A program made the translations under genes and the position numbers. This document shows positions 1 to 56,513 of a stretch of DNA of 56,513 nt, one piece after another (position 1 is the stretch's first letter; each line of letters begins with the position of its first letter). The stretch is from Laspinema palackyanum D2c. Lineage in GTDB: Bacteria > Cyanobacteriota > Cyanobacteriia > Cyanobacteriales > Laspinemataceae. The stretch is taken from the NCBI RefSeq assembly GCF_025370875.1, contig NZ_JAMXFD010000009.1:148731-205243 (forward strand), read 5' to 3'. A model generated the notes under the pieces. The model saw only the letters and a list, made by a program, of their open reading frames with translations. It searched no databases and was not told the origin of the DNA.

Positions 1-370
1 CAAAGGGGGAAACCAAATTCAGTCTTCTTCTTGTCCATCAAGCGGCTAAGTAATAATACTCTGCAAAAAAGAAAAAAATTGATCCGTTCCCACCAGTAAC
101 ATTTGACGAGTTGACCTGGAAAAACTTAACAAAATATATAGAATCTTTTAACTCGTCTTTGGATAGAGTAAATAAGAATGAGTCAACCGACTTGAGTAGG
201 ACAGACTACTGCATTCATCCCTGTAGGGCGCGAAAAGCTTGGGATCTTTCTGGAGAAAGGGATGGCTTCATGGCTTGATTTGCTCCAAGGGTCATCTCAT
301 CAATTGGGGATCTGCACCCCCAGCGGATGTCCCACTCTTTTTAATGGGGGTTATGGGAGGTCAAAACGAT
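1..370. other. Left edge, no gene recognised
   Basis: I see no convincing coding region here. The reading frame of the DUF805 gene stays open upstream to about position 239, but that extension lacks family similarity. A GGGAGG ribosome binding site at 355-360 belongs to the gene starting at 371. Confidence 0.5.
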
Positions 371-712
371 ATGAATTGGTATCTGAAAGTATGGAAGAAC
401 TATGCCGTATTCAATGGACGAGCAAGACGCAAAGAATATTGGATGTTTGTCTTGTTCAACTTCATCGTTGGATTCTTATTAGCAATAATTGAGGAGGTAC
501 TCGGAGGAATAACCAATACCGATCAGAGTGTACTGACGGCTATTTATCAACTGGCGGTGTTTATTCCCACCATTGCCGTGAGTGTTCGGAGAATGCATGA
601 CACGAATCATAGCGGATGGTGGCTTATTGTCCCGATCGCCAATTTCATTTTTACTCTAGAAGACGGAACCCCTGGAGTAAATGAATACGGACTCGACCCC
701 AAATCCCGATGA
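371..712 (+). CDS. DUF805 family inner-membrane protein
   Basis: Small membrane protein of 113 residues whose biochemical role is unknown. The N-terminus (NWYLKVWKNYAVFNGRARRKEYW) has the DUF805 hallmark in which an F.GRA.R.E.W segment precedes the first membrane helix. About three hydrophobic helices follow (roughly residues 24-44, 55-70 and 82-94), with the typical RRMHDT..SGWW signature between the last two. The ATG at 371 is chosen over the longer open frame because GGGAGG lies 10 bases upstream and family members start here. It stands alone, and a tRNA on the opposite strand follows. Family assignment is confident; function is not known. Confidence 0.85.
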   Translation: MNWYLKVWKNYAVFNGRARRKEYWMFVLFNFIVGFLLAIIEEVLGGITNTDQSVLTAIYQLAVFIPTIAVSVRRMHDTNHSGWWLIVPIANFIFTLEDGTPGVNEYGLDPKSR

Positions 713-856
713 ACCTTTCTCATCCCCACTCTAAAATCGGATTCCACCTCGGAGAACGGATGGAGTGCCAGCTTCAATCATCTTTCCTATTTCGGTCATT
801 TTGTTAAAACCTCGGCGCTCAACCAAGGCCCTAATTTTCCCATTGCCACCAAAGCA

Positions 857-891
857 AAAGGGGTTACAACATAAAAGTTGTAACCCCTTTT
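857..891 (-). terminator. Hairpin terminator after tRNA-Leu
   Basis: A perfect inverted repeat has arms 857-870 and 877-890 around a 6-base loop (core GGGGTTACAAC / GTTGTAACCCC). A run of T follows on the minus strand, so it fits a Rho-independent terminator for tRNA-Leu. It could act in both directions and also serve the upstream DUF805 transcript. Confidence 0.7.
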
Positions 892-900
892 CAGATTTAA

Positions 901-981
901 TGCGGATGGCGAGACTCGAACTCGCAAGGCAAAGCCACACGCCCCTCAAACGTGCGCGTATACCAATTCCGCCACATCCGC
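901..981 (-). tRNA. trnL-GAG: tRNA-Leu (anticodon GAG)
   Basis: The minus strand folds as a class II tRNA. The acceptor arm GCGGATG pairs with CATCCGC and is followed by discriminator A. The D-stem is GCG/CGC, the anticodon stem CACGT/GCGTG has loop TTGAGGG, there is a long variable arm, and the T-arm is GCGAG-TTCGAGT-CTCGC. The anticodon GAG (plus-strand 945-947) reads CUC/CUU leucine codons. CCA is not encoded. A terminator hairpin lies 10 bases downstream. Confidence 0.95.
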
Positions 982-1246
982 AGGCAATGAACTATCTTAG
1001 CTCATCTCTAGTTAACTTACCATACTTTTTTCAAAAATGTTCACAATTTTGAAAGATTTTTTTCAAATTGTCCAAATTCCCCCAATAACAAGGGTTTCAG
1101 CCTCTTGCTGCTTTCGAGGCAAACTCGTATTATCCGATACATGATAGGATTTGGAGTTGGCATATCTTCTATGCGGCTGAATCCGGGACACCCACAGGAT
1201 TCGGTCATCCTTTATTGATTTTTACGAGTTGAGCAACCGCAGGCCC

Positions 1247-2596
1247 ATGCAATTCTCCAAAGTTCTCATTGCCAATCGCGGCGAAATCGCCCTTCGGATT
1301 CTCCGGACCTGTGAGGAGATGGGGATTGCCACGGTTGCGGTACACTCCACGATTGACCGTCATGCGCTCCATGTCCAACTAGCAGATGAGGCGGTTTGCA
1401 TTGGCGAACCCCCCAGCGCCAAAAGCTATCTGAATATTCCCAATATCATCTCTGCTGCTTTAACCATGAACGCGACAGCGATTCACCCGGGTTATGGGTT
1501 TTTGTCGGAAAATGCGCGGTTTGCCGAAATCTGTGCGGATCATCAGATTAGTTTTATCGGACCGACTCCCGAGGCGATGCGCGCAATGGGGGATAAGTCT
1601 ACGGCAAAGGAAACCATGCAAAAGGCTGGGGTGCCGACGGTTCCGGGAAGCGATGGGTTAATTAGCAATGAAAAAGATGCTCGGGAAATTGCCAAGAAAA
1701 TCGGCTATCCGGTGATTATTAAGGCAACTGCTGGGGGTGGCGGACGGGGGATGCGCTTAGTCCGGGAAGAGAGTGAACTCCCGAAACTGTTTGCAGCGGC
1801 GCAAGGGGAAGCAGAAGCGGCGTTTGGGAATCCTGGGGTTTATTTAGAAAAATTTATCGAACGCCCTCGCCATATTGAGTTCCAAATCCTGGCGGATGCT
1901 CATGGCAATGTGATCCATTTGGGGGAACGGGAATGCTCGATTCAGCGCCGTCACCAAAAACTGTTGGAAGAAGCCCCCAGTCCGGCCCTAACCCCTAGCT
2001 TACGCCAGAAAATGGGTAAGGCGGCGGTGAAGGCGGCGAAGTCGATTAATTATACGGGTGCGGGAACGATTGAGTTTCTACTGGATTACTCGGGTCATTT
2101 CTATTTTATGGAAATGAATACTCGGATCCAGGTTGAACACCCAGTGACGGAGATGATTACAGGGTTGGATTTGATTGCGGAACAGATTCGGATTGCTCAA
2201 GGGGAAAAGCTGCGTCTGAGTCAGGACGATGTGCAGTTACGGGGTCATGCGATCGAATGTCGGATTAATGCGGAAGACCCCGATCTCAATTTTCGCCCTT
2301 GTCCCGGACGAATTAATGGGTTTTTACCTCCAGGTGGTCCGGGGGTGCGGATGGATTCCCATGTGTACACGGATTATGATATTCCGGCTTACTATGATTC
2401 GTTGATTGGGAAGTTGATTGTCTGGGGTTGCGATCGCCCTTCGGCCCTTAAGCGGATGAGACGAGCACTCCGGGAATGCGCCATCACCGGGGTCCCGACT
2501 ACGATTCCTTTCCATCAGAAGATTCTGGAACATCCCGATTTTATTCAAGGGGATGTTTATACCAATTTTGTGGAACAGATGATGTCGAAGGGTTGA
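1247..2596 (+). CDS. accC: Acetyl-CoA carboxylase, biotin carboxylase subunit
   Basis: Carboxylates the biotin of BCCP with ATP and bicarbonate, the first half-reaction of acetyl-CoA carboxylase in fatty-acid synthesis (cytosol). The product is 449 residues, normal for AccC. The N-terminal domain begins [18 protein letters not shown]. An ATP-grasp domain follows with the glycine-rich [12 protein letters not shown] loop near residue 165, [11 protein letters not shown], and the catalytic [15 protein letters not shown] segment. A biotin carboxylase C-terminal domain ends the protein. The ATG at 1247 matches family starts; an in-frame TTG at 1229 would add six residues. accB and the carboxyltransferase genes are not in this window. 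Confidence 0.97.
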
Positions 2597-2616
2597 GGTT
2601 TGGGGGAGATGGGGGA

Positions 2617-2766
2617 GTTGCGACAACCGTCGGGGGTTAAAACCCCCGCCTAACAGCTAAAGTCGGTTGAAACCGACTGAAATGCTTTTAGGATAAGGTT
2701 CCTAGTCGGTTTTTAACCGACTTTAGCTATGAGGCGGGGGATAAATCCCCCGCCGGATTCGGCAAC
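2617..2766. repeat. Nested palindromic intergenic repeat, family 1 copy 1
   Basis: A GGGGGTTAAAACCCCC palindrome, then AAAGTCGGTTGAAACCGACT, then the reverse-complement arm GTCGGTTTTTAACCGACTTT and finally GGCGGGGGAT/ATCCCCCGCC. The whole block folds as a long hairpin with hairpins inside. Related copies lie at 6688-6848, 32081-32130 (partial) and 37827-37973. Confidence 0.85.
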
Positions 2767-2773
2767 CCACCAT

Positions 2774-2840
2774 CCACCCCTTCTCCCCCATCCTCCCTAT
2801 CCACCCCTTCTCCCCCATCCTCCCTATCCACCCCTTCTCC
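2774..2840. repeat. C-rich 27-bp tandem repeat
   Basis: About two and a half copies of a 27-base C/T-rich unit begin with CCACCCCTTCT at 2774, 2801 and 2828. The run ends at the stop codon of the YggT gene. It is probably a replication-slippage product. Confidence 0.75.
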
Positions 2841-3128
2841 CTACATCATCATCCTCAGCAATCCCTGCTGACCCAGGAGGATTTCTCGGAGGAGACTGAT
2901 GATGCCGACCCAGATAATGGGGGTGATGTCTACACCGCCTAGGGGGGGGATGAGTTTGCGGGTGGGGGCTAGGAAGGGTTCGGTGGGGAGGGCAATCAGG
3001 ATCCAGGGAAATTTAGTGAGTTCGATTTGGGGATACCAGGTTAGGATAATCCGGAAGATGAAGCATAGGGTCATTATGACTAAGAGGGGGCCAATGATCC
3101 AACTGGCGATCGCAACCGATGTCATCAT
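2841..3128 (-). CDS. YggT/Ycf19 family membrane protein
   Basis: Integral membrane protein of about 95 residues. Bacterial and plastid YggT/Ycf19 relatives are linked to cell or plastid division and to assembly of membrane complexes. The sequence shows helix 1 (ASWIIGPLLVIMTLCFIFRIILTWYP), the conserved TEPFLAPTRKLIPPLGGVDITPIIW segment, and a final amphipathic/hydrophobic helix. The frame is open to a TTG at 3179, giving 112 residues. I prefer the ATG at 3128 because it gives the usual family length, but neither start has a strong Shine-Dalgarno sequence. It is divergent from psbX. Confidence 0.85.
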   Translation of the reverse strand: MMTSVAIASWIIGPLLVIMTLCFIFRIILTWYPQIELTKFPWILIALPTEPFLAPTRKLIPPLGGVDITPIIWVGIISLLREILLGQQGLLRMMM

Positions 3129-3327
3129 GAGTAAAAATTTAAGTTTTGTTACAGCCTTGTTAAGTCTATTGTATTTCAATCCCTGCCCCTTGGTGTTGCC
3201 CCTTGCGGTTGGTTCTCCCCCTGAGTCCCTGAGTCATGGAGTTTTGGAATTGGAAGAAACTGGACTTCTCAACGCGGTAACGGTTTAATAAAATGATAGA
3301 AATGTAAATCTTGTTTAAGGAGACACT

Positions 3328-3447
3328 ATGACGCCATCACTCGCCAACCTGTTTTGGAGCCTCTTCTGGGGTGCAGTCCTGATCGTGATCCCCGCCACTG
3401 CTGCTCTGATTTTCATCAGCCAGAAAGATAAAGTGCAACGGTTCTAA
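3328..3447 (+). CDS. psbX: Photosystem II reaction centre protein X
   Basis: A 39-residue protein easily missed by length filters. PsbX is a single-helix subunit at the edge of photosystem II near cytochrome b559, affecting plastoquinone exchange at QB. It reads MTPSLANLFWSL, then a hydrophobic helix of about 20 residues (GAVLIVIPATAALIFIS), then a charged stroma-facing tail QKDKVQRF. This is the normal length and pattern for mature cyanobacterial PsbX. A strong AAGGAGA site lies at 3317-3323, five bases before the ATG. A TAAAAT at 3289-3294 could be the -10 element. ycf66 follows on the same strand, a gene pair familiar in cyanobacteria. Confidence 0.93.
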   Translation: MTPSLANLFWSLFWGAVLIVIPATAALIFISQKDKVQRF

Positions 3448-3463
3448 ACCGGCGAACTGGATG

Positions 3464-3532
3464 GAAACCTCAGCGTAGGGCGATCGCCAACCCACTGATG
3501 AAGGTGAGGTGTTCTCTATACGCTGAGGTTTC
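3464..3532 (+). terminator. Inverted repeat downstream of psbX
   Basis: The 14-base arms GAAACCTCAGCGTA (3464-3477) and TACGCTGAGGTTTC (3519-3532) are perfectly complementary, with a 41-base loop. It lies just after the psbX stop codon and before ycf66. It may end or stabilise the psbX message or attenuate read-through. Confidence 0.55.
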
Positions 3533-3664
3533 TTCCCTGACTGGGAAGGGCAACTGACGAAGGACAAAAGCCGAACTTATGCTGATCACAATCCAAGCGA
3601 ATCAGGAGTGGGTGGAGATTTAGCGGGATACTCGCTAACATAAAAAAGATGAAGGAGAGAGCAG

Positions 3665-4474
3665 ATGGTAAATTTTAGTCTCAACTTAGCGAGTATCGTC
3701 GGAATCGCGATCGCCATCGGTGGGGCCGGACTCTATGCTGTCCGCTCATGGCGTCCCGAACTATCGCGAGATACGGATCTGTTTTTTGCAGCAGTCGGGT
3801 TACTTTGTGGCGGCATTCTGTTCTTTTACGGATGGCGCTTTGACCCGATTATGCAGTTTGGTCAGATTCTGCTGGGAGGGTCAGCAATCTACTTTGCCTT
3901 TGACAATATTCGCTTGCGCGGTGTCACCACCAATCAGGCGAAGCGCCAATCGGGGCGAATTGTAGATGAGGAGCGTCCCGTCAGTAGTGTCTACCGAGTG
4001 GATGCGGAACTCGACGAAATCGAATCCGACTACGAGGAAAATCCCACCCGACGCCGGATCAAAGGGACTCAGGACCCCAGAGCGGCTCGCAATCCCTATT
4101 ATGCGGATGAGGCCCCCAGACGGCCACCCAGTCGCCGAGCCCCTGGCGATCGCCCCAGTCCCAGTTCCCGTGTGCGTCGTCCCCGTCCAACGGAACGTCC
4201 CCCCAGTGGTCCTTCCTATCCGGAATGGGAGGCAACGGTGGATACAACGGAGGAAAGAACCTCTCGACGTCCGCCATCCAGTGCAGGAACTTCAGGGAGT
4301 AGAAGACCCCCAGGTGCAAGACCCTCGCGGACTCCTCCCCCGGAGGAACGGACCCGCAGACCCCCTGTACCGGAAGAAGAACCGGCACCGAGTGATTATG
4401 TAGATTATCAACCGATCGACCCTATAGAAGAGGACGATCACGAGCAAGATAATACAGGGAATTTCGATTATTAA
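3665..4474 (+). CDS. ycf66: Ycf66 family protein
   Basis: A 269-residue membrane protein. Ycf66 is conserved in cyanobacteria and some plastids and has no established function; the link to psbX suggests a photosynthesis-related role but does not prove it. Residues 1-90 form the Ycf66 domain with three hydrophobic segments (about 6-24, 37-55 and 65-80) and a conserved WRPELSRDTDLFFAAVGLL stretch. From about residue 110 the protein is low-complexity, rich in Arg, Pro and Ser (SRRPPSSAG, RRPPGARPSRTPPP), ending in an acidic tail (IEEDDHEQDN). That half is probably disordered. The start is supported by AAGGAGAG at 3651-3658. Confidence 0.9.
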   Translation: MVNFSLNLASIVGIAIAIGGAGLYAVRSWRPELSRDTDLFFAAVGLLCGGILFFYGWRFDPIMQFGQILLGGSAIYFAFDNIRLRGVTTNQAKRQSGRIVDEERPVSSVYRVDAELDEIESDYEENPTRRRIKGTQDPRAARNPYYADEAPRRPPSRRAPGDRPSPSSRVRRPRPTERPPSGPSYPEWEATVDTTEERTSRRPPSSAGTSGSRRPPGARPSRTPPPEERTRRPPVPEEEPAPSDYVDYQPIDPIEEDDHEQDNTGNFDY

Positions 4475-4614
4475 ACAATCGGGGACAGAAATGGGCGATC
4501 GGGGGCAATTGATGGCGATCGCCCCTTTGTTAATTGACCCTTTGTTAATTGATTCCCTCCGTGCCATTCCCCCCCAAATTGTGGCGTCCCTGTCCTCAAC
4601 TGGGAAAAACCAAG

Positions 4615-5187
4615 GTGAACAGATTCGCTCCAAAAAACCTCCTCCGCCACGGCCTAACCCTAATTTTTGGGTTAAGTTTTGGCAGCTTTTTAGTCGGATG
4701 CAACCCCACCAATATCCCCATTGGGCCAACTTCTATCAATAGTCGCTATACCGACGAACAGCCGTCCTTGAGTGCCAATGGGCGCTTTTTAGCCTTTGTC
4801 TCCAATCGCAATGGCAGTCGAAATATCTTGCTATATGACTTACAAAATCGCCAGTTTGCCGATTTACCGGGGTTGAACCGGCAAAATGCGATCGCCGATA
4901 GTCCCAGCATCAGCAACACCGCCCGTTATATCGTCTACCTCACCAGCAACCAAGGCCGGTCCTCGGTGATTTTGTACGATCGCATCACCCGAGGTTCACA
5001 AGTCATTTACCAACCCTATCAAGGGTGGATTCGCAATCCCAAAATTAGCCCCGACGGTCGTTATATCGTCTTTGAAAGTGGCGGTCGCGGTCAGTGGGAT
5101 ATCGAAGTCCTCGATCGCGGACCGAGTATTGAATTAGACCTCATTGATGGCGTTCCCTCGGGTTTTTCCCTAACCGGACCGCAGTAA
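4615..5187 (+). CDS. TolB-like beta-propeller lipoprotein 1
   Basis: Predicted exported lipoprotein of 190 residues. The GTG start at 4615 gives a clean signal peptide: MNRFAPKN, a hydrophobic stretch, then the lipobox LVGC. The mature part has PD40/WD40-like blades of the TolB type (LSANGRFLAFVSNRNGSRNI, ISNTARYIVYLTSN, ISPDGRYIVFESGGRGQWDI). It is too short for a full six-bladed propeller, showing about three blades. The open frame extends upstream to a TTG at 4549 without signal features. It is followed 47 bases later by a paralogue, so the two are probably co-transcribed. Function is unknown; similar proteins are often called biopolymer transporters, which is not evidence of transport. 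Confidence 0.85.
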   Translation: MNRFAPKNLLRHGLTLIFGLSFGSFLVGCNPTNIPIGPTSINSRYTDEQPSLSANGRFLAFVSNRNGSRNILLYDLQNRQFADLPGLNRQNAIADSPSISNTARYIVYLTSNQGRSSVILYDRITRGSQVIYQPYQGWIRNPKISPDGRYIVFESGGRGQWDIEVLDRGPSIELDLIDGVPSGFSLTGPQ

Positions 5188-5234
5188 TTTTAAATTTTGT
5201 CTCAGGGTAATTCACATTAAAAAACAGTGAAATT

Positions 5235-5762
5235 GTGAAGCGCTTTCTGTTAATTCCAATGGTTTCCCTGGTCAGTCTTTTGAGTAGCTGCACCACCTAT
5301 CCGCGTTTGCTGAACTTTACCTTCGATCCTTCAGGACGGAGTTTAAATAGCCCCAGTGATGATATCACCCCGCAAATCTCGGGACGTTTTATTACCTTTG
5401 TCTCCGATCGCCAGGGACGACAAGATGTCTACCTGTTTGATGGGAACACTCGCCGCCTCGTCGATATTCCGGGATTAAACCAACTGGATATCCTCGCCTC
5501 CCACCCAGGCATCTCGGAAGATGGGCGTTATATTGTCTTTGCCGGAACCCGTCAGGGACAATCCAATATTTACCTTCACGATCGCGAAACCCGTCAGTTA
5601 CGCAACCTCACGGAAAATTTTAAAGCAGAAGTTCGCAATCCCGTCATCAGCGCCGATGGCAGTACCATCGCCTTTGAATCCAGCGCCAACGGACAATGGG
5701 ATCTCATGATTCTCGATGCGCGATCGGGTCAACCCCTAGACATCCCGATCACCCCGCGTTAA
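5235..5762 (+). CDS. TolB-like beta-propeller lipoprotein 2
   Basis: Paralogue of the preceding gene, 175 residues, GTG start. The signal peptide is MKRFLLIPMVSLVSLLSSC with lipobox LSSC. Three PD40-type blades follow (ISGRFITFVSDRQGRQDVYL, ISEDGRYIVFAGTRQGQSNI, ISADGSTIAFESSANGQWDL). The closing QWDLMILD matches QWDIEVLD in the first protein, so the pair arose by tandem duplication. The TAA stop at 5760-5762 overlaps the stop of the convergent gene on the other strand inside a 12-base palindrome. The exact role is unknown. Confidence 0.85.
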   Translation: MKRFLLIPMVSLVSLLSSCTTYPRLLNFTFDPSGRSLNSPSDDITPQISGRFITFVSDRQGRQDVYLFDGNTRRLVDIPGLNQLDILASHPGISEDGRYIVFAGTRQGQSNIYLHDRETRQLRNLTENFKAEVRNPVISADGSTIAFESSANGQWDLMILDARSGQPLDIPITPR

Positions 5763-5766
5763 CGCG
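5755..5766. repeat. 12-bp palindrome holding both convergent stop codons
   Basis: CGCGTTAACGCG is perfectly palindromic. The plus-strand TAA (5760-5762) and the minus-strand TAA (complement of 5759-5761) both lie in its centre. Confidence 0.9.
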
Positions 5767-6538
5767 ATTCTTCTCCAGTAGCAACACCCGCCAGTTGTTG
5801 CAATCCTTCAAACAACAACTCATCCAAAGACTGACTAACTTTCAACAAAATCCCGCGCACCAGACGATGTTCATTCTCAATCCACCAGGAAGCAGTATCC
5901 ATCTCAGCAATCACAACATCCAAGCGCGATCGCAAGAACGGGGACCAATCCTTGCATAACTCCGACCCCTGAAAATAGCTTATTGCCTGGTTGCGAATTG
6001 CTTTCCCTCTTTTAATTTCATCTTTCTTACCCATCAACGGTGGCAAGGTTACAGGTTCCTGGACAGGACTCTCCACGACTTCCAACAATTGCCGTTCTTT
6101 TACCCGAATCACCTCCGATAATAAAACAGCGTTGGTCTGTTCTATCTCGGTCCATACGGGTTCTAACTTGCGAATCGTGGTCTGGATATCCTTTAATTCC
6201 ACATACACTTCTTGAACAAATAAAGTTGCTGATTGATTAAACCCATGAAACGGATCGATTTTAAAATTTTTTGTATGTAACTGATTAACCTCCTGTTCAA
6301 ACCGTTGCCAAAACTGTTTGAACAGGACCGTGATTCCCGCCAGATTTTTATCTAAAATAAAGGCTTTACTTAGCTTGATCACCTCCTCGATATTCACCAT
6401 ATCCACGGACATTTCTAAATAAGACCCGAGGGAATTCGTGGGATCCCACTTGAATTTTTTAATCGGCAATCGGCTAATTTTTTGTTCTAGCAGTTCGATG
6501 CCGGGAAGGGCCGGATTGGGATGGTGTAAGTCAGACAT
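5759..6538 (-). CDS. Uncharacterised helical protein
   Basis: I do not recognise this 259-residue protein. It has no signal peptide or membrane helix. It is mostly predicted alpha-helical with repeated charged/hydrophobic heptad-like stretches (KDIQTTIRKLEPVWTEIEQ, LLSEVIRVKERQLLEVVES). It has two WDP/IDP elements (KFKWDPTNSLG near 28-38, FKIDPFHGFNQ near 97-107) and a C-terminal half with SYFQGSELCKDWSPFL. The ATG at 6538 is preferred; the frame runs open to 6712 through a palindromic repeat that is unlikely to be coding. It is the last of four same-strand genes behind the CHAT gene, but a repeat element separates it from the next one, so a functional link is only a guess. Confidence 0.6.
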   Translation of the reverse strand: MSDLHHPNPALPGIELLEQKISRLPIKKFKWDPTNSLGSYLEMSVDMVNIEEVIKLSKAFILDKNLAGITVLFKQFWQRFEQEVNQLHTKNFKIDPFHGFNQSATLFVQEVYVELKDIQTTIRKLEPVWTEIEQTNAVLLSEVIRVKERQLLEVVESPVQEPVTLPPLMGKKDEIKRGKAIRNQAISYFQGSELCKDWSPFLRSRLDVVIAEMDTASWWIENEHRLVRGILLKVSQSLDELLFEGLQQLAGVATGEESR

Positions 6539-6687
6539 GGTAAATTGAGCAGGGCAGATTGAGACTGTGATTAAAATTTTACGGCTATCAAGAGCAGGTT
6601 TTTTACGTTCAAGGGGGATTTGCCATACTTCCGGTCCCAGCAAGAGGATGGTTAGGGTGGGGTCCTCCGGTCCCCTCCCCTTGCCAA

Positions 6688-6848
6688 GTTGCAACAACCG
6701 GCGGGGGTTCAAACCCCCGCCTAACAGCTAAAGTCGGTTGAAACCGACTGAAAACACCCAGGGATAAGACTTGCAGTCGGTTTTTAACCGACTTTAGCTA
6801 TGAGGCCGCCAATCGTTTGAACCCCCGCCGGTGTTGAGAATGTTGCAA
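6688..6848. repeat. Nested palindromic intergenic repeat, family 1 copy 2
   Basis: Same layout as 2617-2766: outer GTTGCAAC arms, GGCGGGGGTTC/GAACCCCCGCC, then AAAGTCGGTTGAAACCGACT paired with GTCGGTTTTTAACCGACTTT. It lies between two minus-strand unknown genes. Confidence 0.85.
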
Positions 6849-6913
6849 GAAATCTCATCAACTGCTCTTTTTTGACCCTAAAACCTGGAGAAACTCACAC
6901 TCTCCGAATGCCC

Positions 6914-8203
6914 TTATTTGCGATTCCAGTCTAACAACTTCCAAGCTAGGATGCTCATCAATCCGCCTACTATCAAACTGCCCACAATTGTGGTGATTTG
7001 AAACTCTAGCTGATGCCGATTCTGGGGCGGTTCAGCTACCACCACCGTTGCCACTACTGCACTGGTGGCAACCCCTACACTGGCGATGGTGAGGGTTGTA
7101 TTCAGACGGCGATCGCTGCGGGTTTGTTCTATCTGATTCAGGCTTTCAACGGCTTTAATTGAATTTTCAACTATCAACAATCCTGGACTTAAACTGCTAT
7201 AATCTCCCTCAATTTGCCGGAGATATTTGTCCTGAGCAAATTGACTAAATTTATCAAACAACAAGGAACTCCCTTGACCTTGACATTCTCCGGCCTTTTC
7301 GCCTAGGGGTTTTGGACTGTTTTCCGCTGATAATGTTGCTAATTTGAGAACCCGTTGGCGATAATTCTCTAAATTAATTTCAATGGGGTAGCGTTGTTCC
7401 TGCAAATAATTAATCTGGGTTGCATACCGGGCCAAAACCTTCAAATTTTCGCGCAAATGGTCTTGTAATTCCGTCAAATTGACCGTTGACTGTTCCAGGA
7501 GGGCTAAACTCTGATTGGTCACCTGGGGCACGAGACGGGATGGCTTTTGTAACGACTCCCGCAAGTGCCGACTTTGCTGAAATGCCCAGACTACTTTATG
7601 GCGGTATAAAAACAAATACTGGCAATGCTTCAAAAGATATCCCACTCGCTTTTGGAGGGCTTCTTTTCGCCAGAGACTATCAAATAAACAAATTAACAAA
7701 TGATAGCTCTCCCCCTCTCCTTGTCCCTGGGGGGGACACCACAGTTCATACAGGGTCGCCCCTAACAGAGGACCTTCCGCAAATAAATCTACTTGCCAAT
7801 TGGGAGAAGTTTCCTCAAACTTTAACTGCTGACAAATAGCTTGAGCCAGACTCAACGGGGATTGATTTTCGGACATTAATTGTCCCCAAACCAGCCAACT
7901 TGACCCCAGTTTTCCCAGGGAGGTTTTGTCCGATTTATTACTATAGTTATTACTATAGTCACGAATTGTTTGTTGGATCTTTGCCAGTTCCTGAAGCGAT
8001 TTGACCTCCTTCGACTTCTCCCCGGAAAAGTCAATTTGAACCATCTGACTGTCTTGAATTTTCTGATGTCTAATATAACCATCGAGGGGCTCGTCGCGGT
8101 CTCCGGGGGGGAACTCCTTAGAGGCGACGGTTTCCGATGACTCTTCCGACAAATCGTAGAGAAACCAGTCGAGAGTGAGAAATCGTAGTTCTTGTTCATC
8201 CAT
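6914..8203 (-). CDS. Unknown protein with CorA-like topology
   Basis: 429 residues, no family recognised. Residues about 1-180 are mixed and soluble. Residues about 190-350 look like long helices (ALLEQSTVNLTELQDHLREN; VESLNQIEQTRSDRRLN). Two membrane helices sit at the extreme C-terminus (about 367-389 and 404-424) followed by LLDWNRK. A long helix ending in RSDRRLNTTLTIASV and running into a pair of terminal helices is the topology of CorA-type proteins, but the GMN selectivity motif is absent, so Mg2+ transport is not supported. The ATG at 8203 is chosen; a TTG at 8242 is possible. It lies downstream of the CHAT gene and its small partner, separated by a MITE. Confidence 0.6.
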   Translation of the reverse strand: MDEQELRFLTLDWFLYDLSEESSETVASKEFPPGDRDEPLDGYIRHQKIQDSQMVQIDFSGEKSKEVKSLQELAKIQQTIRDYSNNYSNKSDKTSLGKLGSSWLVWGQLMSENQSPLSLAQAICQQLKFEETSPNWQVDLFAEGPLLGATLYELWCPPQGQGEGESYHLLICLFDSLWRKEALQKRVGYLLKHCQYLFLYRHKVVWAFQQSRHLRESLQKPSRLVPQVTNQSLALLEQSTVNLTELQDHLRENLKVLARYATQINYLQEQRYPIEINLENYRQRVLKLATLSAENSPKPLGEKAGECQGQGSSLLFDKFSQFAQDKYLRQIEGDYSSLSPGLLIVENSIKAVESLNQIEQTRSDRRLNTTLTIASVGVATSAVVATVVVAEPPQNRHQLEFQITTIVGSLIVGGLMSILAWKLLDWNRK

Positions 8204-8250
8204 ACAACATGAGTCCAAATCGGGGCTAGGCGGGGGCAACAAGCAGAGTT

Positions 8251-8337
8251 AGGACTTACGCAATTTTTAACACTAAACCGTAAATGTAGAGGCGATTCGC
8301 GAATCGCCTCTACATTTACGGTTAATGCGTAAGTCCT
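8251..8337. mobile_element. 87-bp MITE-like hairpin element
   Basis: The termini AGGACTTACGCA (8251-8262) and TGCGTAAGTCCT (8326-8337) are perfect inverted repeats. The interior is another near-perfect palindrome centred on GGCGATTCGCGAATCGCC. AGAGTT occurs directly upstream (8245-8250) and one base after the element (8339-8344), a possible target duplication. No transposase is present, so it is probably mobilised in trans. Confidence 0.75.
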
Positions 8338-8342
8338 GAGAG

Positions 8343-8798
8343 TTAAAAGAAGCAGGAGGGGAAAAATTGACGGGCGATCGCAACAGAGTCCTCAGCCTCC
8401 AGAATCTGCTCAATCTTCTTCGGAACCTTGGACCCATCCGCGCCAGTTTTCGTCATTTCTGCCTCAATCGCGTCCAATAACTCCTGCATATCCTTCAATT
8501 CATCAACATTCCGAGCGAAATTCTCCGTTTCTGTATTGAAGGGTTCCGGCGTGTCATCGGGTGGAAAATCTCCCCCCATTTTGCGTTCTTGACTGGGGTG
8601 ATGTAACAGTCGGCGGGCTTTAAGATAGGCGGGAGTTAACTGAGAACAGTTGCGGGCGATCGCATCTAACCGATCATACTCCCCTTTCTGAGCAACGGTC
8701 CTAATCTCCTTCTGAACCGAATCAGGAAGAGACGCCTTCAGAGAACAAACCGCCGCCAGAAAAGCCTTGAGTGTGACGCAAGTGAGAGGTTTCATCAT
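8343..8798 (-). CDS. Small unknown protein coupled to the CHAT gene
   Basis: 151 residues, no family recognised. The start ATG at 8798 overlaps the TGA stop of the upstream CHAT gene in ATGATGA, a classic translational-coupling arrangement; a second ATG follows immediately. The N-terminal half is basic and helical (LKAFLAAVCSLKASLPDSVQKEIRTVAQKG, then LTPAYLKARRLLHH). The middle is acidic and proline-rich (GGDFPPDDTPEPFNTETE), and a C-terminal helix ends IARQFFPSCFF. The arrangement fits a partner, regulator or substrate of the CHAT protease, which is inference from position only. Confidence 0.7.
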   Translation of the reverse strand: MMKPLTCVTLKAFLAAVCSLKASLPDSVQKEIRTVAQKGEYDRLDAIARNCSQLTPAYLKARRLLHHPSQERKMGGDFPPDDTPEPFNTETENFARNVDELKDMQELLDAIEAEMTKTGADGSKVPKKIEQILEAEDSVAIARQFFPSCFF

Positions 8799-11700
8799 GT
8801 CATATCTCCAGTTAACGTAAATGCGGCCCAATAATAAGGATGACTATAGGGTTGAGCGTTGGGGTCTCTTTCAGCGAGGAAATCCAGTTGGTCGAGGAGG
8901 AAAGGACGAACTCGCACATCATCCGGTTTATACCGTTCCAGTTCCGCCTGGTAGAACTCCCGTAACTGGGCAACATCACAGTGGGATAACCAATGTTTTG
9001 CCTGTGCTAGGGCCAGGGGTTCCGGGACTCCCGCCAGAACCTGCTCATAGAACTTCAGGGTCAACACCATACTGGCTGCGGATTCCACTGTCCAGAGCGT
9101 ACTCAACAGCATAGACACCCCCGCCATCAGCCAGCCACTGCTGAGACCCACATAGTCCGTGGTAATCGATTTCTGGCCGGTTATGGCTGTTTCACAAGCC
9201 GCCAAACTGACTAAACGATAACCCGACAGAGGCAGATTCAGCAACTCCCGAACCCGCAAAAACTCCTCCCCGGACAAGGCTAACCAGGATTGGTCCGGCG
9301 CGTCAAAATCGTAGCCCCCATGTCCGGTAAAGTGCATCAGCCGATACTCCCCTTTTCGCAGTTCGTCGCAGAGGGACCCTTGACGGACTTGGCGACCACA
9401 CAGGGGCCGCACCCGCTCAAACCGCAGACTGAGGCTTTCCGCCTCCACCTCGGCAAATTCCAGAGGCGAGAATCCCTGACTGTCGGGATATCCCACCAAC
9501 AGCAGGGGAGCCTCGGAGGTGATGGAGGGCAACGGATGTTGCGCCAGGGTCATCCCCACCTGAGCGCTGGGAAGCCGGATGAGACTGTAGTTGGGGGGGA
9601 ATAAGGCTTCCAGGGGGAACAGGTGCAAGTCCCGGTGGGGCAGTAAAATCAGATGGTCAATCTCCTCATCCGCCAACTCAGCCAGCAGGGCCTCAATCCG
9701 CAAAATCTCCCCCAACTGTTGCAGGCGAGAGACCATATCCAGACGCCAGGGATGGTCTCGGCTGGGAGAATCCGACTCCGATTTGTCGCTGCGATAGTCT
9801 TGATAGTCCCGTTTCCAGTTGTCCGTCCAGTCCTCCCATTCCCGCAATTGTCGCAGTCTGGGGAAAGACGCTTCACTCTCGTCTGAAGCGAGGAGGGGGA
9901 TAGGGTCTTGGTTGGGTTTGAGCAGGAACGTAGTGAGGGCGGAGGGACTGATGTGCCAGTAAACCGCTGCGGTCTTCTCTGGGCAGAGATACTGTTGTAG
10001 ACTGGGGAAGTCAGGACTGGGAATCTCCTCCATCCAACCCGACAGCCACCAGCGCAAACAGCTATTTTTGCCTTGTTCCGCCAGCATCAGGGCAGCAACG
10101 GGATTTCCGGCTTGGCATTCCAGATCAACGGTCAACTGTTGCAAACCCATAAACTCCAGGGCCAGTAGTCGTTGTTTCCCCGGACTGGGGGTTTGTTGAA
10201 TCAAGCGGCGCAACAGGTCAGACCCCTGACGACGTAGTTCCGCTGCTTCCTCAGATTGACCCAGTTCAAAGAGGACACGGCTCAAGTCTCGCAGGGCTTT
10301 GAGTCGCAGTTCGGGGGAGTGGGTTTCGCTGAGGGTGTCGAGGGCGGCGTTGTAGGGGGCGATCGCTTTTCGCCAGAATGGATAAGGGTTCGCGTCCCGG
10401 CGACCTTGCAAATAATGGGCGAGACCTATATTGTAATTCAACAATCCCGCCCCTTCTGGGTCACGGTGGGGGGGACAATGTTTCAACCCTTCTTCATAGC
10501 TGGCTAACCTTCCCTTATACCCCGGTTGGTTGAGGGCGGGGTTTTGCAGGTGAAGGGGCAGGGTGAGGGTGACGGAATAGAAGCATCCTCGGTATTCTCC
10601 GGCAGCAATGCCTCGGTTAGTCCAGGCTGTTGCATTGTTAGGATTGAGGACAAGGGCGCAATCATGACTGGCAACAGCCTCCTCATGGCGACCTAAGTTA
10701 TACAGCGCATTGCCCCGGTCAGTCCAGGCTTTTGCCAAGTTAGGATTGAGGGCAAGGGCGCGGTCATAACTGCCAACAGCCTCCTCATGGCAATCTAATT
10801 CAGACAGTGCATAGCCCCGGTTCGCCCAGGCATTTGCAGAGTTAGGATTGAGGAGAAGGGCGCGGTCATAACTGCCAACAGCCTCCTCATGGCGACCTAA
10901 GTTATCCAGCGCACTGCCCCGGTTAGACCAGGCTATTGCGGAGTTAGGATTGAGAGCAAGGGTGCGGTCATGACTGGCAACAGCTTCCTCATGGCGACCT
11001 AAGTTATATAGCGGAAGGCCATGACCCAGCCACAACACCCACTCATTTGGAAAGGATTCAAGTGCCTCATTGGCTAACCTCACAGCCGCCTCATAATCAC
11101 GAGCGTTAAATAGCTCAAGTATCCGTACAAATGCCGCTTCTGCTTCCGGATTCTCAAATGTCATACGTTCCTGACTTTTCTCCATCTCTCCTGAAGTGTT
11201 CCCAGTCTCTGCTTGATGTACCACTGGAGATGTCATTCCCCCAGTCTCCGACAGCAACCGGGGAGGCTGGTTAACCCTCAAACGCTCCCGCAATTGTTGT
11301 CCTAAATCCCCCACCCGTTGTGCTAGGGGGAACTCTCCCAGATTGCCAAACTCCTGCAACGCCTGAACAAACCGCGCCTCTGGGGGATTCGCCAACCAAG
11401 TCTCTTCCGCCTTCTCCAACCAGTCCAACCAATCCCTCTCCTGCGCCCGAGATTCCAACTCTTGCAACCACTCCCGCACTGCCTCACATCCCTGGTATCG
11501 CTGTTGCAACAACTCAGGGAACAAAGACTCAAACTCCGCCTCAGTCAGGGGGGATGGCGGTTGAGCCAATTTCTGGGTACCGGACTGATGAGCCAACTCG
11601 CCGATTTTCCCACAGCCGACTTCCCCCAACTGCACCATCCGCGAGGCGAGTTTCCGGTGAGGACGGGGGGAACCCAGAAGGCGATCGCGGTTAAAGCGCA

Positions 11701-11929
11701 TCAGCCAATTGTGAAAAAAGCGGTCATTCAGGCGATCGCCTAGATGGTCCAACACTTGTCCAGAATCCCATCCCTGAGCCACTCCATCGAGCAGTTTCAG
11801 AAAGAATTGTTCATATTGAGTATCACTGAGGGGATTCAGCGGCGGTGGCGCAGGGGGGGCGGGAGTTCGTCGCCATCCCAACCACCGGGCGATCGTGGAT
11901 TTCAACCAATGCCAAAGTCTACCTAACAT
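8795..11929 (-). CDS. TPR-CHAT caspase-like protease
   Basis: 1044 residues, cytosolic. CHAT domains are clan CD cysteine peptidases related to caspases and separase. The C-terminal CHAT domain (about 700-1044) keeps the catalytic pair: His870 in HFTGHGGYD and Cys912 in SLAACETAITG. Residues 263-445 are TPR repeats of 34 residues (NRGSALDNLGRHEEAVGSYD and similar), nearly identical at DNA level and so recently amplified. The N-terminus holds two related modules (about 34-117 and 128-213), each starting L(S/T)(D/E)xx(Y/F)E. It overlaps the next gene by four bases. No CRISPR genes are nearby. It is probably a stress- or conflict-responsive protease; substrate unknown. Confidence 0.92.
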   Translation of the reverse strand: MLGRLWHWLKSTIARWLGWRRTPAPPAPPPLNPLSDTQYEQFFLKLLDGVAQGWDSGQVLDHLGDRLNDRFFHNWLMRFNRDRLLGSPRPHRKLASRMVQLGEVGCGKIGELAHQSGTQKLAQPPSPLTEAEFESLFPELLQQRYQGCEAVREWLQELESRAQERDWLDWLEKAEETWLANPPEARFVQALQEFGNLGEFPLAQRVGDLGQQLRERLRVNQPPRLLSETGGMTSPVVHQAETGNTSGEMEKSQERMTFENPEAEAAFVRILELFNARDYEAAVRLANEALESFPNEWVLWLGHGLPLYNLGRHEEAVASHDRTLALNPNSAIAWSNRGSALDNLGRHEEAVGSYDRALLLNPNSANAWANRGYALSELDCHEEAVGSYDRALALNPNLAKAWTDRGNALYNLGRHEEAVASHDCALVLNPNNATAWTNRGIAAGEYRGCFYSVTLTLPLHLQNPALNQPGYKGRLASYEEGLKHCPPHRDPEGAGLLNYNIGLAHYLQGRRDANPYPFWRKAIAPYNAALDTLSETHSPELRLKALRDLSRVLFELGQSEEAAELRRQGSDLLRRLIQQTPSPGKQRLLALEFMGLQQLTVDLECQAGNPVAALMLAEQGKNSCLRWWLSGWMEEIPSPDFPSLQQYLCPEKTAAVYWHISPSALTTFLLKPNQDPIPLLASDESEASFPRLRQLREWEDWTDNWKRDYQDYRSDKSESDSPSRDHPWRLDMVSRLQQLGEILRIEALLAELADEEIDHLILLPHRDLHLFPLEALFPPNYSLIRLPSAQVGMTLAQHPLPSITSEAPLLLVGYPDSQGFSPLEFAEVEAESLSLRFERVRPLCGRQVRQGSLCDELRKGEYRLMHFTGHGGYDFDAPDQSWLALSGEEFLRVRELLNLPLSGYRLVSLAACETAITGQKSITTDYVGLSSGWLMAGVSMLLSTLWTVESAASMVLTLKFYEQVLAGVPEPLALAQAKHWLSHCDVAQLREFYQAELERYKPDDVRVRPFLLDQLDFLAERDPNAQPYSHPYYWAAFTLTGDMT

Positions 11930-12159
11930 CCTAGAGCAATGAACAATGAATAATCAACCAGGAGCAAAGCCGTTGGGGCGACTCTTTCCCACTGTACCGC
12001 AGGTCCGCCCCTCTCGCCGATTTTTTAAGCCCTGAATTGTTATCCTTTGATGAAAACAGGACTTAGGCAAATATGGACTGGCGATTCGCGAATCGCCCCT
12101 ACATCCTCGTGACGCGGCTGAAGCCCCCTCACGAGGATAGAGGATATGGGGAAGTTCAT
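11930..12159. other. Repeat-rich spacer upstream of the CHAT gene
   Basis: No gene is seen. It contains a piece related to the GGACTTA/GGCGATTCGCGAATCGCC MITE (about 12060-12104) and a CCTCGTGA...TCACGAGG hairpin (about 12107-12138) related to the element at 39417-39587. The CHAT promoter is expected just above 11929, but I cannot point to a clear -10/-35 pair. Confidence 0.5.
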
Positions 12160-12759
12160 TTAAGTGCCGTTAGAGTCAGAATTGTAACGGGCGATCGCCT
12201 CTATAGTTTCTTGTAGGGGCTTCGATGCTCGAAGCCCCTAGGGCGCAAGCATTGCGCCCCTACAAATACATCAAATGAATGTAGGGGCGATTCGCGAATC
12301 GCCAGTCCCAATTAATGTAGGCGCGATTCGAGAATCGCCAGTCCATATTTAGGGTGGTTTTTCAAAATATGGGGAAGTTCTGAGCTCATGCTTAAGTGCC
12401 CTTAGAGTAACGGGCGATCGCCTCTAGGTTTCTTGTAGGGGCTTCGAGCATCGAAGCCCCTAGGGCGCAAGCATTGCGCCCCTACAAATACACCCAATTA
12501 ATGTAGGGGCGATTCGCGAATCGCCAGTCCCAATTAATGTAGGGGCGATTCGAGAATCGCCAGTCCATATTTAGGGGGGTTTTTCAAAATATGGGGAAGT
12601 TCTGAGCTCATGCTTAAGTGCCCTTAGAGTAACGGGCGATCGCCTCTAGGTTTCTTGTAGGGGCTTCGATGCTCGAAGCCCCTAGGGCGCAAGCATTGCG
12701 CCCCTACAAGTACACCCAATTAATGTAGGGGCGATTCGCGAATCGCCCCTACATTTACA
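12160..12759. repeat. 222-bp tandem repeat array
   Basis: Units begin TTAAGTGCC at 12160, 12392 and 12614; the last is truncated at about 146 bases. Each carries palindromes such as GGGGCTTCGA...TCGAAGCCCC, GGGCGCAAGCATTGCGCCC and GGCGATTCGCGAATCGCC. Each unit's first 25-45 bases resemble the 3' end of the adjoining GH31 gene (12760 onward), so the gene's end is itself the fourth unit boundary. Confidence 0.88.
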
Positions 12760-12769
12760 TTAATTGCCG

Positions 12770-15127
12770 TTAGAGTAAGAATCGTAACTGCCGATCGCCT
12801 CCATCATCCATAAAGCGCTGTTCCCCAAATCCGAGGACCTCAATCACCACCTCTCGGGGGGGAGGGGTCCAATTTCCGGTTCGGGCGGAAATATTGAAGA
12901 CGAGTTCTTGTGCAGACTGCTGCAAGGTATAAGTTGTCATCCCTTGACTGCCGGTTTCATAGTCGAAACTCTGACCATCATCTTCGTATAGCACAAAGGT
13001 CTTGTGCAAGGTTTCCAACCCGGTTACGGGCCAGACTCGAACCCGCAGAGAATCTAGGGGACGTTCGTCGGTATGTTGCATCACCGGACCCATTGGGACG
13101 ATCGCCCCGGCGGGAACAAACAGCGGCATTCGTTCCAAGGGTGCATCGGCCAAAATATATCCTGGTCCTTGGTGTTGTTCTCCGGTCCACCAATTATACC
13201 AAACTCCGGACGGCAAGTAAACCGCCCGACATTGGACGCCGGGACGATACACTGGGGCGGCCATGAGGGACGGACCCAGCATCACTTGATCCTGAATTTG
13301 ATAGGTTTGGGGGTCGTAGGGGAAATGATACAGTAAAGGCCGTAAAATTGGGGCTCCGGTGGTTGCGGCTTCCCAGAACAAGCTATATAGGTAAGGAAGC
13401 AATTGATAGCGTAATTCGATGTAATCTCGACAGATTCGTTCAACGCGATCGCCAAAAACCCAGGGTTCATGACGGGCTGTATTTAAGGCTGAATGCGCCC
13501 GCATCAAGGGATAGAGCATTCCCACCTGCATCCATCGGGCAAACAATTCAGCGGTGGCATTTCCAGCAAATCCGCCGATATCACAGCCGACGAACGCGAC
13601 GCCGGATAAGCCCATATTACATAACATGGGTAGGGACATCTCCAAATGTTCCCAGAGGGATTGATTGTCCCCCATCCAGACGGATGACCAGCGTTGAATT
13701 CCGGCAAATCCCGATCGCGTTAGCACAAAGGAACGCTGATTCGGTCGATGTTGCCGCAACCCTTGATAACAGGACTGCGCCATCATCTGACCATAGAGAT
13801 TATGCACTTCTAAATGGGTGGCGCGTTCCTCTGCGGGTCCTTGGAGTGCGTCTAAGGGAAACCAAATTTTATGGCCGTCATCTCCAAAGGGACGGTTTTC
13901 GATCGCCGGTTCGTTCATATCGTTCCAAATTCCGGCCACTCCTATATCCGTGAGGGTTTTGTGCCAGTCTCCCCACCATTGTCTGACATCAGGATTGAGG
14001 AAATCGGGGAATACGGCTTTATCCGGCCAAACATACCCGTGAAAGATTGACCCATCGGGGTTGCGAACGAAATAGTCTCGGTCTTGTCCTTCATCGAATA
14101 CGGCGTAATCTCCCTCGGGTTCGTATTTCACCCCGGGGTCGATAATGGTGACGGTTTTGAACCCATTCTCACGCAAATCGGCAATGAGTTGGGCCGGGTC
14201 TGGGAAGCGTTTCGGACCCCAGGTAAAGACGCGATATCCGCGCATATAGTCGATATCTAGGTGGATGACATCGCAGGGAATCCGGCGATCGCGAAAGGTT
14301 TGGGCCAATTCTCGCACTTCGGTTTCTGAGTCGTAACTCCAGCGGCATTGGTGATAACCCAGCGCCCATTTGGGCGGCATAGGCATCCGCCCCGTTAGCT
14401 GAGTATAAGTGGCTAGAATTTCTGAGGGTTCAGGACCATAAATGATATAATAGTCTAGCTCACCGCCTCGGGTTTCCATGCTCCAGACCCCCGGTTGGGA
14501 TGCGCCTAAATCAAATTGACTCCAAAAGGTGGTGTTGAAAAAGATGCCATAACCGAGGCCAGGACGCAGGGCCATGAAGAAGGGAATGGCCTGATACATT
14601 TCATCGGTGAGGATATCATAATCTAGGGCATCGGTGGTCCAGTTGGTCCGGACTTGCGATCGCTGGTCTAAGAGTCCCGTGCGTTCTCCAAATCCATAGA
14701 AATGTTCCCCCGCTTCGATGTGTTTCCAGTTGGCAACGGCCCCTTGCCGCCAGCTAATTCCCGGGTCGCTATCTTGGGCAAAGGGTTGATCGTGAGGGTC
14801 AAAACAAGTGAGGCGACAGGGATGGTGTGCGATCGCCACCCGCATCCGGTCCGTGATGATTTCTGTCGAGTCTGGATGTTGCTGTATGCTTAATTCCACC
14901 GCAGGCCAATTCTCCTCCTGAGTTACCGCCCACGATCGCGGGAGAGAAAGTGATCCAGTCGGGGACATTCGCACCCGGATGAGATTCGGTGCAACAGCAT
15001 TAATCACCAGGGTTTGACTGCCACAATTGAAATAAATGTGGTTCTCAAGTTCTTTGACAGATTGCACAGACTGGAGGCTGGTCCAAGGTTGTTCTGTTGT
15101 GGGAAGTTTTCCAAAATATTGGGGCAT
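12770..15127 (-). CDS. GH31 alpha-glucosidase
   Basis: 785 residues. It hydrolyses terminal alpha-linked glucose from maltodextrins or related oligosaccharides and has no signal peptide, so it is probably cytosolic. The N-terminal beta-sandwich contains EHFYGFGERTGLLDQR. The barrel has PPKWALGYHQCRWSY, LDIDYM near 290-294, and the GH31 signature GIWNDMNEPA with nucleophile Asp403. The likely acid/base is Asp487 in WMGDNQSLWEHL, followed by VGCDIGGF. A C-terminal beta domain completes the fold at normal family length. The last 13 or so codons lie in sequence repeated three times in the downstream array. It is a single gene, not in an obvious operon. Confidence 0.95.
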   Translation of the reverse strand: MPQYFGKLPTTEQPWTSLQSVQSVKELENHIYFNCGSQTLVINAVAPNLIRVRMSPTGSLSLPRSWAVTQEENWPAVELSIQQHPDSTEIITDRMRVAIAHHPCRLTCFDPHDQPFAQDSDPGISWRQGAVANWKHIEAGEHFYGFGERTGLLDQRSQVRTNWTTDALDYDILTDEMYQAIPFFMALRPGLGYGIFFNTTFWSQFDLGASQPGVWSMETRGGELDYYIIYGPEPSEILATYTQLTGRMPMPPKWALGYHQCRWSYDSETEVRELAQTFRDRRIPCDVIHLDIDYMRGYRVFTWGPKRFPDPAQLIADLRENGFKTVTIIDPGVKYEPEGDYAVFDEGQDRDYFVRNPDGSIFHGYVWPDKAVFPDFLNPDVRQWWGDWHKTLTDIGVAGIWNDMNEPAIENRPFGDDGHKIWFPLDALQGPAEERATHLEVHNLYGQMMAQSCYQGLRQHRPNQRSFVLTRSGFAGIQRWSSVWMGDNQSLWEHLEMSLPMLCNMGLSGVAFVGCDIGGFAGNATAELFARWMQVGMLYPLMRAHSALNTARHEPWVFGDRVERICRDYIELRYQLLPYLYSLFWEAATTGAPILRPLLYHFPYDPQTYQIQDQVMLGPSLMAAPVYRPGVQCRAVYLPSGVWYNWWTGEQHQGPGYILADAPLERMPLFVPAGAIVPMGPVMQHTDERPLDSLRVRVWPVTGLETLHKTFVLYEDDGQSFDYETGSQGMTTYTLQQSAQELVFNISARTGNWTPPPREVVIEVLGFGEQRFMDDGGDRQLRFLL

Positions 15128-15497
15128 ATTAATTTAAGTTTAAATTCAAAGACCTAAGCAAGCTCTATGGCATCCTTTTATTCTATAAAATTTTTTGAAT
15201 TTGGCTAGGGTGAACTAAGTTAGGTTTAAATCCAGCCACTTTTATGACCCGATATTTAAATCAGAGTCGCCCCTAGGAATAAAGGATAAGGCATTTTTGC
15301 TCAGTTTAGTACCTAATTGGATAGAGGGTAAAATTGCCCTCTAGGTAGAGGCGATCACCGGGTTATTTTTCTTATTATAGAAGTCAGATAACAAACAAAC
15401 TAGCCAGTGCAAACCTTCAAATCGAGAATTGCCAGAAATTAATTCAGCTATTTCTTCGATGAAAGGGTCATTCAGTAAATTAGGAGCAAAAAAATTT
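15128..15497. other. Divergent spacer, no gene seen
   Basis: An AT-rich 370-base region between divergent genes (GH31 leftward, lipoprotein rightward). It should contain both promoters. An open frame from 15429 reads into the lipoprotein gene but lacks a good start. An AGGAG at 15482-15486 sets the downstream start. Confidence 0.5.
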
Positions 15498-16391
15498 ATG
15501 ATTATTAAGAACAAAAAAGGCGGCGTTCGGACCAGTGCTCTAGCGTTGGGACTGTTTGCCTTATTGTTACCGGCTTGTCAGCAAGATAACCAAGCATTGG
15601 AGGAGACCGAGTACCAAACCCCCACCACCACAGAGTACCAAACCCCCACCACCACGGCACCCGGACCCGGAAGAGAACCGATCGCAATGACCCCGGGTCA
15701 AGAAACCACGGCAATGCCGGGGGAACAGATGGCGGCCACTACAGAAAGTATCTCCTCTAACCCAGAAAACTTTATGGGTCAAATGGTGACGGTGCGTGGA
15801 GATGTGAAAGAAATCGCTACCTCTAGTGATACCTTTTTAATGGATGATGACCGCTTTTTAACGGGAGAGGGAATTCTGGTTATCAATTCAAGTGGCGAGC
15901 CCTTTGCGATTCCCAATGCCGATGAGATGCAGGTCCAAGCAACGGGAGAAGTCCGTCAATTCCGCCTGGTGGACATCAATACAGCCTACGGATTGAACTT
16001 AGATCCGCAGTTATATACCGAGTATGAGAATCAACCGGCGATCGTGGCGGAATCCCTGGCACTGTCTCCCACCCCGGAGCAAGTTTCTGAGAATCCCGAC
16101 CTCTTCTACAATCGCCCCATTGCGATCGAGGGCCAATTTAATGAACAGTTAGCTCCCAATGCTTTTACGTTCAATAATGACGAGGTACTGGTGATCAATG
16201 CTGACGAATTGCAAATCCTCCCCGAGAATCAAGATATTGTGGTCACGGGTGAAGTACGTCCCTTTGATCTGGCTGCCTTGCAAAGTGAGTATAATTTAAA
16301 CTGGGATGCCGAGCTGCAACAACGGATGCAAGATCAGTATAGCAACAGTCTCGTGTTAGTTGCTGATGGAATCTACCCTACGGTTGAATAA
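15498..16391 (+). CDS. Two-module cyanobacterial lipoprotein
   Basis: 297 residues, family not named with certainty. The ATG at 15498 follows AGGAG by 11 bases and gives a lipoprotein signal: MIIKNKKGGVRTS, a hydrophobic core, lipobox LPAC. A Pro/Thr linker with a duplicated EYQTPTTT follows. Two related modules of about 100 residues come next (NPENFMGQMVTVRGDVKEI...VQATGEVRQFRL and NPDLFYNRPIAIEGQFNEQL...VVTGEVRPFDLA). Each ends in a conserved (V/I)AESLAL or LVADGIY strand, and the pattern suggests small beta-barrel (OB-like) folds. A paralogue follows at 16650. Role at the membrane is unknown. Confidence 0.8.
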   Translation: MIIKNKKGGVRTSALALGLFALLLPACQQDNQALEETEYQTPTTTEYQTPTTTAPGPGREPIAMTPGQETTAMPGEQMAATTESISSNPENFMGQMVTVRGDVKEIATSSDTFLMDDDRFLTGEGILVINSSGEPFAIPNADEMQVQATGEVRQFRLVDINTAYGLNLDPQLYTEYENQPAIVAESLALSPTPEQVSENPDLFYNRPIAIEGQFNEQLAPNAFTFNNDEVLVINADELQILPENQDIVVTGEVRPFDLAALQSEYNLNWDAELQQRMQDQYSNSLVLVADGIYPTVE

Positions 16392-16446
16392 GGCATTATC
16401 AGGAAATTAGGCCATCCTGGAAGTCTCAATCAATCCTGAATTAGCT

Positions 16447-16481
16447 GCGGTAGGGGTAATTAATATAATTGCCCCTACCGC
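16447..16481 (+). terminator. Stem-loop between the two paralogues
   Basis: The arms GCGGTAGGGG (16447-16456) and CCCCTACCGC (16472-16481) are complementary around an AT-rich loop. It is a candidate 3' hairpin for the lipoprotein message. No strong T-run follows, so it could also be a small repeat. Confidence 0.45.
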
Positions 16482-16649
16482 GAGAAATAACGCCTCTAAA
16501 GACAGAGGCACAATCAAAAATTTCTCCCTAAACTAGAGGAAAGTCTACCTTTAATTAAAACGGGCTGATTTCTCCCTGAAGTGGACTGACTTTAAAAGAA
16601 AGAAGGCCCCCTTTAAAACTATCCGACTATTCGATGAGGTTCGCTCAAT

Positions 16650-17498
16650 ATGCTTAAGAATTTAACCCCCACCAAGAAAAAGAACAGCCGAACGGGAAAC
16701 CCGATGGGAGTGGCGATCGCCTTAGCCGTGATGACCGCCACCTTAGTTCCCGGTTTACCCAGAAAAGCTGAAGCCCAAATGGGAACCTCTCCCACTAATT
16801 CTTCCGTAATTACCCTTGAAGACGTTGCCGGTTCCCCGGAAGAATTTTATGGACAGACGGTGACAATTCGAGGAGATTTTCAAGAAAGCATCGATGAGAA
16901 TGCTTTTAAACTAACTCGGGATGGCTTTTTATTCTTTGGCGGTTCAGAAGTCTTAGTGGTTAACAATACCGGACAACCAATTGTCCCCCCTGAGAATGAA
17001 AATATCTCCCTTCAGGTGACAGGTGAAGTGCGACAAATGCGAGTTGCTGAACTGGAGAAAGATTTTGGCTGGGATTTCTGGAATCCGGATCAGTATGTCG
17101 AATATGACCAGAGACCTGTGATTGTCGCCGAATCCGTTGCCTTATCCCCGGATCCGAGCCAGATTGCAGACAATCCAGCACAGTTTTACGGAGAAACCAT
17201 TGCTGTCGAAGGTGAACTCAATGAATATTTTACCTTCAATGCCATGTTATTACAACAGGATAGCTTAATCGGTGGCGGAGATATCCTGGTGTTACTTCCC
17301 CTGGAAGCTAACCGCGTTAATGCCGGAGAGGATATCGTCGTGACGGGTGAAGTTCGTCCCTTCGTGATGGCAGACATGGAGAGAGATTTGAATACCAGAG
17401 GGTGGACTCCCGAGATGCAAAAACTCTTCGCTGAGGAGTTTGGAAACCGTCCCGTTATGCTGGCTGAAAACGTTTATCAGATTGGTGAACAAGAGTAA
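16650..17498 (+). CDS. Two-module exported protein, paralogue of the upstream lipoprotein
   Basis: 282 residues. A Sec signal peptide is visible: basic MLKNLTPTKKKNSRTG, a hydrophobic core, and an AEA cleavage site near residue 42; there is no lipobox, unlike the neighbour. The mature protein holds two modules of about 105 residues (SPEEFYGQTVTIRGDFQES...LQVTGEVRQMRV and NPAQFYGETIAVEGELNEY...IVVTGEVRPFVM), each closed by VAESVALS or MLAENVYQ. The same pattern in 15498-16391 shows gene duplication after module duplication. Likely periplasmic or surface-located; function unknown. Confidence 0.8.
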   Translation: MLKNLTPTKKKNSRTGNPMGVAIALAVMTATLVPGLPRKAEAQMGTSPTNSSVITLEDVAGSPEEFYGQTVTIRGDFQESIDENAFKLTRDGFLFFGGSEVLVVNNTGQPIVPPENENISLQVTGEVRQMRVAELEKDFGWDFWNPDQYVEYDQRPVIVAESVALSPDPSQIADNPAQFYGETIAVEGELNEYFTFNAMLLQQDSLIGGGDILVLLPLEANRVNAGEDIVVTGEVRPFVMADMERDLNTRGWTPEMQKLFAEEFGNRPVMLAENVYQIGEQE

Positions 17499-17531
17499 GC
17501 TCACCTCTGGCTAAACTGAAATAAATCTGAG

Positions 17532-17565
17532 AGAGACCTCTTGTAGAATTCTGCAAGAGGTCTCT
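17532..17565 (+). terminator. Strong stem-loop after the exported protein
   Basis: The arms AGAGACCTCTTG and CAAGAGGTCTCT are perfectly complementary with a short loop (TAGAATTCTG). It lies 34 bases past the stop codon. There is only a weak T-run, but the stem is very stable. Confidence 0.65.
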
Positions 17566-17722
17566 TGAAATGCTGGGGATTCTGAATGGGTTTAGCTAAT
17601 TTCTACCTAACTCTGCGGAGAGATTTAAAAGAGGCGTTAAATTAACCCAATAGAGAGAACTCAGAAACGAGGCGATCGCCTACATTGAATATACCCCCTA
17701 TAATTACTGAGAGATCAACCCC

Positions 17723-18466
17723 ATGATCGAAGAAGAGTCCCTGCAAGATCGCGCTATTAATGCGGCAGCAAAATTAGCGATTTCCAGTCAATTCGATGAT
17801 TTTCAAACCCTGGATGTTTCCGTTCATTCTGAATCTGCTAATTTGATGAAAGGTGAATTAGAATCCGTGGAAATTTCCGGGGAAGGGATGGTGATGAAAC
17901 AAGAGCTTAGAATGGAAAAACTGGATATAAAAACCGGGAAAATATCCGTCAATCCTCTCTTGGCCGCCATCGGAAATGTTAAATTACAAGAACCCACAGA
18001 AGCCACCGTTGCGGTGGTTTTGAATGAACAGGATATTAACGGGGCCTTTGATTCGGATTATATTCAAGAAACACTCCAAAATTTTCCGGTTACCGTGGAT
18101 GGAAACCCCCTGACTTTGGACGCTCACCAGGTTGAGTTTAGCCTTCCCGGTGAGGGAAAAATCCGACTCAGTATCGGCGTATTGTTTCGGGAAACTGGAG
18201 AAACTCGTCAGGTAGAATTTACTGCTATCCCCAAGGTGCAAGCCGATGGAACCGGGGCACGTTTAGAGGAAATTGAGTACCTGGATGGCAATGAACTCTC
18301 CCCGCAAATGACCGCTGAGTTATTAAAAAAATGCGAATATCTGCTCAATATTTCTAATTTTGAGCTATCTTCGGGAATGTCGGTCCGGTTGCGCGGTTTA
18401 AGGATTGTTCCAGGTCAAATTCACTTAGAGGCTCAAGCTTATATTGAGGAAATTCCTAGCAACTAA
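17723..18466 (+). CDS. DUF2993 (LmeA-like) protein
   Basis: 247 residues without a signal peptide. DUF2993 proteins are related to LmeA-type phospholipid-binding proteins, and many cyanobacteria have several copies. The family pattern is seen as SVHSESANLMKGELESVEISGEGMVMKQELRMEKLDIKTGKISVNPLL near residues 31-78, then EATVAVVLNEQDINGAF and a C-terminal FELSSGMSVRLRGLRI..GQIHLEAQAYIEEIP. These alternate into long beta strands, as expected of an elongated lipid-binding barrel. The gene is separate from its neighbours. Lipid binding is inferred from the family only. Confidence 0.85.
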   Translation: MIEEESLQDRAINAAAKLAISSQFDDFQTLDVSVHSESANLMKGELESVEISGEGMVMKQELRMEKLDIKTGKISVNPLLAAIGNVKLQEPTEATVAVVLNEQDINGAFDSDYIQETLQNFPVTVDGNPLTLDAHQVEFSLPGEGKIRLSIGVLFRETGETRQVEFTAIPKVQADGTGARLEEIEYLDGNELSPQMTAELLKKCEYLLNISNFELSSGMSVRLRGLRIVPGQIHLEAQAYIEEIPSN

Positions 18467-18730
18467 ATCCATTCTATGGAATTAAAGATTCTGAGGTAAA
18501 GAGTCAGTTTAATATCATGTTAGGTCGATCATTCCCATTGACCTAACCCCCTTCCCACCTTTCCTTATTTTCCCTCTTCTAAAAGGAGAGGGAGAATAAA
18601 GAATTTTTTTTATTGCTGTACGGGGGAGAAGAGGGATATAAATCATTCAAACCCTGAAAGGAAGGAGTGGGAACATCTTGCCGAAATTGTCTCCAGAATT
18701 GTCCAATTGCGGCAAGACTCGCGATAGAAA

Positions 18731-20965
18731 TTACGGCATTTGAATGGGAATTAAATGATCCTCTGTGACCCCATCCTGGAATCGACCTCCGTTAGATAAG
18801 ACCAGCATTAAATGGAGGGTCCAATCCGGATCCGTGGGTAAATCGGCCCAGGGAATGGCGATTTCTAGGCATTTATTTAAGGCGACTTGGGCGCGACCCT
18901 TGCGGGGATGCCACTGATGATGGTCCCGGGCTTCCTGGAACCACACCGATTGACTCACTAAGTTAATGCCGAGATGATGGTGGAACAGGTGGTTAAAGGG
19001 TTCGCGATCGGGGCCTTGTGCTAACGGCATGGGACTGATACTCATCGGGTGACCGGGATAGTACCACAATAAATTTAGTTCAGGAGGGCAATCTTTGCCG
19101 ATTTCTGTCCCCGTTTTAAAATCAATTCGCAGATAGAAATGGAGGTGATCTACCCCATACCAAACCCGTTGAATGGCGCTGCTGCGATGCATAGTTCCTC
19201 GGGCACCGCCCACTTCGATGCGACCCGCTTTATCCCAGTCCTGTTCGTCTCCGATGCCATCAATAATCGGATGAATGAAACTTTGAGGACGCCGATCGCC
19301 TTCTTGTTCATGGTCTTCCACCGGACGTAAGACATTCTCGGGAACTGGCTCACCAAGTGCTTGATAGAGCGCCGCAATATGTTCCCGGAACAACTGATCA
19401 AACATCGCATCCTGGTTAGAAGAATGACCTTCCCCAAACCACCAGAACCAATCCGAACCTTCGGCAGCATACAATGCTTCCCATGCTTCTGGATTAGCTT
19501 CTTCCGTGGCTTCTGGATGTTGGGCCAGCATTTGCCGCGCCGGTTCTAACAAATCCCAGGCTTTATTTTTGGCGGGGTCGCCAATCCAGGTTGTGAGACT
19601 GCCATCCACCCAAGATCCACTATGTAACCGCGCACTGGGAAGCGTCGCTGTGGGAGGAAACTTCTCGATAAACTCCGCCACTGTGACCAACTCAATTTCC
19701 CCATGATGACTGAGTTTCTCATAGAGGGAATTTAAGAACGGTTCGCCATCGCGGTTATAAAATTCCCAGCAGTTTTCTCCATCCAGGGCGATCGTCACTA
19801 ACCAAGGCTGTTCTAACCCACTGTCCGGACCCGATGCTTGTCGCTGTTTCAGGGAATAACCGATCGCCTCTAAATGTCCCACCAAATCCGATGCCGCCCG
19901 CCTCGGTTCCATCGCACCATAAGTAAACCCAATCAAATCCGATAAGCGGTGATCCCGGAATACAATCGATAAATCCCCTTGCGGTGTTTCCAACCGATAA
20001 GGACGATACAAATATTCCGGTTCAAACAGATTCCCCGCGCCATCTCGATGGAAAAAATGCTGCAAAGTCCAGCCTAACACCGCTTCATCGGAACAGATCC
20101 ATTTAAACCCTTGTTCGGCAATATAGGGTAAAATCTCCGGACTGACCGCCTGTTCCGAAGGCCATAACCCACGCGGATTCTGGCCGAAACGTTCTTGATA
20201 CATCGTCCAAGCTTTGCTTAAGTGCCGGGGAATATCTTCCGACCATTGGAAGCGATGCTGGGGTAATTCCATATTGGGAATTGCCACTCGACCGGCATTG
20301 GTATCCGCCAGTAAGGGTAAAATGGGATGAGTATAAGGGGACGTAATCACCTCCAACTGTCCCGCTTCCTGCATCTGACGATGTTGGGGGATAATTTTGC
20401 TGATAATTTCCCGTTGCTTGGAATAGATGCGCTGGCGATCGCTCAGGGTGAAATTCCGACCTTGTTTTAGCCACGCTTCAATCTCGGGGTCATCCCAAAA
20501 AATCGGGTCGATCCAGGCGAGATTGTGCCATGCCAGCAAATCGCCATACTCGCGATCGCCCCAATGTTCCAAACACCATCCCCGGCCCTGGCCCTGCCGT
20601 TGAGCGTACAATTCAGCATACCGGGGATGGGGATCAATTAAGGTGCGATGGTTCCCATCAAAGAAATGCTCGACAATAAAATGTTTCTGTTCCAGGGTGA
20701 GTTGGGTTTCTGGAGTGAGGGCGGCAGTCAGGTAGGGATCGAATGCCGTGCCTTCGATATAATCTTCTAGCTGTAAAATCAAGGACGGTACTAAGTTCAC
20801 CGTTTGACGGAGTTTAGGATACCGATTCAAAATCAGCACTAAATCTAAATAATCTTTCGTGCCGTGCAGACGGACCCAAGGCAATCGATACTGACCCCCA
20901 ATTCGGCTTTTATAGAGGGGCTGATGCTGATGCCAAATAAAAGCAACATAGAGCGGGTGAGGCAT
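18731..20965 (-). CDS. GH57 glycoside hydrolase
   Basis: 744 residues, probably cytosolic. GH57 enzymes are alpha-amylases, amylopullulanases or glucanotransferases acting on alpha-glucans, here likely glycogen. The sequence starts with the family motif AFIWHQHQPLY, has EHWGDREYGDLLAWHN near 133-148, the predicted nucleophile Glu271 in RGLWPSEQAV, and the predicted acid/base Asp395 in IALDGENCWEFY. A C-terminal extension of about 200 residues (from roughly 545) is typical of the long cyanobacterial form and may be a beta-sandwich carbohydrate-binding region. It is not in an operon. Confidence 0.93.
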   Translation of the reverse strand: MPHPLYVAFIWHQHQPLYKSRIGGQYRLPWVRLHGTKDYLDLVLILNRYPKLRQTVNLVPSLILQLEDYIEGTAFDPYLTAALTPETQLTLEQKHFIVEHFFDGNHRTLIDPHPRYAELYAQRQGQGRGWCLEHWGDREYGDLLAWHNLAWIDPIFWDDPEIEAWLKQGRNFTLSDRQRIYSKQREIISKIIPQHRQMQEAGQLEVITSPYTHPILPLLADTNAGRVAIPNMELPQHRFQWSEDIPRHLSKAWTMYQERFGQNPRGLWPSEQAVSPEILPYIAEQGFKWICSDEAVLGWTLQHFFHRDGAGNLFEPEYLYRPYRLETPQGDLSIVFRDHRLSDLIGFTYGAMEPRRAASDLVGHLEAIGYSLKQRQASGPDSGLEQPWLVTIALDGENCWEFYNRDGEPFLNSLYEKLSHHGEIELVTVAEFIEKFPPTATLPSARLHSGSWVDGSLTTWIGDPAKNKAWDLLEPARQMLAQHPEATEEANPEAWEALYAAEGSDWFWWFGEGHSSNQDAMFDQLFREHIAALYQALGEPVPENVLRPVEDHEQEGDRRPQSFIHPIIDGIGDEQDWDKAGRIEVGGARGTMHRSSAIQRVWYGVDHLHFYLRIDFKTGTEIGKDCPPELNLLWYYPGHPMSISPMPLAQGPDREPFNHLFHHHLGINLVSQSVWFQEARDHHQWHPRKGRAQVALNKCLEIAIPWADLPTDPDWTLHLMLVLSNGGRFQDGVTEDHLIPIQMP

Positions 20966-21086
20966 AGTAAGAAGAAGTGATGAGGACAGGAGATGGCGAT
21001 CGCCGGTCAGGGTGGAAGAGTTCGTCGCACAGACTGCTTGCGGTGAACATTCTAAACCGACCCGCGATCGTCAATTCCTTCTGAAC

Positions 21087-21326
21087 TTACAGCACTTGTT
21101 CCACTTCAGCAATCTCAGGAATGGATTCGCGCAATTTGCGTTCGATCCCCATTCTTAAAGTCATCGCAGAACTGGGGCAGGATCCGCAGGCTCCTTGGAG
21201 TCGCAGCTTGACAATTGGACCCTCCAGTTCTACGAGTTCGACATTTCCGCCATCCGCCATCAAGTAGGGGCGCAGTTCATCTAATACAGTTTCGACATTT
21301 TCCGCAGTGAGTGCCAATGCAGACAT
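21087..21326 (-). CDS. nfu: Nfu-type iron-sulfur scaffold protein
   Basis: 79 residues, the size of the minimal cyanobacterial Nfu. It carries assembled Fe-S clusters to photosystem I and other acceptors. The single NifU C-terminal domain has [22 protein letters not shown] and the cluster-binding motif [13 protein letters not shown] (CxxC). The start at 21326 is set by AGGAGA immediately upstream; an extension to 21362 is possible but unlikely. No other suf or isc genes are in the window. Confidence 0.95.
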
Positions 21327-21533
21327 AAATTCTCCTGGTTGTACATTTACGGTCCTGTCCAAATTTTAACGGTTCTGGGGAAAGGCTGGGATAGGGCGAG
21401 GGCGATCGCGTCTAGGAAGAGAGGGAATTTTGGAGGTCAACCACAGATTTCACGGATTTTCACCGAGGGGGGAGGTTCACCCAGTCTGGGGGTCCGGAAT
21501 CTGGGCCACCCCAGACCCCTGAGTTTTTGGGAT

Positions 21534-22184
21534 TTAAACCATTGCCGGTTCTAAGAGTTTAATGCTGGAGAATTTAAACTCTGTGGTGGTTACCGTCTCA
21601 TTTTCTTTGGAGTGGATGACTTGATGGGTCATCAGGTAATAATCTCCAAATTGTTCGTAAGTGTCCTCAAAGTCGAGTTCTCGGATGAGGTCATTGGTTT
21701 GAGCGTTGCGGAAGACTACATGATAGCGGGTGGCAACGTAGCCTTCTCCGCTATCCAGACTTTCTGCGGTATCAATGGTAAACGCCATACGGCCCATGAC
21801 TCGGCTGACTTGGCAGATTTCCGTCCCTCGGATTTTGTAGTTGGACCCCATCGCATCGCCTTTGACCAGGATTTCTATGGCATCGGTGTCATCGGATTCC
21901 CCGGCACTAAAGCTGTTTTTGCCATGAGCATCCTCAAATTTGCTGCGTTTGCGGTGGGTGACGATATCCCGCAATTGGGTATAGACGCTTTGTTGCACCT
22001 CTTCGTTGTCGATTCCGCTGACTTCTACGGTGAGGTCACCTTTAATGTGAATTTGGCCGGTATAGGTTTCTTCTCCCTGTTTGACTTGGAGTTCGGCCTG
22101 ATAACCTGGAAAGTTCGAGTCCCAGGTGTAACGGTTTTCGTAGGCGGCGCGGAATAAATCCCGGGGATTAGCTTGTTCTGTCAT
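21534..22184 (-). CDS. DUF3386 family protein
   Basis: 216 residues, soluble. DUF3386 is a family found mainly in cyanobacteria and plants and has no assigned function. Matching features include ANPRDLFRAAYENRYTWDSNFPGYQAEL at the N-terminus, IHIKGDLTVEVSGI, a central region YKIRGTEICQVSRVMGRMAFTI, and the C-terminal DYYLMTHQVIHSKENETVTTTEF, giving mainly alternating beta strands. The start ATG follows a weak AAGGG. A weak lead is that the fold suggests a ligand-binding barrel; I would not go further. Confidence 0.8.
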   Translation of the reverse strand: MTEQANPRDLFRAAYENRYTWDSNFPGYQAELQVKQGEETYTGQIHIKGDLTVEVSGIDNEEVQQSVYTQLRDIVTHRKRSKFEDAHGKNSFSAGESDDTDAIEILVKGDAMGSNYKIRGTEICQVSRVMGRMAFTIDTAESLDSGEGYVATRYHVVFRNAQTNDLIRELDFEDTYEQFGDYYLMTHQVIHSKENETVTTTEFKFSSIKLLEPAMV

Positions 22185-22379
22185 GTTTGCCCTTTGTTTT
22201 TTAATGTTGACCTCCTTTTAGGGTACAAGCTGACTGGGTGGGTTGTGGGATCGCTGTCCAGGGACTGGCCCTCTGGGGTGCGCCCAGACCTAAAGTCGAT
22301 TTTCTCCTTAGCCTGCCTTCCCAGACTTCCTCTGTGTAATTTTTATAGAAATATCACAATCGGATTGCGTATCCTGTTT

Positions 22380-22539
22380 GTAGTAACGACTTTAGTCGTT
22401 ACCGCCTGTCATGGCCTCTGCCATGACAGGCAGCAATCGCGGGTTCATCGCCGGTTTGAGGACTGGAACTGATTCCTTCAACTGGGCGTGACGAAAGCTC
22501 ATGCTTTCGTCACGCGGTAACGACTGAAGTCGTTACTAC
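22380..22539. repeat. MITE-like element, family 2 copy A
   Basis: The ends GTAGTAACGACTTTAGTCGTT and AACGACTGAAGTCGTTACTAC form imperfect terminal inverted repeats. Between them are the hairpins CTGTCATGGC...GCCATGACAG and CGTGACGAAAG...CTTTCGTCACG. A second copy follows 24 bases later, and a third is at 46692-46851. Confidence 0.85.
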
Positions 22540-22563
22540 CAACATGGATTCCGGATCCTGTTC

Positions 22564-22713
22564 GTAGTAACGACTTTAGTCGTTGCCGCCTGTCATGGCC
22601 GCGGCCATGACAGGCACCATCAGCGGGTTCATCGCCGGTTTGGGGACTCGAACTGACTCAAATAATGGGGCGTGACGAAAGCGTAAGCTTTCGTCACGCG
22701 GTAACGACTGAAG
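22564..22713. repeat. MITE-like element, family 2 copy B
   Basis: Tandem neighbour of copy A with the same ends and internal hairpins. Where arm bases differ from copy A they often change as pairs (GGCCGCGGCC in place of GGCCTCTGCC), which suggests the hairpin shape is maintained. Confidence 0.85.
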
Positions 22714-22802
22714 TCGTTACTACAAACATTGTAGAAGAGCAAAAGGGGGCCAAAAACCCGGTTTCTCGTTCCTGGGGTCTAAGACTGTACTCCACCCCTG
22801 TA

Positions 22803-24164
22803 CTATCCGCAATCTTCTCGGATAGGAATGATTTTGTGGTTCAGGCAGGGACTAATCTCTGGGGCGGATTTAGAACTTAAGCAGGGGGCGGCTAGGGGCA
22901 GATTCACGGTGACGGTTGAGCCGAGTCCTTCCCCCATACTATAAAAGTGAATTTCACCGCCGATTCCTTCGATAATTTTTTTGGATAGGGCTAGACCTAG
23001 ACCTGTTCCGGGGTAAGGACTGGTATAGGCTTCATGAACTCGAAAGAACGGTTCAAAGAGTCGCGATTGATATTCTAGGGGAACGCCAATTCCCGTATCG
23101 GAAATGCGAATTTCTACTCGATTGGGATAGTCTCCATCTTCTGCGGTAACTTTGTGAGTGATGGGTTCGGCTTCTATGGTAATGCCGCCTTGATGGGTAA
23201 ATTTAATCGCATTTCCCAGGAGATTTAACATGACTTGAAGGATCTGCTTTTCATTTCCTTGTAAGAAAAGATTGCGGGAATTAGAGGGTTGGGTAATTTT
23301 AAAGGTGAGCTGTTTAGATTCAATTTGATTGAAGGCACAGCGTTCGAGATTTTTTAAAAGCTTATGTAAGTTAGTGGGAGGGAGTTCTAGTTCTATAAGG
23401 GGAAGGGTTTTGGGTTTATTGAAATCCAAAACGTCATTAATCATGTGGAGGAAGTGGAGGGCGCTATGGTGAGCTTCATGAATAAATTCCCGTTGTTCTT
23501 CGGTATCGTCAACCATATCATCGAGAATCAGTTGCAGAAATCCGATGATATGGTTGAGGGGAGTGCGGAATTCGTGGGAAATTTTGCCCAAAAAATCATG
23601 TTTGAGGCGGGCGGCTTCTTGGGCTTGTTGTCGGGCTTCTTGGAGTTGGTGGTAGAGGGTGGCGGAGGCGATCGCGCTGCCCGCTTGCTTGGCGACTTCT
23701 TGGACTAATTCGATTTCGGCTTCTCTCCACAGGAGGGGACAATGCTCTCGATGAAGCTTCGATTTATGGAGTTGGTGATACAAGACGATCGCCCCATTCG
23801 GTCGATCTTCATAAGCTGTGGGGACAATCAATGTTGAATACCGTTCACCATTTTCTTGGGGTAGGGTGGTATCCACTAGGACAGGTTCCAGGGTGGCGAT
23901 CGCCCTGCCAATTTCTGGACATTCCTCTAGTCTGACTTCCCATCCCAACATCGAAGGCATTGCCTGTTGTTGATACTCAGCCACCACCTTTAAAGGCTGA
24001 TTCTCCTCCTGATAGGAATAAATAATACAACGGCTTGCACCCAATCCACTCCCTAAATCTCGGGCAGTTTGCTGCCAAATTCGTTCCAGATTCGAGGTGC
24101 GATGGATACTTTTAGCGATTTGTAGTAGTAGCTGTTGTGATTTTTTCGATTGTTTCTCAGACAT
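22803..24164 (-). CDS. GAF-domain sensor histidine kinase
   Basis: 453 residues, soluble. A GAF domain (about 15-170) is followed by a coiled-coil linker and a HisKA domain with the phospho-acceptor His197 in ISHEFRTPLNHIIGF. The ATPase domain has the N-box LLGNAIKFT, G1 DTGIGVP, F-box LFEPFFR and G2 GTGLGLALSK. No receiver domain or response regulator gene is adjacent. It is paralogous to the kinase at 24662-26500 through GAF, HisKA and ATPase, down to EGIGGEIHFYSMGEGLGSTV. Membrane helices are absent, so the signal is intracellular; the ligand is unknown and no chromophore cysteine motif is obvious. Confidence 0.92.
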   Translation of the reverse strand: MSEKQSKKSQQLLLQIAKSIHRTSNLERIWQQTARDLGSGLGASRCIIYSYQEENQPLKVVAEYQQQAMPSMLGWEVRLEECPEIGRAIATLEPVLVDTTLPQENGERYSTLIVPTAYEDRPNGAIVLYHQLHKSKLHREHCPLLWREAEIELVQEVAKQAGSAIASATLYHQLQEARQQAQEAARLKHDFLGKISHEFRTPLNHIIGFLQLILDDMVDDTEEQREFIHEAHHSALHFLHMINDVLDFNKPKTLPLIELELPPTNLHKLLKNLERCAFNQIESKQLTFKITQPSNSRNLFLQGNEKQILQVMLNLLGNAIKFTHQGGITIEAEPITHKVTAEDGDYPNRVEIRISDTGIGVPLEYQSRLFEPFFRVHEAYTSPYPGTGLGLALSKKIIEGIGGEIHFYSMGEGLGSTVTVNLPLAAPCLSSKSAPEISPCLNHKIIPIREDCG

Positions 24165-24661
24165 GGCACCCTTCCCCTAATCGGCTGAACTAGCCGAACG
24201 TTACATCATATTTCTCATCATCATTAAAGACTCGTCAGTATTGATCCTAATCGCTTTGGGAGGATTGTTCAGTCAAATCCAGGAGAAAGAAGCGCCTGCC
24301 GAGTCAACCTGCAAACTGGCTACCCGAAAGCGGTATATATTCAAGTCCACTGGAATTCTTGCACGATCTTTCTCTCCTTGACCAGTGTCTTGCTGTATCT
24401 TTATAAAATCTTTAGGAAAGATAATTTAATAATACTCTTCTGTCAACCGTATAATTACGGAATTGATTAGGGTTGAGTCTTCTCAACCTCCGGGGGATGG
24501 TGTAAAGATAGCGTGAAGTCTTTAACCTCGTACCTTACGCGATCGCCCCTCTCGCCATCCACAAACCCCTTCCTCTTTCGGGACAAGATTTCATCCCCCT
24601 CCCCCGAAATCATGGCAATAATTGAGAGTGCTGTTTTTTGGGGAATCTCGCCATCAACCCC
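24165..24661. other. Spacer between paralogous kinases, no gene seen
   Basis: About 500 bases with no supported gene, RNA or repeat. It should hold the promoter for the downstream kinase. AT-rich stretches lie at 24400-24440. Confidence 0.5.
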
Positions 24662-26500
24662 TTAAAGCAATAAATCAAGGGACTCGGAGTTTGGGGTAAA
24701 AATCATCACGGGTTTTTGATAAAGCAAGACGGTAAAAGTCACCGTCGAACCGAGTCCCTCACCCATGCTATAGAAATTAACCTCTCCTCCCATTGCTTCG
24801 ATCAGCCTTTGGGAAATCGCCAGTCCTAATCCAGTCCCCCCATATTGCCGGGTGCGTTCCCCATCCACTTGAGAAAACGATTGAAACAGTTTATCTTGTT
24901 GATCAAGAGAAACGCCGATGCCGGTGTCAGCCACGGCAATAGAGACCATCCCGGGAAATTCTTGGTCTTGAAAAAATACCGGGTATTCGCTAATTTCAGC
25001 GGTAATTGTGATTCCCCCTTCATGAGTAAACTTAATGGCATTTCCCACTAAATTGAAGAGAACCTGTAACAACCGTTGATAGTTTCCATAGAGAATAATT
25101 TCATCTTCCGTGCGGGGTTTATAAACTTGGAAACTTAAATTTTTTTGCTTTCCGTGAGCGCGAGCATGATTTTCAATTCCGGTTAATAGTTCATCCAGTT
25201 TCACCGGAACTAAATCGAGTTCCATCTTGCCCGCTTCAATTTTGGCAATATCCAAAACATCATTAATTAAATTGAGCAGATGGACGGCACTGCGATAAGC
25301 TTCTTTAATAAATTCCTGCTTTTCTTCTTCATCTTCTGCCATATCATCCACGATTAACTTGAGGAACCCGATGATGCCATTGAGGGGGGTCCGCAGTTCG
25401 TGGGAGGTATTGGCGAGAAACTGACTTTTGATGCGGGAAATTTCCTCGGCTTTTTGACGCGCTTCTTCTAATTCTTGATAGAGGGTGGCATGAGCGATCG
25501 CCGTGCCGACTTGTTCGGCGAGTTCCTGGACTAACTCAATTTCTGCCATACTCCAGGGACGCAGCAGCATCAGTTGTGCCGATTCATCGGCATTTGCATC
25601 AAGCGGTTGCTCCGGGAGAATGCCGGGGCGATCGAGACAAATTAAGGCATTGGGGCGATCTTGGTAGCTCGTCGCCACCACTAACATCGACTCTGGTTCT
25701 GAGGCGATCGCCTCGGAAGGACCCACAATCACCGCCGTTTGAGTTAGCAACACCTGATGCAAATCAGGATGCTCCGCCAGATAGAGGTCCCGACCTTTTA
25801 GAGGCGGTAACGGTGGAATGATGTACTCTGCCACCACCCGGACTTTCGGGTTTCCCGGCTGATAGGGACAGATCAGACAACGGCTGACCCCCAATGCCAA
25901 CCCCAAACCGTTAACGGTTTCGTTCCAGATCGTATTGAGATCCAGAGTGCGCCGGATCTTGCGCGCCATTTCCCCCAGAAGTTTTTGATAGAGTTCCGAA
26001 CCCGGAGGCAAAGTCCGGCGAATACTGCTGACAATGCTACTGAGGAATTTTTGATGTAGATCTAAGTGATTCGAGGCGATCGCCTGGGGATTGCCCGATC
26101 GCTCGTCCGGTCCCCAGAGTAGGGCGTTTGGCAGTAACCGTCCGATCACCAACACTTCCCTCGGTTCTCCTTGAGGCGGAAAAATCGGACTGATCGCCAG
26201 TTCAAATAAAAAGTATTGATCGCCATAGCGAAACGGATAGCTAAACCGTTCAGGAATCCGGGAGGTTAACACCCGCTCCACCCGCTCTAAATAAGGGGTG
26301 ATGCTTAAGGGTTTAAAATGCTCTCCGACGAAAGTGCCGACGATTTCCTGGGGATTTAACCCGTAATTCTCAGCATTTGACCAATAAAATCCTCGATATA
26401 AACCCGAGGCATCTTGAGTAAATGCCAGTTGAGCTCCTAGCGATCGCAACCAACTAGAATCATTGGACCCTGGATAAGCTGGGGGTGTAGAGTCATTCAC
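24662..26500 (-). CDS. PAS-GAF sensor histidine kinase
   Basis: 612 residues with a GTG start. The N-terminal region (about 15-125) looks like a degenerate PAS domain (GFYWSNAENYGLNPQEIVG). A GAF domain spans about 180-335, then a coiled coil and HisKA with His367 in TSHELRTPLNGIIGF. The ATPase domain has VGNAIKFTHEGG, ADTGIGVS and GTGLGLAISQR. No membrane helices are seen. It shares its last 430 or so residues with the downstream kinase, so tandem duplication with gain or loss of the PAS region is likely. No cognate regulator is nearby. Confidence 0.92.
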   Translation of the reverse strand: MNDSTPPAYPGSNDSSWLRSLGAQLAFTQDASGLYRGFYWSNAENYGLNPQEIVGTFVGEHFKPLSITPYLERVERVLTSRIPERFSYPFRYGDQYFLFELAISPIFPPQGEPREVLVIGRLLPNALLWGPDERSGNPQAIASNHLDLHQKFLSSIVSSIRRTLPPGSELYQKLLGEMARKIRRTLDLNTIWNETVNGLGLALGVSRCLICPYQPGNPKVRVVAEYIIPPLPPLKGRDLYLAEHPDLHQVLLTQTAVIVGPSEAIASEPESMLVVATSYQDRPNALICLDRPGILPEQPLDANADESAQLMLLRPWSMAEIELVQELAEQVGTAIAHATLYQELEEARQKAEEISRIKSQFLANTSHELRTPLNGIIGFLKLIVDDMAEDEEEKQEFIKEAYRSAVHLLNLINDVLDIAKIEAGKMELDLVPVKLDELLTGIENHARAHGKQKNLSFQVYKPRTEDEIILYGNYQRLLQVLFNLVGNAIKFTHEGGITITAEISEYPVFFQDQEFPGMVSIAVADTGIGVSLDQQDKLFQSFSQVDGERTRQYGGTGLGLAISQRLIEAMGGEVNFYSMGEGLGSTVTFTVLLYQKPVMIFTPNSESLDLLL

Positions 26501-26618
26501 AGCACGGGAAAAGTCATCACCGAATAGGGCATCAACAGGGCTTCAAAACCCACTACTTTTGCAGATCCACAACCGAAAGGCAATGGATCACCGCCCAGAT
26601 GGGAAGATGCAGGGAGTC

Positions 26619-26849
26619 TCAATCATTCCACTCTCCACGGGGGGGAACCGGGGGATTGCGGGTCAAATTGCGGGTCAATTCATCATCGCGGCTGGTGTCC
26701 CCGCGTAACCATTGTCGCAGCGCTGTTTCAATGACTTTGCTCGGATCGTTGGTCAAATGACTGACGCGATCGAGCAGTTCGGGATCGATATGGATCGAAA
26801 TCTCTACTTTTTCGGGGTTGCGACTATATTGCACAGCCTGATCGTTCAT
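26619..26849 (-). CDS. Ribbon-helix-helix (antitoxin-like) protein
   Basis: 76 residues from the ATG at 26849. A beta strand VEISIHIDPELLDRV is followed by two helices (DPSKVIETALRQWLRGD), the layout of CopG/RHH DNA-binding proteins that often repress their own operon as antitoxins. The tail is charged (SRDDELTRNLTRNPPVPP). The frame is open to 26990, but the extension does not look like RHH and lacks a Shine-Dalgarno. No toxin gene adjoins it, so it is either a solitary regulator or an orphan antitoxin. Confidence 0.65.
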   Translation of the reverse strand: MNDQAVQYSRNPEKVEISIHIDPELLDRVSHLTNDPSKVIETALRQWLRGDTSRDDELTRNLTRNPPVPPRGEWND

Positions 26850-27484
26850 ACAGTTGTAAATTTCTAAACTTGGGGATAAGGTGACACGGCTCTGGTGAAA
26901 GAGTGCGGATTCAAAATTCAAGTTCCGCGCACTCCATAGGGCGCTGGTGAGTCGGCAGTGAACAACCGCAGGAGAACTCGGGTGCATCAAAACCGGAGAA
27001 TCCCTGGGATGTCATCCTTTCTATTGTACGATGCTGCTTCCAATCTATCTACTGAGATTAAGCCATCTTGTGGGATCACCGGATGATTTTCAAGGCTCGT
27101 TAACATCGGGTTTATAACGAACTTCAGCAAGGCTTCGGCTCTCTTCAAGTCCCTAACCTGCTGCTTGCTGGCTCATCCTTGAGCAATTGAGTGGTTTATT
27201 CCAGCAAACCGGCTTGCAATGGGCGTTAGTGGGTTTTGAGCCTCGATGCTATCACAGAATCAAATCCTGTCAATTATCAGGGTGGAAATGCGATCGTCCG
27301 ATCGCCAATGGGGAAACTCCTCAGCGTGGGACCGTCTGCACCCGAAAAGTATTAAAATGTGTTAAGAAATAGGGTGAGGGCAAGGGAATCGCCGGGGTCT
27401 GAGTGACCGGGGGTGACGACCCTTGTTAAACCCATCTTGCCCATTGCATCCTCCGCCTATCGCGCCGATAACTGACAAAAGCGT
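26850..27484. other. Spacer upstream of lepA
   Basis: No convincing gene. A 61-codon plus-strand frame at 27187-27372 has no family look and no ribosome binding site. The region should contain the lepA promoter. I see no repeat or hairpin worth naming. Confidence 0.5.
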
Positions 27485-29296
27485 ATGACCGACGTTCCTG
27501 TATCTCGTATTCGTAACTTTTCAATCATTGCTCATATCGACCACGGAAAATCCACCTTGGCTGACCGTCTCCTCCAGGTGACCGGCACAGTGGAAAAACG
27601 GGCCATGAAGCAACAGTTCCTCGATAACATGGAACTGGAACGGGAGCGCGGCATCACGATTAAGCTGCAAGCGGCCCGGATGAACTATCAGGCAAAAGAT
27701 GGGGAAAAATATGTCCTCAATTTAATCGATACCCCGGGGCACGTGGACTTTTCCTACGAAGTCTCCCGGTCCCTGGCTGCTTGTGAAGGGGCGCTGTTGG
27801 TGGTGGATGCTTCCCAAGGGGTCGAGGCCCAAACCCTGGCTAACCTTTATCTGGCCCTGGAATATGATTTAGCGATTATTCCAGTTTTGAATAAAATTGA
27901 CCTGCCCGGAGCAGAACCGGAACGGGTTAAAAATGAAATTGAGCAAATCATTGGGTTAGATTGCTCCAATGCCATTCTTGCTTCCGCGAAAGAGGGGATT
28001 GGGGTGGATGAGATTTTGGAGGCGATCGTCAATCGGATCCCCGCGCCTAAAGATACGGTGGATGCCCCCCTGCGCGCCTTGATTTTCGATAGTTATTACG
28101 ATGCCTATCGCGGGGCGATCGCCTATTTTCGAGTGATGGATGGGACCCTCAAAAAAGGCGATCGGGTCCGACTCATGGTTGCCGGTAAGGAATATGATGC
28201 CGATGAAATTGGCGTCCTCTGCCCCACCCAACAACCCCTAGATGAACTTCACGCCGGGGAAGTGGGCTATCTCGCCGCCGCCATCAAAACCGTCGAAGAT
28301 GCCCGGGTTGGCGATACCATTACCTTGGCCAAAGAACCGGCAGAAACCCCCCTACCGGGCTACACCGAAGCGAATCCAATGGTCTTCTGTGGCCTATTTC
28401 CCACCGATGCAGACCAATTTGAGGACCTGCGCGAAGCCCTGCAACGGCTCAAACTCAATGATGCCGCCCTCTCTTATGAACCGGAAACCTCCAGCGCGAT
28501 GGGGTTTGGGTTCCGCTGCGGATTCCTGGGATTGCTGCACATGGAAATCGTCCAGGAACGCCTAGAACGGGAGTATGACCTGGATTTAATCACCACGGCC
28601 CCCTCGGTGGTTTATCTGGTCACCAAAATCAACGGGGAAAAGGTGTACGTTGATAATCCCAGTCTTTTGCCCGGTCCTCAAGAACGGGAAAAAATCGAGG
28701 AGCCTTACGTGCGGGTGGAGATGATTACCCCGGAAACCTACGTGGGGGCTTTGATGGAACTCTGCCAGACTCGGCGCGGGGACTTTACGGATATGAAGTA
28801 CCTGACCCCGGACCGGACCACGTTGGTGTATGAGTTGCCTTTGGCGGAGGTGGTGACGGACTTTTTTGACCAGATGAAGTCGCGATCGCGCGGGTATGCC
28901 AGTATGGAATATCACGTCATCGGCTACCGGGAGAATCCGTTAGTGCGGATGGATATTTTGATTAAAAACGACCTCGTGGATGCCCTGGCGATGATTGTTC
29001 ATCGGGATAAAGCTTATGTCATGGGCCGTGCCTTGGTGGAAAAACTCAAAGAGTTGATCCCCCGCCATCAATTTAAGGTCCCACTCCAAGCCTCGATTGG
29101 GTCTCGGGTGATTGCCAGCGAAAATATTCCCGCCCTGCGGAAGGATGTGTTGGCAAAATGTTATGGCGGGGACATCTCCCGGAAGAAGAAACTGCTGAAA
29201 AAGCAAGCCAAGGGTAAGAAGCGCCTGAAGGCGATCGGGACCGTGGATGTCCCCCAGGAAGCATTTATGGCTGTCCTCAAGCTCGATCGGGGTTAA
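27485..29296 (+). CDS. lepA: Elongation factor 4 (LepA)
   Basis: Ribosome-associated GTPase that back-translocates or remodels stalled ribosomes. 603 residues, full family length. The G domain shows [16 protein letters not shown] (G1), ERERGITIK (G2), [10 protein letters not shown] (G3), LNKIDLPGA (G4) and SAKEGIGV (G5). Domain II, EF-G-like domains III and V, and the LepA-specific C-terminus ([18 protein letters not shown]-like stretch, then [23 protein letters not shown]) follow. The gene stands alone with its own terminator. Confidence 0.98.
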
Positions 29297-29353
29297 ACCC
29301 GGGAGCTTTAAAAGTTTTATAACAAAACGTAAAGTTTTAATTAACTTTGCTTC

Positions 29354-29380
29354 AAAAGCGCCGAAAATGGCGCTTTTTTT
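29354..29380 (+). terminator. Rho-independent terminator of lepA
   Basis: The stem AAAAGCGCC/GGCGCTTTT with loop GAAAAT is followed by a T-run, 58 bases past the lepA stop. It is a textbook intrinsic terminator. Confidence 0.9.
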
Positions 29381-29462
29381 GTTATTTTAAGAAAGAAATT
29401 AACGGGATGCCCGGTTTTGCTCCGATGGCTTTGTCCTTTCTAACTCTAAGTAGCTTAAAAGT

Positions 29463-30395
29463 ATGAGAATATTGGTTACAGGGGGTGCTGGTTTTATCGG
29501 TTCCCATCTCATCGATCGGTTAATGGAACAAGGGCATGATGTCCTCTGCCTAGATAACTTTTTTACAGGTGATAAGCGAAATATCAGTAAATGGTTGGGA
29601 AATCCCTATTTTGAACTGATTCGCCATGATGTGACAGAACCGATTCGGTTAGAAGTTGAGCAAATCTATCATTTAGCTTGTCCGGCATCGCCGGTTCACT
29701 ATCAGTACAACCCAGTAAAAACCATTAAAACCAACGTCATTGGCACGATGAATATGTTGGGGCTCGCCAAGCGAGTTAAGGCGAGACTTTTAATGGCTTC
29801 TACCTCCGAAGTCTATGGGGACCCGGACGTGCATCCTCAAACTGAAGACTATCGCGGAAATGTCAATACGATTGGAATTCGGAGTTGTTACGACGAAGGA
29901 AAACGAGTGGCAGAAACCCTTTGTTTTGATTACCATCGTCAAAATAATGTAGATATTCGGGTTGCTCGAATTTTTAATACGTTCGGGTCCAGAATGTTAG
30001 AAAATGATGGACGAGTGGTGAGCAATTTTGTTGTGCAAGCCTTGCGAGGGATTCCCTTAACCGTGTATGGAGATGGTTCCCAAACCCGGAGTTTCTGCTA
30101 TGTTTCTGACTTAGTAGAAGGGTTAATGCGGTTGATGAATGGAGAACATATCGGTCCCATAAATTTGGGGAATCCGGATGAATACACCATTTTACAACTG
30201 GCGGAAAAAATCCAGAAAATGGTGAATCCGGACGCGGACATTCAATTTAAGCCCCTTCCGCAAGATGATCCTCGCCAACGGCAACCGGATATCACCCTGG
30301 CGAAGACTTGGCTGGGATGGGAGCCACAAGTTCATGTGGATGAAGGGTTAAGATTGACCATAGAAGATTTTCGCGATCGCCTGATATCTAAATAA
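29463..30395 (+). CDS. uxs: UDP-glucuronate decarboxylase
   Basis: Converts UDP-glucuronate to UDP-xylose and CO2 with bound NAD+; short-chain dehydrogenase fold, cytosol. 310 residues. The NAD motif [10 protein letters not shown] lies at 6-15. [22 protein letters not shown] (70-91) is the UXS hallmark, TSEVYGDP follows, and the catalytic pair Tyr143/Lys147 lies in [19 protein letters not shown] and the Arg of [11 protein letters not shown] complete the active site. The next gene, ugd, makes its substrate, so the two form a functional pair even though 290 bases separate them. Confidence 0.95.
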
Positions 30396-30411
30396 TCCCA
30401 AGGGGTAATCT

Positions 30412-30440
30412 CTCCCGAGGAGAATCATCTCGCTCGGGAG
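30412..30440 (+). terminator. Stem-loop after uxs
   Basis: CTCCCGAG (30412-30419) pairs with CTCGGGAG (30433-30440). There is no T-run, so termination is possible but unproven. It would separate uxs from ugd transcription. Confidence 0.4.
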
Positions 30441-30685
30441 TGGAAATATTGCCCCGCATGGGATAGAGTATAATCGCGATTACTTCAGGGTGCCGCATAC
30501 AAAAATTGGAGAGAATGAAGGAGCAGGGAAGCCAAAATACGCGATCGCCTAGAATTGAAAGTTAGGATGAAATCAAAGGGGGACAAAATTAGGGATTCCC
30601 TAGCCTTCCTCCCCCCATCCATTCCAAAAGATTTTCCCCCTCTTCATGGGACAGACTTCTATAAAGAAAGCAGGAGATACCTTAT

Positions 30686-32065
30686 ATGCGCGTTTGTGTT
30701 ATTGGTACCGGATACGTTGGCTTAGTCACCGGCGCTTGTTTAGCATACACAGGTCATCATGTGATCTGTGTGGACAATAACGAAGAAAAAGTCAAACTCA
30801 TGAAATCTGGACGGTCCCCAATTTATGAACCGGGACTGTCTGAAATTATGCAGGAAGCCTCAGAAGCCGGACGCTTAGAATTCACCACGGACTTAGAATA
30901 TGGCGTTTCCCACGGTGAGATTTTATTCATTGCGGTGGGTACTCCTCCCCTCCCCACCGGAGAAAGCGATACCCGCTATGTAGAAGCCGTCGCGCGAGGC
31001 ATCGGTGCTCATCTGGATAAAGGGTATAAAGTCATCGTCAATAAATCCACCGTTCCCATCGGGTCCGGTGACTGGGTACGGATGATTGTCCTCGATGGCG
31101 TCAGCGAACGGCATCAACAGGAAGGCAGTAAAGACGAAACTGCTAAAAAACTGGGGGTGGAATTTGATGTGGTCAGTAATCCCGAATTTCTGCGGGAAGG
31201 GTCAGCGGTTTATGACACTTTTAATCCCGATCGCATCGTCCTGGGGAGCAACAATCCCCGCGCACTCAAAATGATGGAAGAACTCTATCAACCCATCATC
31301 CAGCGCAAGTTTGCCGAAGATGCTTCTTTACCCCCGGTTCCGGTGGTTTTGACGGACATTAGTTCGGCAGAAATGATTAAATATGCCGCTAATGCATTTT
31401 TAGCGACAAAAATTAGCTTTATCAACGAAATTGCCAACGTTTGCGATCGCGTCGGTGCCGATGTGGTCCAAGTCGCCAAAGGCATGGGTCTCGACTCCCG
31501 CATTGGTACCAAGTTCTTACAAGCAGGCATCGGTTGGGGGGGTTCCTGTTTCCCCAAAGATGTGTCGGCAATGGTGCATACTGCCGATGACTATGGCTAT
31601 GATGCTCAGTTGCTCAAAGCGGCGATCGAAGTCAACAAACGTCAGCGTCAAATTGCCATTGAAAAATTGCAGCATGAACTGAAAATTCTCAAAGGTAAAA
31701 CTGTGGGATTGTTAGGTTTAACCTTCAAACCTGATACGGACGATATGCGCGATGCACCGGCTTTGAATTTAATTGAACAACTCAATCGTTTGGGTGCAAA
31801 AGTGAAAGCTTATGACCCCATTGTTTCCCAAACAGGGATAGGTCAGGGATTGACTGGGGTATTGGTCGAAACCGACCCCGAACGCTTGGCCGATGGTTGC
31901 GATGCCTTAGTTTTGGTCACAGATTGGAAGCAATTCCAAAGTTTGAACTATGAGAAAATGGCGCAATTGATGAATCATCCGGTCATGATTGATGGTCGTA
32001 ATTTCCTCGATCGCGAAATGCTGCAAAAAGCTGGATTCCGCTATGTGGGAATTGGCCGGTCTTAA
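30686..32065 (+). CDS. ugd: UDP-glucose 6-dehydrogenase
   Basis: Oxidises UDP-glucose to UDP-glucuronate with two NAD+. 459 residues. The Rossmann motif GTGYVGLVTGACLA lies at 7-20, VGTPPLPTGESDTRYV near 84-99, NPEFLREGSAVYDTFNPDRIV near 165-185, and the catalytic Cys288 in GWGGSCFPKD. The C-terminal UDP-binding domain has GLTFKPDTDDMRDAPAL. AGGAGA at 30672-30677 supports the start. With the upstream uxs it supplies UDP-xylose or UDP-glucuronate for extracellular polysaccharide. Confidence 0.97.
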   Translation: MRVCVIGTGYVGLVTGACLAYTGHHVICVDNNEEKVKLMKSGRSPIYEPGLSEIMQEASEAGRLEFTTDLEYGVSHGEILFIAVGTPPLPTGESDTRYVEAVARGIGAHLDKGYKVIVNKSTVPIGSGDWVRMIVLDGVSERHQQEGSKDETAKKLGVEFDVVSNPEFLREGSAVYDTFNPDRIVLGSNNPRALKMMEELYQPIIQRKFAEDASLPPVPVVLTDISSAEMIKYAANAFLATKISFINEIANVCDRVGADVVQVAKGMGLDSRIGTKFLQAGIGWGGSCFPKDVSAMVHTADDYGYDAQLLKAAIEVNKRQRQIAIEKLQHELKILKGKTVGLLGLTFKPDTDDMRDAPALNLIEQLNRLGAKVKAYDPIVSQTGIGQGLTGVLVETDPERLADGCDALVLVTDWKQFQSLNYEKMAQLMNHPVMIDGRNFLDREMLQKAGFRYVGIGRS

Positions 32066-32080
32066 GTAACACCAGACCCA

Positions 32081-32130
32081 GCGGGGGTTAAAACCCCCGC
32101 CTAATAGCTTAAGTCGTCTAAAGACGACTG
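32081..32130. repeat. Family 1 palindromic repeat, partial copy
   Basis: GCGGGGGTTAAAACCCCCGC followed by an AAGTCGTCTAAAGACGACT hairpin. The second half found in the full copies is missing. Confidence 0.8.
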
Positions 32131-32158
32131 CTCATCTTATCTTATGGGGTTGGGAATA

Positions 32159-33352
32159 TTAAACGAGAAGATGGACTAGCCAACCGGCGATCGCACCTCC
32201 GAATACTAACCAAGCGGCATTGATGCGCCAAACCAAGGCAAAAATAGCCGCGATAACCGCAATCAATGCCGCAATCCAATCTATCCCAAGCAGCGCAGTC
32301 CCTAGGGGGATCCCGATAAAATTAATCCCCAGAGTGCTCACCGCTAATTGAACCGTCACCACCGCCATAAGTGCCACGGCACTCACATTAATTGCATCTA
32401 AAAACGCTGAAGTCCATTTGCTCGATCGCAAGCGCGGAATCCAGGGATTTAGAATTAACACAAACAGAAACGATGGCAAGGTAATCCCCAAAGTCGAGAC
32501 AATCGCACCGGGAAATCCGCCAATCACATACCCGATGAAAGTTGCCGTGGTTAGCAAAGGACCTGGCGTAACTTGACCCATTGCCACTGCATCTAATAGC
32601 TGTTGCTGAGTCAACCATCCAAATTCATCCACTAATTGACCCTGTAAAAAGGCAATTAAAACATAGCCACTCCCATATAAAACGCTCCCGACTTTTAGAA
32701 AAAATAACCCCAATTTCCACAAGGGAACGGGTTCGGCAGTCAGAGAGGGAACCGGAGATAAACTGCTGGGAGTTTGGGATAAAAACAACCCGAAAAGCCA
32801 TGCGCTTAAAGTCGGTTGATCACGCCAATTCAGCCAAACTGCACCGAAGAGTCCGCCTAACAACAAGGCAAACACTTCATTCACACCGAACCAGACTGCA
32901 ATCCCGGTGGCGATCGCAATCATCAACAGTTCCCGAGACTTCACCGCCTTTTTACCCAAGCGCCACAATGCGGTAAAAATCACGGCTAAAACCGCCGGTT
33001 TGATGCCATATAACAAGGGATAAACTTGGGGTAATTCTCCAAATTGGACATATCCCCACGCCAAAGCTGCCGTCATTAAAACTGCCGGGATCACAAAACA
33101 AGTTCCGGCAACAATTAATCCCCATCCCCCGGCATAAATATAGCCAATATGAATCGCCATTTCTGTCGAATTGGGTCCGGGAATTAAATTAGTCGCACCT
33201 ACCAGGTCCAGAAATTGTTCTTGGGTTAACCATTGCCGCCGATGGACCACTTCATCTTCCATCATAGCAATATGTGCCGCTGGACCTCCAAATCCAATGA
33301 TGCCAAGTTTGAGGAAGACTTGAAGGAGTTCTGAGAGGGGAGAAAGGTTCAT
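32159..33352 (-). CDS. chrA: Chromate efflux transporter, CHR family
   Basis: 397-residue membrane protein. ChrA exports chromate, probably by proton antiport. It is the long form with two homologous halves. The N-terminal half has FLKLGIIGFGGPAAHIAMME and GATNLIPGPNSTEMAIHIGY. The C-terminal half has FLKVGSVLYGSGYVLIAFLQ and VAMGQVTPGPLLTTATFIGY, both the conserved GFGG and PGP motifs of the family. About ten to twelve hydrophobic segments are seen. The ATG at 33352 follows a GAGGGG-containing stretch. No chrB-like regulator is adjacent. Confidence 0.93.
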   Translation of the reverse strand: MNLSPLSELLQVFLKLGIIGFGGPAAHIAMMEDEVVHRRQWLTQEQFLDLVGATNLIPGPNSTEMAIHIGYIYAGGWGLIVAGTCFVIPAVLMTAALAWGYVQFGELPQVYPLLYGIKPAVLAVIFTALWRLGKKAVKSRELLMIAIATGIAVWFGVNEVFALLLGGLFGAVWLNWRDQPTLSAWLFGLFLSQTPSSLSPVPSLTAEPVPLWKLGLFFLKVGSVLYGSGYVLIAFLQGQLVDEFGWLTQQQLLDAVAMGQVTPGPLLTTATFIGYVIGGFPGAIVSTLGITLPSFLFVLILNPWIPRLRSSKWTSAFLDAINVSAVALMAVVTVQLAVSTLGINFIGIPLGTALLGIDWIAALIAVIAAIFALVWRINAAWLVFGGAIAGWLVHLLV

Positions 33353-33411
33353 ATTTTAACCACTGATTTCACTGATTTTCACGGAAGGAAGAGAGGAGAT
33401 GGGGACGGAGA

Positions 33412-35580
33412 TTATTTGAGGTAAATGAGGAGGTTTAAGCCGGGGATGGTTCGGGAGAGGGTCCAGAGTAAGAGGCTGAGATAGAGGAGGCCGAGGGTCC
33501 ATTGATACCAGACTAAACTGGAGATGATGCCGGGGAGATGTTCGTCTCTGAGGCGGATGTCATTGAAGCCAAATTTTAGGAGGTTATTGAGGCTGAAATC
33601 GTAGTAATTCAGCCAGTTCCAGCGGCGGTTCCAGAGGAGGGGGAGGTAGCGTTCTCTCATGGCGGGAAAGCGGGGAATGATGGGTAAACGTCCGATCGCC
33701 AAGCGGAGTTGACGCATTCCGGTATCTTCTACGAAATAGCTGGAGTCGATGAGGTTATGATAGCGGCCTTTTTTGTAAAGAATTGCTATTAAAATAGTGG
33801 GGATGGGTATAATCAGAATTCCTAAGCAGGTTAGGGTTAATAAGGGCTCGTTACTGGTGCGAATGATGGCGAATAGTCCAATACTGGCTAATCCTAGGCA
33901 AGTGGATAGCATCCAAGGGGTTTCAAAGGCGGTGGGAATGATGGGTTTGGGAAGGATGCGGCGATAGCGATCAACGAACCAAAATAAGAGACTGAAATAG
34001 GCGATCGCCACTAATCCGACGCCAAAAATGAGCCAAAAACTGGTCCCGTAGCGGGTCAGCAGTAGCAATGCACTTAATCCTAAGCAATGGATGGCCGTTC
34101 GCATCCATCCCGGAAGGGAAAGGGGTTCGCCTGCAACGGCGCGATCGCGTAACTGGATATAAGTTGCTAGGTCAATTTCTGGTAAATTTAAGACTTCACT
34201 CAGACTACCAAAAATGCGCTCTTTTTGACTCCGGACGATGGCATCGGATTGATTTTCTGACAATCCGAGTTTGATTAATTGTTGTGGAGAGGCGGTATTA
34301 ATATTGATTTTGATTAATTGATGAAATAGATTCTCTTGGCGGAGATGTTCGGTGAGATATTCCATCTGATTGGCATCGGCAATTTGTTCTTGTTGGCGAA
34401 AATTTCGGACTAATTGACGCAGAAGTGTTTCATTTCCCGGCAGACTGGGGAGGGAGAGTTTTTTACCAATTTGTCCGGGGTCGCCGGTAATTCTAGCGGA
34501 TTCCGAATCAAAGCGCAATCCGGCGACATTGATAGAAGCAGAATTTGCAAAAGTTGTGTCACTAAAGGCGAGGCGATCGCGCAGACTCGCTTCCCGCAAA
34601 TTGATAGATTGATTAAATGCGGTTTCTCGAAAACTGGCTAAATTGCGGAACGTTGTTTCCGTTAAAAATAGAGATTCAGCAAACTTGGCGCGGTCAAATA
34701 AAGCGGGGTTGTCCCATTGGCAACCACTAAAGTCTGCATTGCGATTCCACTGCGATCGGGTAAAATTTGAGTCTTGTTTAAACTGGACTTGATTAAAATT
34801 TCCCGTTCCCTCAAACCGCGTCGCTTTAAAATTAGCCATCCCTTGAAATAACCCTTGATTAAATCCTATGTCTTGAAAAAAGATGCTTCCCTGAAATCGT
34901 GCTTCTGATCCAAAATTTGCTCCGGCAAAATTGCTGAGTTTACTAAATCGAGTTTCGGACCAATCGGCTAATTTATCAAAAATTGCTCCCATTGCTTCAA
35001 CGCGATTGAGGAAGAAACTATGGTTAAAATGGACCTCTCCCATGAAATGAGTGTGAACCAGTTTAATCGGTTCTTGGAAGAGGGTAATTTCTACTTGTTC
35101 CGGAGGAACCCCCAGCAGCGATCGCGAAAGTTGACTCAACCTTGCCAAACGGGTGCGATCTCGTTGTAATTGCGATCGCTCTTGTTCTGAGAATAAGGGT
35201 AAAAATGCCTCTCCATAAAGCGGTGCCCTCAATCCCAACTCATTTCCATCAAAGTCTCCCTGAATGATGGAATAGGATAAATCCAAGGCGATGGGGGTTC
35301 CGGACCGATTCAGTTGATTTTGTAGCAAAGGGTAAAATCGGTCTCTAAATTCTGCATTACTCGGGGTTAAATCAATCAGGAATTCCCGCAAGTCAATGGT
35401 CCGCACTCCTTCAGAGATAATCGGGGAGTTAATCCGTTGTTGTAATTGCTCTAGGGTGATGCGTTCCCGAGTCTCTGGATTAGGATTTAAAAAGGTAGTT
35501 TCTGCATTGGCGGGGAGTGAATTTATCGAGTTAAAGATTAAAGGTAGAAAAATTATTAAAAATAAAATGATTCTCTTCAT
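33412..35580 (-). CDS. Pentapeptide-repeat membrane protein with HhH motif
   Basis: 722 residues. A signal peptide (about 1-27, ending PANAET) precedes an alpha/beta region. Pentapeptide repeats lie at about 179-349 (FSKLSNFAGANFGSEARF; FLTETTFRNLASF), which should form a right-handed quadrilateral helix. Residues about 425-481 (INTASPQQLIKLGL...FGSLSEVLNLPEID) match a ComEA-type helix-hairpin-helix unit. Membrane helices lie at about 497-536, 557-601 and 694-718. The pentapeptide domain would be periplasmic. The combination is unusual and I know no function for it. It stands alone, with a palindromic array upstream. Confidence 0.8.
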   Translation of the reverse strand: MKRIILFLIIFLPLIFNSINSLPANAETTFLNPNPETRERITLEQLQQRINSPIISEGVRTIDLREFLIDLTPSNAEFRDRFYPLLQNQLNRSGTPIALDLSYSIIQGDFDGNELGLRAPLYGEAFLPLFSEQERSQLQRDRTRLARLSQLSRSLLGVPPEQVEITLFQEPIKLVHTHFMGEVHFNHSFFLNRVEAMGAIFDKLADWSETRFSKLSNFAGANFGSEARFQGSIFFQDIGFNQGLFQGMANFKATRFEGTGNFNQVQFKQDSNFTRSQWNRNADFSGCQWDNPALFDRAKFAESLFLTETTFRNLASFRETAFNQSINLREASLRDRLAFSDTTFANSASINVAGLRFDSESARITGDPGQIGKKLSLPSLPGNETLLRQLVRNFRQQEQIADANQMEYLTEHLRQENLFHQLIKININTASPQQLIKLGLSENQSDAIVRSQKERIFGSLSEVLNLPEIDLATYIQLRDRAVAGEPLSLPGWMRTAIHCLGLSALLLLTRYGTSFWLIFGVGLVAIAYFSLLFWFVDRYRRILPKPIIPTAFETPWMLSTCLGLASIGLFAIIRTSNEPLLTLTCLGILIIPIPTILIAILYKKGRYHNLIDSSYFVEDTGMRQLRLAIGRLPIIPRFPAMRERYLPLLWNRRWNWLNYYDFSLNNLLKFGFNDIRLRDEHLPGIISSLVWYQWTLGLLYLSLLLWTLSRTIPGLNLLIYLK

Positions 35581-35625
35581 CTTGCATTTTTTATTAAAAT
35601 TAAAAATAATTTATAAACACATTTC

Positions 35626-35860
35626 CCGAGTTTGTAGTAACGAATTCATTCGTTTCCGAGTTTGTAGTAACGAATTCATTCGTTATACCCATCTTAGGAA
35701 GAAACGACTGAAGTCGTTACTACGAACAAAGATAAGAACGACTGAAGTCGTTACTACGAACAAAGATAAGAACGACTGAAGTCGTTACTACGAACAAAGA
35801 TAAAAACGACTGAAGTCGTTACTACGAACAAAGATAAGAACGACTGAAGTCGTTACTACG
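35626..35860. repeat. Palindromic tandem arrays (30-bp x2, 34-bp x5)
   Basis: Two 30-base units with AACGAATTCATTCGTT (35626-35685) are followed by five exact-period 34-base units beginning AACGACTGAAGTCGTT at 35703, 35737, 35771, 35805 and 35839. The text between palindromes (ACTACGAACAAAGATAAG) is repeated too, so this is not a CRISPR. The same palindrome ends the family 2 elements. Confidence 0.92.
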
Positions 35861-35866
35861 AGCGGA

Positions 35867-36874
35867 TTAATTATTCATTGTTATGACAATTTTTCCTTGC
35901 ATGGAGCCTGTTTCTAATAACTCATGGGCCGCTACGGCTTGTTCTAGGGGGAAGGTTTTACCTACATGAATCTTTAACTTGCCTTCATCAAATAACCGCG
36001 CACATTGCTGTAACATTTTGGCTTGGTCTTCTTGTTCTGTAATCCGATTTTGTAACATCGGAGTCAGCATTAATTCAAAACTGATGCGTTGATTGCGGAG
36101 TCGAGAAGTTTTTAACGTGCCATGTTCTGGATTGGGTTCTAAAATAGTGACCACATCCCCATATAAGCGGACTGCTTCAGCGGTTTCAAAGAAGGTTTTG
36201 TCACCGACCGTATCAAATCCGATGTCTGCACCTTCCCCATTGGTCCAATTCATCACAGTCTCGATGACATTTTGTTGTTTATATAAAATGACTAAATCGG
36301 CCCCCAATTGGCGGACAAATTCGGCTTTTTCCGGGGTACTGACGGTGGTGGCGACTGAGGCACCTTTGAGTTTGGCCAGTTGGATGGCAACATGGCCGAC
36401 ACCCCCTGCACCTGCCTGAATTAGCACTTTTTGGCCCGGTTGTAGACCGGCGCGGTCGTAGAGTGCTTCCCAGGCGGTAATTAGGACTAGGGGTGCTGCT
36501 GCTGCTTCTACAAAGCTCAGAGAGGTGGGTTTTTTGGCGACAAATCGTTCATCGATCGCAATATATTCGGCATAGTTACCGTGAGGTCCACCCAATCCGC
36601 CATTACAAAAATATACTTCATCTCCCACGTTGAGGGTTTGAACACCGGAGGCGATCGCCTCGACGACTCCCGCGCCATCACATCCGAGGATATCCGGGGT
36701 GAGGTCCGGATGAAAGGTTCCGCGTTTACGGATTTTAGTATCGATGGGGTTGACACCGGCAGCATGAAGGCGGACTAAAATATCCCGATCGCCTTCTAAT
36801 TGCGGACCCGGAATATCATGCACTTTCAAGACATCCGCTGCTGCGCCTAATCCAGTCATGACCACTGCTTTCAT
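35867..36874 (-). CDS. Quinone oxidoreductase-like MDR family enzyme
   Basis: 335 residues, cytosolic. Member of the medium-chain dehydrogenase/reductase superfamily, zinc-free quinone-oxidoreductase branch. The N-terminal GroES-like domain has HAAGVNPIDTKIRKRG and GCDGAGVVEAI. The NADPH-binding Rossmann domain has VLIQAGAGGVGHVAIQLAKLKGA. The cysteine cluster that binds structural zinc in alcohol dehydrogenases is absent. It probably reduces quinones or enones with NADPH; substrate unknown. GAGGA upstream of the ATG supports the start. The stop codon lies 7 bases from the 34-bp array. Confidence 0.9.
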   Translation of the reverse strand: MKAVVMTGLGAAADVLKVHDIPGPQLEGDRDILVRLHAAGVNPIDTKIRKRGTFHPDLTPDILGCDGAGVVEAIASGVQTLNVGDEVYFCNGGLGGPHGNYAEYIAIDERFVAKKPTSLSFVEAAAAPLVLITAWEALYDRAGLQPGQKVLIQAGAGGVGHVAIQLAKLKGASVATTVSTPEKAEFVRQLGADLVILYKQQNVIETVMNWTNGEGADIGFDTVGDKTFFETAEAVRLYGDVVTILEPNPEHGTLKTSRLRNQRISFELMLTPMLQNRITEQEDQAKMLQQCARLFDEGKLKIHVGKTFPLEQAVAAHELLETGSMQGKIVITMNN

Positions 36875-37013
36875 AGTTGTTTCCTCAAGAGTTTGTTTGA
36901 TTGAATGACTGAGACTTGATTTGGGTAAGAATGATAGGGTAAGATGAAGATAACTTACCCTACTGACCGCTTCCTCACTTGACCTACATTCGGTCTAATT
37001 ACCAAATTTTGAC

Positions 37014-37808
37014 CTAAATCGAGGGAGAGGGAGAAGGAGATCGCCTGATTACCTCACTGGGTAGTTCCCGCCATAAGGCAATTCCCCCTAATAACCCGCT
37101 GATATTAGGAACAATGGTGACATTGGGGGGTAAATCAAAGGTGATTTTTTTCGCTTCACCGCCACCAATGTAGAGGCGATCGTAATTAAACAAATGTTCT
37201 AAATTGGCGATCGCTTTTTCCAATCGGCGATTCCACCGTTTGTCCCCAATTTTATCCAATGCCGCACGTCCCAATTGTTCCTCGTAGGTATCACCTTTGC
37301 GGAAGGGATGATGTCCGAGTTCCAAATTCGGCACCAGTGCTCCATTCACAAATAAGGCACTACCAAACCCGGTCCCCAGGGTAATCGTGAGTTCGACTCC
37401 TATTCCAGAAATTGCACCTAAACCCTGGATATCCGCATCATTGCAAACCCGCACAGGTTTTTCCAAGACGTTCGTCAGCGCTTCGGCGAGATTAAACTCG
37501 ACCCAATCCGGGTCCAGGTTCACGGCAGTGTAGACGATTCCATTACGAACCACCCCCGGAAATCCCACCGAAACCCGATGAAACTCACCTTGTTCTTTCG
37601 CTAAAGTGGCGATCGCCTCAATCACAGGTTGCGGTTTAGCAGGATCCGGAGTGGGAACGCGGTTGCGCTTGGTCACCGCTTCCCCTGCTGCATCTAAAAT
37701 AATGGTCTTTGTGCCACTACCGCCAATATCAACCGCTAGAGTTTTTATGGATTCCACTTGATTCACCATTACACTATAGGATGAGGACTGAAGAAGTCTG
37801 ACTGACAT
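37014..37808 (-). CDS. ppgK: ROK-family glucokinase, polyphosphate-type
   Basis: 264 residues. ROK kinases of this class phosphorylate glucose with polyphosphate (or ATP), feeding glucose-6-phosphate into metabolism. The phosphate loop is LAVDIGGSGTKT near 30-41. SVGFPGVVRNG, the catalytic-base region VCNDADIQGLGA, LTLGTGFGSALF and LELGHHPF follow the PPGK pattern. The second phosphate motif YIGGGEAKKI is near the C-terminus. The ATG at 37808 has a GAAGGG site; the internal ATG at 37769 is also plausible. The polyphosphate preference is inferred from family resemblance. Confidence 0.82.
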   Translation of the reverse strand: MSVRLLQSSSYSVMVNQVESIKTLAVDIGGSGTKTIILDAAGEAVTKRNRVPTPDPAKPQPVIEAIATLAKEQGEFHRVSVGFPGVVRNGIVYTAVNLDPDWVEFNLAEALTNVLEKPVRVCNDADIQGLGAISGIGVELTITLGTGFGSALFVNGALVPNLELGHHPFRKGDTYEEQLGRAALDKIGDKRWNRRLEKAIANLEHLFNYDRLYIGGGEAKKITFDLPPNVTIVPNISGLLGGIALWRELPSEVIRRSPSPSPSI

Positions 37809-37826
37809 CTTGCACCCTTCTCAACT

Positions 37827-37973
37827 CCGGCGGGGGTTCAAACCCCCGCCTCATAGCTAAAGTCGGTTTTAACCGACTAAAAACTAAAAACCCCACTGAA
37901 GAAGACTTTTAGTCGTCTTTAGACGACTTGATTCTGTTAAGCGGGGGTTTGAACCCCCGCAGGTTGTTGCAAC
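37827..37973. repeat. Nested palindromic intergenic repeat, family 1 copy 4
   Basis: CCGGCGGGGGTTC, AAAGTCGGTTTTAACCGACT and AGTCGTCTTTAGACGACT hairpins, then GCGGGGGTTTGAACCCCCGC. It has the same outline as copies 1 and 2. Confidence 0.85.
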
Positions 37974-37991
37974 TCTTCCCCCACCCAATCC

Positions 37992-39266
37992 TTACATCGT
38001 GAGAGACTGAGTATCCGTTTCAATCAGCTTCGCTAAATCTTGCAGGAACGCCGCAGCATCGGCACCATAGATAATCCGGTGGTCACAGGTAATATTCACC
38101 CGCATTTGTCGCCGGACCCCCATCATGCCATCATCCGTGGCAACCACTTGATTTTTTGCCCCACCAATAGCGAGAATCGAACCCTGACCCGGAGGCAGAA
38201 TCGCATCAAAACTATCAACCCCATACATTCCCAAATTGGACAGAGTAAAAGTCCCGCTATTATACTCCGCCGGTTGCAACTGTTTGACTCGGGCACGTTC
38301 CACCAAATCTTTCCAAGTGCGAGAGAGGGAGTAAATATCCATTTGGTCGGCATTTTGCAGAACCGGCGTAATTAACCCGCCATCTCCCATTGCTACCGCA
38401 ACGGCAATATTGATATTGCCATGATGTTGGATGCCGCCCTCGACACAACTGGCATTGACTAAGGGATGTTTCTGTAACGTGAGGGCCACTGCTTTTGCCA
38501 GCAGTGCAGTCATGGTTACCCCTTTGGACTTAATCTGTTTGTAGAGCTTGTCTAACTTATCCGTGGTAATCGTATAGCCCACATGGAAAATCGGCACCTG
38601 TAATGACGCCACCATATTCCGGACTACCGCATTTTGCAGGGTATTGAAGGGGACTACATCTCCTGATGCTGCGGGGGCCGCTGGGACTGCCTGGGTGGGA
38701 ATTCTCGGGGGTGCTGCTACCGTGGGTTGGGGTGGGGTGGCAGTCGCTGCTGGGGCCTTACCTGCTGCCGCTTCTACATCTTCCGCCACAATCCGCCCAA
38801 AAGGACCACTGCCGGAGAGAGTTGCCAAGTCCACTTTGAATTCCTTCGCCAATTTTTTGGCCCGAGGAGAGGCAACCGTGCGGCCATTTTGACGACTGGT
38901 GGTCGATCCCTCCGTAGCCATTGCGGGTTCCGGTGCAGGGGAGGGAGTAGACTGAGCAGGGGCGGCAGGTTGAGCCGATTTGTTGCTGAGGTTCGCCCCT
39001 TGCTGCTTCGCCTGTTCGATTTCAGCTTCCGTTTCGGCTAACAAAGCGATCGGCGCACCCACGGGGGCCGCTTCCCCCGCTTGGACGAGGATCGTAGCGA
39101 GATATCCTTCATAGAAGGACTCTACATCCATGTCTGCTTTGTCAGACTCCACCACCACCACCGTTTCGCCCTTCTCCACTTTGTCCCCCGGCGCTTTTTC
39201 CCAAGAGACAATTTTGCCTTCGGTCATCGTGGAACTCAGAGCAGGCATGAACACTTCGTTAATCAT
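37992..39266 (-). CDS. pdhC: Pyruvate dehydrogenase E2 (dihydrolipoamide acetyltransferase)
   Basis: Transfers the acetyl group from E1-bound lipoate to CoA. 424 residues. The lipoyl domain (1-75) has Lys43 in VVESDKADMD. A long Ala/Pro linker and the E3/E1-binding domain (ASPRAKKLAKEFKVDLATLSGSGPFGRI) follow. The catalytic domain ends with the active-site histidine motif CDHRIIYGADAAAF. The ATG at 39266 is chosen because cyanobacterial E2 proteins begin M-x-x-EVFMPALSSTMTEGKI; a TTG at 39290 is the alternative. The E1 and E3 genes are not nearby, as is usual in cyanobacteria. Confidence 0.95.
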   Translation of the reverse strand: MINEVFMPALSSTMTEGKIVSWEKAPGDKVEKGETVVVVESDKADMDVESFYEGYLATILVQAGEAAPVGAPIALLAETEAEIEQAKQQGANLSNKSAQPAAPAQSTPSPAPEPAMATEGSTTSRQNGRTVASPRAKKLAKEFKVDLATLSGSGPFGRIVAEDVEAAAGKAPAATATPPQPTVAAPPRIPTQAVPAAPAASGDVVPFNTLQNAVVRNMVASLQVPIFHVGYTITTDKLDKLYKQIKSKGVTMTALLAKAVALTLQKHPLVNASCVEGGIQHHGNINIAVAVAMGDGGLITPVLQNADQMDIYSLSRTWKDLVERARVKQLQPAEYNSGTFTLSNLGMYGVDSFDAILPPGQGSILAIGGAKNQVVATDDGMMGVRRQMRVNITCDHRIIYGADAAAFLQDLAKLIETDTQSLTM

Positions 39267-39416
39267 AGGTAGCTTCTTTTCGACGCTCAAAACTAAAATA
39301 AAGCAAGTTTTTATTCTACCTTGATCCGTCCCCCGAGAAAATCCACCCTGATTTGCAACCGATAGGATACAGCCTCAACTATATCCTCATCCTCCCCATC
39401 TCCCCCATCCCCCCAT

Positions 39417-39587
39417 CCTCGTGACGTGGCTCTGCCGCGTCACGCATTCTGGAGGCTCTGCCTCCAGTGCTGGATCATGAGGCGCTAATCGCTGGCTATT
39501 GTACCTGTGACAGCTTTAACTCCTTACCAAATGTACAGGCGGCAGAGCCGCCAAGAGTGCATGACGCGGCAGAGCCACGTCACGAGG
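39417..39587. mobile_element. 171-bp MITE-like element
   Basis: Perfect 26-base terminal inverted repeats run 39417-39442 and 39562-39587 (starting CCTCGTGACGTGG). Internal hairpins GGAGGCTCTGCCTCC and GGCGGCAGAGCCGCC are present. It has no coding capacity. A fragment of the same family occurs near 12107-12138. Confidence 0.8.
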
Positions 39588-39612
39588 ACGAGGATAAATG
39601 ACCAATGACCAA

Positions 39613-40062
39613 CTACAAATCGCCGCGAATTTCCTCAACGACGCCATCGCGCAAGACGACTTCTACCTGCATTTTTTTGATTAAATCATCCCCGCGTTCC
39701 AGATAGAAAAAACTATCCATTTGTCCGCTGGCGACTTCTTGTCCCATTTCCAGAGTTTGGACTTGTTGCAGATTTTGGAGAATTTGATTTTTCTGATCCA
39801 GCATTTCTCTTTGTCGTTGATTAGCCTGCATTTTCACCGACTCCATTTGTTGCTGGACTTGCGGTCCGGGGGGTTGAATGCTCTGCTTTTGCAGTTCGCC
39901 AATCATTTGCTGCGCTTGCATTTCGAGCTGCTGGAGTTGCATATCAATTTGATTGATTTGTCCTTGGAGTTGCTGCTGAACTTCTTCTTTCCAGCGCGGG
40001 GTAACTATGGCTTTGATAATGGTATTGCGCTTCAGCAGTAATTTCGAGTTAGAGACATCCAT
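39613..40062 (-). CDS. ylqD: YlqD family protein
   Basis: 149 residues, soluble. YlqD proteins are found in cyanobacteria and Bacillus-type bacteria without known function. The N-terminal beta segment SKLLLKRNTIIKAIVTPRWKEE is followed by a long glutamine-rich coiled coil (about 24-110: QQQLQGQINQIDMQLQQLEM). A C-terminal beta domain with YLERGDDLIKKMQVEVVLRDGVVEEI ends the protein, matching the family layout. It lies next to the aas gene (85 bases apart, same strand), so co-transcription is possible. Confidence 0.88.
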   Translation of the reverse strand: MDVSNSKLLLKRNTIIKAIVTPRWKEEVQQQLQGQINQIDMQLQQLEMQAQQMIGELQKQSIQPPGPQVQQQMESVKMQANQRQREMLDQKNQILQNLQQVQTLEMGQEVASGQMDSFFYLERGDDLIKKMQVEVVLRDGVVEEIRGDL

Positions 40063-40147
40063 ATTAGGTGACCTAGATTAAGGGTTAAGTGGAAAATTGG
40101 TTTAAAATTAGCCCCGTTATGCTACCACGCCACGAGGCTAATCTGGA

Positions 40148-42154
40148 TCAAACGAACATTTTATCAATGCGATCGCCGTAACGTTCGGTAATCACGGGCC
40201 GTTTCATTTTCAGGGTTTGGGTGAGCATTCCATTCTCCATCGTAAAGGGCTCACTCAACAGGGAGAAGGGTCCAATGCGGTCATCGGGACGATATCCTGG
40301 ACGGTTTTTCACCTCCCGATTTAACTCCTGGCGGAACAGGTTATCAATTTCGGGACTAGACAGGTCGATTTCTCGGGTTCCCGATGCGGGGGGAGGATTG
40401 CCTTGAGAAACATTCTCCGGCAGACGCAGGGTCAGGTTTTGGGATTCGGCCCACTGTTGCAGGGCTTCAAAATTCGGCACAATCAAGGCCCCGAGGCACT
40501 TTTGGTCCTGACCCACAAGCATCATTTGGTCAATATAAGCACTGCGGATACAGGCATCCTCAATCGGTTGGGGTTCGATATTTTCCCCATTGGTCAAAAC
40601 AATGGTATCTTTGGCGCGACCCGTGAGAACTAAATCATTGCCGGGAGTCAACCACCCTAAATCCCCGGTATCAAACCATCCGTCGGGGTCGATCGCCTTG
40701 GTTGTCGCTTCAGGATTTTGGTAGTACCCCTGCATAATTTGAGGACCCCGCGCCAAGACTAAACCCCGTTCCCCGGTTTGTAGGGGTTTGCGGGTTTCGG
40801 GGTGAACGATGCGCAGTTCGGTGTAGGGAATGGGACGACCCGCAGAACCGCGCAGATTCTGCCAATGCCTGCGCGCGGTCAAGACTGGGGTGGTTTCGGT
40901 TAATCCATACCCCACCAGGACATCAATGCCGATTATTTCAAAGAAATTTTCGATATGCATAGCGAGGGACCCGCCGCCACTAATGACATATTTAAGTTGG
41001 CCCCCGGTTGCTTGGCGGACTTTATTATAAACCAGGCGATCGCCCAAAGCATGGAGGGGCCAAAATACCGCCCGTTTAATTGCTGCGAGGAGTTTTTCAC
41101 TCCCGGAAGCGGGTTCGAGTTGCAACTGCAATCCATGCAAAACCCGACCCGCTTCTATATAGCTTTGAGAGAACCCAAAAAAGGTGTTGACCAATTTTTG
41201 GCGATTAGCAGGTTGTTCCCGAAATTGCTTCTGTACCCCTTCATAAATGGATTCCCAAAGTCTGGGAACACCAAAAGTATATTTGGGGTGATATTCTTTT
41301 AAATCGGCTTTGAGATAGCGAATATTGGTGTAGAACTGACTGCACCCTCGGGAGAGGAGAAAGTATTGACCCATGCGCCCAAAACTGTGCCAAGTAGGGA
41401 GAATGGTAATGACGCGATCGCCCGGTTCCGGTTGCAAAATTGTTGGTAGGTTCTCGATTTGATGCAATAGGTTACCGTGACTCAGCATCACCCCTTTGGG
41501 TTTACCCGTGGTCCCGGAGGTGTAGATTAAGGTTGCCAGAGTCTCCCGGGTGAGGGTGACGGGTTGCAATGGAGAACTGGCCCCTTTTGCCATCACCTGT
41601 TGATAGGATAAAATTTTTACAGGCAGGGTATCATCGGTGGGCAGGGGTTCATCGGAGAGATAGATAATCCACTGGATGGGTAAGTCATCGAGTTGAGGGC
41701 GGAGTTTTTTGAGTAGGGCGAGATTTTCCACCACTAGACCGATACTGCCGCTATTTTGGAGAATAAACAGCAATTCCTCGCGATCGGCATCAGAACCGCG
41801 CACCACATCCGCTGCACCTGCCGTCAACAGTCCTTGGTCCGCAATCATCCAGCGGGGACTATCGTTAGAAAAGAGGGCGACTCGGGGGGGGAGATGATCG
41901 GCGATCGCCGGTAATCCCAAAGATTGTACCCCAGCAGCAAACTGCTGAATTTGCTCGCATAATTGACCAAAGGTCAACTCAACCACAGGTTTAGCATGAG
42001 GGTCACATAACGCCAGGGTCTTGCCAAACTGCGATCGGGCTAGGGGCCACACTTCCGCCATAGATTGAATCGCCGTATAATCCGGGGGAAGTTGTAAATA
42101 CCCCCGTTCGCGATCGGTGATAGTGGTATCGGTTGAATAAGCAATCTGACTCAT
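40148..42154 (-). CDS. aas: Acyl-ACP synthetase / long-chain fatty acid ligase
   Basis: 668 residues. It adenylates free fatty acids and loads them on acyl carrier protein (or CoA), recycling lipids released from membranes. ANL-superfamily motifs: A3 LATLIYTSGTTGKPKGVMLSH, A5 VLVGYGLTETTPV, A7 GWFDTGDLGWLTPGNDLVLTGRAKDTIVLTNGENIEP, with C-terminal KNRPGYRPDDRIG. Length and sequence match cyanobacterial Aas rather than short AMP ligases. The ATG follows GGAGG. It stands alone with ylqD downstream. Confidence 0.93.
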   Translation of the reverse strand: MSQIAYSTDTTITDRERGYLQLPPDYTAIQSMAEVWPLARSQFGKTLALCDPHAKPVVELTFGQLCEQIQQFAAGVQSLGLPAIADHLPPRVALFSNDSPRWMIADQGLLTAGAADVVRGSDADREELLFILQNSGSIGLVVENLALLKKLRPQLDDLPIQWIIYLSDEPLPTDDTLPVKILSYQQVMAKGASSPLQPVTLTRETLATLIYTSGTTGKPKGVMLSHGNLLHQIENLPTILQPEPGDRVITILPTWHSFGRMGQYFLLSRGCSQFYTNIRYLKADLKEYHPKYTFGVPRLWESIYEGVQKQFREQPANRQKLVNTFFGFSQSYIEAGRVLHGLQLQLEPASGSEKLLAAIKRAVFWPLHALGDRLVYNKVRQATGGQLKYVISGGGSLAMHIENFFEIIGIDVLVGYGLTETTPVLTARRHWQNLRGSAGRPIPYTELRIVHPETRKPLQTGERGLVLARGPQIMQGYYQNPEATTKAIDPDGWFDTGDLGWLTPGNDLVLTGRAKDTIVLTNGENIEPQPIEDACIRSAYIDQMMLVGQDQKCLGALIVPNFEALQQWAESQNLTLRLPENVSQGNPPPASGTREIDLSSPEIDNLFRQELNREVKNRPGYRPDDRIGPFSLLSEPFTMENGMLTQTLKMKRPVITERYGDRIDKMFV

Positions 42155-42324
42155 CGCTCTTAACCTCCAAGAATAAAGATGTCTCTACGAGTTTAGTATT
42201 TCTGAGTCTGTTTGATCCGACATAGGTACAGGGGGACAGTTTGCCAACTGGAACACCCCAAAACTTGGAACAGATGTGGGAACAGTGGGGCGCTTTTCCA
42301 GACTCCGACTAAAATCACCCAACC

Positions 42325-42696
42325 CAGAAACCGGGTTTTTGCCCAAATTTAACGCAATTTACCAAAGACCTTGTAAAAAACCCGGTTTCTAACCCCCACC
42401 ATCCAACTTCAAGCTACCAGAAACCGGGTTTTTGCCCAAATTTAACGCAATTTACCAAAGACCTTGTAAAAAACCCGGTTTCTAACCCCCACCATCCAAC
42501 TTCAAGCTACCAGAAACCGGGTTTTTGCCCAAATTTAACGCAACTTATCAAAGACTCTGTAAAAAACCCGGTTTCTAACCCCCACCATCCAACTTCAAGC
42601 TACCAGAAACCGGGTTTTTGCCAAAATTTAACGCAATTTACCAAAGACCTTGTAAAAAACCCGGTTTCTAGCCCTTACAATCCAACTCCAAGCTAT
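42325..42696. repeat. 93-bp tandem array (4 copies)
   Basis: Units begin CAGAAACCGGGTTTTTGCC at 42325, 42418, 42511 and 42604, exact period 93. Each unit contains the arms AGAAACCGGGTTTTT and AAAAAACCCGGTTTCT, so every unit can fold. Copies differ at only a few bases. The last copy abuts the aspartic-protease-like gene and probably supplies its upstream region. Confidence 0.92.
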
Positions 42697-42739
42697 ACTC
42701 AATCAAGAAATTACTCCAACTGTTGAGGGGGAGGCCCAA

Positions 42740-43183
42740 ATGTCTGAAGAGAATCAAAAGAACAGGGGAAAAATTTTTACCACTCTAAGAATCATCAATC
42801 GCGCCGACCAAATTCGAGCAGACTATGGGGTAATTCCGACCGACCAAATTCGGTCCCTCACTCTACCGAATGTTTTAGTAGATACCCGGGCAACAACCTT
42901 GTGTTTACCGCCCGATGCCATTGCCAAACTCGGACTAAAACTCCTCAAAGAAGTAGACGTTGCTACTGCAACCGACATTCGCAAAGCCCGACTTTTCCAA
43001 GATGCCCCCCTCTCCATGTTTGACCGAGAAGGAACCTTTGACTGCTTAGAGTTACCCGCAGGAAGAGACGCCCTTTTAGGCCGAATTCCCTTAGAATCTT
43101 TGGGGTTAGAAATAGACTTAAAAAATCAAACTCTCAAACCCTTGCCTATTGGTCCAACTGACACCTATTTAACAATTTTATAG
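42740..43183 (+). CDS. Retropepsin-like aspartic protease family protein, altered motif
   Basis: 147 residues, cytosolic. The fold is that of clan AA (retropepsin-like) proteins: LPNVLVDTRATTLCLPPDAIAKLGL near 42-66 corresponds to the active-site loop, and LLGRIPLESLGLEIDLKNQTLKPLP near the C-terminus is the second psi-loop. The usual D-T/S-G is changed to Asp48-Thr49-Arg50; the codon is CGG at 42887-42889, one base from GGG. The catalytic Asp remains, but loss of Gly may block activity. A strong GGGGGAGG precedes the start. Substrate is unknown. Confidence 0.75.
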   Translation: MSEENQKNRGKIFTTLRIINRADQIRADYGVIPTDQIRSLTLPNVLVDTRATTLCLPPDAIAKLGLKLLKEVDVATATDIRKARLFQDAPLSMFDREGTFDCLELPAGRDALLGRIPLESLGLEIDLKNQTLKPLPIGPTDTYLTIL

Positions 43184-43306
43184 TTGCCATAACAGAGGGA
43201 GATTTAAAAACACCCCCTGATTAGGACCGGCTGAGATTCAAGGGCCAAGAAACTGGGTTTCTAATTGATACAGTATCCCGAGCTAATTGGCCCCCTATTT
43301 ATTCCC

Positions 43307-45262
43307 TCAATTTGCCCACTTGTCCACCCATTTCACTGTGCCTTCATCGGCTAATAACCAGCGACGACAGACGATGTTTTCTCGGGTGGGGAGTGCGGCA
43401 TCGTTGCCATGTTCGTCTTTATACACGATCGCATATTTATAGGCGATCGCCTTTCCGGCACTTTCCTCAAAGGGGATTTCGGCAAACCAGGTATTCGAGT
43501 TGATATACTCCAGAGGATAGGCTTTGTGAATATCCCAATTCCCCAATTCTGGACAATCTCCCGTAACCACAACATATTGACCCACGCTGGTGGAAAGTCC
43601 ATTCAAATGCGCTCGCACTAAGACGGTCCCCTTAATCCGTTCTCCAACATGACTGATGATGACTGCCTCTTTAGCGCCTAGTTCTAACTGATGTAACATT
43701 CCATCCTGCACTTCCAGTTTGCGCCGCGTCAAAATGCAGGTATGTTCACCATCAGGTAAATCCGTGTGCACATCAATGGTGGTTGCTTCCCCACGATTCA
43801 TCGCCACAAAACAAACTGAATCGCGATACCTGCGCACATAGGCATACACATCCGACGTGAGATATTTACTCCATTGACTGCCCAGGGAAACAGCCGGATT
43901 CAGACGACGCACCCCGGAGAGTAAGCGAATATCCCGATAAATCGGAGTATCTGTATCCCAGTTTTCCATCATGGGACGGTTGTAGGGGTCGTTATTGCCG
44001 TAAGGGTTGCTATCCCCATTGGTATCGTTATGCAGATACTGCTCGGTCCCGTAATAGATGCAGGGAATTCCCCGGCAAGTCATAATTAAATTAATCCCCA
44101 AGCGTAAGGCGTCCGGGTCCGGGTTTAAGGTTTGGAACCGATGCATATCATGATTATCAACAAAGGTAATCAGTTCCGTAGCGGTATTATATTTATGATC
44201 CTGGTCAAAAATCGACTGGATCATTTGAAATCCGGGGGCGGCACCCACTGCCAATACTTCTCGAATCGCTGTGGCTAAACCAAAGTCCAGAATGGTCATT
44301 CCCGATTCATTGGCAAAGCTGACCGATCGCTCGTCGTTAGGATGGTTATAAATCCATTCCCCAAAGATAAATACATCAGGTTTATGAGACTGGATATCGG
44401 CGTTAAACTCCTGCCAAAACCAGCTTGGCATATGTTTAACCGTATCCACTCGCAAGGCATCCACACCGCGATCGAGCCATTGTTTAATGGCAGATTTGAT
44501 GTAGTTTCGATAGGTGATATTGTTTTCGTTGAAGGTAGCCAACCCCGCTAATTCGCAGTTCTGCACCTGCCATTCATCTTCCCAGTTGGTCACTTCCCCA
44601 TAATGATGATACCAGCTCTCTTTATCATCATTAAAATCGGCAATTTTTACCCCATCATCATAAAGTTCACCCTTAACCCCGCTAAAATCCGGGTTACTAT
44701 GGTTACACACAATATCGAGAATTAGTTTCATGTCTCGTTTGTGTAACTCATCAATTAGTTTGTCAAAAACTGTATCGCGACTATCTTGGGTAGCGTTGAG
44801 GGAGGGGTTATCATCTGGGGCAATAAATCGAGGATTAAGACGTTTAAAATCTCGGGTCCAATAGCCGTGAATGGCCGCTTGTTCGACAAATAAGGCTTCA
44901 ACTTGTTCAAACAGGGGAGTTAACCATATAGCGGTGATGCCAAGAGATTTAAGATAGTCTAATTTCTCAATGATACCTTGTAAATCGCCGCCCCAGTATT
45001 TGCCCCAATCTTCTCCAGAGGGGTCGAAGAGTTCGGGATTCGGTCCTTCGCTATTGGTGGGGTCGCCATCATAAAATCGGTCTACGACGATGAAATAAAT
45101 GGTTTCTTGACGAAATTCAATGGCACGGGTGAAGAGAAACTCAAATTCGTTTCCTTCTTCGTCTTTTTGGCTCGCGACTTCAGCCCCGGTGGAGGCGTCA
45201 ATATTCGAGGGCGAGGAGCCTAATGTGAGAGATTCTTCTTTGGAACTGGAAGTCGGCTGCAT
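43307..45262 (-). CDS. GH13 alpha-amylase with CBM20
   Basis: 651 residues, no signal peptide, so probably cytosolic and acting on glycogen or maltodextrin. The barrel has IVCNHSNPD (motif I), DALRVDTVKHM with nucleophile Asp273, FIFGEWIYN with acid/base Glu302, and TFVDNHDMHRF with Asp372. The last 105 or so residues (545-651) form a starch-binding CBM20-like domain (VVVTGDCPELGNWDIHKAYPL). It resembles amylase/CGTase-type enzymes; exact product range is unknown. The N-terminal 35 residues are low-complexity. Confidence 0.92.
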   Translation of the reverse strand: MQPTSSSKEESLTLGSSPSNIDASTGAEVASQKDEEGNEFEFLFTRAIEFRQETIYFIVVDRFYDGDPTNSEGPNPELFDPSGEDWGKYWGGDLQGIIEKLDYLKSLGITAIWLTPLFEQVEALFVEQAAIHGYWTRDFKRLNPRFIAPDDNPSLNATQDSRDTVFDKLIDELHKRDMKLILDIVCNHSNPDFSGVKGELYDDGVKIADFNDDKESWYHHYGEVTNWEDEWQVQNCELAGLATFNENNITYRNYIKSAIKQWLDRGVDALRVDTVKHMPSWFWQEFNADIQSHKPDVFIFGEWIYNHPNDERSVSFANESGMTILDFGLATAIREVLAVGAAPGFQMIQSIFDQDHKYNTATELITFVDNHDMHRFQTLNPDPDALRLGINLIMTCRGIPCIYYGTEQYLHNDTNGDSNPYGNNDPYNRPMMENWDTDTPIYRDIRLLSGVRRLNPAVSLGSQWSKYLTSDVYAYVRRYRDSVCFVAMNRGEATTIDVHTDLPDGEHTCILTRRKLEVQDGMLHQLELGAKEAVIISHVGERIKGTVLVRAHLNGLSTSVGQYVVVTGDCPELGNWDIHKAYPLEYINSNTWFAEIPFEESAGKAIAYKYAIVYKDEHGNDAALPTRENIVCRRWLLADEGTVKWVDKWAN

Positions 45263-45431
45263 AGGTTGTGTGAGAACACCCTTGGGACAGGTGGATAATT
45301 AAGTGTATAAAAGTTGCCTGAATACCACCTGAATCATACCCCCCGAACTCGGGTCAGTCATCTATCTGAAGGAACAAAAACTGACGCCACAAGGATGCCT
45401 CGGGGGGGGATTGCCTAGAGGGGATGAAGCT

Positions 45432-46562
45432 CTAGGGTTCTGGGAGGGGTTTGAGGGTGATTTTCCACTCGGTGAGACGGGAAGCGAGTTGGAGATTTTG
45501 GTCGTCGGGTCCGAGGGCGACTGCCAACTGATCCAGAGGAACGAGCACTTCAGCGGATTGATTCTCCACATCGAGGGCGATCGCCCCTTCCACTTGTGCG
45601 GGAGCTAAAGCATTAGCAATATAGGTGGCGGGGTCTTCGGACCAGGGAATCACTTCGATTTTTTCCCCAGGGATTTCCTGGGCGATCGCATTGAGATGTT
45701 CCCCTAGTTTACCGATACAAGCTGCCACCGGATCAACTTCCGGATCCAGAGAATGGACCGCGATTTTAGTACGGGGGGCGATATCGGGTTTCGTGGGGAT
45801 GGAATCTCGGGCGACTCCTTTAATTTCAACGATCGCCTGTCGAATTTCTGGAACGCGATCGCTAAACAAACCGGAAACCAGATAACTGGTGGCGCGGGAC
45901 ACCCGTAACATGGGTTTAGAACTAGGGCGATCGAAGACTTTTTTTAGATAAACCTTCAACTGAGCACCCTCTTGATAGTCATCATTGGGTAGCTTCTCAT
46001 ATTTGGGAAGTTCCGCTTCCACCAGGGGATGACCCGCACCTCCGCTGACTCCCAAGACGACCCCACGAGCATCACTTTTGAGGACCTTACCCACAAGAAC
46101 GGTCCCCTTGCGATCGGCAAACGTCTCTTGAATGTATTTGCACTGCTGTTCTTGCAACTTTTGGGTGAGGACCGTTTTGGTTTGTAACGCCGCCAGACGA
46201 CCGAAATCTCCTTGATTGGGAGTCACATCCACAATCACGCGATCGCCAAGTTTGACTTTTGCGCCCTTTTTAATCGCCAAATCCAGGGGAATTTCGCGAT
46301 CGCTATCCTCCACCGTCTCCACCACCGTCTTCGTCGCAGTCACCCGAAACCCTTCAGCTTTCAGGTCAAGTTTGACCGCAAAATTTTCAAAGTAGTCTTC
46401 GGGAAAATCCTCATCATTGCGGACTTGGGTCCGACGATAGCGCTCATATCCTTTCAGTAATGCAGCTTTCAGCGCTGCCTGGACCGCAAGGGGCGGCAAA
46501 GAGCGCTGTTGACTCATCGTATCAAGCAGCGATCGGAGTCCGGGAAGACTGACCATCGACAT
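45432..46562 (-). CDS. nusA: Transcription termination/antitermination factor NusA
   Basis: Binds RNA polymerase and RNA, tuning pausing, termination and antitermination. 376 residues with the ATG at 46562, set by a perfect AGGAGG eight bases upstream. The N-terminal domain has LPPLAVQAALKAALLKGYERYRR and DRVIVDVTPNQGDFGRLAALQTK. S1 domain: KGTVLVGKVLKSDARGVVLGVSGG. KH1 and KH2 include ARAPRTKIAVHSLDP-like and ACIGKLGEHLNAIAQEIPGEKIEVIPWSEDP. No AR domains are present, normal outside Gammaproteobacteria. rimP, ylxR and infB are not adjacent. Confidence 0.95.
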   Translation of the reverse strand: MSMVSLPGLRSLLDTMSQQRSLPPLAVQAALKAALLKGYERYRRTQVRNDEDFPEDYFENFAVKLDLKAEGFRVTATKTVVETVEDSDREIPLDLAIKKGAKVKLGDRVIVDVTPNQGDFGRLAALQTKTVLTQKLQEQQCKYIQETFADRKGTVLVGKVLKSDARGVVLGVSGGAGHPLVEAELPKYEKLPNDDYQEGAQLKVYLKKVFDRPSSKPMLRVSRATSYLVSGLFSDRVPEIRQAIVEIKGVARDSIPTKPDIAPRTKIAVHSLDPEVDPVAACIGKLGEHLNAIAQEIPGEKIEVIPWSEDPATYIANALAPAQVEGAIALDVENQSAEVLVPLDQLAVALGPDDQNLQLASRLTEWKITLKPLPEP

Positions 46563-46691
46563 TGAGAACACCTCCTACAACGCTGTTCCAAGTAGCTCTG
46601 CGCTTAGGGAATTTTACCTGAAAAGCTCACTCTTTTTTCTAATCATTCCCTGGGAAGGGTGGGGAGATTGAGGAGAGGGGGGAGATTATTT

Positions 46692-46851
46692 GTAGTAACG
46701 ACTTTAGTCGTTGCTCTCGTGTTATGGCGGATGCCATAACACGAGCAATCTGAGGGTCTACCGCCTTGCCTGCTGGGGAACTGGAGAGAGCGCCTGACAT
46801 TGGGGCCTGACGAAAGCATCCGCTTTCATCACGCGGTAACGACTGAAGTCG
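46692..46851. repeat. MITE-like element, family 2 copy C (decayed right end)
   Basis: Left end GTAGTAACGACTTTAGTCGTT, then the CGTGTTATGGC...GCCATAACACG hairpin. The right end reads AACGACTGAAGTCGGGACG, so its terminal repeat has been lost or altered. Confidence 0.8.
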
Positions 46852-46929
46852 GGACGTTGAACAACTCCCCCATCCCCCCCATCAAGATAAGACCAATGAC
46901 CAATGACCAATGACCAACGACAATTAACC

Positions 46930-49296
46930 TTAGACAAAATCGCCCGTTGTAATAATCAGGTTGCGGATCGCGGGATCGATGCCTTCGAGGAGAGCAATGA
47001 CCACCGAGGTATCCTTCGCCAGGACAATAGTCGTGTCGCTGGGCGACTCTCCAATGGGTGCAGAAATGAGTAAGTCACTGACTGTTAGACCGCCAGTGAG
47101 AATAAACTTATCTTGTCCATCCTCAAAATCCGTAATGGTGGCAGTGACTCCGGGACGCAATACAAAGAAGTCCCTGCCTGCGCCTCCGGTATAAACCACA
47201 ACTTCCCCAGCACCCCCATCGAGGGTGTCGCTGCCTTCACCACCGAGAATGGTGTCATTGCCATTGCCGCCGATGAGGAAATCGTTCCCGGCATCTCCCG
47301 TGAGGACATCATCCCCATCGCCACCATTGACGAGATCCTCCCCAGCACCACCGTTGATGGTATCGCTACCGGCAGCGCCTAATATACTATCGTTTCCGGC
47401 ATCGCCGTTGATCACGTTGCTGCCTCCGGTGGCAACAATGGTATCTGCACCGTCCCCGCCGTTGATGGTATCGTTACCGGCACCCCCGATGAGACTGTCG
47501 TTGTCGATACCACCATCCAGTACATTCTCCCCATCCCCAGCAATTAGAGTATCGTTGCCTTCATCGCCAACGAGGGTATCGTTGCCTGCTTCTCCAAATA
47601 AGATGTCATTCTCCTGACCCCCGCGCATTTGGTCATTACCATCGCCGCCATAGAGGATATCTTCTCCTTCATTCCCCAAAATGGTGTCGTTGCCAATGCC
47701 GCCGAGTAAACTATCGTTTTCGGCACCTCCTTCTAGGAAGTCATTGCCCTCATCGCCTAAGAGGGTATCACGGCCCTCATTGCCAATTAAGGTATCGTTG
47801 CCTCCTTCGCCAAATAATAAATCCTCCCCAGTTTCGCCGAGGAGGGTATCATTTCCGGTCCCACCAAACAGGGTATCGTTTCCTAAATCCCCAGAGAGGA
47901 AATCCTCGTCTGCTTCCCCAAATAACAGGTCTTCCCCCTTGCCGCCAAAGAGGGTATCGTTCCCTACACCGCCTCGCAGGGTATCGCGGCCCTGGTTGCC
48001 AAAGATGTTGTCCTCCCCTTCTTGACCACTAAGTTGATCGTTACCTTCGCCGCCATAGATGCTATCGTTGCCTGCACCCCCAATCACGGTATCGTTACCG
48101 AGGTCCCCAAAGAGCAGATCGTTGTCGTCATCCCCAAAGAGTTGATCGTTATCTTGTCCCCCATAGATGGTATCAGCACCATCACCCCCGGCGAGGGTAT
48201 CATCTCCTTGATTACCAAAGATGGCATCATTCCCGTCATTGCCGAAGACGGTATCGTTGCCTTCACCGCCAAAGAGTTGGTCGTTGCCATCCCCACCAAA
48301 GAGTTGGTCGTTCCCCTTGTCGCCGTACATGAGGTCGTCCCCACTTTCGCCGTAGAGGGTATCGTCATCTTGGCCCCCGTAAAGGGTATCGTTAGCGCTG
48401 CCGCCATTGAGGATGTCATTCCCCACATTGCCAAAGATGATGTCATTACCGGCTTGCCCGATCACATTATCTTCACCGGCTCCAGCATAGACGAGATCAT
48501 CTCCGTCGCCACCAGCAATGGTGTCATTGTTGATGCCGCCACCGAGGAGATCGTTGCCGCTACCCCCTTCAAAAATATTGAATCCGGACTCACTGGTGAG
48601 GGTATCGTTGCCCTCATCTCCGGAGAGAAAATCGTTTCCGGGTCCAGCATCGAGGAAGTCCTCCCCTTGACCCCCGAAGAGGGTATCGTTCCCTTCTTCC
48701 CCAAAGAGTTGATCGTTCCCTGCGTTCCCAAAGAGGATATCTTCCCCAACGCGGCCAAAGATTCGGTCGTTCCCGGCATTACCAAAAATGGTGTCGTTGC
48801 TAACGGATCCAAAAATGGTATCGTCACCGACGCTGCCTTGGAGGGCGTTAGGGAAATTGAATCCCACAATATTACTACCTGCGGCACGGGCGGCAACGAC
48901 TAAACTCCAGTAATGGTTCGCGTTAAAGTTGCCGGTATCGTTTTCTAGGAAGAAATAACCAACGCCGATATTATCAACTCCGGGTTTGAGGAGGGTGTCT
49001 CGCTGTCCGGGATCGTTGAACCAATTTTCGACGACTTGTTCTGGGGTGGGAAGGGCCGCCGCGATATTCTCCTGGAAGTTACTAAAGCGGTATCCCACTG
49101 CGCCCAACCGGCTGACTGTTGTGGAGCCATCTGAGCCGGTGAGACTGAAAAAGTCGTTATCCGCCATATCTTCGGCATGGATTTGGGCGGCTCGATTCAA
49201 TTGAGAATCAAGGGCCACGGGCGGCAAATTGGCGAGGGCGCGTCGTTGATTGACTAGCGCTACAACCTGATTGATAAATTCAGAGTTGGTTGTCAT
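46930..49296 (-). CDS. CAP-domain protein with RTX repeats
   Basis: 788 residues, highly acidic. Residues about 1-145 form a CAP/SCP-PR1 domain (INQVVALVNQRRALANLPPVALDSQLNRAAQIHAEDMA; GVGYFFLEND; NHYWSLVVAA). Residues about 155-735 are RTX nonapeptide repeats of the type GGxGNDxLx, roughly sixty copies, each pair binding Ca2+ in a beta-roll. The C-terminus (FFVLRPGVTATITDFEDGQDKFIL) is typical of type I secreted RTX proteins, and no N-terminal signal peptide is present. It is likely exported by an ABC type I system encoded elsewhere. Start supported by AAAGGAGAA. The opposite strand carries long shadow frames due to the repeats. Confidence 0.9.
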   Translation of the reverse strand: MTTNSEFINQVVALVNQRRALANLPPVALDSQLNRAAQIHAEDMADNDFFSLTGSDGSTTVSRLGAVGYRFSNFQENIAAALPTPEQVVENWFNDPGQRDTLLKPGVDNIGVGYFFLENDTGNFNANHYWSLVVAARAAGSNIVGFNFPNALQGSVGDDTIFGSVSNDTIFGNAGNDRIFGRVGEDILFGNAGNDQLFGEEGNDTLFGGQGEDFLDAGPGNDFLSGDEGNDTLTSESGFNIFEGGSGNDLLGGGINNDTIAGGDGDDLVYAGAGEDNVIGQAGNDIIFGNVGNDILNGGSANDTLYGGQDDDTLYGESGDDLMYGDKGNDQLFGGDGNDQLFGGEGNDTVFGNDGNDAIFGNQGDDTLAGGDGADTIYGGQDNDQLFGDDDNDLLFGDLGNDTVIGGAGNDSIYGGEGNDQLSGQEGEDNIFGNQGRDTLRGGVGNDTLFGGKGEDLLFGEADEDFLSGDLGNDTLFGGTGNDTLLGETGEDLLFGEGGNDTLIGNEGRDTLLGDEGNDFLEGGAENDSLLGGIGNDTILGNEGEDILYGGDGNDQMRGGQENDILFGEAGNDTLVGDEGNDTLIAGDGENVLDGGIDNDSLIGGAGNDTINGGDGADTIVATGGSNVINGDAGNDSILGAAGSDTINGGAGEDLVNGGDGDDVLTGDAGNDFLIGGNGNDTILGGEGSDTLDGGAGEVVVYTGGAGRDFFVLRPGVTATITDFEDGQDKFILTGGLTVSDLLISAPIGESPSDTTIVLAKDTSVVIALLEGIDPAIRNLIITTGDFV

Positions 49297-49399
49297 CTCA
49301 TTTTTCTCCTTTGGGCTTGCTTGCCTTATAATCCATCAAATCATAATGGCGCGTTTTCTATAGAAATGCCAAAGGAGAATGGCTGGGGTGAGTGGGGTT

Positions 49400-51043
49400 C
49401 TAAAAGGACCGACAAAGTTGGAAGTCCGAGGGGACCTCGGGAATCAAACGGGAATTGGCTAGGGTTTCTAATTCCTGCAAGAGTTGGCTTTCAATGGGTG
49501 CCGTTGCCAAAATTTCAGGTTTGAGATCCCCCCATTTTTTGCCGGATTGGGTCTGATATCGGATTAAGGCGTGGGGGATTTTTTTGGAGATGAAGACGCG
49601 GGGAGGGGCGAGTTGTCCTAATAAGCGGGCATGGCGATAATGGGGCGATCGCATGAGTTCACGATCTAACCGTTGGGCGATCGCCTCCGGTGGGTCTTGG
49701 GCTTCATCCAGTAACAATAGATAATGGGCAACGGGCTGGGTCACGGGGACGAGGGTTTTGAAAAAGGTGGTTTTTAAGCATAAGTCTTCGAGGACGGTTT
49801 GGACAAAGGTTTCGGAGAGCTTTTCCCCGACTAAATCGCTGATGCTGCGATCGCGTCCTAGGAATTCTAAACAGGGGGTTTTGTGATAAAAATGGGTGAC
49901 TCGAATGCGATCGCCGATCCGATAACGATACAACCCCCCTTTTTGAGAAATAATCAGAGTATATTCTTCCCCCTGTTTAATCTCATGGAGTTTATAAATC
50001 TTTTGGTGATCATCCTCAAATTCAAAAAACACTTCATTGATCAGGGGAACAAATCCCTGGGCTGCAATCAAGGGAATTGTCATCGGCGCTTCTGTTGCCA
50101 GCAATCCTTTCCCCTGTACCATCACCCCGGGAAACAGTTTTCGCAGAAATTCCGCCTGTTCCCGCGAGTGACTACTATCCCAACAGGAAATCAGTTTCAG
50201 TTTCGGCCAAATTTCAGTCCAGGGAATCGGCGATAACCTCAACTGTTGGGCGCGTTGGCGAGAGATTTTCTGACCTAATTTCTCGATGAGTGACTCGCGA
50301 TGGGTTTCCATATAATCTAACAGCACTTTCAGAAAGCTGGGACTCCAAATGGAAATGGCTTCTAAGCGGTCTTCGCATAACAGTTCTAAACTTAACTGTT
50401 CTTTGAATTCATCGGGGTTTTGTAGGTGTTTCAATCGAGGCGGTGCAACTAATACCAAACTGAGTAAAGCCCGCAACCACCCATCTAAATATTCAGAATC
50501 ATCCGCCAAACCCCCAGATATTTCCGTGATAGCTTGGGGGTCTTTTAGTTGGGGGGAAATACAAAAATAAAACTTCCCCGTCTCAAATTTAGGTCCATTC
50601 TGAATCAGGTCATGCACCCACACACAAAACATGGAGTTGAAGCTAGAACGCAGGGATTGAGTATAGGGAATCCATTTAGCGGGTCCCCGACTCCCCGAGG
50701 TTTTTTCATAAAATAAAATTGGTTCAGGAGTCAGAGACTTTCCCGGCAAGGAAGTCTGGTTATCGGGTTCCTCCAGTTCCAAGTTGGATGTGGGATTAGC
50801 GTGTTCTATCCAGGCTTTAATATCCTCATAGTCTACAATCGGAATCTGATTCCATTGCTGATTTAAGGAAGCTTTTGGATCGGAGGTTAAATCCAGGGAT
50901 TTACCATAATCACTGCATAGAAAATTTCGATAAATTTGTTGTTGGACGGCCCGCTGAGACCTCCGAGGAATTTGTAAGGCTTGGGAAAATTTATGGGCAT
51001 ACACCCCGAGCAGAAAACAAAAAAGTTTGATAATAGAACGCAT
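49400..51043 (-). CDS. GH3-family acyl-acid amido synthetase
   Basis: 547 residues. GH3 enzymes belong to the adenylate-forming superfamily and join an adenylated acid to an amine, often an amino acid. ATP motif I FYEKTSGSRGPAKWIPYT lies at 111-128, motif II GKGLLATEAP at 311-320, and motif III YRYRIGDRIRV at 372-382, with the C-terminal domain following. The ATG at 51043 is preferred; an upstream TTG at 51100 is unlikely. It is the last gene of the seven-gene minus-strand cluster, 184 bases after the LbH transferase. Its acid and amine substrates are unknown; plant GH3 substrate residues cannot be transferred to it. Confidence 0.85.
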   Translation of the reverse strand: MRSIIKLFCFLLGVYAHKFSQALQIPRRSQRAVQQQIYRNFLCSDYGKSLDLTSDPKASLNQQWNQIPIVDYEDIKAWIEHANPTSNLELEEPDNQTSLPGKSLTPEPILFYEKTSGSRGPAKWIPYTQSLRSSFNSMFCVWVHDLIQNGPKFETGKFYFCISPQLKDPQAITEISGGLADDSEYLDGWLRALLSLVLVAPPRLKHLQNPDEFKEQLSLELLCEDRLEAISIWSPSFLKVLLDYMETHRESLIEKLGQKISRQRAQQLRLSPIPWTEIWPKLKLISCWDSSHSREQAEFLRKLFPGVMVQGKGLLATEAPMTIPLIAAQGFVPLINEVFFEFEDDHQKIYKLHEIKQGEEYTLIISQKGGLYRYRIGDRIRVTHFYHKTPCLEFLGRDRSISDLVGEKLSETFVQTVLEDLCLKTTFFKTLVPVTQPVAHYLLLLDEAQDPPEAIAQRLDRELMRSPHYRHARLLGQLAPPRVFISKKIPHALIRYQTQSGKKWGDLKPEILATAPIESQLLQELETLANSRLIPEVPSDFQLCRSF

Positions 51044-51227
51044 TCTGGTTATCCAATGACAATGGGCTGAATCAACAATTGGAGATAATTGACAATGCAA
51101 AAATTTAGGATTATTTGGCCCCCATCAAGAAAATTTTAATGGGCTAAAGTCCTGAAGGAAACCCCCATCATTATCAACTCATTATTTATACAGCCTAATT
51201 TTCCTATAATCCGCCTTTTATATAAAT

Positions 51228-51857
51228 TTAATTAGGGGAATCATGGCGGGGAGTGATTTTAGTATTGGGATAAAGATGGGTGGCAATGGGAAGATAAGCG
51301 CCATCGGCGATGGTGACTCCCGGACCGAAATGTGTCCCAGAACCGACAAACACATTATTGCCAATTTTGACGGATTTTACATATAGCATTAAGTTGTTAT
51401 GTTTGGGTTTAATCACATGACTGTAAATCCCAACTCGATGACCGACAATGGTGCGATCGCCTACTTCTAATAATGCGCGATCGGCCAGTTCTAAAATTGG
51501 CATCCAATAAATCCCGCGCCCAATTTTTGCCCCCCACAATCTCAACCACAGGGAAAAAGCCCCGGGAATCAGTCTTAAGACGGATTCAATCGCAGGAAAT
51601 GTAATATAAATCGCCTGAATTTGATGCCCTCCCCACCAAGGAGAATAATCTGGCCCTTTCAAATAAGAAATTCCTTCTTTTAGGGGATAAAAATAATCAT
51701 GAATCCGATAAACCATTACCGGAAATCCATACAAAGAAAACAGTAAAGCAAAAATCCCTAAAATGCCCGGATAGAAACAAATCCACAGAAAAGATGCTGC
51801 GGTCATTCCCATGACGATCGCTGGAAAGAAGGAAAGAATCAAACTGAGTAAGGTCAT
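51228..51857 (-). CDS. Left-handed beta-helix acyltransferase-like membrane protein
   Basis: 209 residues. Residues about 1-60 contain two hydrophobic segments (LLSLILSFFPAIVMGMTAASFLW and GIFALLFSLYGFPVMVYRI). From about 115 a hexapeptide-repeat left-handed beta helix begins (AKIGRGIYW, RALLEVGDRTIVGHRVGIYSH, VKIGNNVFVGSGTHFGPGVTIADGAYLPI), typical of acetyl/acyl transferases. The helix seems short and the C-terminus ends soon after. It lies 41 bases from the hydroxylase gene on one side, in the oxygenase cluster. A role in acylating the pathway product is inference. Confidence 0.75.
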   Translation of the reverse strand: MTLLSLILSFFPAIVMGMTAASFLWICFYPGILGIFALLFSLYGFPVMVYRIHDYFYPLKEGISYLKGPDYSPWWGGHQIQAIYITFPAIESVLRLIPGAFSLWLRLWGAKIGRGIYWMPILELADRALLEVGDRTIVGHRVGIYSHVIKPKHNNLMLYVKSVKIGNNVFVGSGTHFGPGVTIADGAYLPIATHLYPNTKITPRHDSPN

Positions 51858-51898
51858 TGAAGTTAATTTTATAAATTAAACGCGGCTAAAACCATAGA

Positions 51899-52624
51899 TT
51901 AAAACGGCCAGATTAACTTTTGAACTAAGGTTAAATCCGTAGAGATTCCCAAAGCATTCGGTGCCTTGTTACTGTCATGATTTGTGCCATGTAATCGGTC
52001 CCATAGTTTTAAATTTGCTCCATAATTGACCCCAGCAGACTCCCTAGCATGATGCCATGCATGATCTATTGGTAAAATCAACCAAGGGGAGAGCAAGCGA
52101 TGCAACATCGTGCCTGGTAAAGGTTCGATTTCACTATGCCGCCATAAATCTAAAATTGAGGTCAAACTTACCCCAATAATATAGGCAGTCGGGTCTTGTA
52201 GCGAATAGATAAATAGAGCATGAATCCAGAGGTAAACGATTAAAAAACTGGTCCATAAAGTATTGCGAGAAGTCCCGAGAACTTGCCGGTCAGTCATGGT
52301 ATGATGAACCAGATGCAACCTCCACAACCAGCGACTATGCAGGAAGCGATGATTCCAATAATACAGGTAATCCACCCCGGCAAAACTTAGGCAAAATGCG
52401 AGGAGAGGATGTAAGGTAAACATTCCGCGACTGTCGGGGATAAAATACTGATAGACTTGATAAATCAGAACCAATTGCAATAGCGGAATTAAAATGCCTT
52501 GAAAACATAAGCCAATTCCATCTAGCAGCCAATCTTGCCAAGATTTTTCCTTGAATTTTGCCCAGTGTTCTGTTCGGATTACCGTCAAAATTACCAAAGT
52601 GCCAAATGCGATAAAAATAGCCAT
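51899..52624 (-). CDS. Sterol desaturase / fatty acid hydroxylase family protein
   Basis: 241-residue membrane enzyme with a diiron centre held by eight or more histidines. Motifs: H92-x3-H96 (NHRFLH), H104-x2-HH (HLVHH), His163, and H188-x2-HH (DHAWHH). About four membrane helices are seen. It would use O2 and electrons from a ferredoxin or cytochrome to hydroxylate or desaturate a lipid-like substrate. The ATG at 52624 follows AGGAGA; a TTG at 52660 would overlap the upstream gene and is less likely. It lies 26 bases after the Rieske gene. Confidence 0.85.
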   Translation of the reverse strand: MAIFIAFGTLVILTVIRTEHWAKFKEKSWQDWLLDGIGLCFQGILIPLLQLVLIYQVYQYFIPDSRGMFTLHPLLAFCLSFAGVDYLYYWNHRFLHSRWLWRLHLVHHTMTDRQVLGTSRNTLWTSFLIVYLWIHALFIYSLQDPTAYIIGVSLTSILDLWRHSEIEPLPGTMLHRLLSPWLILPIDHAWHHARESAGVNYGANLKLWDRLHGTNHDSNKAPNALGISTDLTLVQKLIWPF

Positions 52625-52650
52625 AAATCTCCTGATGTAGTGGATAAACC

Positions 52651-53673
52651 CTAAACCCAAAAGTTAACGGTTACGGATTTTTGGGGAAGTAATCTCGGGT
52701 CTTCCCCGGCTGAAATGGCCTTGCGAATGGATTCGACAAAGACATGAATGGTATCCGCTGGAGTATTGGCAAATTGAGTGCCATATTTCTCAATCACCTC
52801 TTGCTGAATCCGCAAAATTTCTATATCTTGCTTAATAATATATTGGGCAGTCCAGCGCACAAAAGGACGGGCGATTTTGTTCCAAATGCCATAATTAAAA
52901 GTCACATCGGTATAAACTAACGTGGAATCTTCTGCTTCGGGAATCGACTGACTGGTAATAAAAAACCGACGGTTTTCTCCAAACTTATATTCCACACTGG
53001 TCACATTCGGCATAGAAAACTGGTCTGTATGGGAAATTTCCCCGCCTTGAGGATTTAAAAACCGGGAATACCATCCCAAATTGGTGGTTTCATTCCGATA
53101 GGTGACAAACACCGAACCATCCCGGCGTTCCACGGTCATTTCTAACTGTTTTTGCTGGGGTTTACGAAAAACTCCAGGATGCACCGAGGCGGTATGAGGG
53201 ATATCAATAAAGTTTTCAGCACAATTAGTGACATTGTTGCGAAATCGGTTAATTACGCGCACAGTTTCCCATCCCGGTTTGCCGTAATAAGGCATGGGAA
53301 AAGGCTCAAGATTGAGATTAGGATTCTCTGCTAATCGGACATAAATATAGCCGTCTTTTTCTTGAGTGGGATAAGAATGAGTCCGACGAGAGGCAAGGTT
53401 TTTAAACTGTTCTCCTTCCGCAGGAACTGCTACGACTTGACCCGATTTATCATAAACCCATCCATGATAGGGACAATGCAGCATCCCATCGCAGACTTTG
53501 CCACGAGAGAGACGACTATTGCGGTGCATACAGCGATCGCGTAATGCCACCACGTCCCCCAGTTCATCCCGAAAAATAGCCAACCATTCGCCCAAAATCG
53601 TGCGAGAAAGCACTGTTTTGGGTTTCAGTTGATCACTGAGGGCCACCACATACCAAAAGTCTTCAAATCCCAT
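52651..53673 (-). CDS. Rieske non-heme iron oxygenase 2
   Basis: 340 residues. Rieske oxygenases use a [2Fe-2S] cluster to pass electrons to a mononuclear iron that activates O2. The Rieske ligands are Cys48-x-His50 (DRCMHRN) and Cys67-x2-His70 (HCPYHGW). The mononuclear site is Asp157-x2-His160-x4-His165 (FIDIPHTASVH). The start ATG follows GAGGAA located inside the preceding ferredoxin gene, five bases away, so translation is probably coupled. It is one of two Rieske oxygenases in the cluster. Substrate is unknown. Confidence 0.9.
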   Translation of the reverse strand: MGFEDFWYVVALSDQLKPKTVLSRTILGEWLAIFRDELGDVVALRDRCMHRNSRLSRGKVCDGMLHCPYHGWVYDKSGQVVAVPAEGEQFKNLASRRTHSYPTQEKDGYIYVRLAENPNLNLEPFPMPYYGKPGWETVRVINRFRNNVTNCAENFIDIPHTASVHPGVFRKPQQKQLEMTVERRDGSVFVTYRNETTNLGWYSRFLNPQGGEISHTDQFSMPNVTSVEYKFGENRRFFITSQSIPEAEDSTLVYTDVTFNYGIWNKIARPFVRWTAQYIIKQDIEILRIQQEVIEKYGTQFANTPADTIHVFVESIRKAISAGEDPRLLPQKSVTVNFWV

Positions 53674-53678
53674 AATTG

Positions 53679-53966
53679 CTATTCCTCAAAAGGGGCGATC
53701 GCAATATCATTCGTCACATCCACTTGACAAGCTAACCGCGCTTGCGGATTTCCCGGAGCTAAAATTTCTAAAACCTCTCTTTCCTCCAAATTAGCCGGGG
53801 GAATATCTCCCTCAATCACACACAAGCAAGTCCCACAAATTCCCGTCCGACATCCAAACAAAATCGTTGAATTCTGCACGGTCAAATAATTAGCCAAATT
53901 GTCATGCTGAGGTAAGGCGATCGCTGGATAATTGGTCCCTGGAAATCTCACAAAACAACACTTCAT
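53679..53966 (-). CDS. Plant-type [2Fe-2S] ferredoxin
   Basis: 95 residues. It carries electrons, here most likely to the adjacent oxygenases. The cluster ligands are Cys39-x4-Cys44-x2-Cys47 (CRTGICGTC) and Cys80 (LACQVDV), the standard CX4CX2C...C pattern. It ends five bases before the Rieske oxygenase 2 gene. Sequence details such as the ILFGCRTGICGTC block match bacterial dioxygenase-type ferredoxins as well as photosynthetic ones, so the partner is inferred from context. No reductase gene is seen in the cluster. Confidence 0.92.
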   Translation of the reverse strand: MKCCFVRFPGTNYPAIALPQHDNLANYLTVQNSTILFGCRTGICGTCLCVIEGDIPPANLEEREVLEILAPGNPQARLACQVDVTNDIAIAPFEE

Positions 53967-54065
53967 AAAAACCCATCCTTTAGTTTATTTCCTCGTTCCC
54001 AGGCTCTGCCAGGGAATGCTCAATTGGAGGCTCTGCCTCCTGCTAATCCCACCCCAAACAACCTT

Positions 54066-55115
54066 TTATTCCCTCTCAACCCGAACTTTTGACCAAACCG
54101 AAGGCGTTAATCGCTCTACATATTTCATATACTCCACCAACGGGCGATCGATACTCAGCAAAGCATTCGGATTGTACCGGATATTGTCATAAATCTTCCC
54201 ATCTTCCCCCTTTAAAAATAAATAAAGCATCTTCGTACAAAACAATAAAAAGTAGGTAACAACCCAACCCCAAATTCCCGGACGACGGGCGGCTACATAA
54301 ATATTTTGCACCTTAATTTTCCCCGGTTCAACGGGAAGATAAGCATAAATCATGTGCAAGGGTGGAAGCAATTTAACATTTTTCATTGTGGTTAACAGCC
54401 CCAAACAAGCATTCTGATATCTCATGCTATAGGCATAATTTTCCCCTAAAAATTTCCGCGCTAGTTGTTCTCGCGGGGTGGTATTCGGAAATTCCCCACT
54501 GAGGGTAAAATCCATCAGACTACCGGATTCATTTTCCTCTAACGTCAGTTTCATATTAATATTAACTTTATGCACCGTTTGCAGATGTTGAGCATCAATC
54601 CCATTCATCATGCAAATGTGATGATGGCAGGTGCGTTCAAACGGGCGATCGCGAACAGCAATCACTTGTTTTCCCTTAAGTTCATCGAATTCTGCTACCC
54701 CTTCCGGGGCCTTTGTATCGGGATAAACCCAAATCATGCCATATTTTTCATCAGTGGCATAAGATTGTAATCGGGCTTTTTCCGGAATGCTGGATTGACA
54801 GGGAATATCCTGACAGTTTCCCTCTCCATCAAACGCCCAATGATGGAAAAAACAGCGGATTAAATTCCCATCCACTCGCCCAATTCCTAAGTCAGTTCCA
54901 AGATGGGGACAATAGGCATCTAAGGCGCGGACTTTGCCATCTTCATCGCGAAAAATAACAACTTGCTGTCCGCAGACTTCCAAGGATTTAGGTTTATTTC
55001 GGGGCAGTTCTTCACTGGGACAAGCAATGTACCATCCTTTGGCAACCACATCCCAGTTATTAAAGATTTGCATCTCGGTTCGAGGTTGGGTGTTTTGATT
55101 CTGCCGGGAATTCAT
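54066..55115 (-). CDS. Rieske non-heme iron oxygenase 1
   Basis: 349 residues. The Rieske ligands are Cys69-x-His71 (YCPHLG) and Cys88-x2-His91 (CFFHHW). The mononuclear iron ligands are Asp174-x2-His177-x4-His182 (GIDAQHLQTVH). A hydrophobic stretch near 278-295 (GWVVTYFLLFCTKMLYLFL) suggests membrane attachment. It is clearly different in sequence from Rieske oxygenase 2. It lies 31 bases after the AurF-like gene and 99 bases before the ferredoxin gene. The two oxygenases probably act at separate steps. Confidence 0.9.
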   Translation of the reverse strand: MNSRQNQNTQPRTEMQIFNNWDVVAKGWYIACPSEELPRNKPKSLEVCGQQVVIFRDEDGKVRALDAYCPHLGTDLGIGRVDGNLIRCFFHHWAFDGEGNCQDIPCQSSIPEKARLQSYATDEKYGMIWVYPDTKAPEGVAEFDELKGKQVIAVRDRPFERTCHHHICMMNGIDAQHLQTVHKVNINMKLTLEENESGSLMDFTLSGEFPNTTPREQLARKFLGENYAYSMRYQNACLGLLTTMKNVKLLPPLHMIYAYLPVEPGKIKVQNIYVAARRPGIWGWVVTYFLLFCTKMLYLFLKGEDGKIYDNIRYNPNALLSIDRPLVEYMKYVERLTPSVWSKVRVERE

Positions 55116-55146
55116 GGGATTTTAAGGGGGATGAGAGGGATAAATG

Positions 55147-56376
55147 TTAATCTAAAGCAACTTGCAATAAAGGACGCTGAGGATGGGTAAAAGGGGCCGA
55201 AAAACGCCGAGAGAGCGCTTTTTTCTGCGTGGCTAGATAGCGAGGAATCGAAGTTGCTGCCATAATAGACATTTCACGGTTACTTTTCCAGGCATAGTCC
55301 ACTTTTTCGAGATAGAATTGATAGGATGCCCTTGCCTCTTGATGGGTTTGATAGCTGCGATGGAGTCCTTCAGTTTCCTTGGTAAAGCACTCTTGCATCA
55401 TCTGTTTGGCATCCGGGTCACTCATGGCAAAGACGGGCGATCGCAACAGTTCATAAATCGCCGAATAGAGGGCCGGGTCGTACCAAAATATCCCATTAAT
55501 CGCTACGGAAAAATTAGCGTGGTCTTTCTGGCATCCGCGCAATCCCAGGTTGGCGACAAACGCCTCAAATGGGGTGGGCTTTTTCAAACAGTTAACTACT
55601 TCATGGGATAGCAGGGTTGAACTATTAAAATGAAAGCTCTCATCTAAAAAATGATAATAAGAGATTTTAGCCGGGATTGGAGCATTTTCTTGGTCTGGGT
55701 GATGTTGGTAATATTGGCTTAACTTATGCTGGACCAATTTTCCGTTTAAGGTTCGCAGTCCGCGCACGGTAAAGTATTGACAAGCTAGAAATGTATTCCC
55801 GGAAGAGAGCATTCCAAAGTAGCGGAGTTGGAGTTGTTTCCACCAGGTTTTTAAAGCATTGGTATCGGCGTGAACCATTGTTTCGGTGTAGGGTCCGCGC
55901 ATGGGGTAAGTGAAGATGCGTTTGCCAAATAATGCTGCTTCTACTTGTTCTGAAATGGTTTTAAAGGCATTAATATGTGCCCGTTCTTGGGCGGATTCTA
56001 AATCTAGCATATCGCAGACTAAGCGAAAGTCTTCCTGAGCATATAATCCAGCGGCGCTGGTTTGATTAAACAGGATTGTAGCAATTTCTGCGGAGATGAT
56101 TTGGGAGTAGTAAGCGACCCAGTAGAGGTGATTGAGGATAAGCTTTTGGGTGGGGGTGGATTGGTCCCAGAGGGGGGTTCCGTAGAGGAGGGAAAATTCT
56201 TCGGGGTTCCAGTATTCTTGTTGGCAATTGGGATAGGAGAATTTGCCGGCGGCTTGGTCGATGGATGCGGTTTGGTCTTGTTGTTGATTGCGGTGGTAGT
56301 TGAGTTGGAGTTTTCGGTAGATTTTTTCGTGTTCTAGGAGGGTGTTGGGTTTGGGTTCGTTGAAAATGTTGTTCAT
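55147..56376 (-). CDS. AurF/CmlI-like diiron oxygenase
   Basis: 409 residues, soluble, no close family named with certainty. Ligand spacing fits AurF-type N-oxygenases: Glu97 (SAEIAT), Glu131-x2-His134 (ERAH), then His242-x3-Glu246-x2-His249 (HFLDESFH), the same H-x3-E-x2-H as in AurF/CmlI. The third bridging Glu of AurF is not obvious; Gln200 or Glu165 are the nearest candidates. AurF and CmlI oxidise arylamines to nitro groups, and other relatives oxidise different amines or carbons. It is the first gene of the visible cluster, transcribed leftward. The gene could begin an operon whose upstream part lies beyond the window. Confidence 0.75.
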   Translation of the reverse strand: MNNIFNEPKPNTLLEHEKIYRKLQLNYHRNQQQDQTASIDQAAGKFSYPNCQQEYWNPEEFSLLYGTPLWDQSTPTQKLILNHLYWVAYYSQIISAEIATILFNQTSAAGLYAQEDFRLVCDMLDLESAQERAHINAFKTISEQVEAALFGKRIFTYPMRGPYTETMVHADTNALKTWWKQLQLRYFGMLSSGNTFLACQYFTVRGLRTLNGKLVQHKLSQYYQHHPDQENAPIPAKISYYHFLDESFHFNSSTLLSHEVVNCLKKPTPFEAFVANLGLRGCQKDHANFSVAINGIFWYDPALYSAIYELLRSPVFAMSDPDAKQMMQECFTKETEGLHRSYQTHQEARASYQFYLEKVDYAWKSNREMSIMAATSIPRYLATQKKALSRRFSAPFTHPQRPLLQVALD

Positions 56377-56403
56377 AATTTGGATGAATGGGGGATGGGG
56401 GAG

Positions 56404-56513
56404 AACGACTGAAGTCGTTACTACGAACTAAGATAAGAGAACGACTGAAGTCGTTACTACGAACTAAGATAAGAGAACGACTGAAGTCGTTACTACGAAC
56501 TAAGATAAGAGAA
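56404..56513. repeat. 36-bp palindromic tandem array at the window edge
   Basis: Units with AACGACTGAAGTCGTT begin at 56404, 56440 and 56476, period 36, continuing past the end. The same palindrome is used in the 34-bp array at 35703-35860 and in the ends of family 2 elements. Confidence 0.9.

Follow-up and report, generated by a model that had tools for sequence, protein, structure and literature searches.

A set of about ten genes, part of which lies in the 56,513 nucleotides of Laspinema palackyanum D2c DNA analyzed here (the window), almost certainly represents one co-inherited pathway that appears to be retained or lost as a unit, also where its members are dispersed. We consider it very likely that this co-inherited set is biosynthetic. 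Its product is probably a heavily oxidised, perhaps chlorinated amide. The genes found at the locus are the following.

55147..56376, minus strand: CylC-like (AurF-superfamily) dimetal enzyme, from its motifs ExxQExxH and HxxDExxH a probable halogenase
54066..55115, minus strand: Rieske oxygenase RieA (Pfam Rieske, 93.5 bits; motifs CxH-CxxH and NxxDxxHxxxxH)
53679..53966, minus strand: [2Fe-2S] ferredoxin, probably of the Fed6 type (Pfam Fer2, 34.1 bits; published gene order)
52651..53673, minus strand: Rieske oxygenase RieB (Pfam Rieske, 84.9 bits, and VanA_C, 39.8 bits)
51899..52660, likely ATG start 52624, minus strand: fatty-acid hydroxylase/sterol desaturase family protein, FAH (Pfam FA_hydroxylase, 83.7 bits)
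51228..51857, minus strand: hexapeptide-repeat (left-handed β-helix) acyltransferase family protein, LbH (Pfam Hexapep, 35.2 bits)
49400..51100, likely ATG start 51043, minus strand: GH3-family enzyme (Pfam GH3 N, M and C domains, 79.8, 71.2 and 30.4 bits)
7415-8362 of locus L002, would-be window positions 56684-57631, minus strand as the cluster: ferritin-like protein FerL, beyond the window end
8410-9471 of locus L002, would-be window positions 57679-58740, minus strand as the cluster: third Rieske gene, RieC, beyond the window end

The ORF listing and Pfam reproduced the seven consecutive minus-strand genes and the families given for them in an earlier note. Its gaps of 31, 99, 5, 26, 41 and 184 bases were likewise recovered when the first ATG of FAH (52624) and of GH3 (51043) is taken as the start; the listed coordinates of both begin at a TTG upstream. 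The cluster is larger than the seven genes proposed there, with at least nine genes at the locus and about ten conserved, i.e., GNAT, RieC, FerL, CylC-like, RieA, Fed6-type ferredoxin, RieB, FA hydroxylase, LbH and GH3. In the sequence to the right of the window end, FerL and then RieC follow on the same strand, and the window hence truncates the cluster. A GNAT fold was found for the tenth gene (c7); in this genome, the GNAT gene sits on another contig. The N-terminal segment of LbH is hydrophobic as judged by eye. Between positions 46000 and 56513, promoter-like and terminator-like matches were no more frequent than in shuffled sequence, and they therefore neither support nor refute an operon. 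Behind GH3 lies an RTX/CAP gene, which directly follows the cluster only in Laspinema-like loci (L033-L036, L038). We rejected it as a CylK-like alkylating partner; CAP and RTX repeats are all that Pfam detects in it.

CylC-like, RieB and GH3 orthologues co-occur, namely in the identical 21 of 386 Cyanobacteriota genomes, at thresholds (E≤1e-150, E≤3e-118 and E≤7e-87, respectively) that were picked after the score gaps bounding each set had been seen. The gene set recurs in other genomes and is hence not due to chance. FAH, LbH and FerL were present in 21/21 positive and 0/21 negative genomes of a hand-picked 42-genome panel, and GNAT in 21/21 and 1/21, where the negatives were a non-random choice of 12 genomes with weak CylC-like matches and nine without, eight of the 21 sharing the genus of a positive. 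GNAT was moreover found in two genomes that lack the pathway, G199 and G062. RieA was found in 19 of the 21 positive genomes and is missing in two. For RieC and the ferredoxin, counts refer to loci, and the ferredoxin was present in 34 of 38. L039 and L070 represent one and the same stretch, so that these 38 loci correspond to 37 distinct ones, several of which end at contig ends; L001, L003 and L040 were left out of the gene-neighbourhood comparison. In one genome (G076), the pathway genes lie at five places on a single 3.7-Mb contig. Distances were correlated between the genes, with species relatedness uncontrolled (Mantel r 0.87-0.95, reached by 0 of 999 permutations, L069 and L070 excluded). 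An amidohydrolase gene (12/21 positives, 0/21 negatives) is second-tier and outside the core, as are the Mpo1-like, GT2 and SnoaL-like genes that were present in some of the loci. A plasmid collection yielded only homologues at the 27-29% identity level in four records, i.e., no sign of plasmid carriage of the CylC-like clade in that collection. Among viral contigs, 22 stretches matched a pattern and none encodes a relative.

The earlier note had called the pathway a candidate undescribed one, and this does not stand. It belongs to an orphan class termed "Rieske-containing" (PMC8406957, 2021) and resembles the fed6 "cluster f" (PMC4284462, 2014). In this class, one CylC homologue is accompanied by two to four Rieske proteins and mostly by a sterol desaturase (Eusebio 2021, PMC8406957); like it, the present set has an orphan product, three Rieske genes, an FA_hydroxylase and one CylC-like match in the genome. 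A PriA-containing variant occurs in Synechocystis, for which dispersed functions have been proposed, and an untethered substrate, i.e., one not bound to an acyl carrier protein (ACP), has been suggested for the class (Eusebio et al., PMC8406957). The same study reports no substrate-activation enzyme nearby, and the term "GH3" is absent from its main text. The present analysis adds that GH3, LbH, FerL and GNAT co-occur, and it ties an active-site Gln to the class. The expectation that cluster finders could miss such loci is plausible in that CORASON missed Rieske-containing clusters (PMC8406957); that these were among the 40 of its 95 clusters added by hand is what we infer.

Both motifs of the CylC-like enzyme, ExxQExxH (E127, Q130, E131, H134) and HxxDExxH (H242, D245, E246, H249), were found in 38 of 38 loci, and eight of nine active-site residues are identical in all of them. 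These motifs define dimetal-carboxylate halogenases (PMC12101540, PMC12871659). The ninth residue, position 216, is Gln in 37/38 loci and Glu in L069. We matched it to NocO E252 by MAFFT and motif spacing, with NocO itself outside the alignment and the distance to the next motif off by one residue. The enzymes NocO of nocuolin and CylC of cylindrocyclophane biosynthesis share superfamily and active-site motifs with the CylC-like enzyme. They act with an ACP (PMC12101540) in systems that use FAAL and ACP, whereas neither FAAL nor ACP was found among the genes scanned, and residue 216 is Gln here. A nocuolin-type pathway was dropped because FAAL and ACP are absent from these genes. From its sequence, we give halogenation an even chance of being the CylC-like step, and Gln at 216 could mean an altered reaction.

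The CylC-like enzyme might instead be a diiron hydroxylase or desaturase by virtue of Gln 216, with a polyhydroxylated, unhalogenated product. In NocO, the exchange E252A gave an inactive enzyme and abolished chlorination (PMC12101540), and the lack of ACP and FAAL among the scanned genes also fits this reading. Against it, the other eight residues and both motifs are kept, including the Gln of ExxQExxH that is listed as halogenase-specific (PMC12871659). Moreover, a small minority of CylC homologues is noted to carry Gln at the E252 position, and the side chain at this position is proposed not to be an iron ligand (PMC12101540). We hence regard a hydroxylase or desaturase as unlikely, with roughly half the weight given to halogenation.

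All three GH3 domains scored above the Pfam cut-offs. The motifs TSGS..G..K and YRxGD, which we take to be the nucleotide-binding motifs, are retained in 95% or more of 29 sequences. The GH3-family enzyme is, as predicted from sequence, a probable ATP-dependent acyl-acid amido synthetase, and an acid-amine ligase as read in the earlier note is plausible. That it makes an amide seems rather likely to us, and it is a candidate for the acid-activating enzyme of the class. The His clusters of FAH are conserved in the alignment across loci. The Rieske and mononuclear-iron motifs were found in 26/26 and 25/26 RieA, in 32/32 and 32/32 RieB and in 32/33 and 33/33 RieC sequences, respectively (L070 excluded).

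Saxitoxin-type tailoring involves a Rieske pair, a ferredoxin and a sterol-desaturase-like enzyme. RieB has its best solved-structure match in DdmC, slightly ahead of SxtDIOX and SxtT, which also rank among the top ones. In line with the earlier note, no PKS or NRPS was found among the genes scanned, nor was an amidinotransferase domain in the proteins scanned. The likeness to saxitoxin tailoring is that of a shared toolkit and no evidence of a common product; a saxitoxin-like product was considered and is unsupported.

The GH3-family enzyme could also form an N-acyl amino acid like OlsH, which LbH would O-acylate and the oxygenases would decorate on the chain, in a phosphorus-free aminolipid pathway serving membranes under P limitation. 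OlsH and OlsE were the only NCBIfam matches of GH3 and FAH, respectively, at E≤0.01, but far below the family cut-offs (OlsH, NF052613: 22.3 bits, cut-off 620; OlsE: 52 bits, cut-off 475). OlsH yields lyso-ornithine lipid (PMC12493201), and the OlsH/OlsI pathway likewise pairs a bacterial GH3-family ligase with a nearby acyltransferase gene, although similarity is very low and the present set has another acyltransferase family and many oxygenases. A PhoD-like phosphatase gene lies inside one extended cluster (L039), and fed6 (ssl2559) of Synechocystis PCC 6803 is induced by P limitation, largely depending on PhoB (PMC11126600). This response may stem from the upstream sll1291 operon according to its authors (PMC11126600). 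No α/β-hydrolase of the OlsI type was found among the genes scanned, and in our judgement a structural lipid would seldom be so patchily distributed or involve so many oxygenases. An aminolipid pathway is hence improbable in our view, slightly more so than an unhalogenated polyhydroxylated product.

The earlier suggestion that the AurF-like enzyme N-oxygenates, oxidising an amine to an N-O compound, did not hold up. It would agree with a Pfam AurF match, at 23.3 bits below the cut-off of 29.6, and with a structure model (pLDDT 76.6) for which CmlI, RNR R2 and AurF were among the best fold matches, CmlI weakly first (E 0.39) and none at E≤0.001; the CylC-like profile gave no match at E≤10 to solved-structure sequences. 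ExxQExxH is reported to be missing from AurF and its homologues (PMC12871659), the equivalent of AurF Asp135 is Gln130 and that of Glu196 is, by assignment, Gln216, and as the halogenase motifs occur in 38/38 loci, chlorination is likelier than N-oxygenation, which we consider very improbable.

For the oxidised amide, we propose the following route. GH3 would activate a free carboxylic acid as adenylate and couple it to an amine, and GNAT and LbH would add N-acyl and O-acyl groups, respectively. Three Rieske oxygenases, receiving electrons via the ferredoxin, and the hydroxylase-family enzyme would introduce oxygen into the skeleton. The CylC-like diiron enzyme would chlorinate, or otherwise radically functionalise, an unactivated carbon of an ACP-free substrate, and FerL would be a second diiron oxidase. 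The outcome would be a small oxidised amide from a pathway whose genes include no PKS, NRPS or carrier protein. This full explanation, i.e., one pathway to an oxidised, possibly chlorinated amide, may equally well be right or wrong. Only tentatively do we propose its more specific form, in which a diiron halogenase clade with Gln for the displaced Glu chlorinates a free small-molecule substrate in the absence of a carrier protein and GH3 replaces the FAAL/ACP logic, in Synechocystis-type cyanobacteria and non-cyanobacterial MAGs.

Judged by gene order, the ferredoxin would most likely be Fed6 (ssl2559) of Synechocystis PCC 6803. The legend of cluster f, in which PCC 6803 is marked f*, reads ho, Rieske, ho, ho, fed6, pobA, sterol desaturase, ho (Cassier-Chauvat and Chauvat 2014, PMC4284462), an order that matches GNAT, RieC, FerL, CylC-like, Fdx, RieB, FAH and LbH in relatives, e.g., L041. 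The passages of PMC4284462 on cluster f treat it as ferredoxin context, with no halogenase, GNAT, GH3 or product. The window differs in that RieA separates the CylC-like gene from the ferredoxin gene, while GNAT lies elsewhere. From gene order (desD sll0262, GGDEF/EAL sll0267), sll0263-sll0266 of PCC 6803 may be GNAT-RieC-FerL-CylC-like. sll0266, which would be the CylC-like gene on this numbering, falls under iron deprivation (PMC3516471). fed6 has been described as essential (PMC4284462, 2014) versus dispensable (PMC8887894, 2022), the latter reporting a fully segregated deletion in PCC 6803.

For an orphan halogenase-type cluster class, these results provide a near-closed parts list, a candidate for the enzyme that activates the acid, and a sharp prediction on the active site. 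A carrier-free aliphatic halogenase, if true, would be a useful biocatalyst. As the ferredoxin is likely Fed6, the model strain PCC 6803 could test the pathway; if this identity is correct, metabolomics of a standard laboratory strain could be used to look for the product, and the pathway would bear on the conflicting reports on fed6.

The window corresponds to G000:C9:148731-205243, i.e., part of one contig in the 7.0-Mb genome of its host. Its ORF listing bears out the seven-gene cluster described in an earlier note, with all seven of its ORFs on the minus strand. The intergenic spacings given there were reproduced, provided that the fatty-acid (FA) hydroxylase and GH3 genes begin at the first ATG, and the families named for all seven genes are each backed by Pfam, the AurF match of the CylC-like protein lying below the Pfam cut-off.

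Window 46930-49296: gene immediately after GH3, for a CAP-domain protein that has 31 stretches of RTX calcium-binding repeats
Window 49400-56376, minus strand: CylC-like (AurF-like) protein, Rieske oxygenase RieA, ferredoxin, Rieske oxygenase RieB, FA hydroxylase, LbH protein, GH3
Window 56401-56513 (L002:7132-7244): 36-bp tandem repeat, 3.1 copies, between the genes for FerL and the CylC-like protein

The cluster extends past the window edge: in the extended locus L002, the AurF-like gene is preceded on its own strand by genes for FerL, a ferritin-like protein, and RieC, the third Rieske oxygenase. Between FerL and the CylC-like gene, the 36-bp repeat leads into unread sequence, translated as X, which is likely a gap that the assembly left at a repeat. 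Only Laspinema-like loci have the CAP/RTX gene immediately next to the cluster. For the AurF-like protein, the closest named relatives (92-94% identity) are in Laspinema, Oscillatoria and Phormidium records; four named relatives without a cyanobacterial label come from a gammaproteobacterial MAG, a Halobacteriovoraceae MAG and two Oligoflexus MAGs.

FerL gave weak matches to MiaE and Ferritin_2, both under cut-off. Residues E91, E126xxH129, E174 and E204xxH207 are kept in at least 95% of 33 aligned homologues, a set characteristic of ferritin-like enzymes with a diiron centre. A tenth conserved gene, c7, had no match in Pfam or NCBIfam; its AlphaFold model (pLDDT 90.4) resembles GNAT acyltransferases (best E 3.2e-6), and the gene is called GNAT below. 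Conservation was counted within fetched stretches around the CylC-like gene.

Gene counts around the CylC-like gene (38 loci, of which 37 are distinct)
Ferredoxin: 34/38
FerL: 33/38
RieB: 33/38
At least two Rieske genes: 32/38
FA hydroxylase: 30/38
LbH: 30/38
GH3: 29/38
GNAT: 27/38

One extended cluster also holds a PhoD-like phosphatase gene (L039:2658-4373), which is possibly relevant to phosphate-limited expression.

Among 386 Cyanobacteriota genomes, matches were found in 33 for the CylC-like protein (E<=1e-20), 31 for RieB (E<=1e-50) and 44 for GH3 (E<=1e-10). The top 21 genomes are identical in all three lists. Below them the score falls from 5.5e-154 to 3.0e-70 (CylC-like), from 2.9e-118 to 9.7e-89 (RieB) and, as the smallest gap, from 6.8e-87 to 3.7e-70 (GH3), the thresholds for these 21-genome sets having been picked after the gaps were seen. 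In a panel chosen by hand, comprising the 21 positives and 21 other genomes, FerL, LbH and FA hydroxylase were each present in 21/21 positives and 0/21 others, GNAT in 21/21 and 1/21, RieA in 19/21 and 1/21 (the latter at paralogue level, 34%), and an amidohydrolase in 12/21 and 0/21. Since eight of the 21 negatives are congeneric with a positive, presence is patchy and, for the tested genes, all-or-none in those genera.

The genes are not always neighbors. In G076, a genome inferred to be Synechocystis, RieA lies at 0.515 Mb, GH3 at 0.976 Mb, ferredoxin and RieB at 1.38 Mb, FA hydroxylase and LbH at 1.57 Mb, and GNAT, RieC, FerL and the CylC-like gene together at 1.93 Mb. FA hydroxylase, LbH and GH3 sit 2.9 Mb away from the CylC-like gene in genome G125, and the window's own genome carries GNAT on contig C1. 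Inter-locus distances of all nine other genes track those of the CylC-like protein (Mantel r 0.87-0.95, 0/999 permutations; uncontrolled for species relatedness). Linkage is not required, and we take the joint presence of such scattered genes as strong evidence for one pathway. Contig C38 of the window's genome carries an amidohydrolase gene beside Mpo1-like and SnoaL-like genes (L089:8376-11366), all assigned through their resemblance to relatives that had been scanned.

GNAT alone is not a pathway marker, because in G199 (locus L084) and G062 (L088) it lies close to a divergent GH3 and a desaturase-type gene, with a Rieske gene also nearby in L084, and no CylC-like gene was found in these GNAT/GH3 stretches. 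Together, GNAT and GH3 may form a module that is reused elsewhere; the two groups possibly represent a sister pathway.

CylC/NocO diiron halogenases have nine active-site residues, seven of them inside QExxH and HxxDExxH, with Gln in place of AurF Asp135, according to the sections of Wang et al. 2025 (PMC12101540) used here. A 2026 preprint (PMC12871659) uses ExxQExxH and HxxDExxH and reports that AurF and its homologues lack the former. Both motifs occur in 38/38 aligned CylC-like loci, and eight of the nine residues are identical throughout. The ninth (NocO E252/AurF E196) is Gln, Q216, in 37/38, an assignment made on an alignment without NocO and assuming a one-residue gap, because Q216-D245 spans 29 residues vs 30 for NocO E252-D282 and for distant homologues. 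By eye, distant CylC-type homologues (L024-L032) have Glu in KxxE where the window clade has KxxQ. The sole exception at 216, L069 (Glu; 33% identical), has its CylC-like gene next to ferredoxin and PKS-looking genes. We infer from sequence that a neutral residue is fixed at position 216 in the Rieske-containing CylC class. The same sections of PMC12101540 report Gln here for a small subset of CylC homologues and propose that the E252 side chain moves off the iron and thereby frees a site for chloride. The exchange might alter the reaction and counts against halogenation, since NocO E252A is reported there as inactive.

What the analysis shows directly is the parts, their motifs and their linkage. 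In the proposed reaction scheme, GH3 would activate an acid and form an amide, GNAT and LbH would carry out acylations, RieA, RieB, RieC and the hydroxylase-family protein would perform oxygenations, and the CylC-like enzyme would act in radical chlorination to give the presumed product.

The earlier note's view of the pathway as undescribed did not hold: the set belongs to a published orphan class. PMC8406957, in the sections used, lists 36 'Rieske-containing' CylC clusters, none with a known product and most with a sterol desaturase, describes the remaining functions as dispersed in Synechocystis, and suggests an untethered substrate because activating enzyme and carrier protein are absent nearby. 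'GH3' is absent from its main text, and we suggest GH3 as the overlooked activating enzyme. The part of the open-licence literature covered yielded neither a product name nor a GH3 link for this cluster. By gene order, the set probably corresponds to 'cluster f' around fed6 (ssl2559) in PMC4284462, which describes fed6 as essential in PCC 6803 and whose table marks PCC 6803 as f* and gives Oscillatoria acuminata PCC 6304 as without fed6; PMC8887894 reports that a strain with fx6 fully deleted grew photoautotrophically much like the wild type. At locus L074, the ferredoxin-RieB pair follows genes that by similarity look like response regulators. Added here for this orphan class are a tighter parts list, an active-site signature and a route to testing in a model strain.
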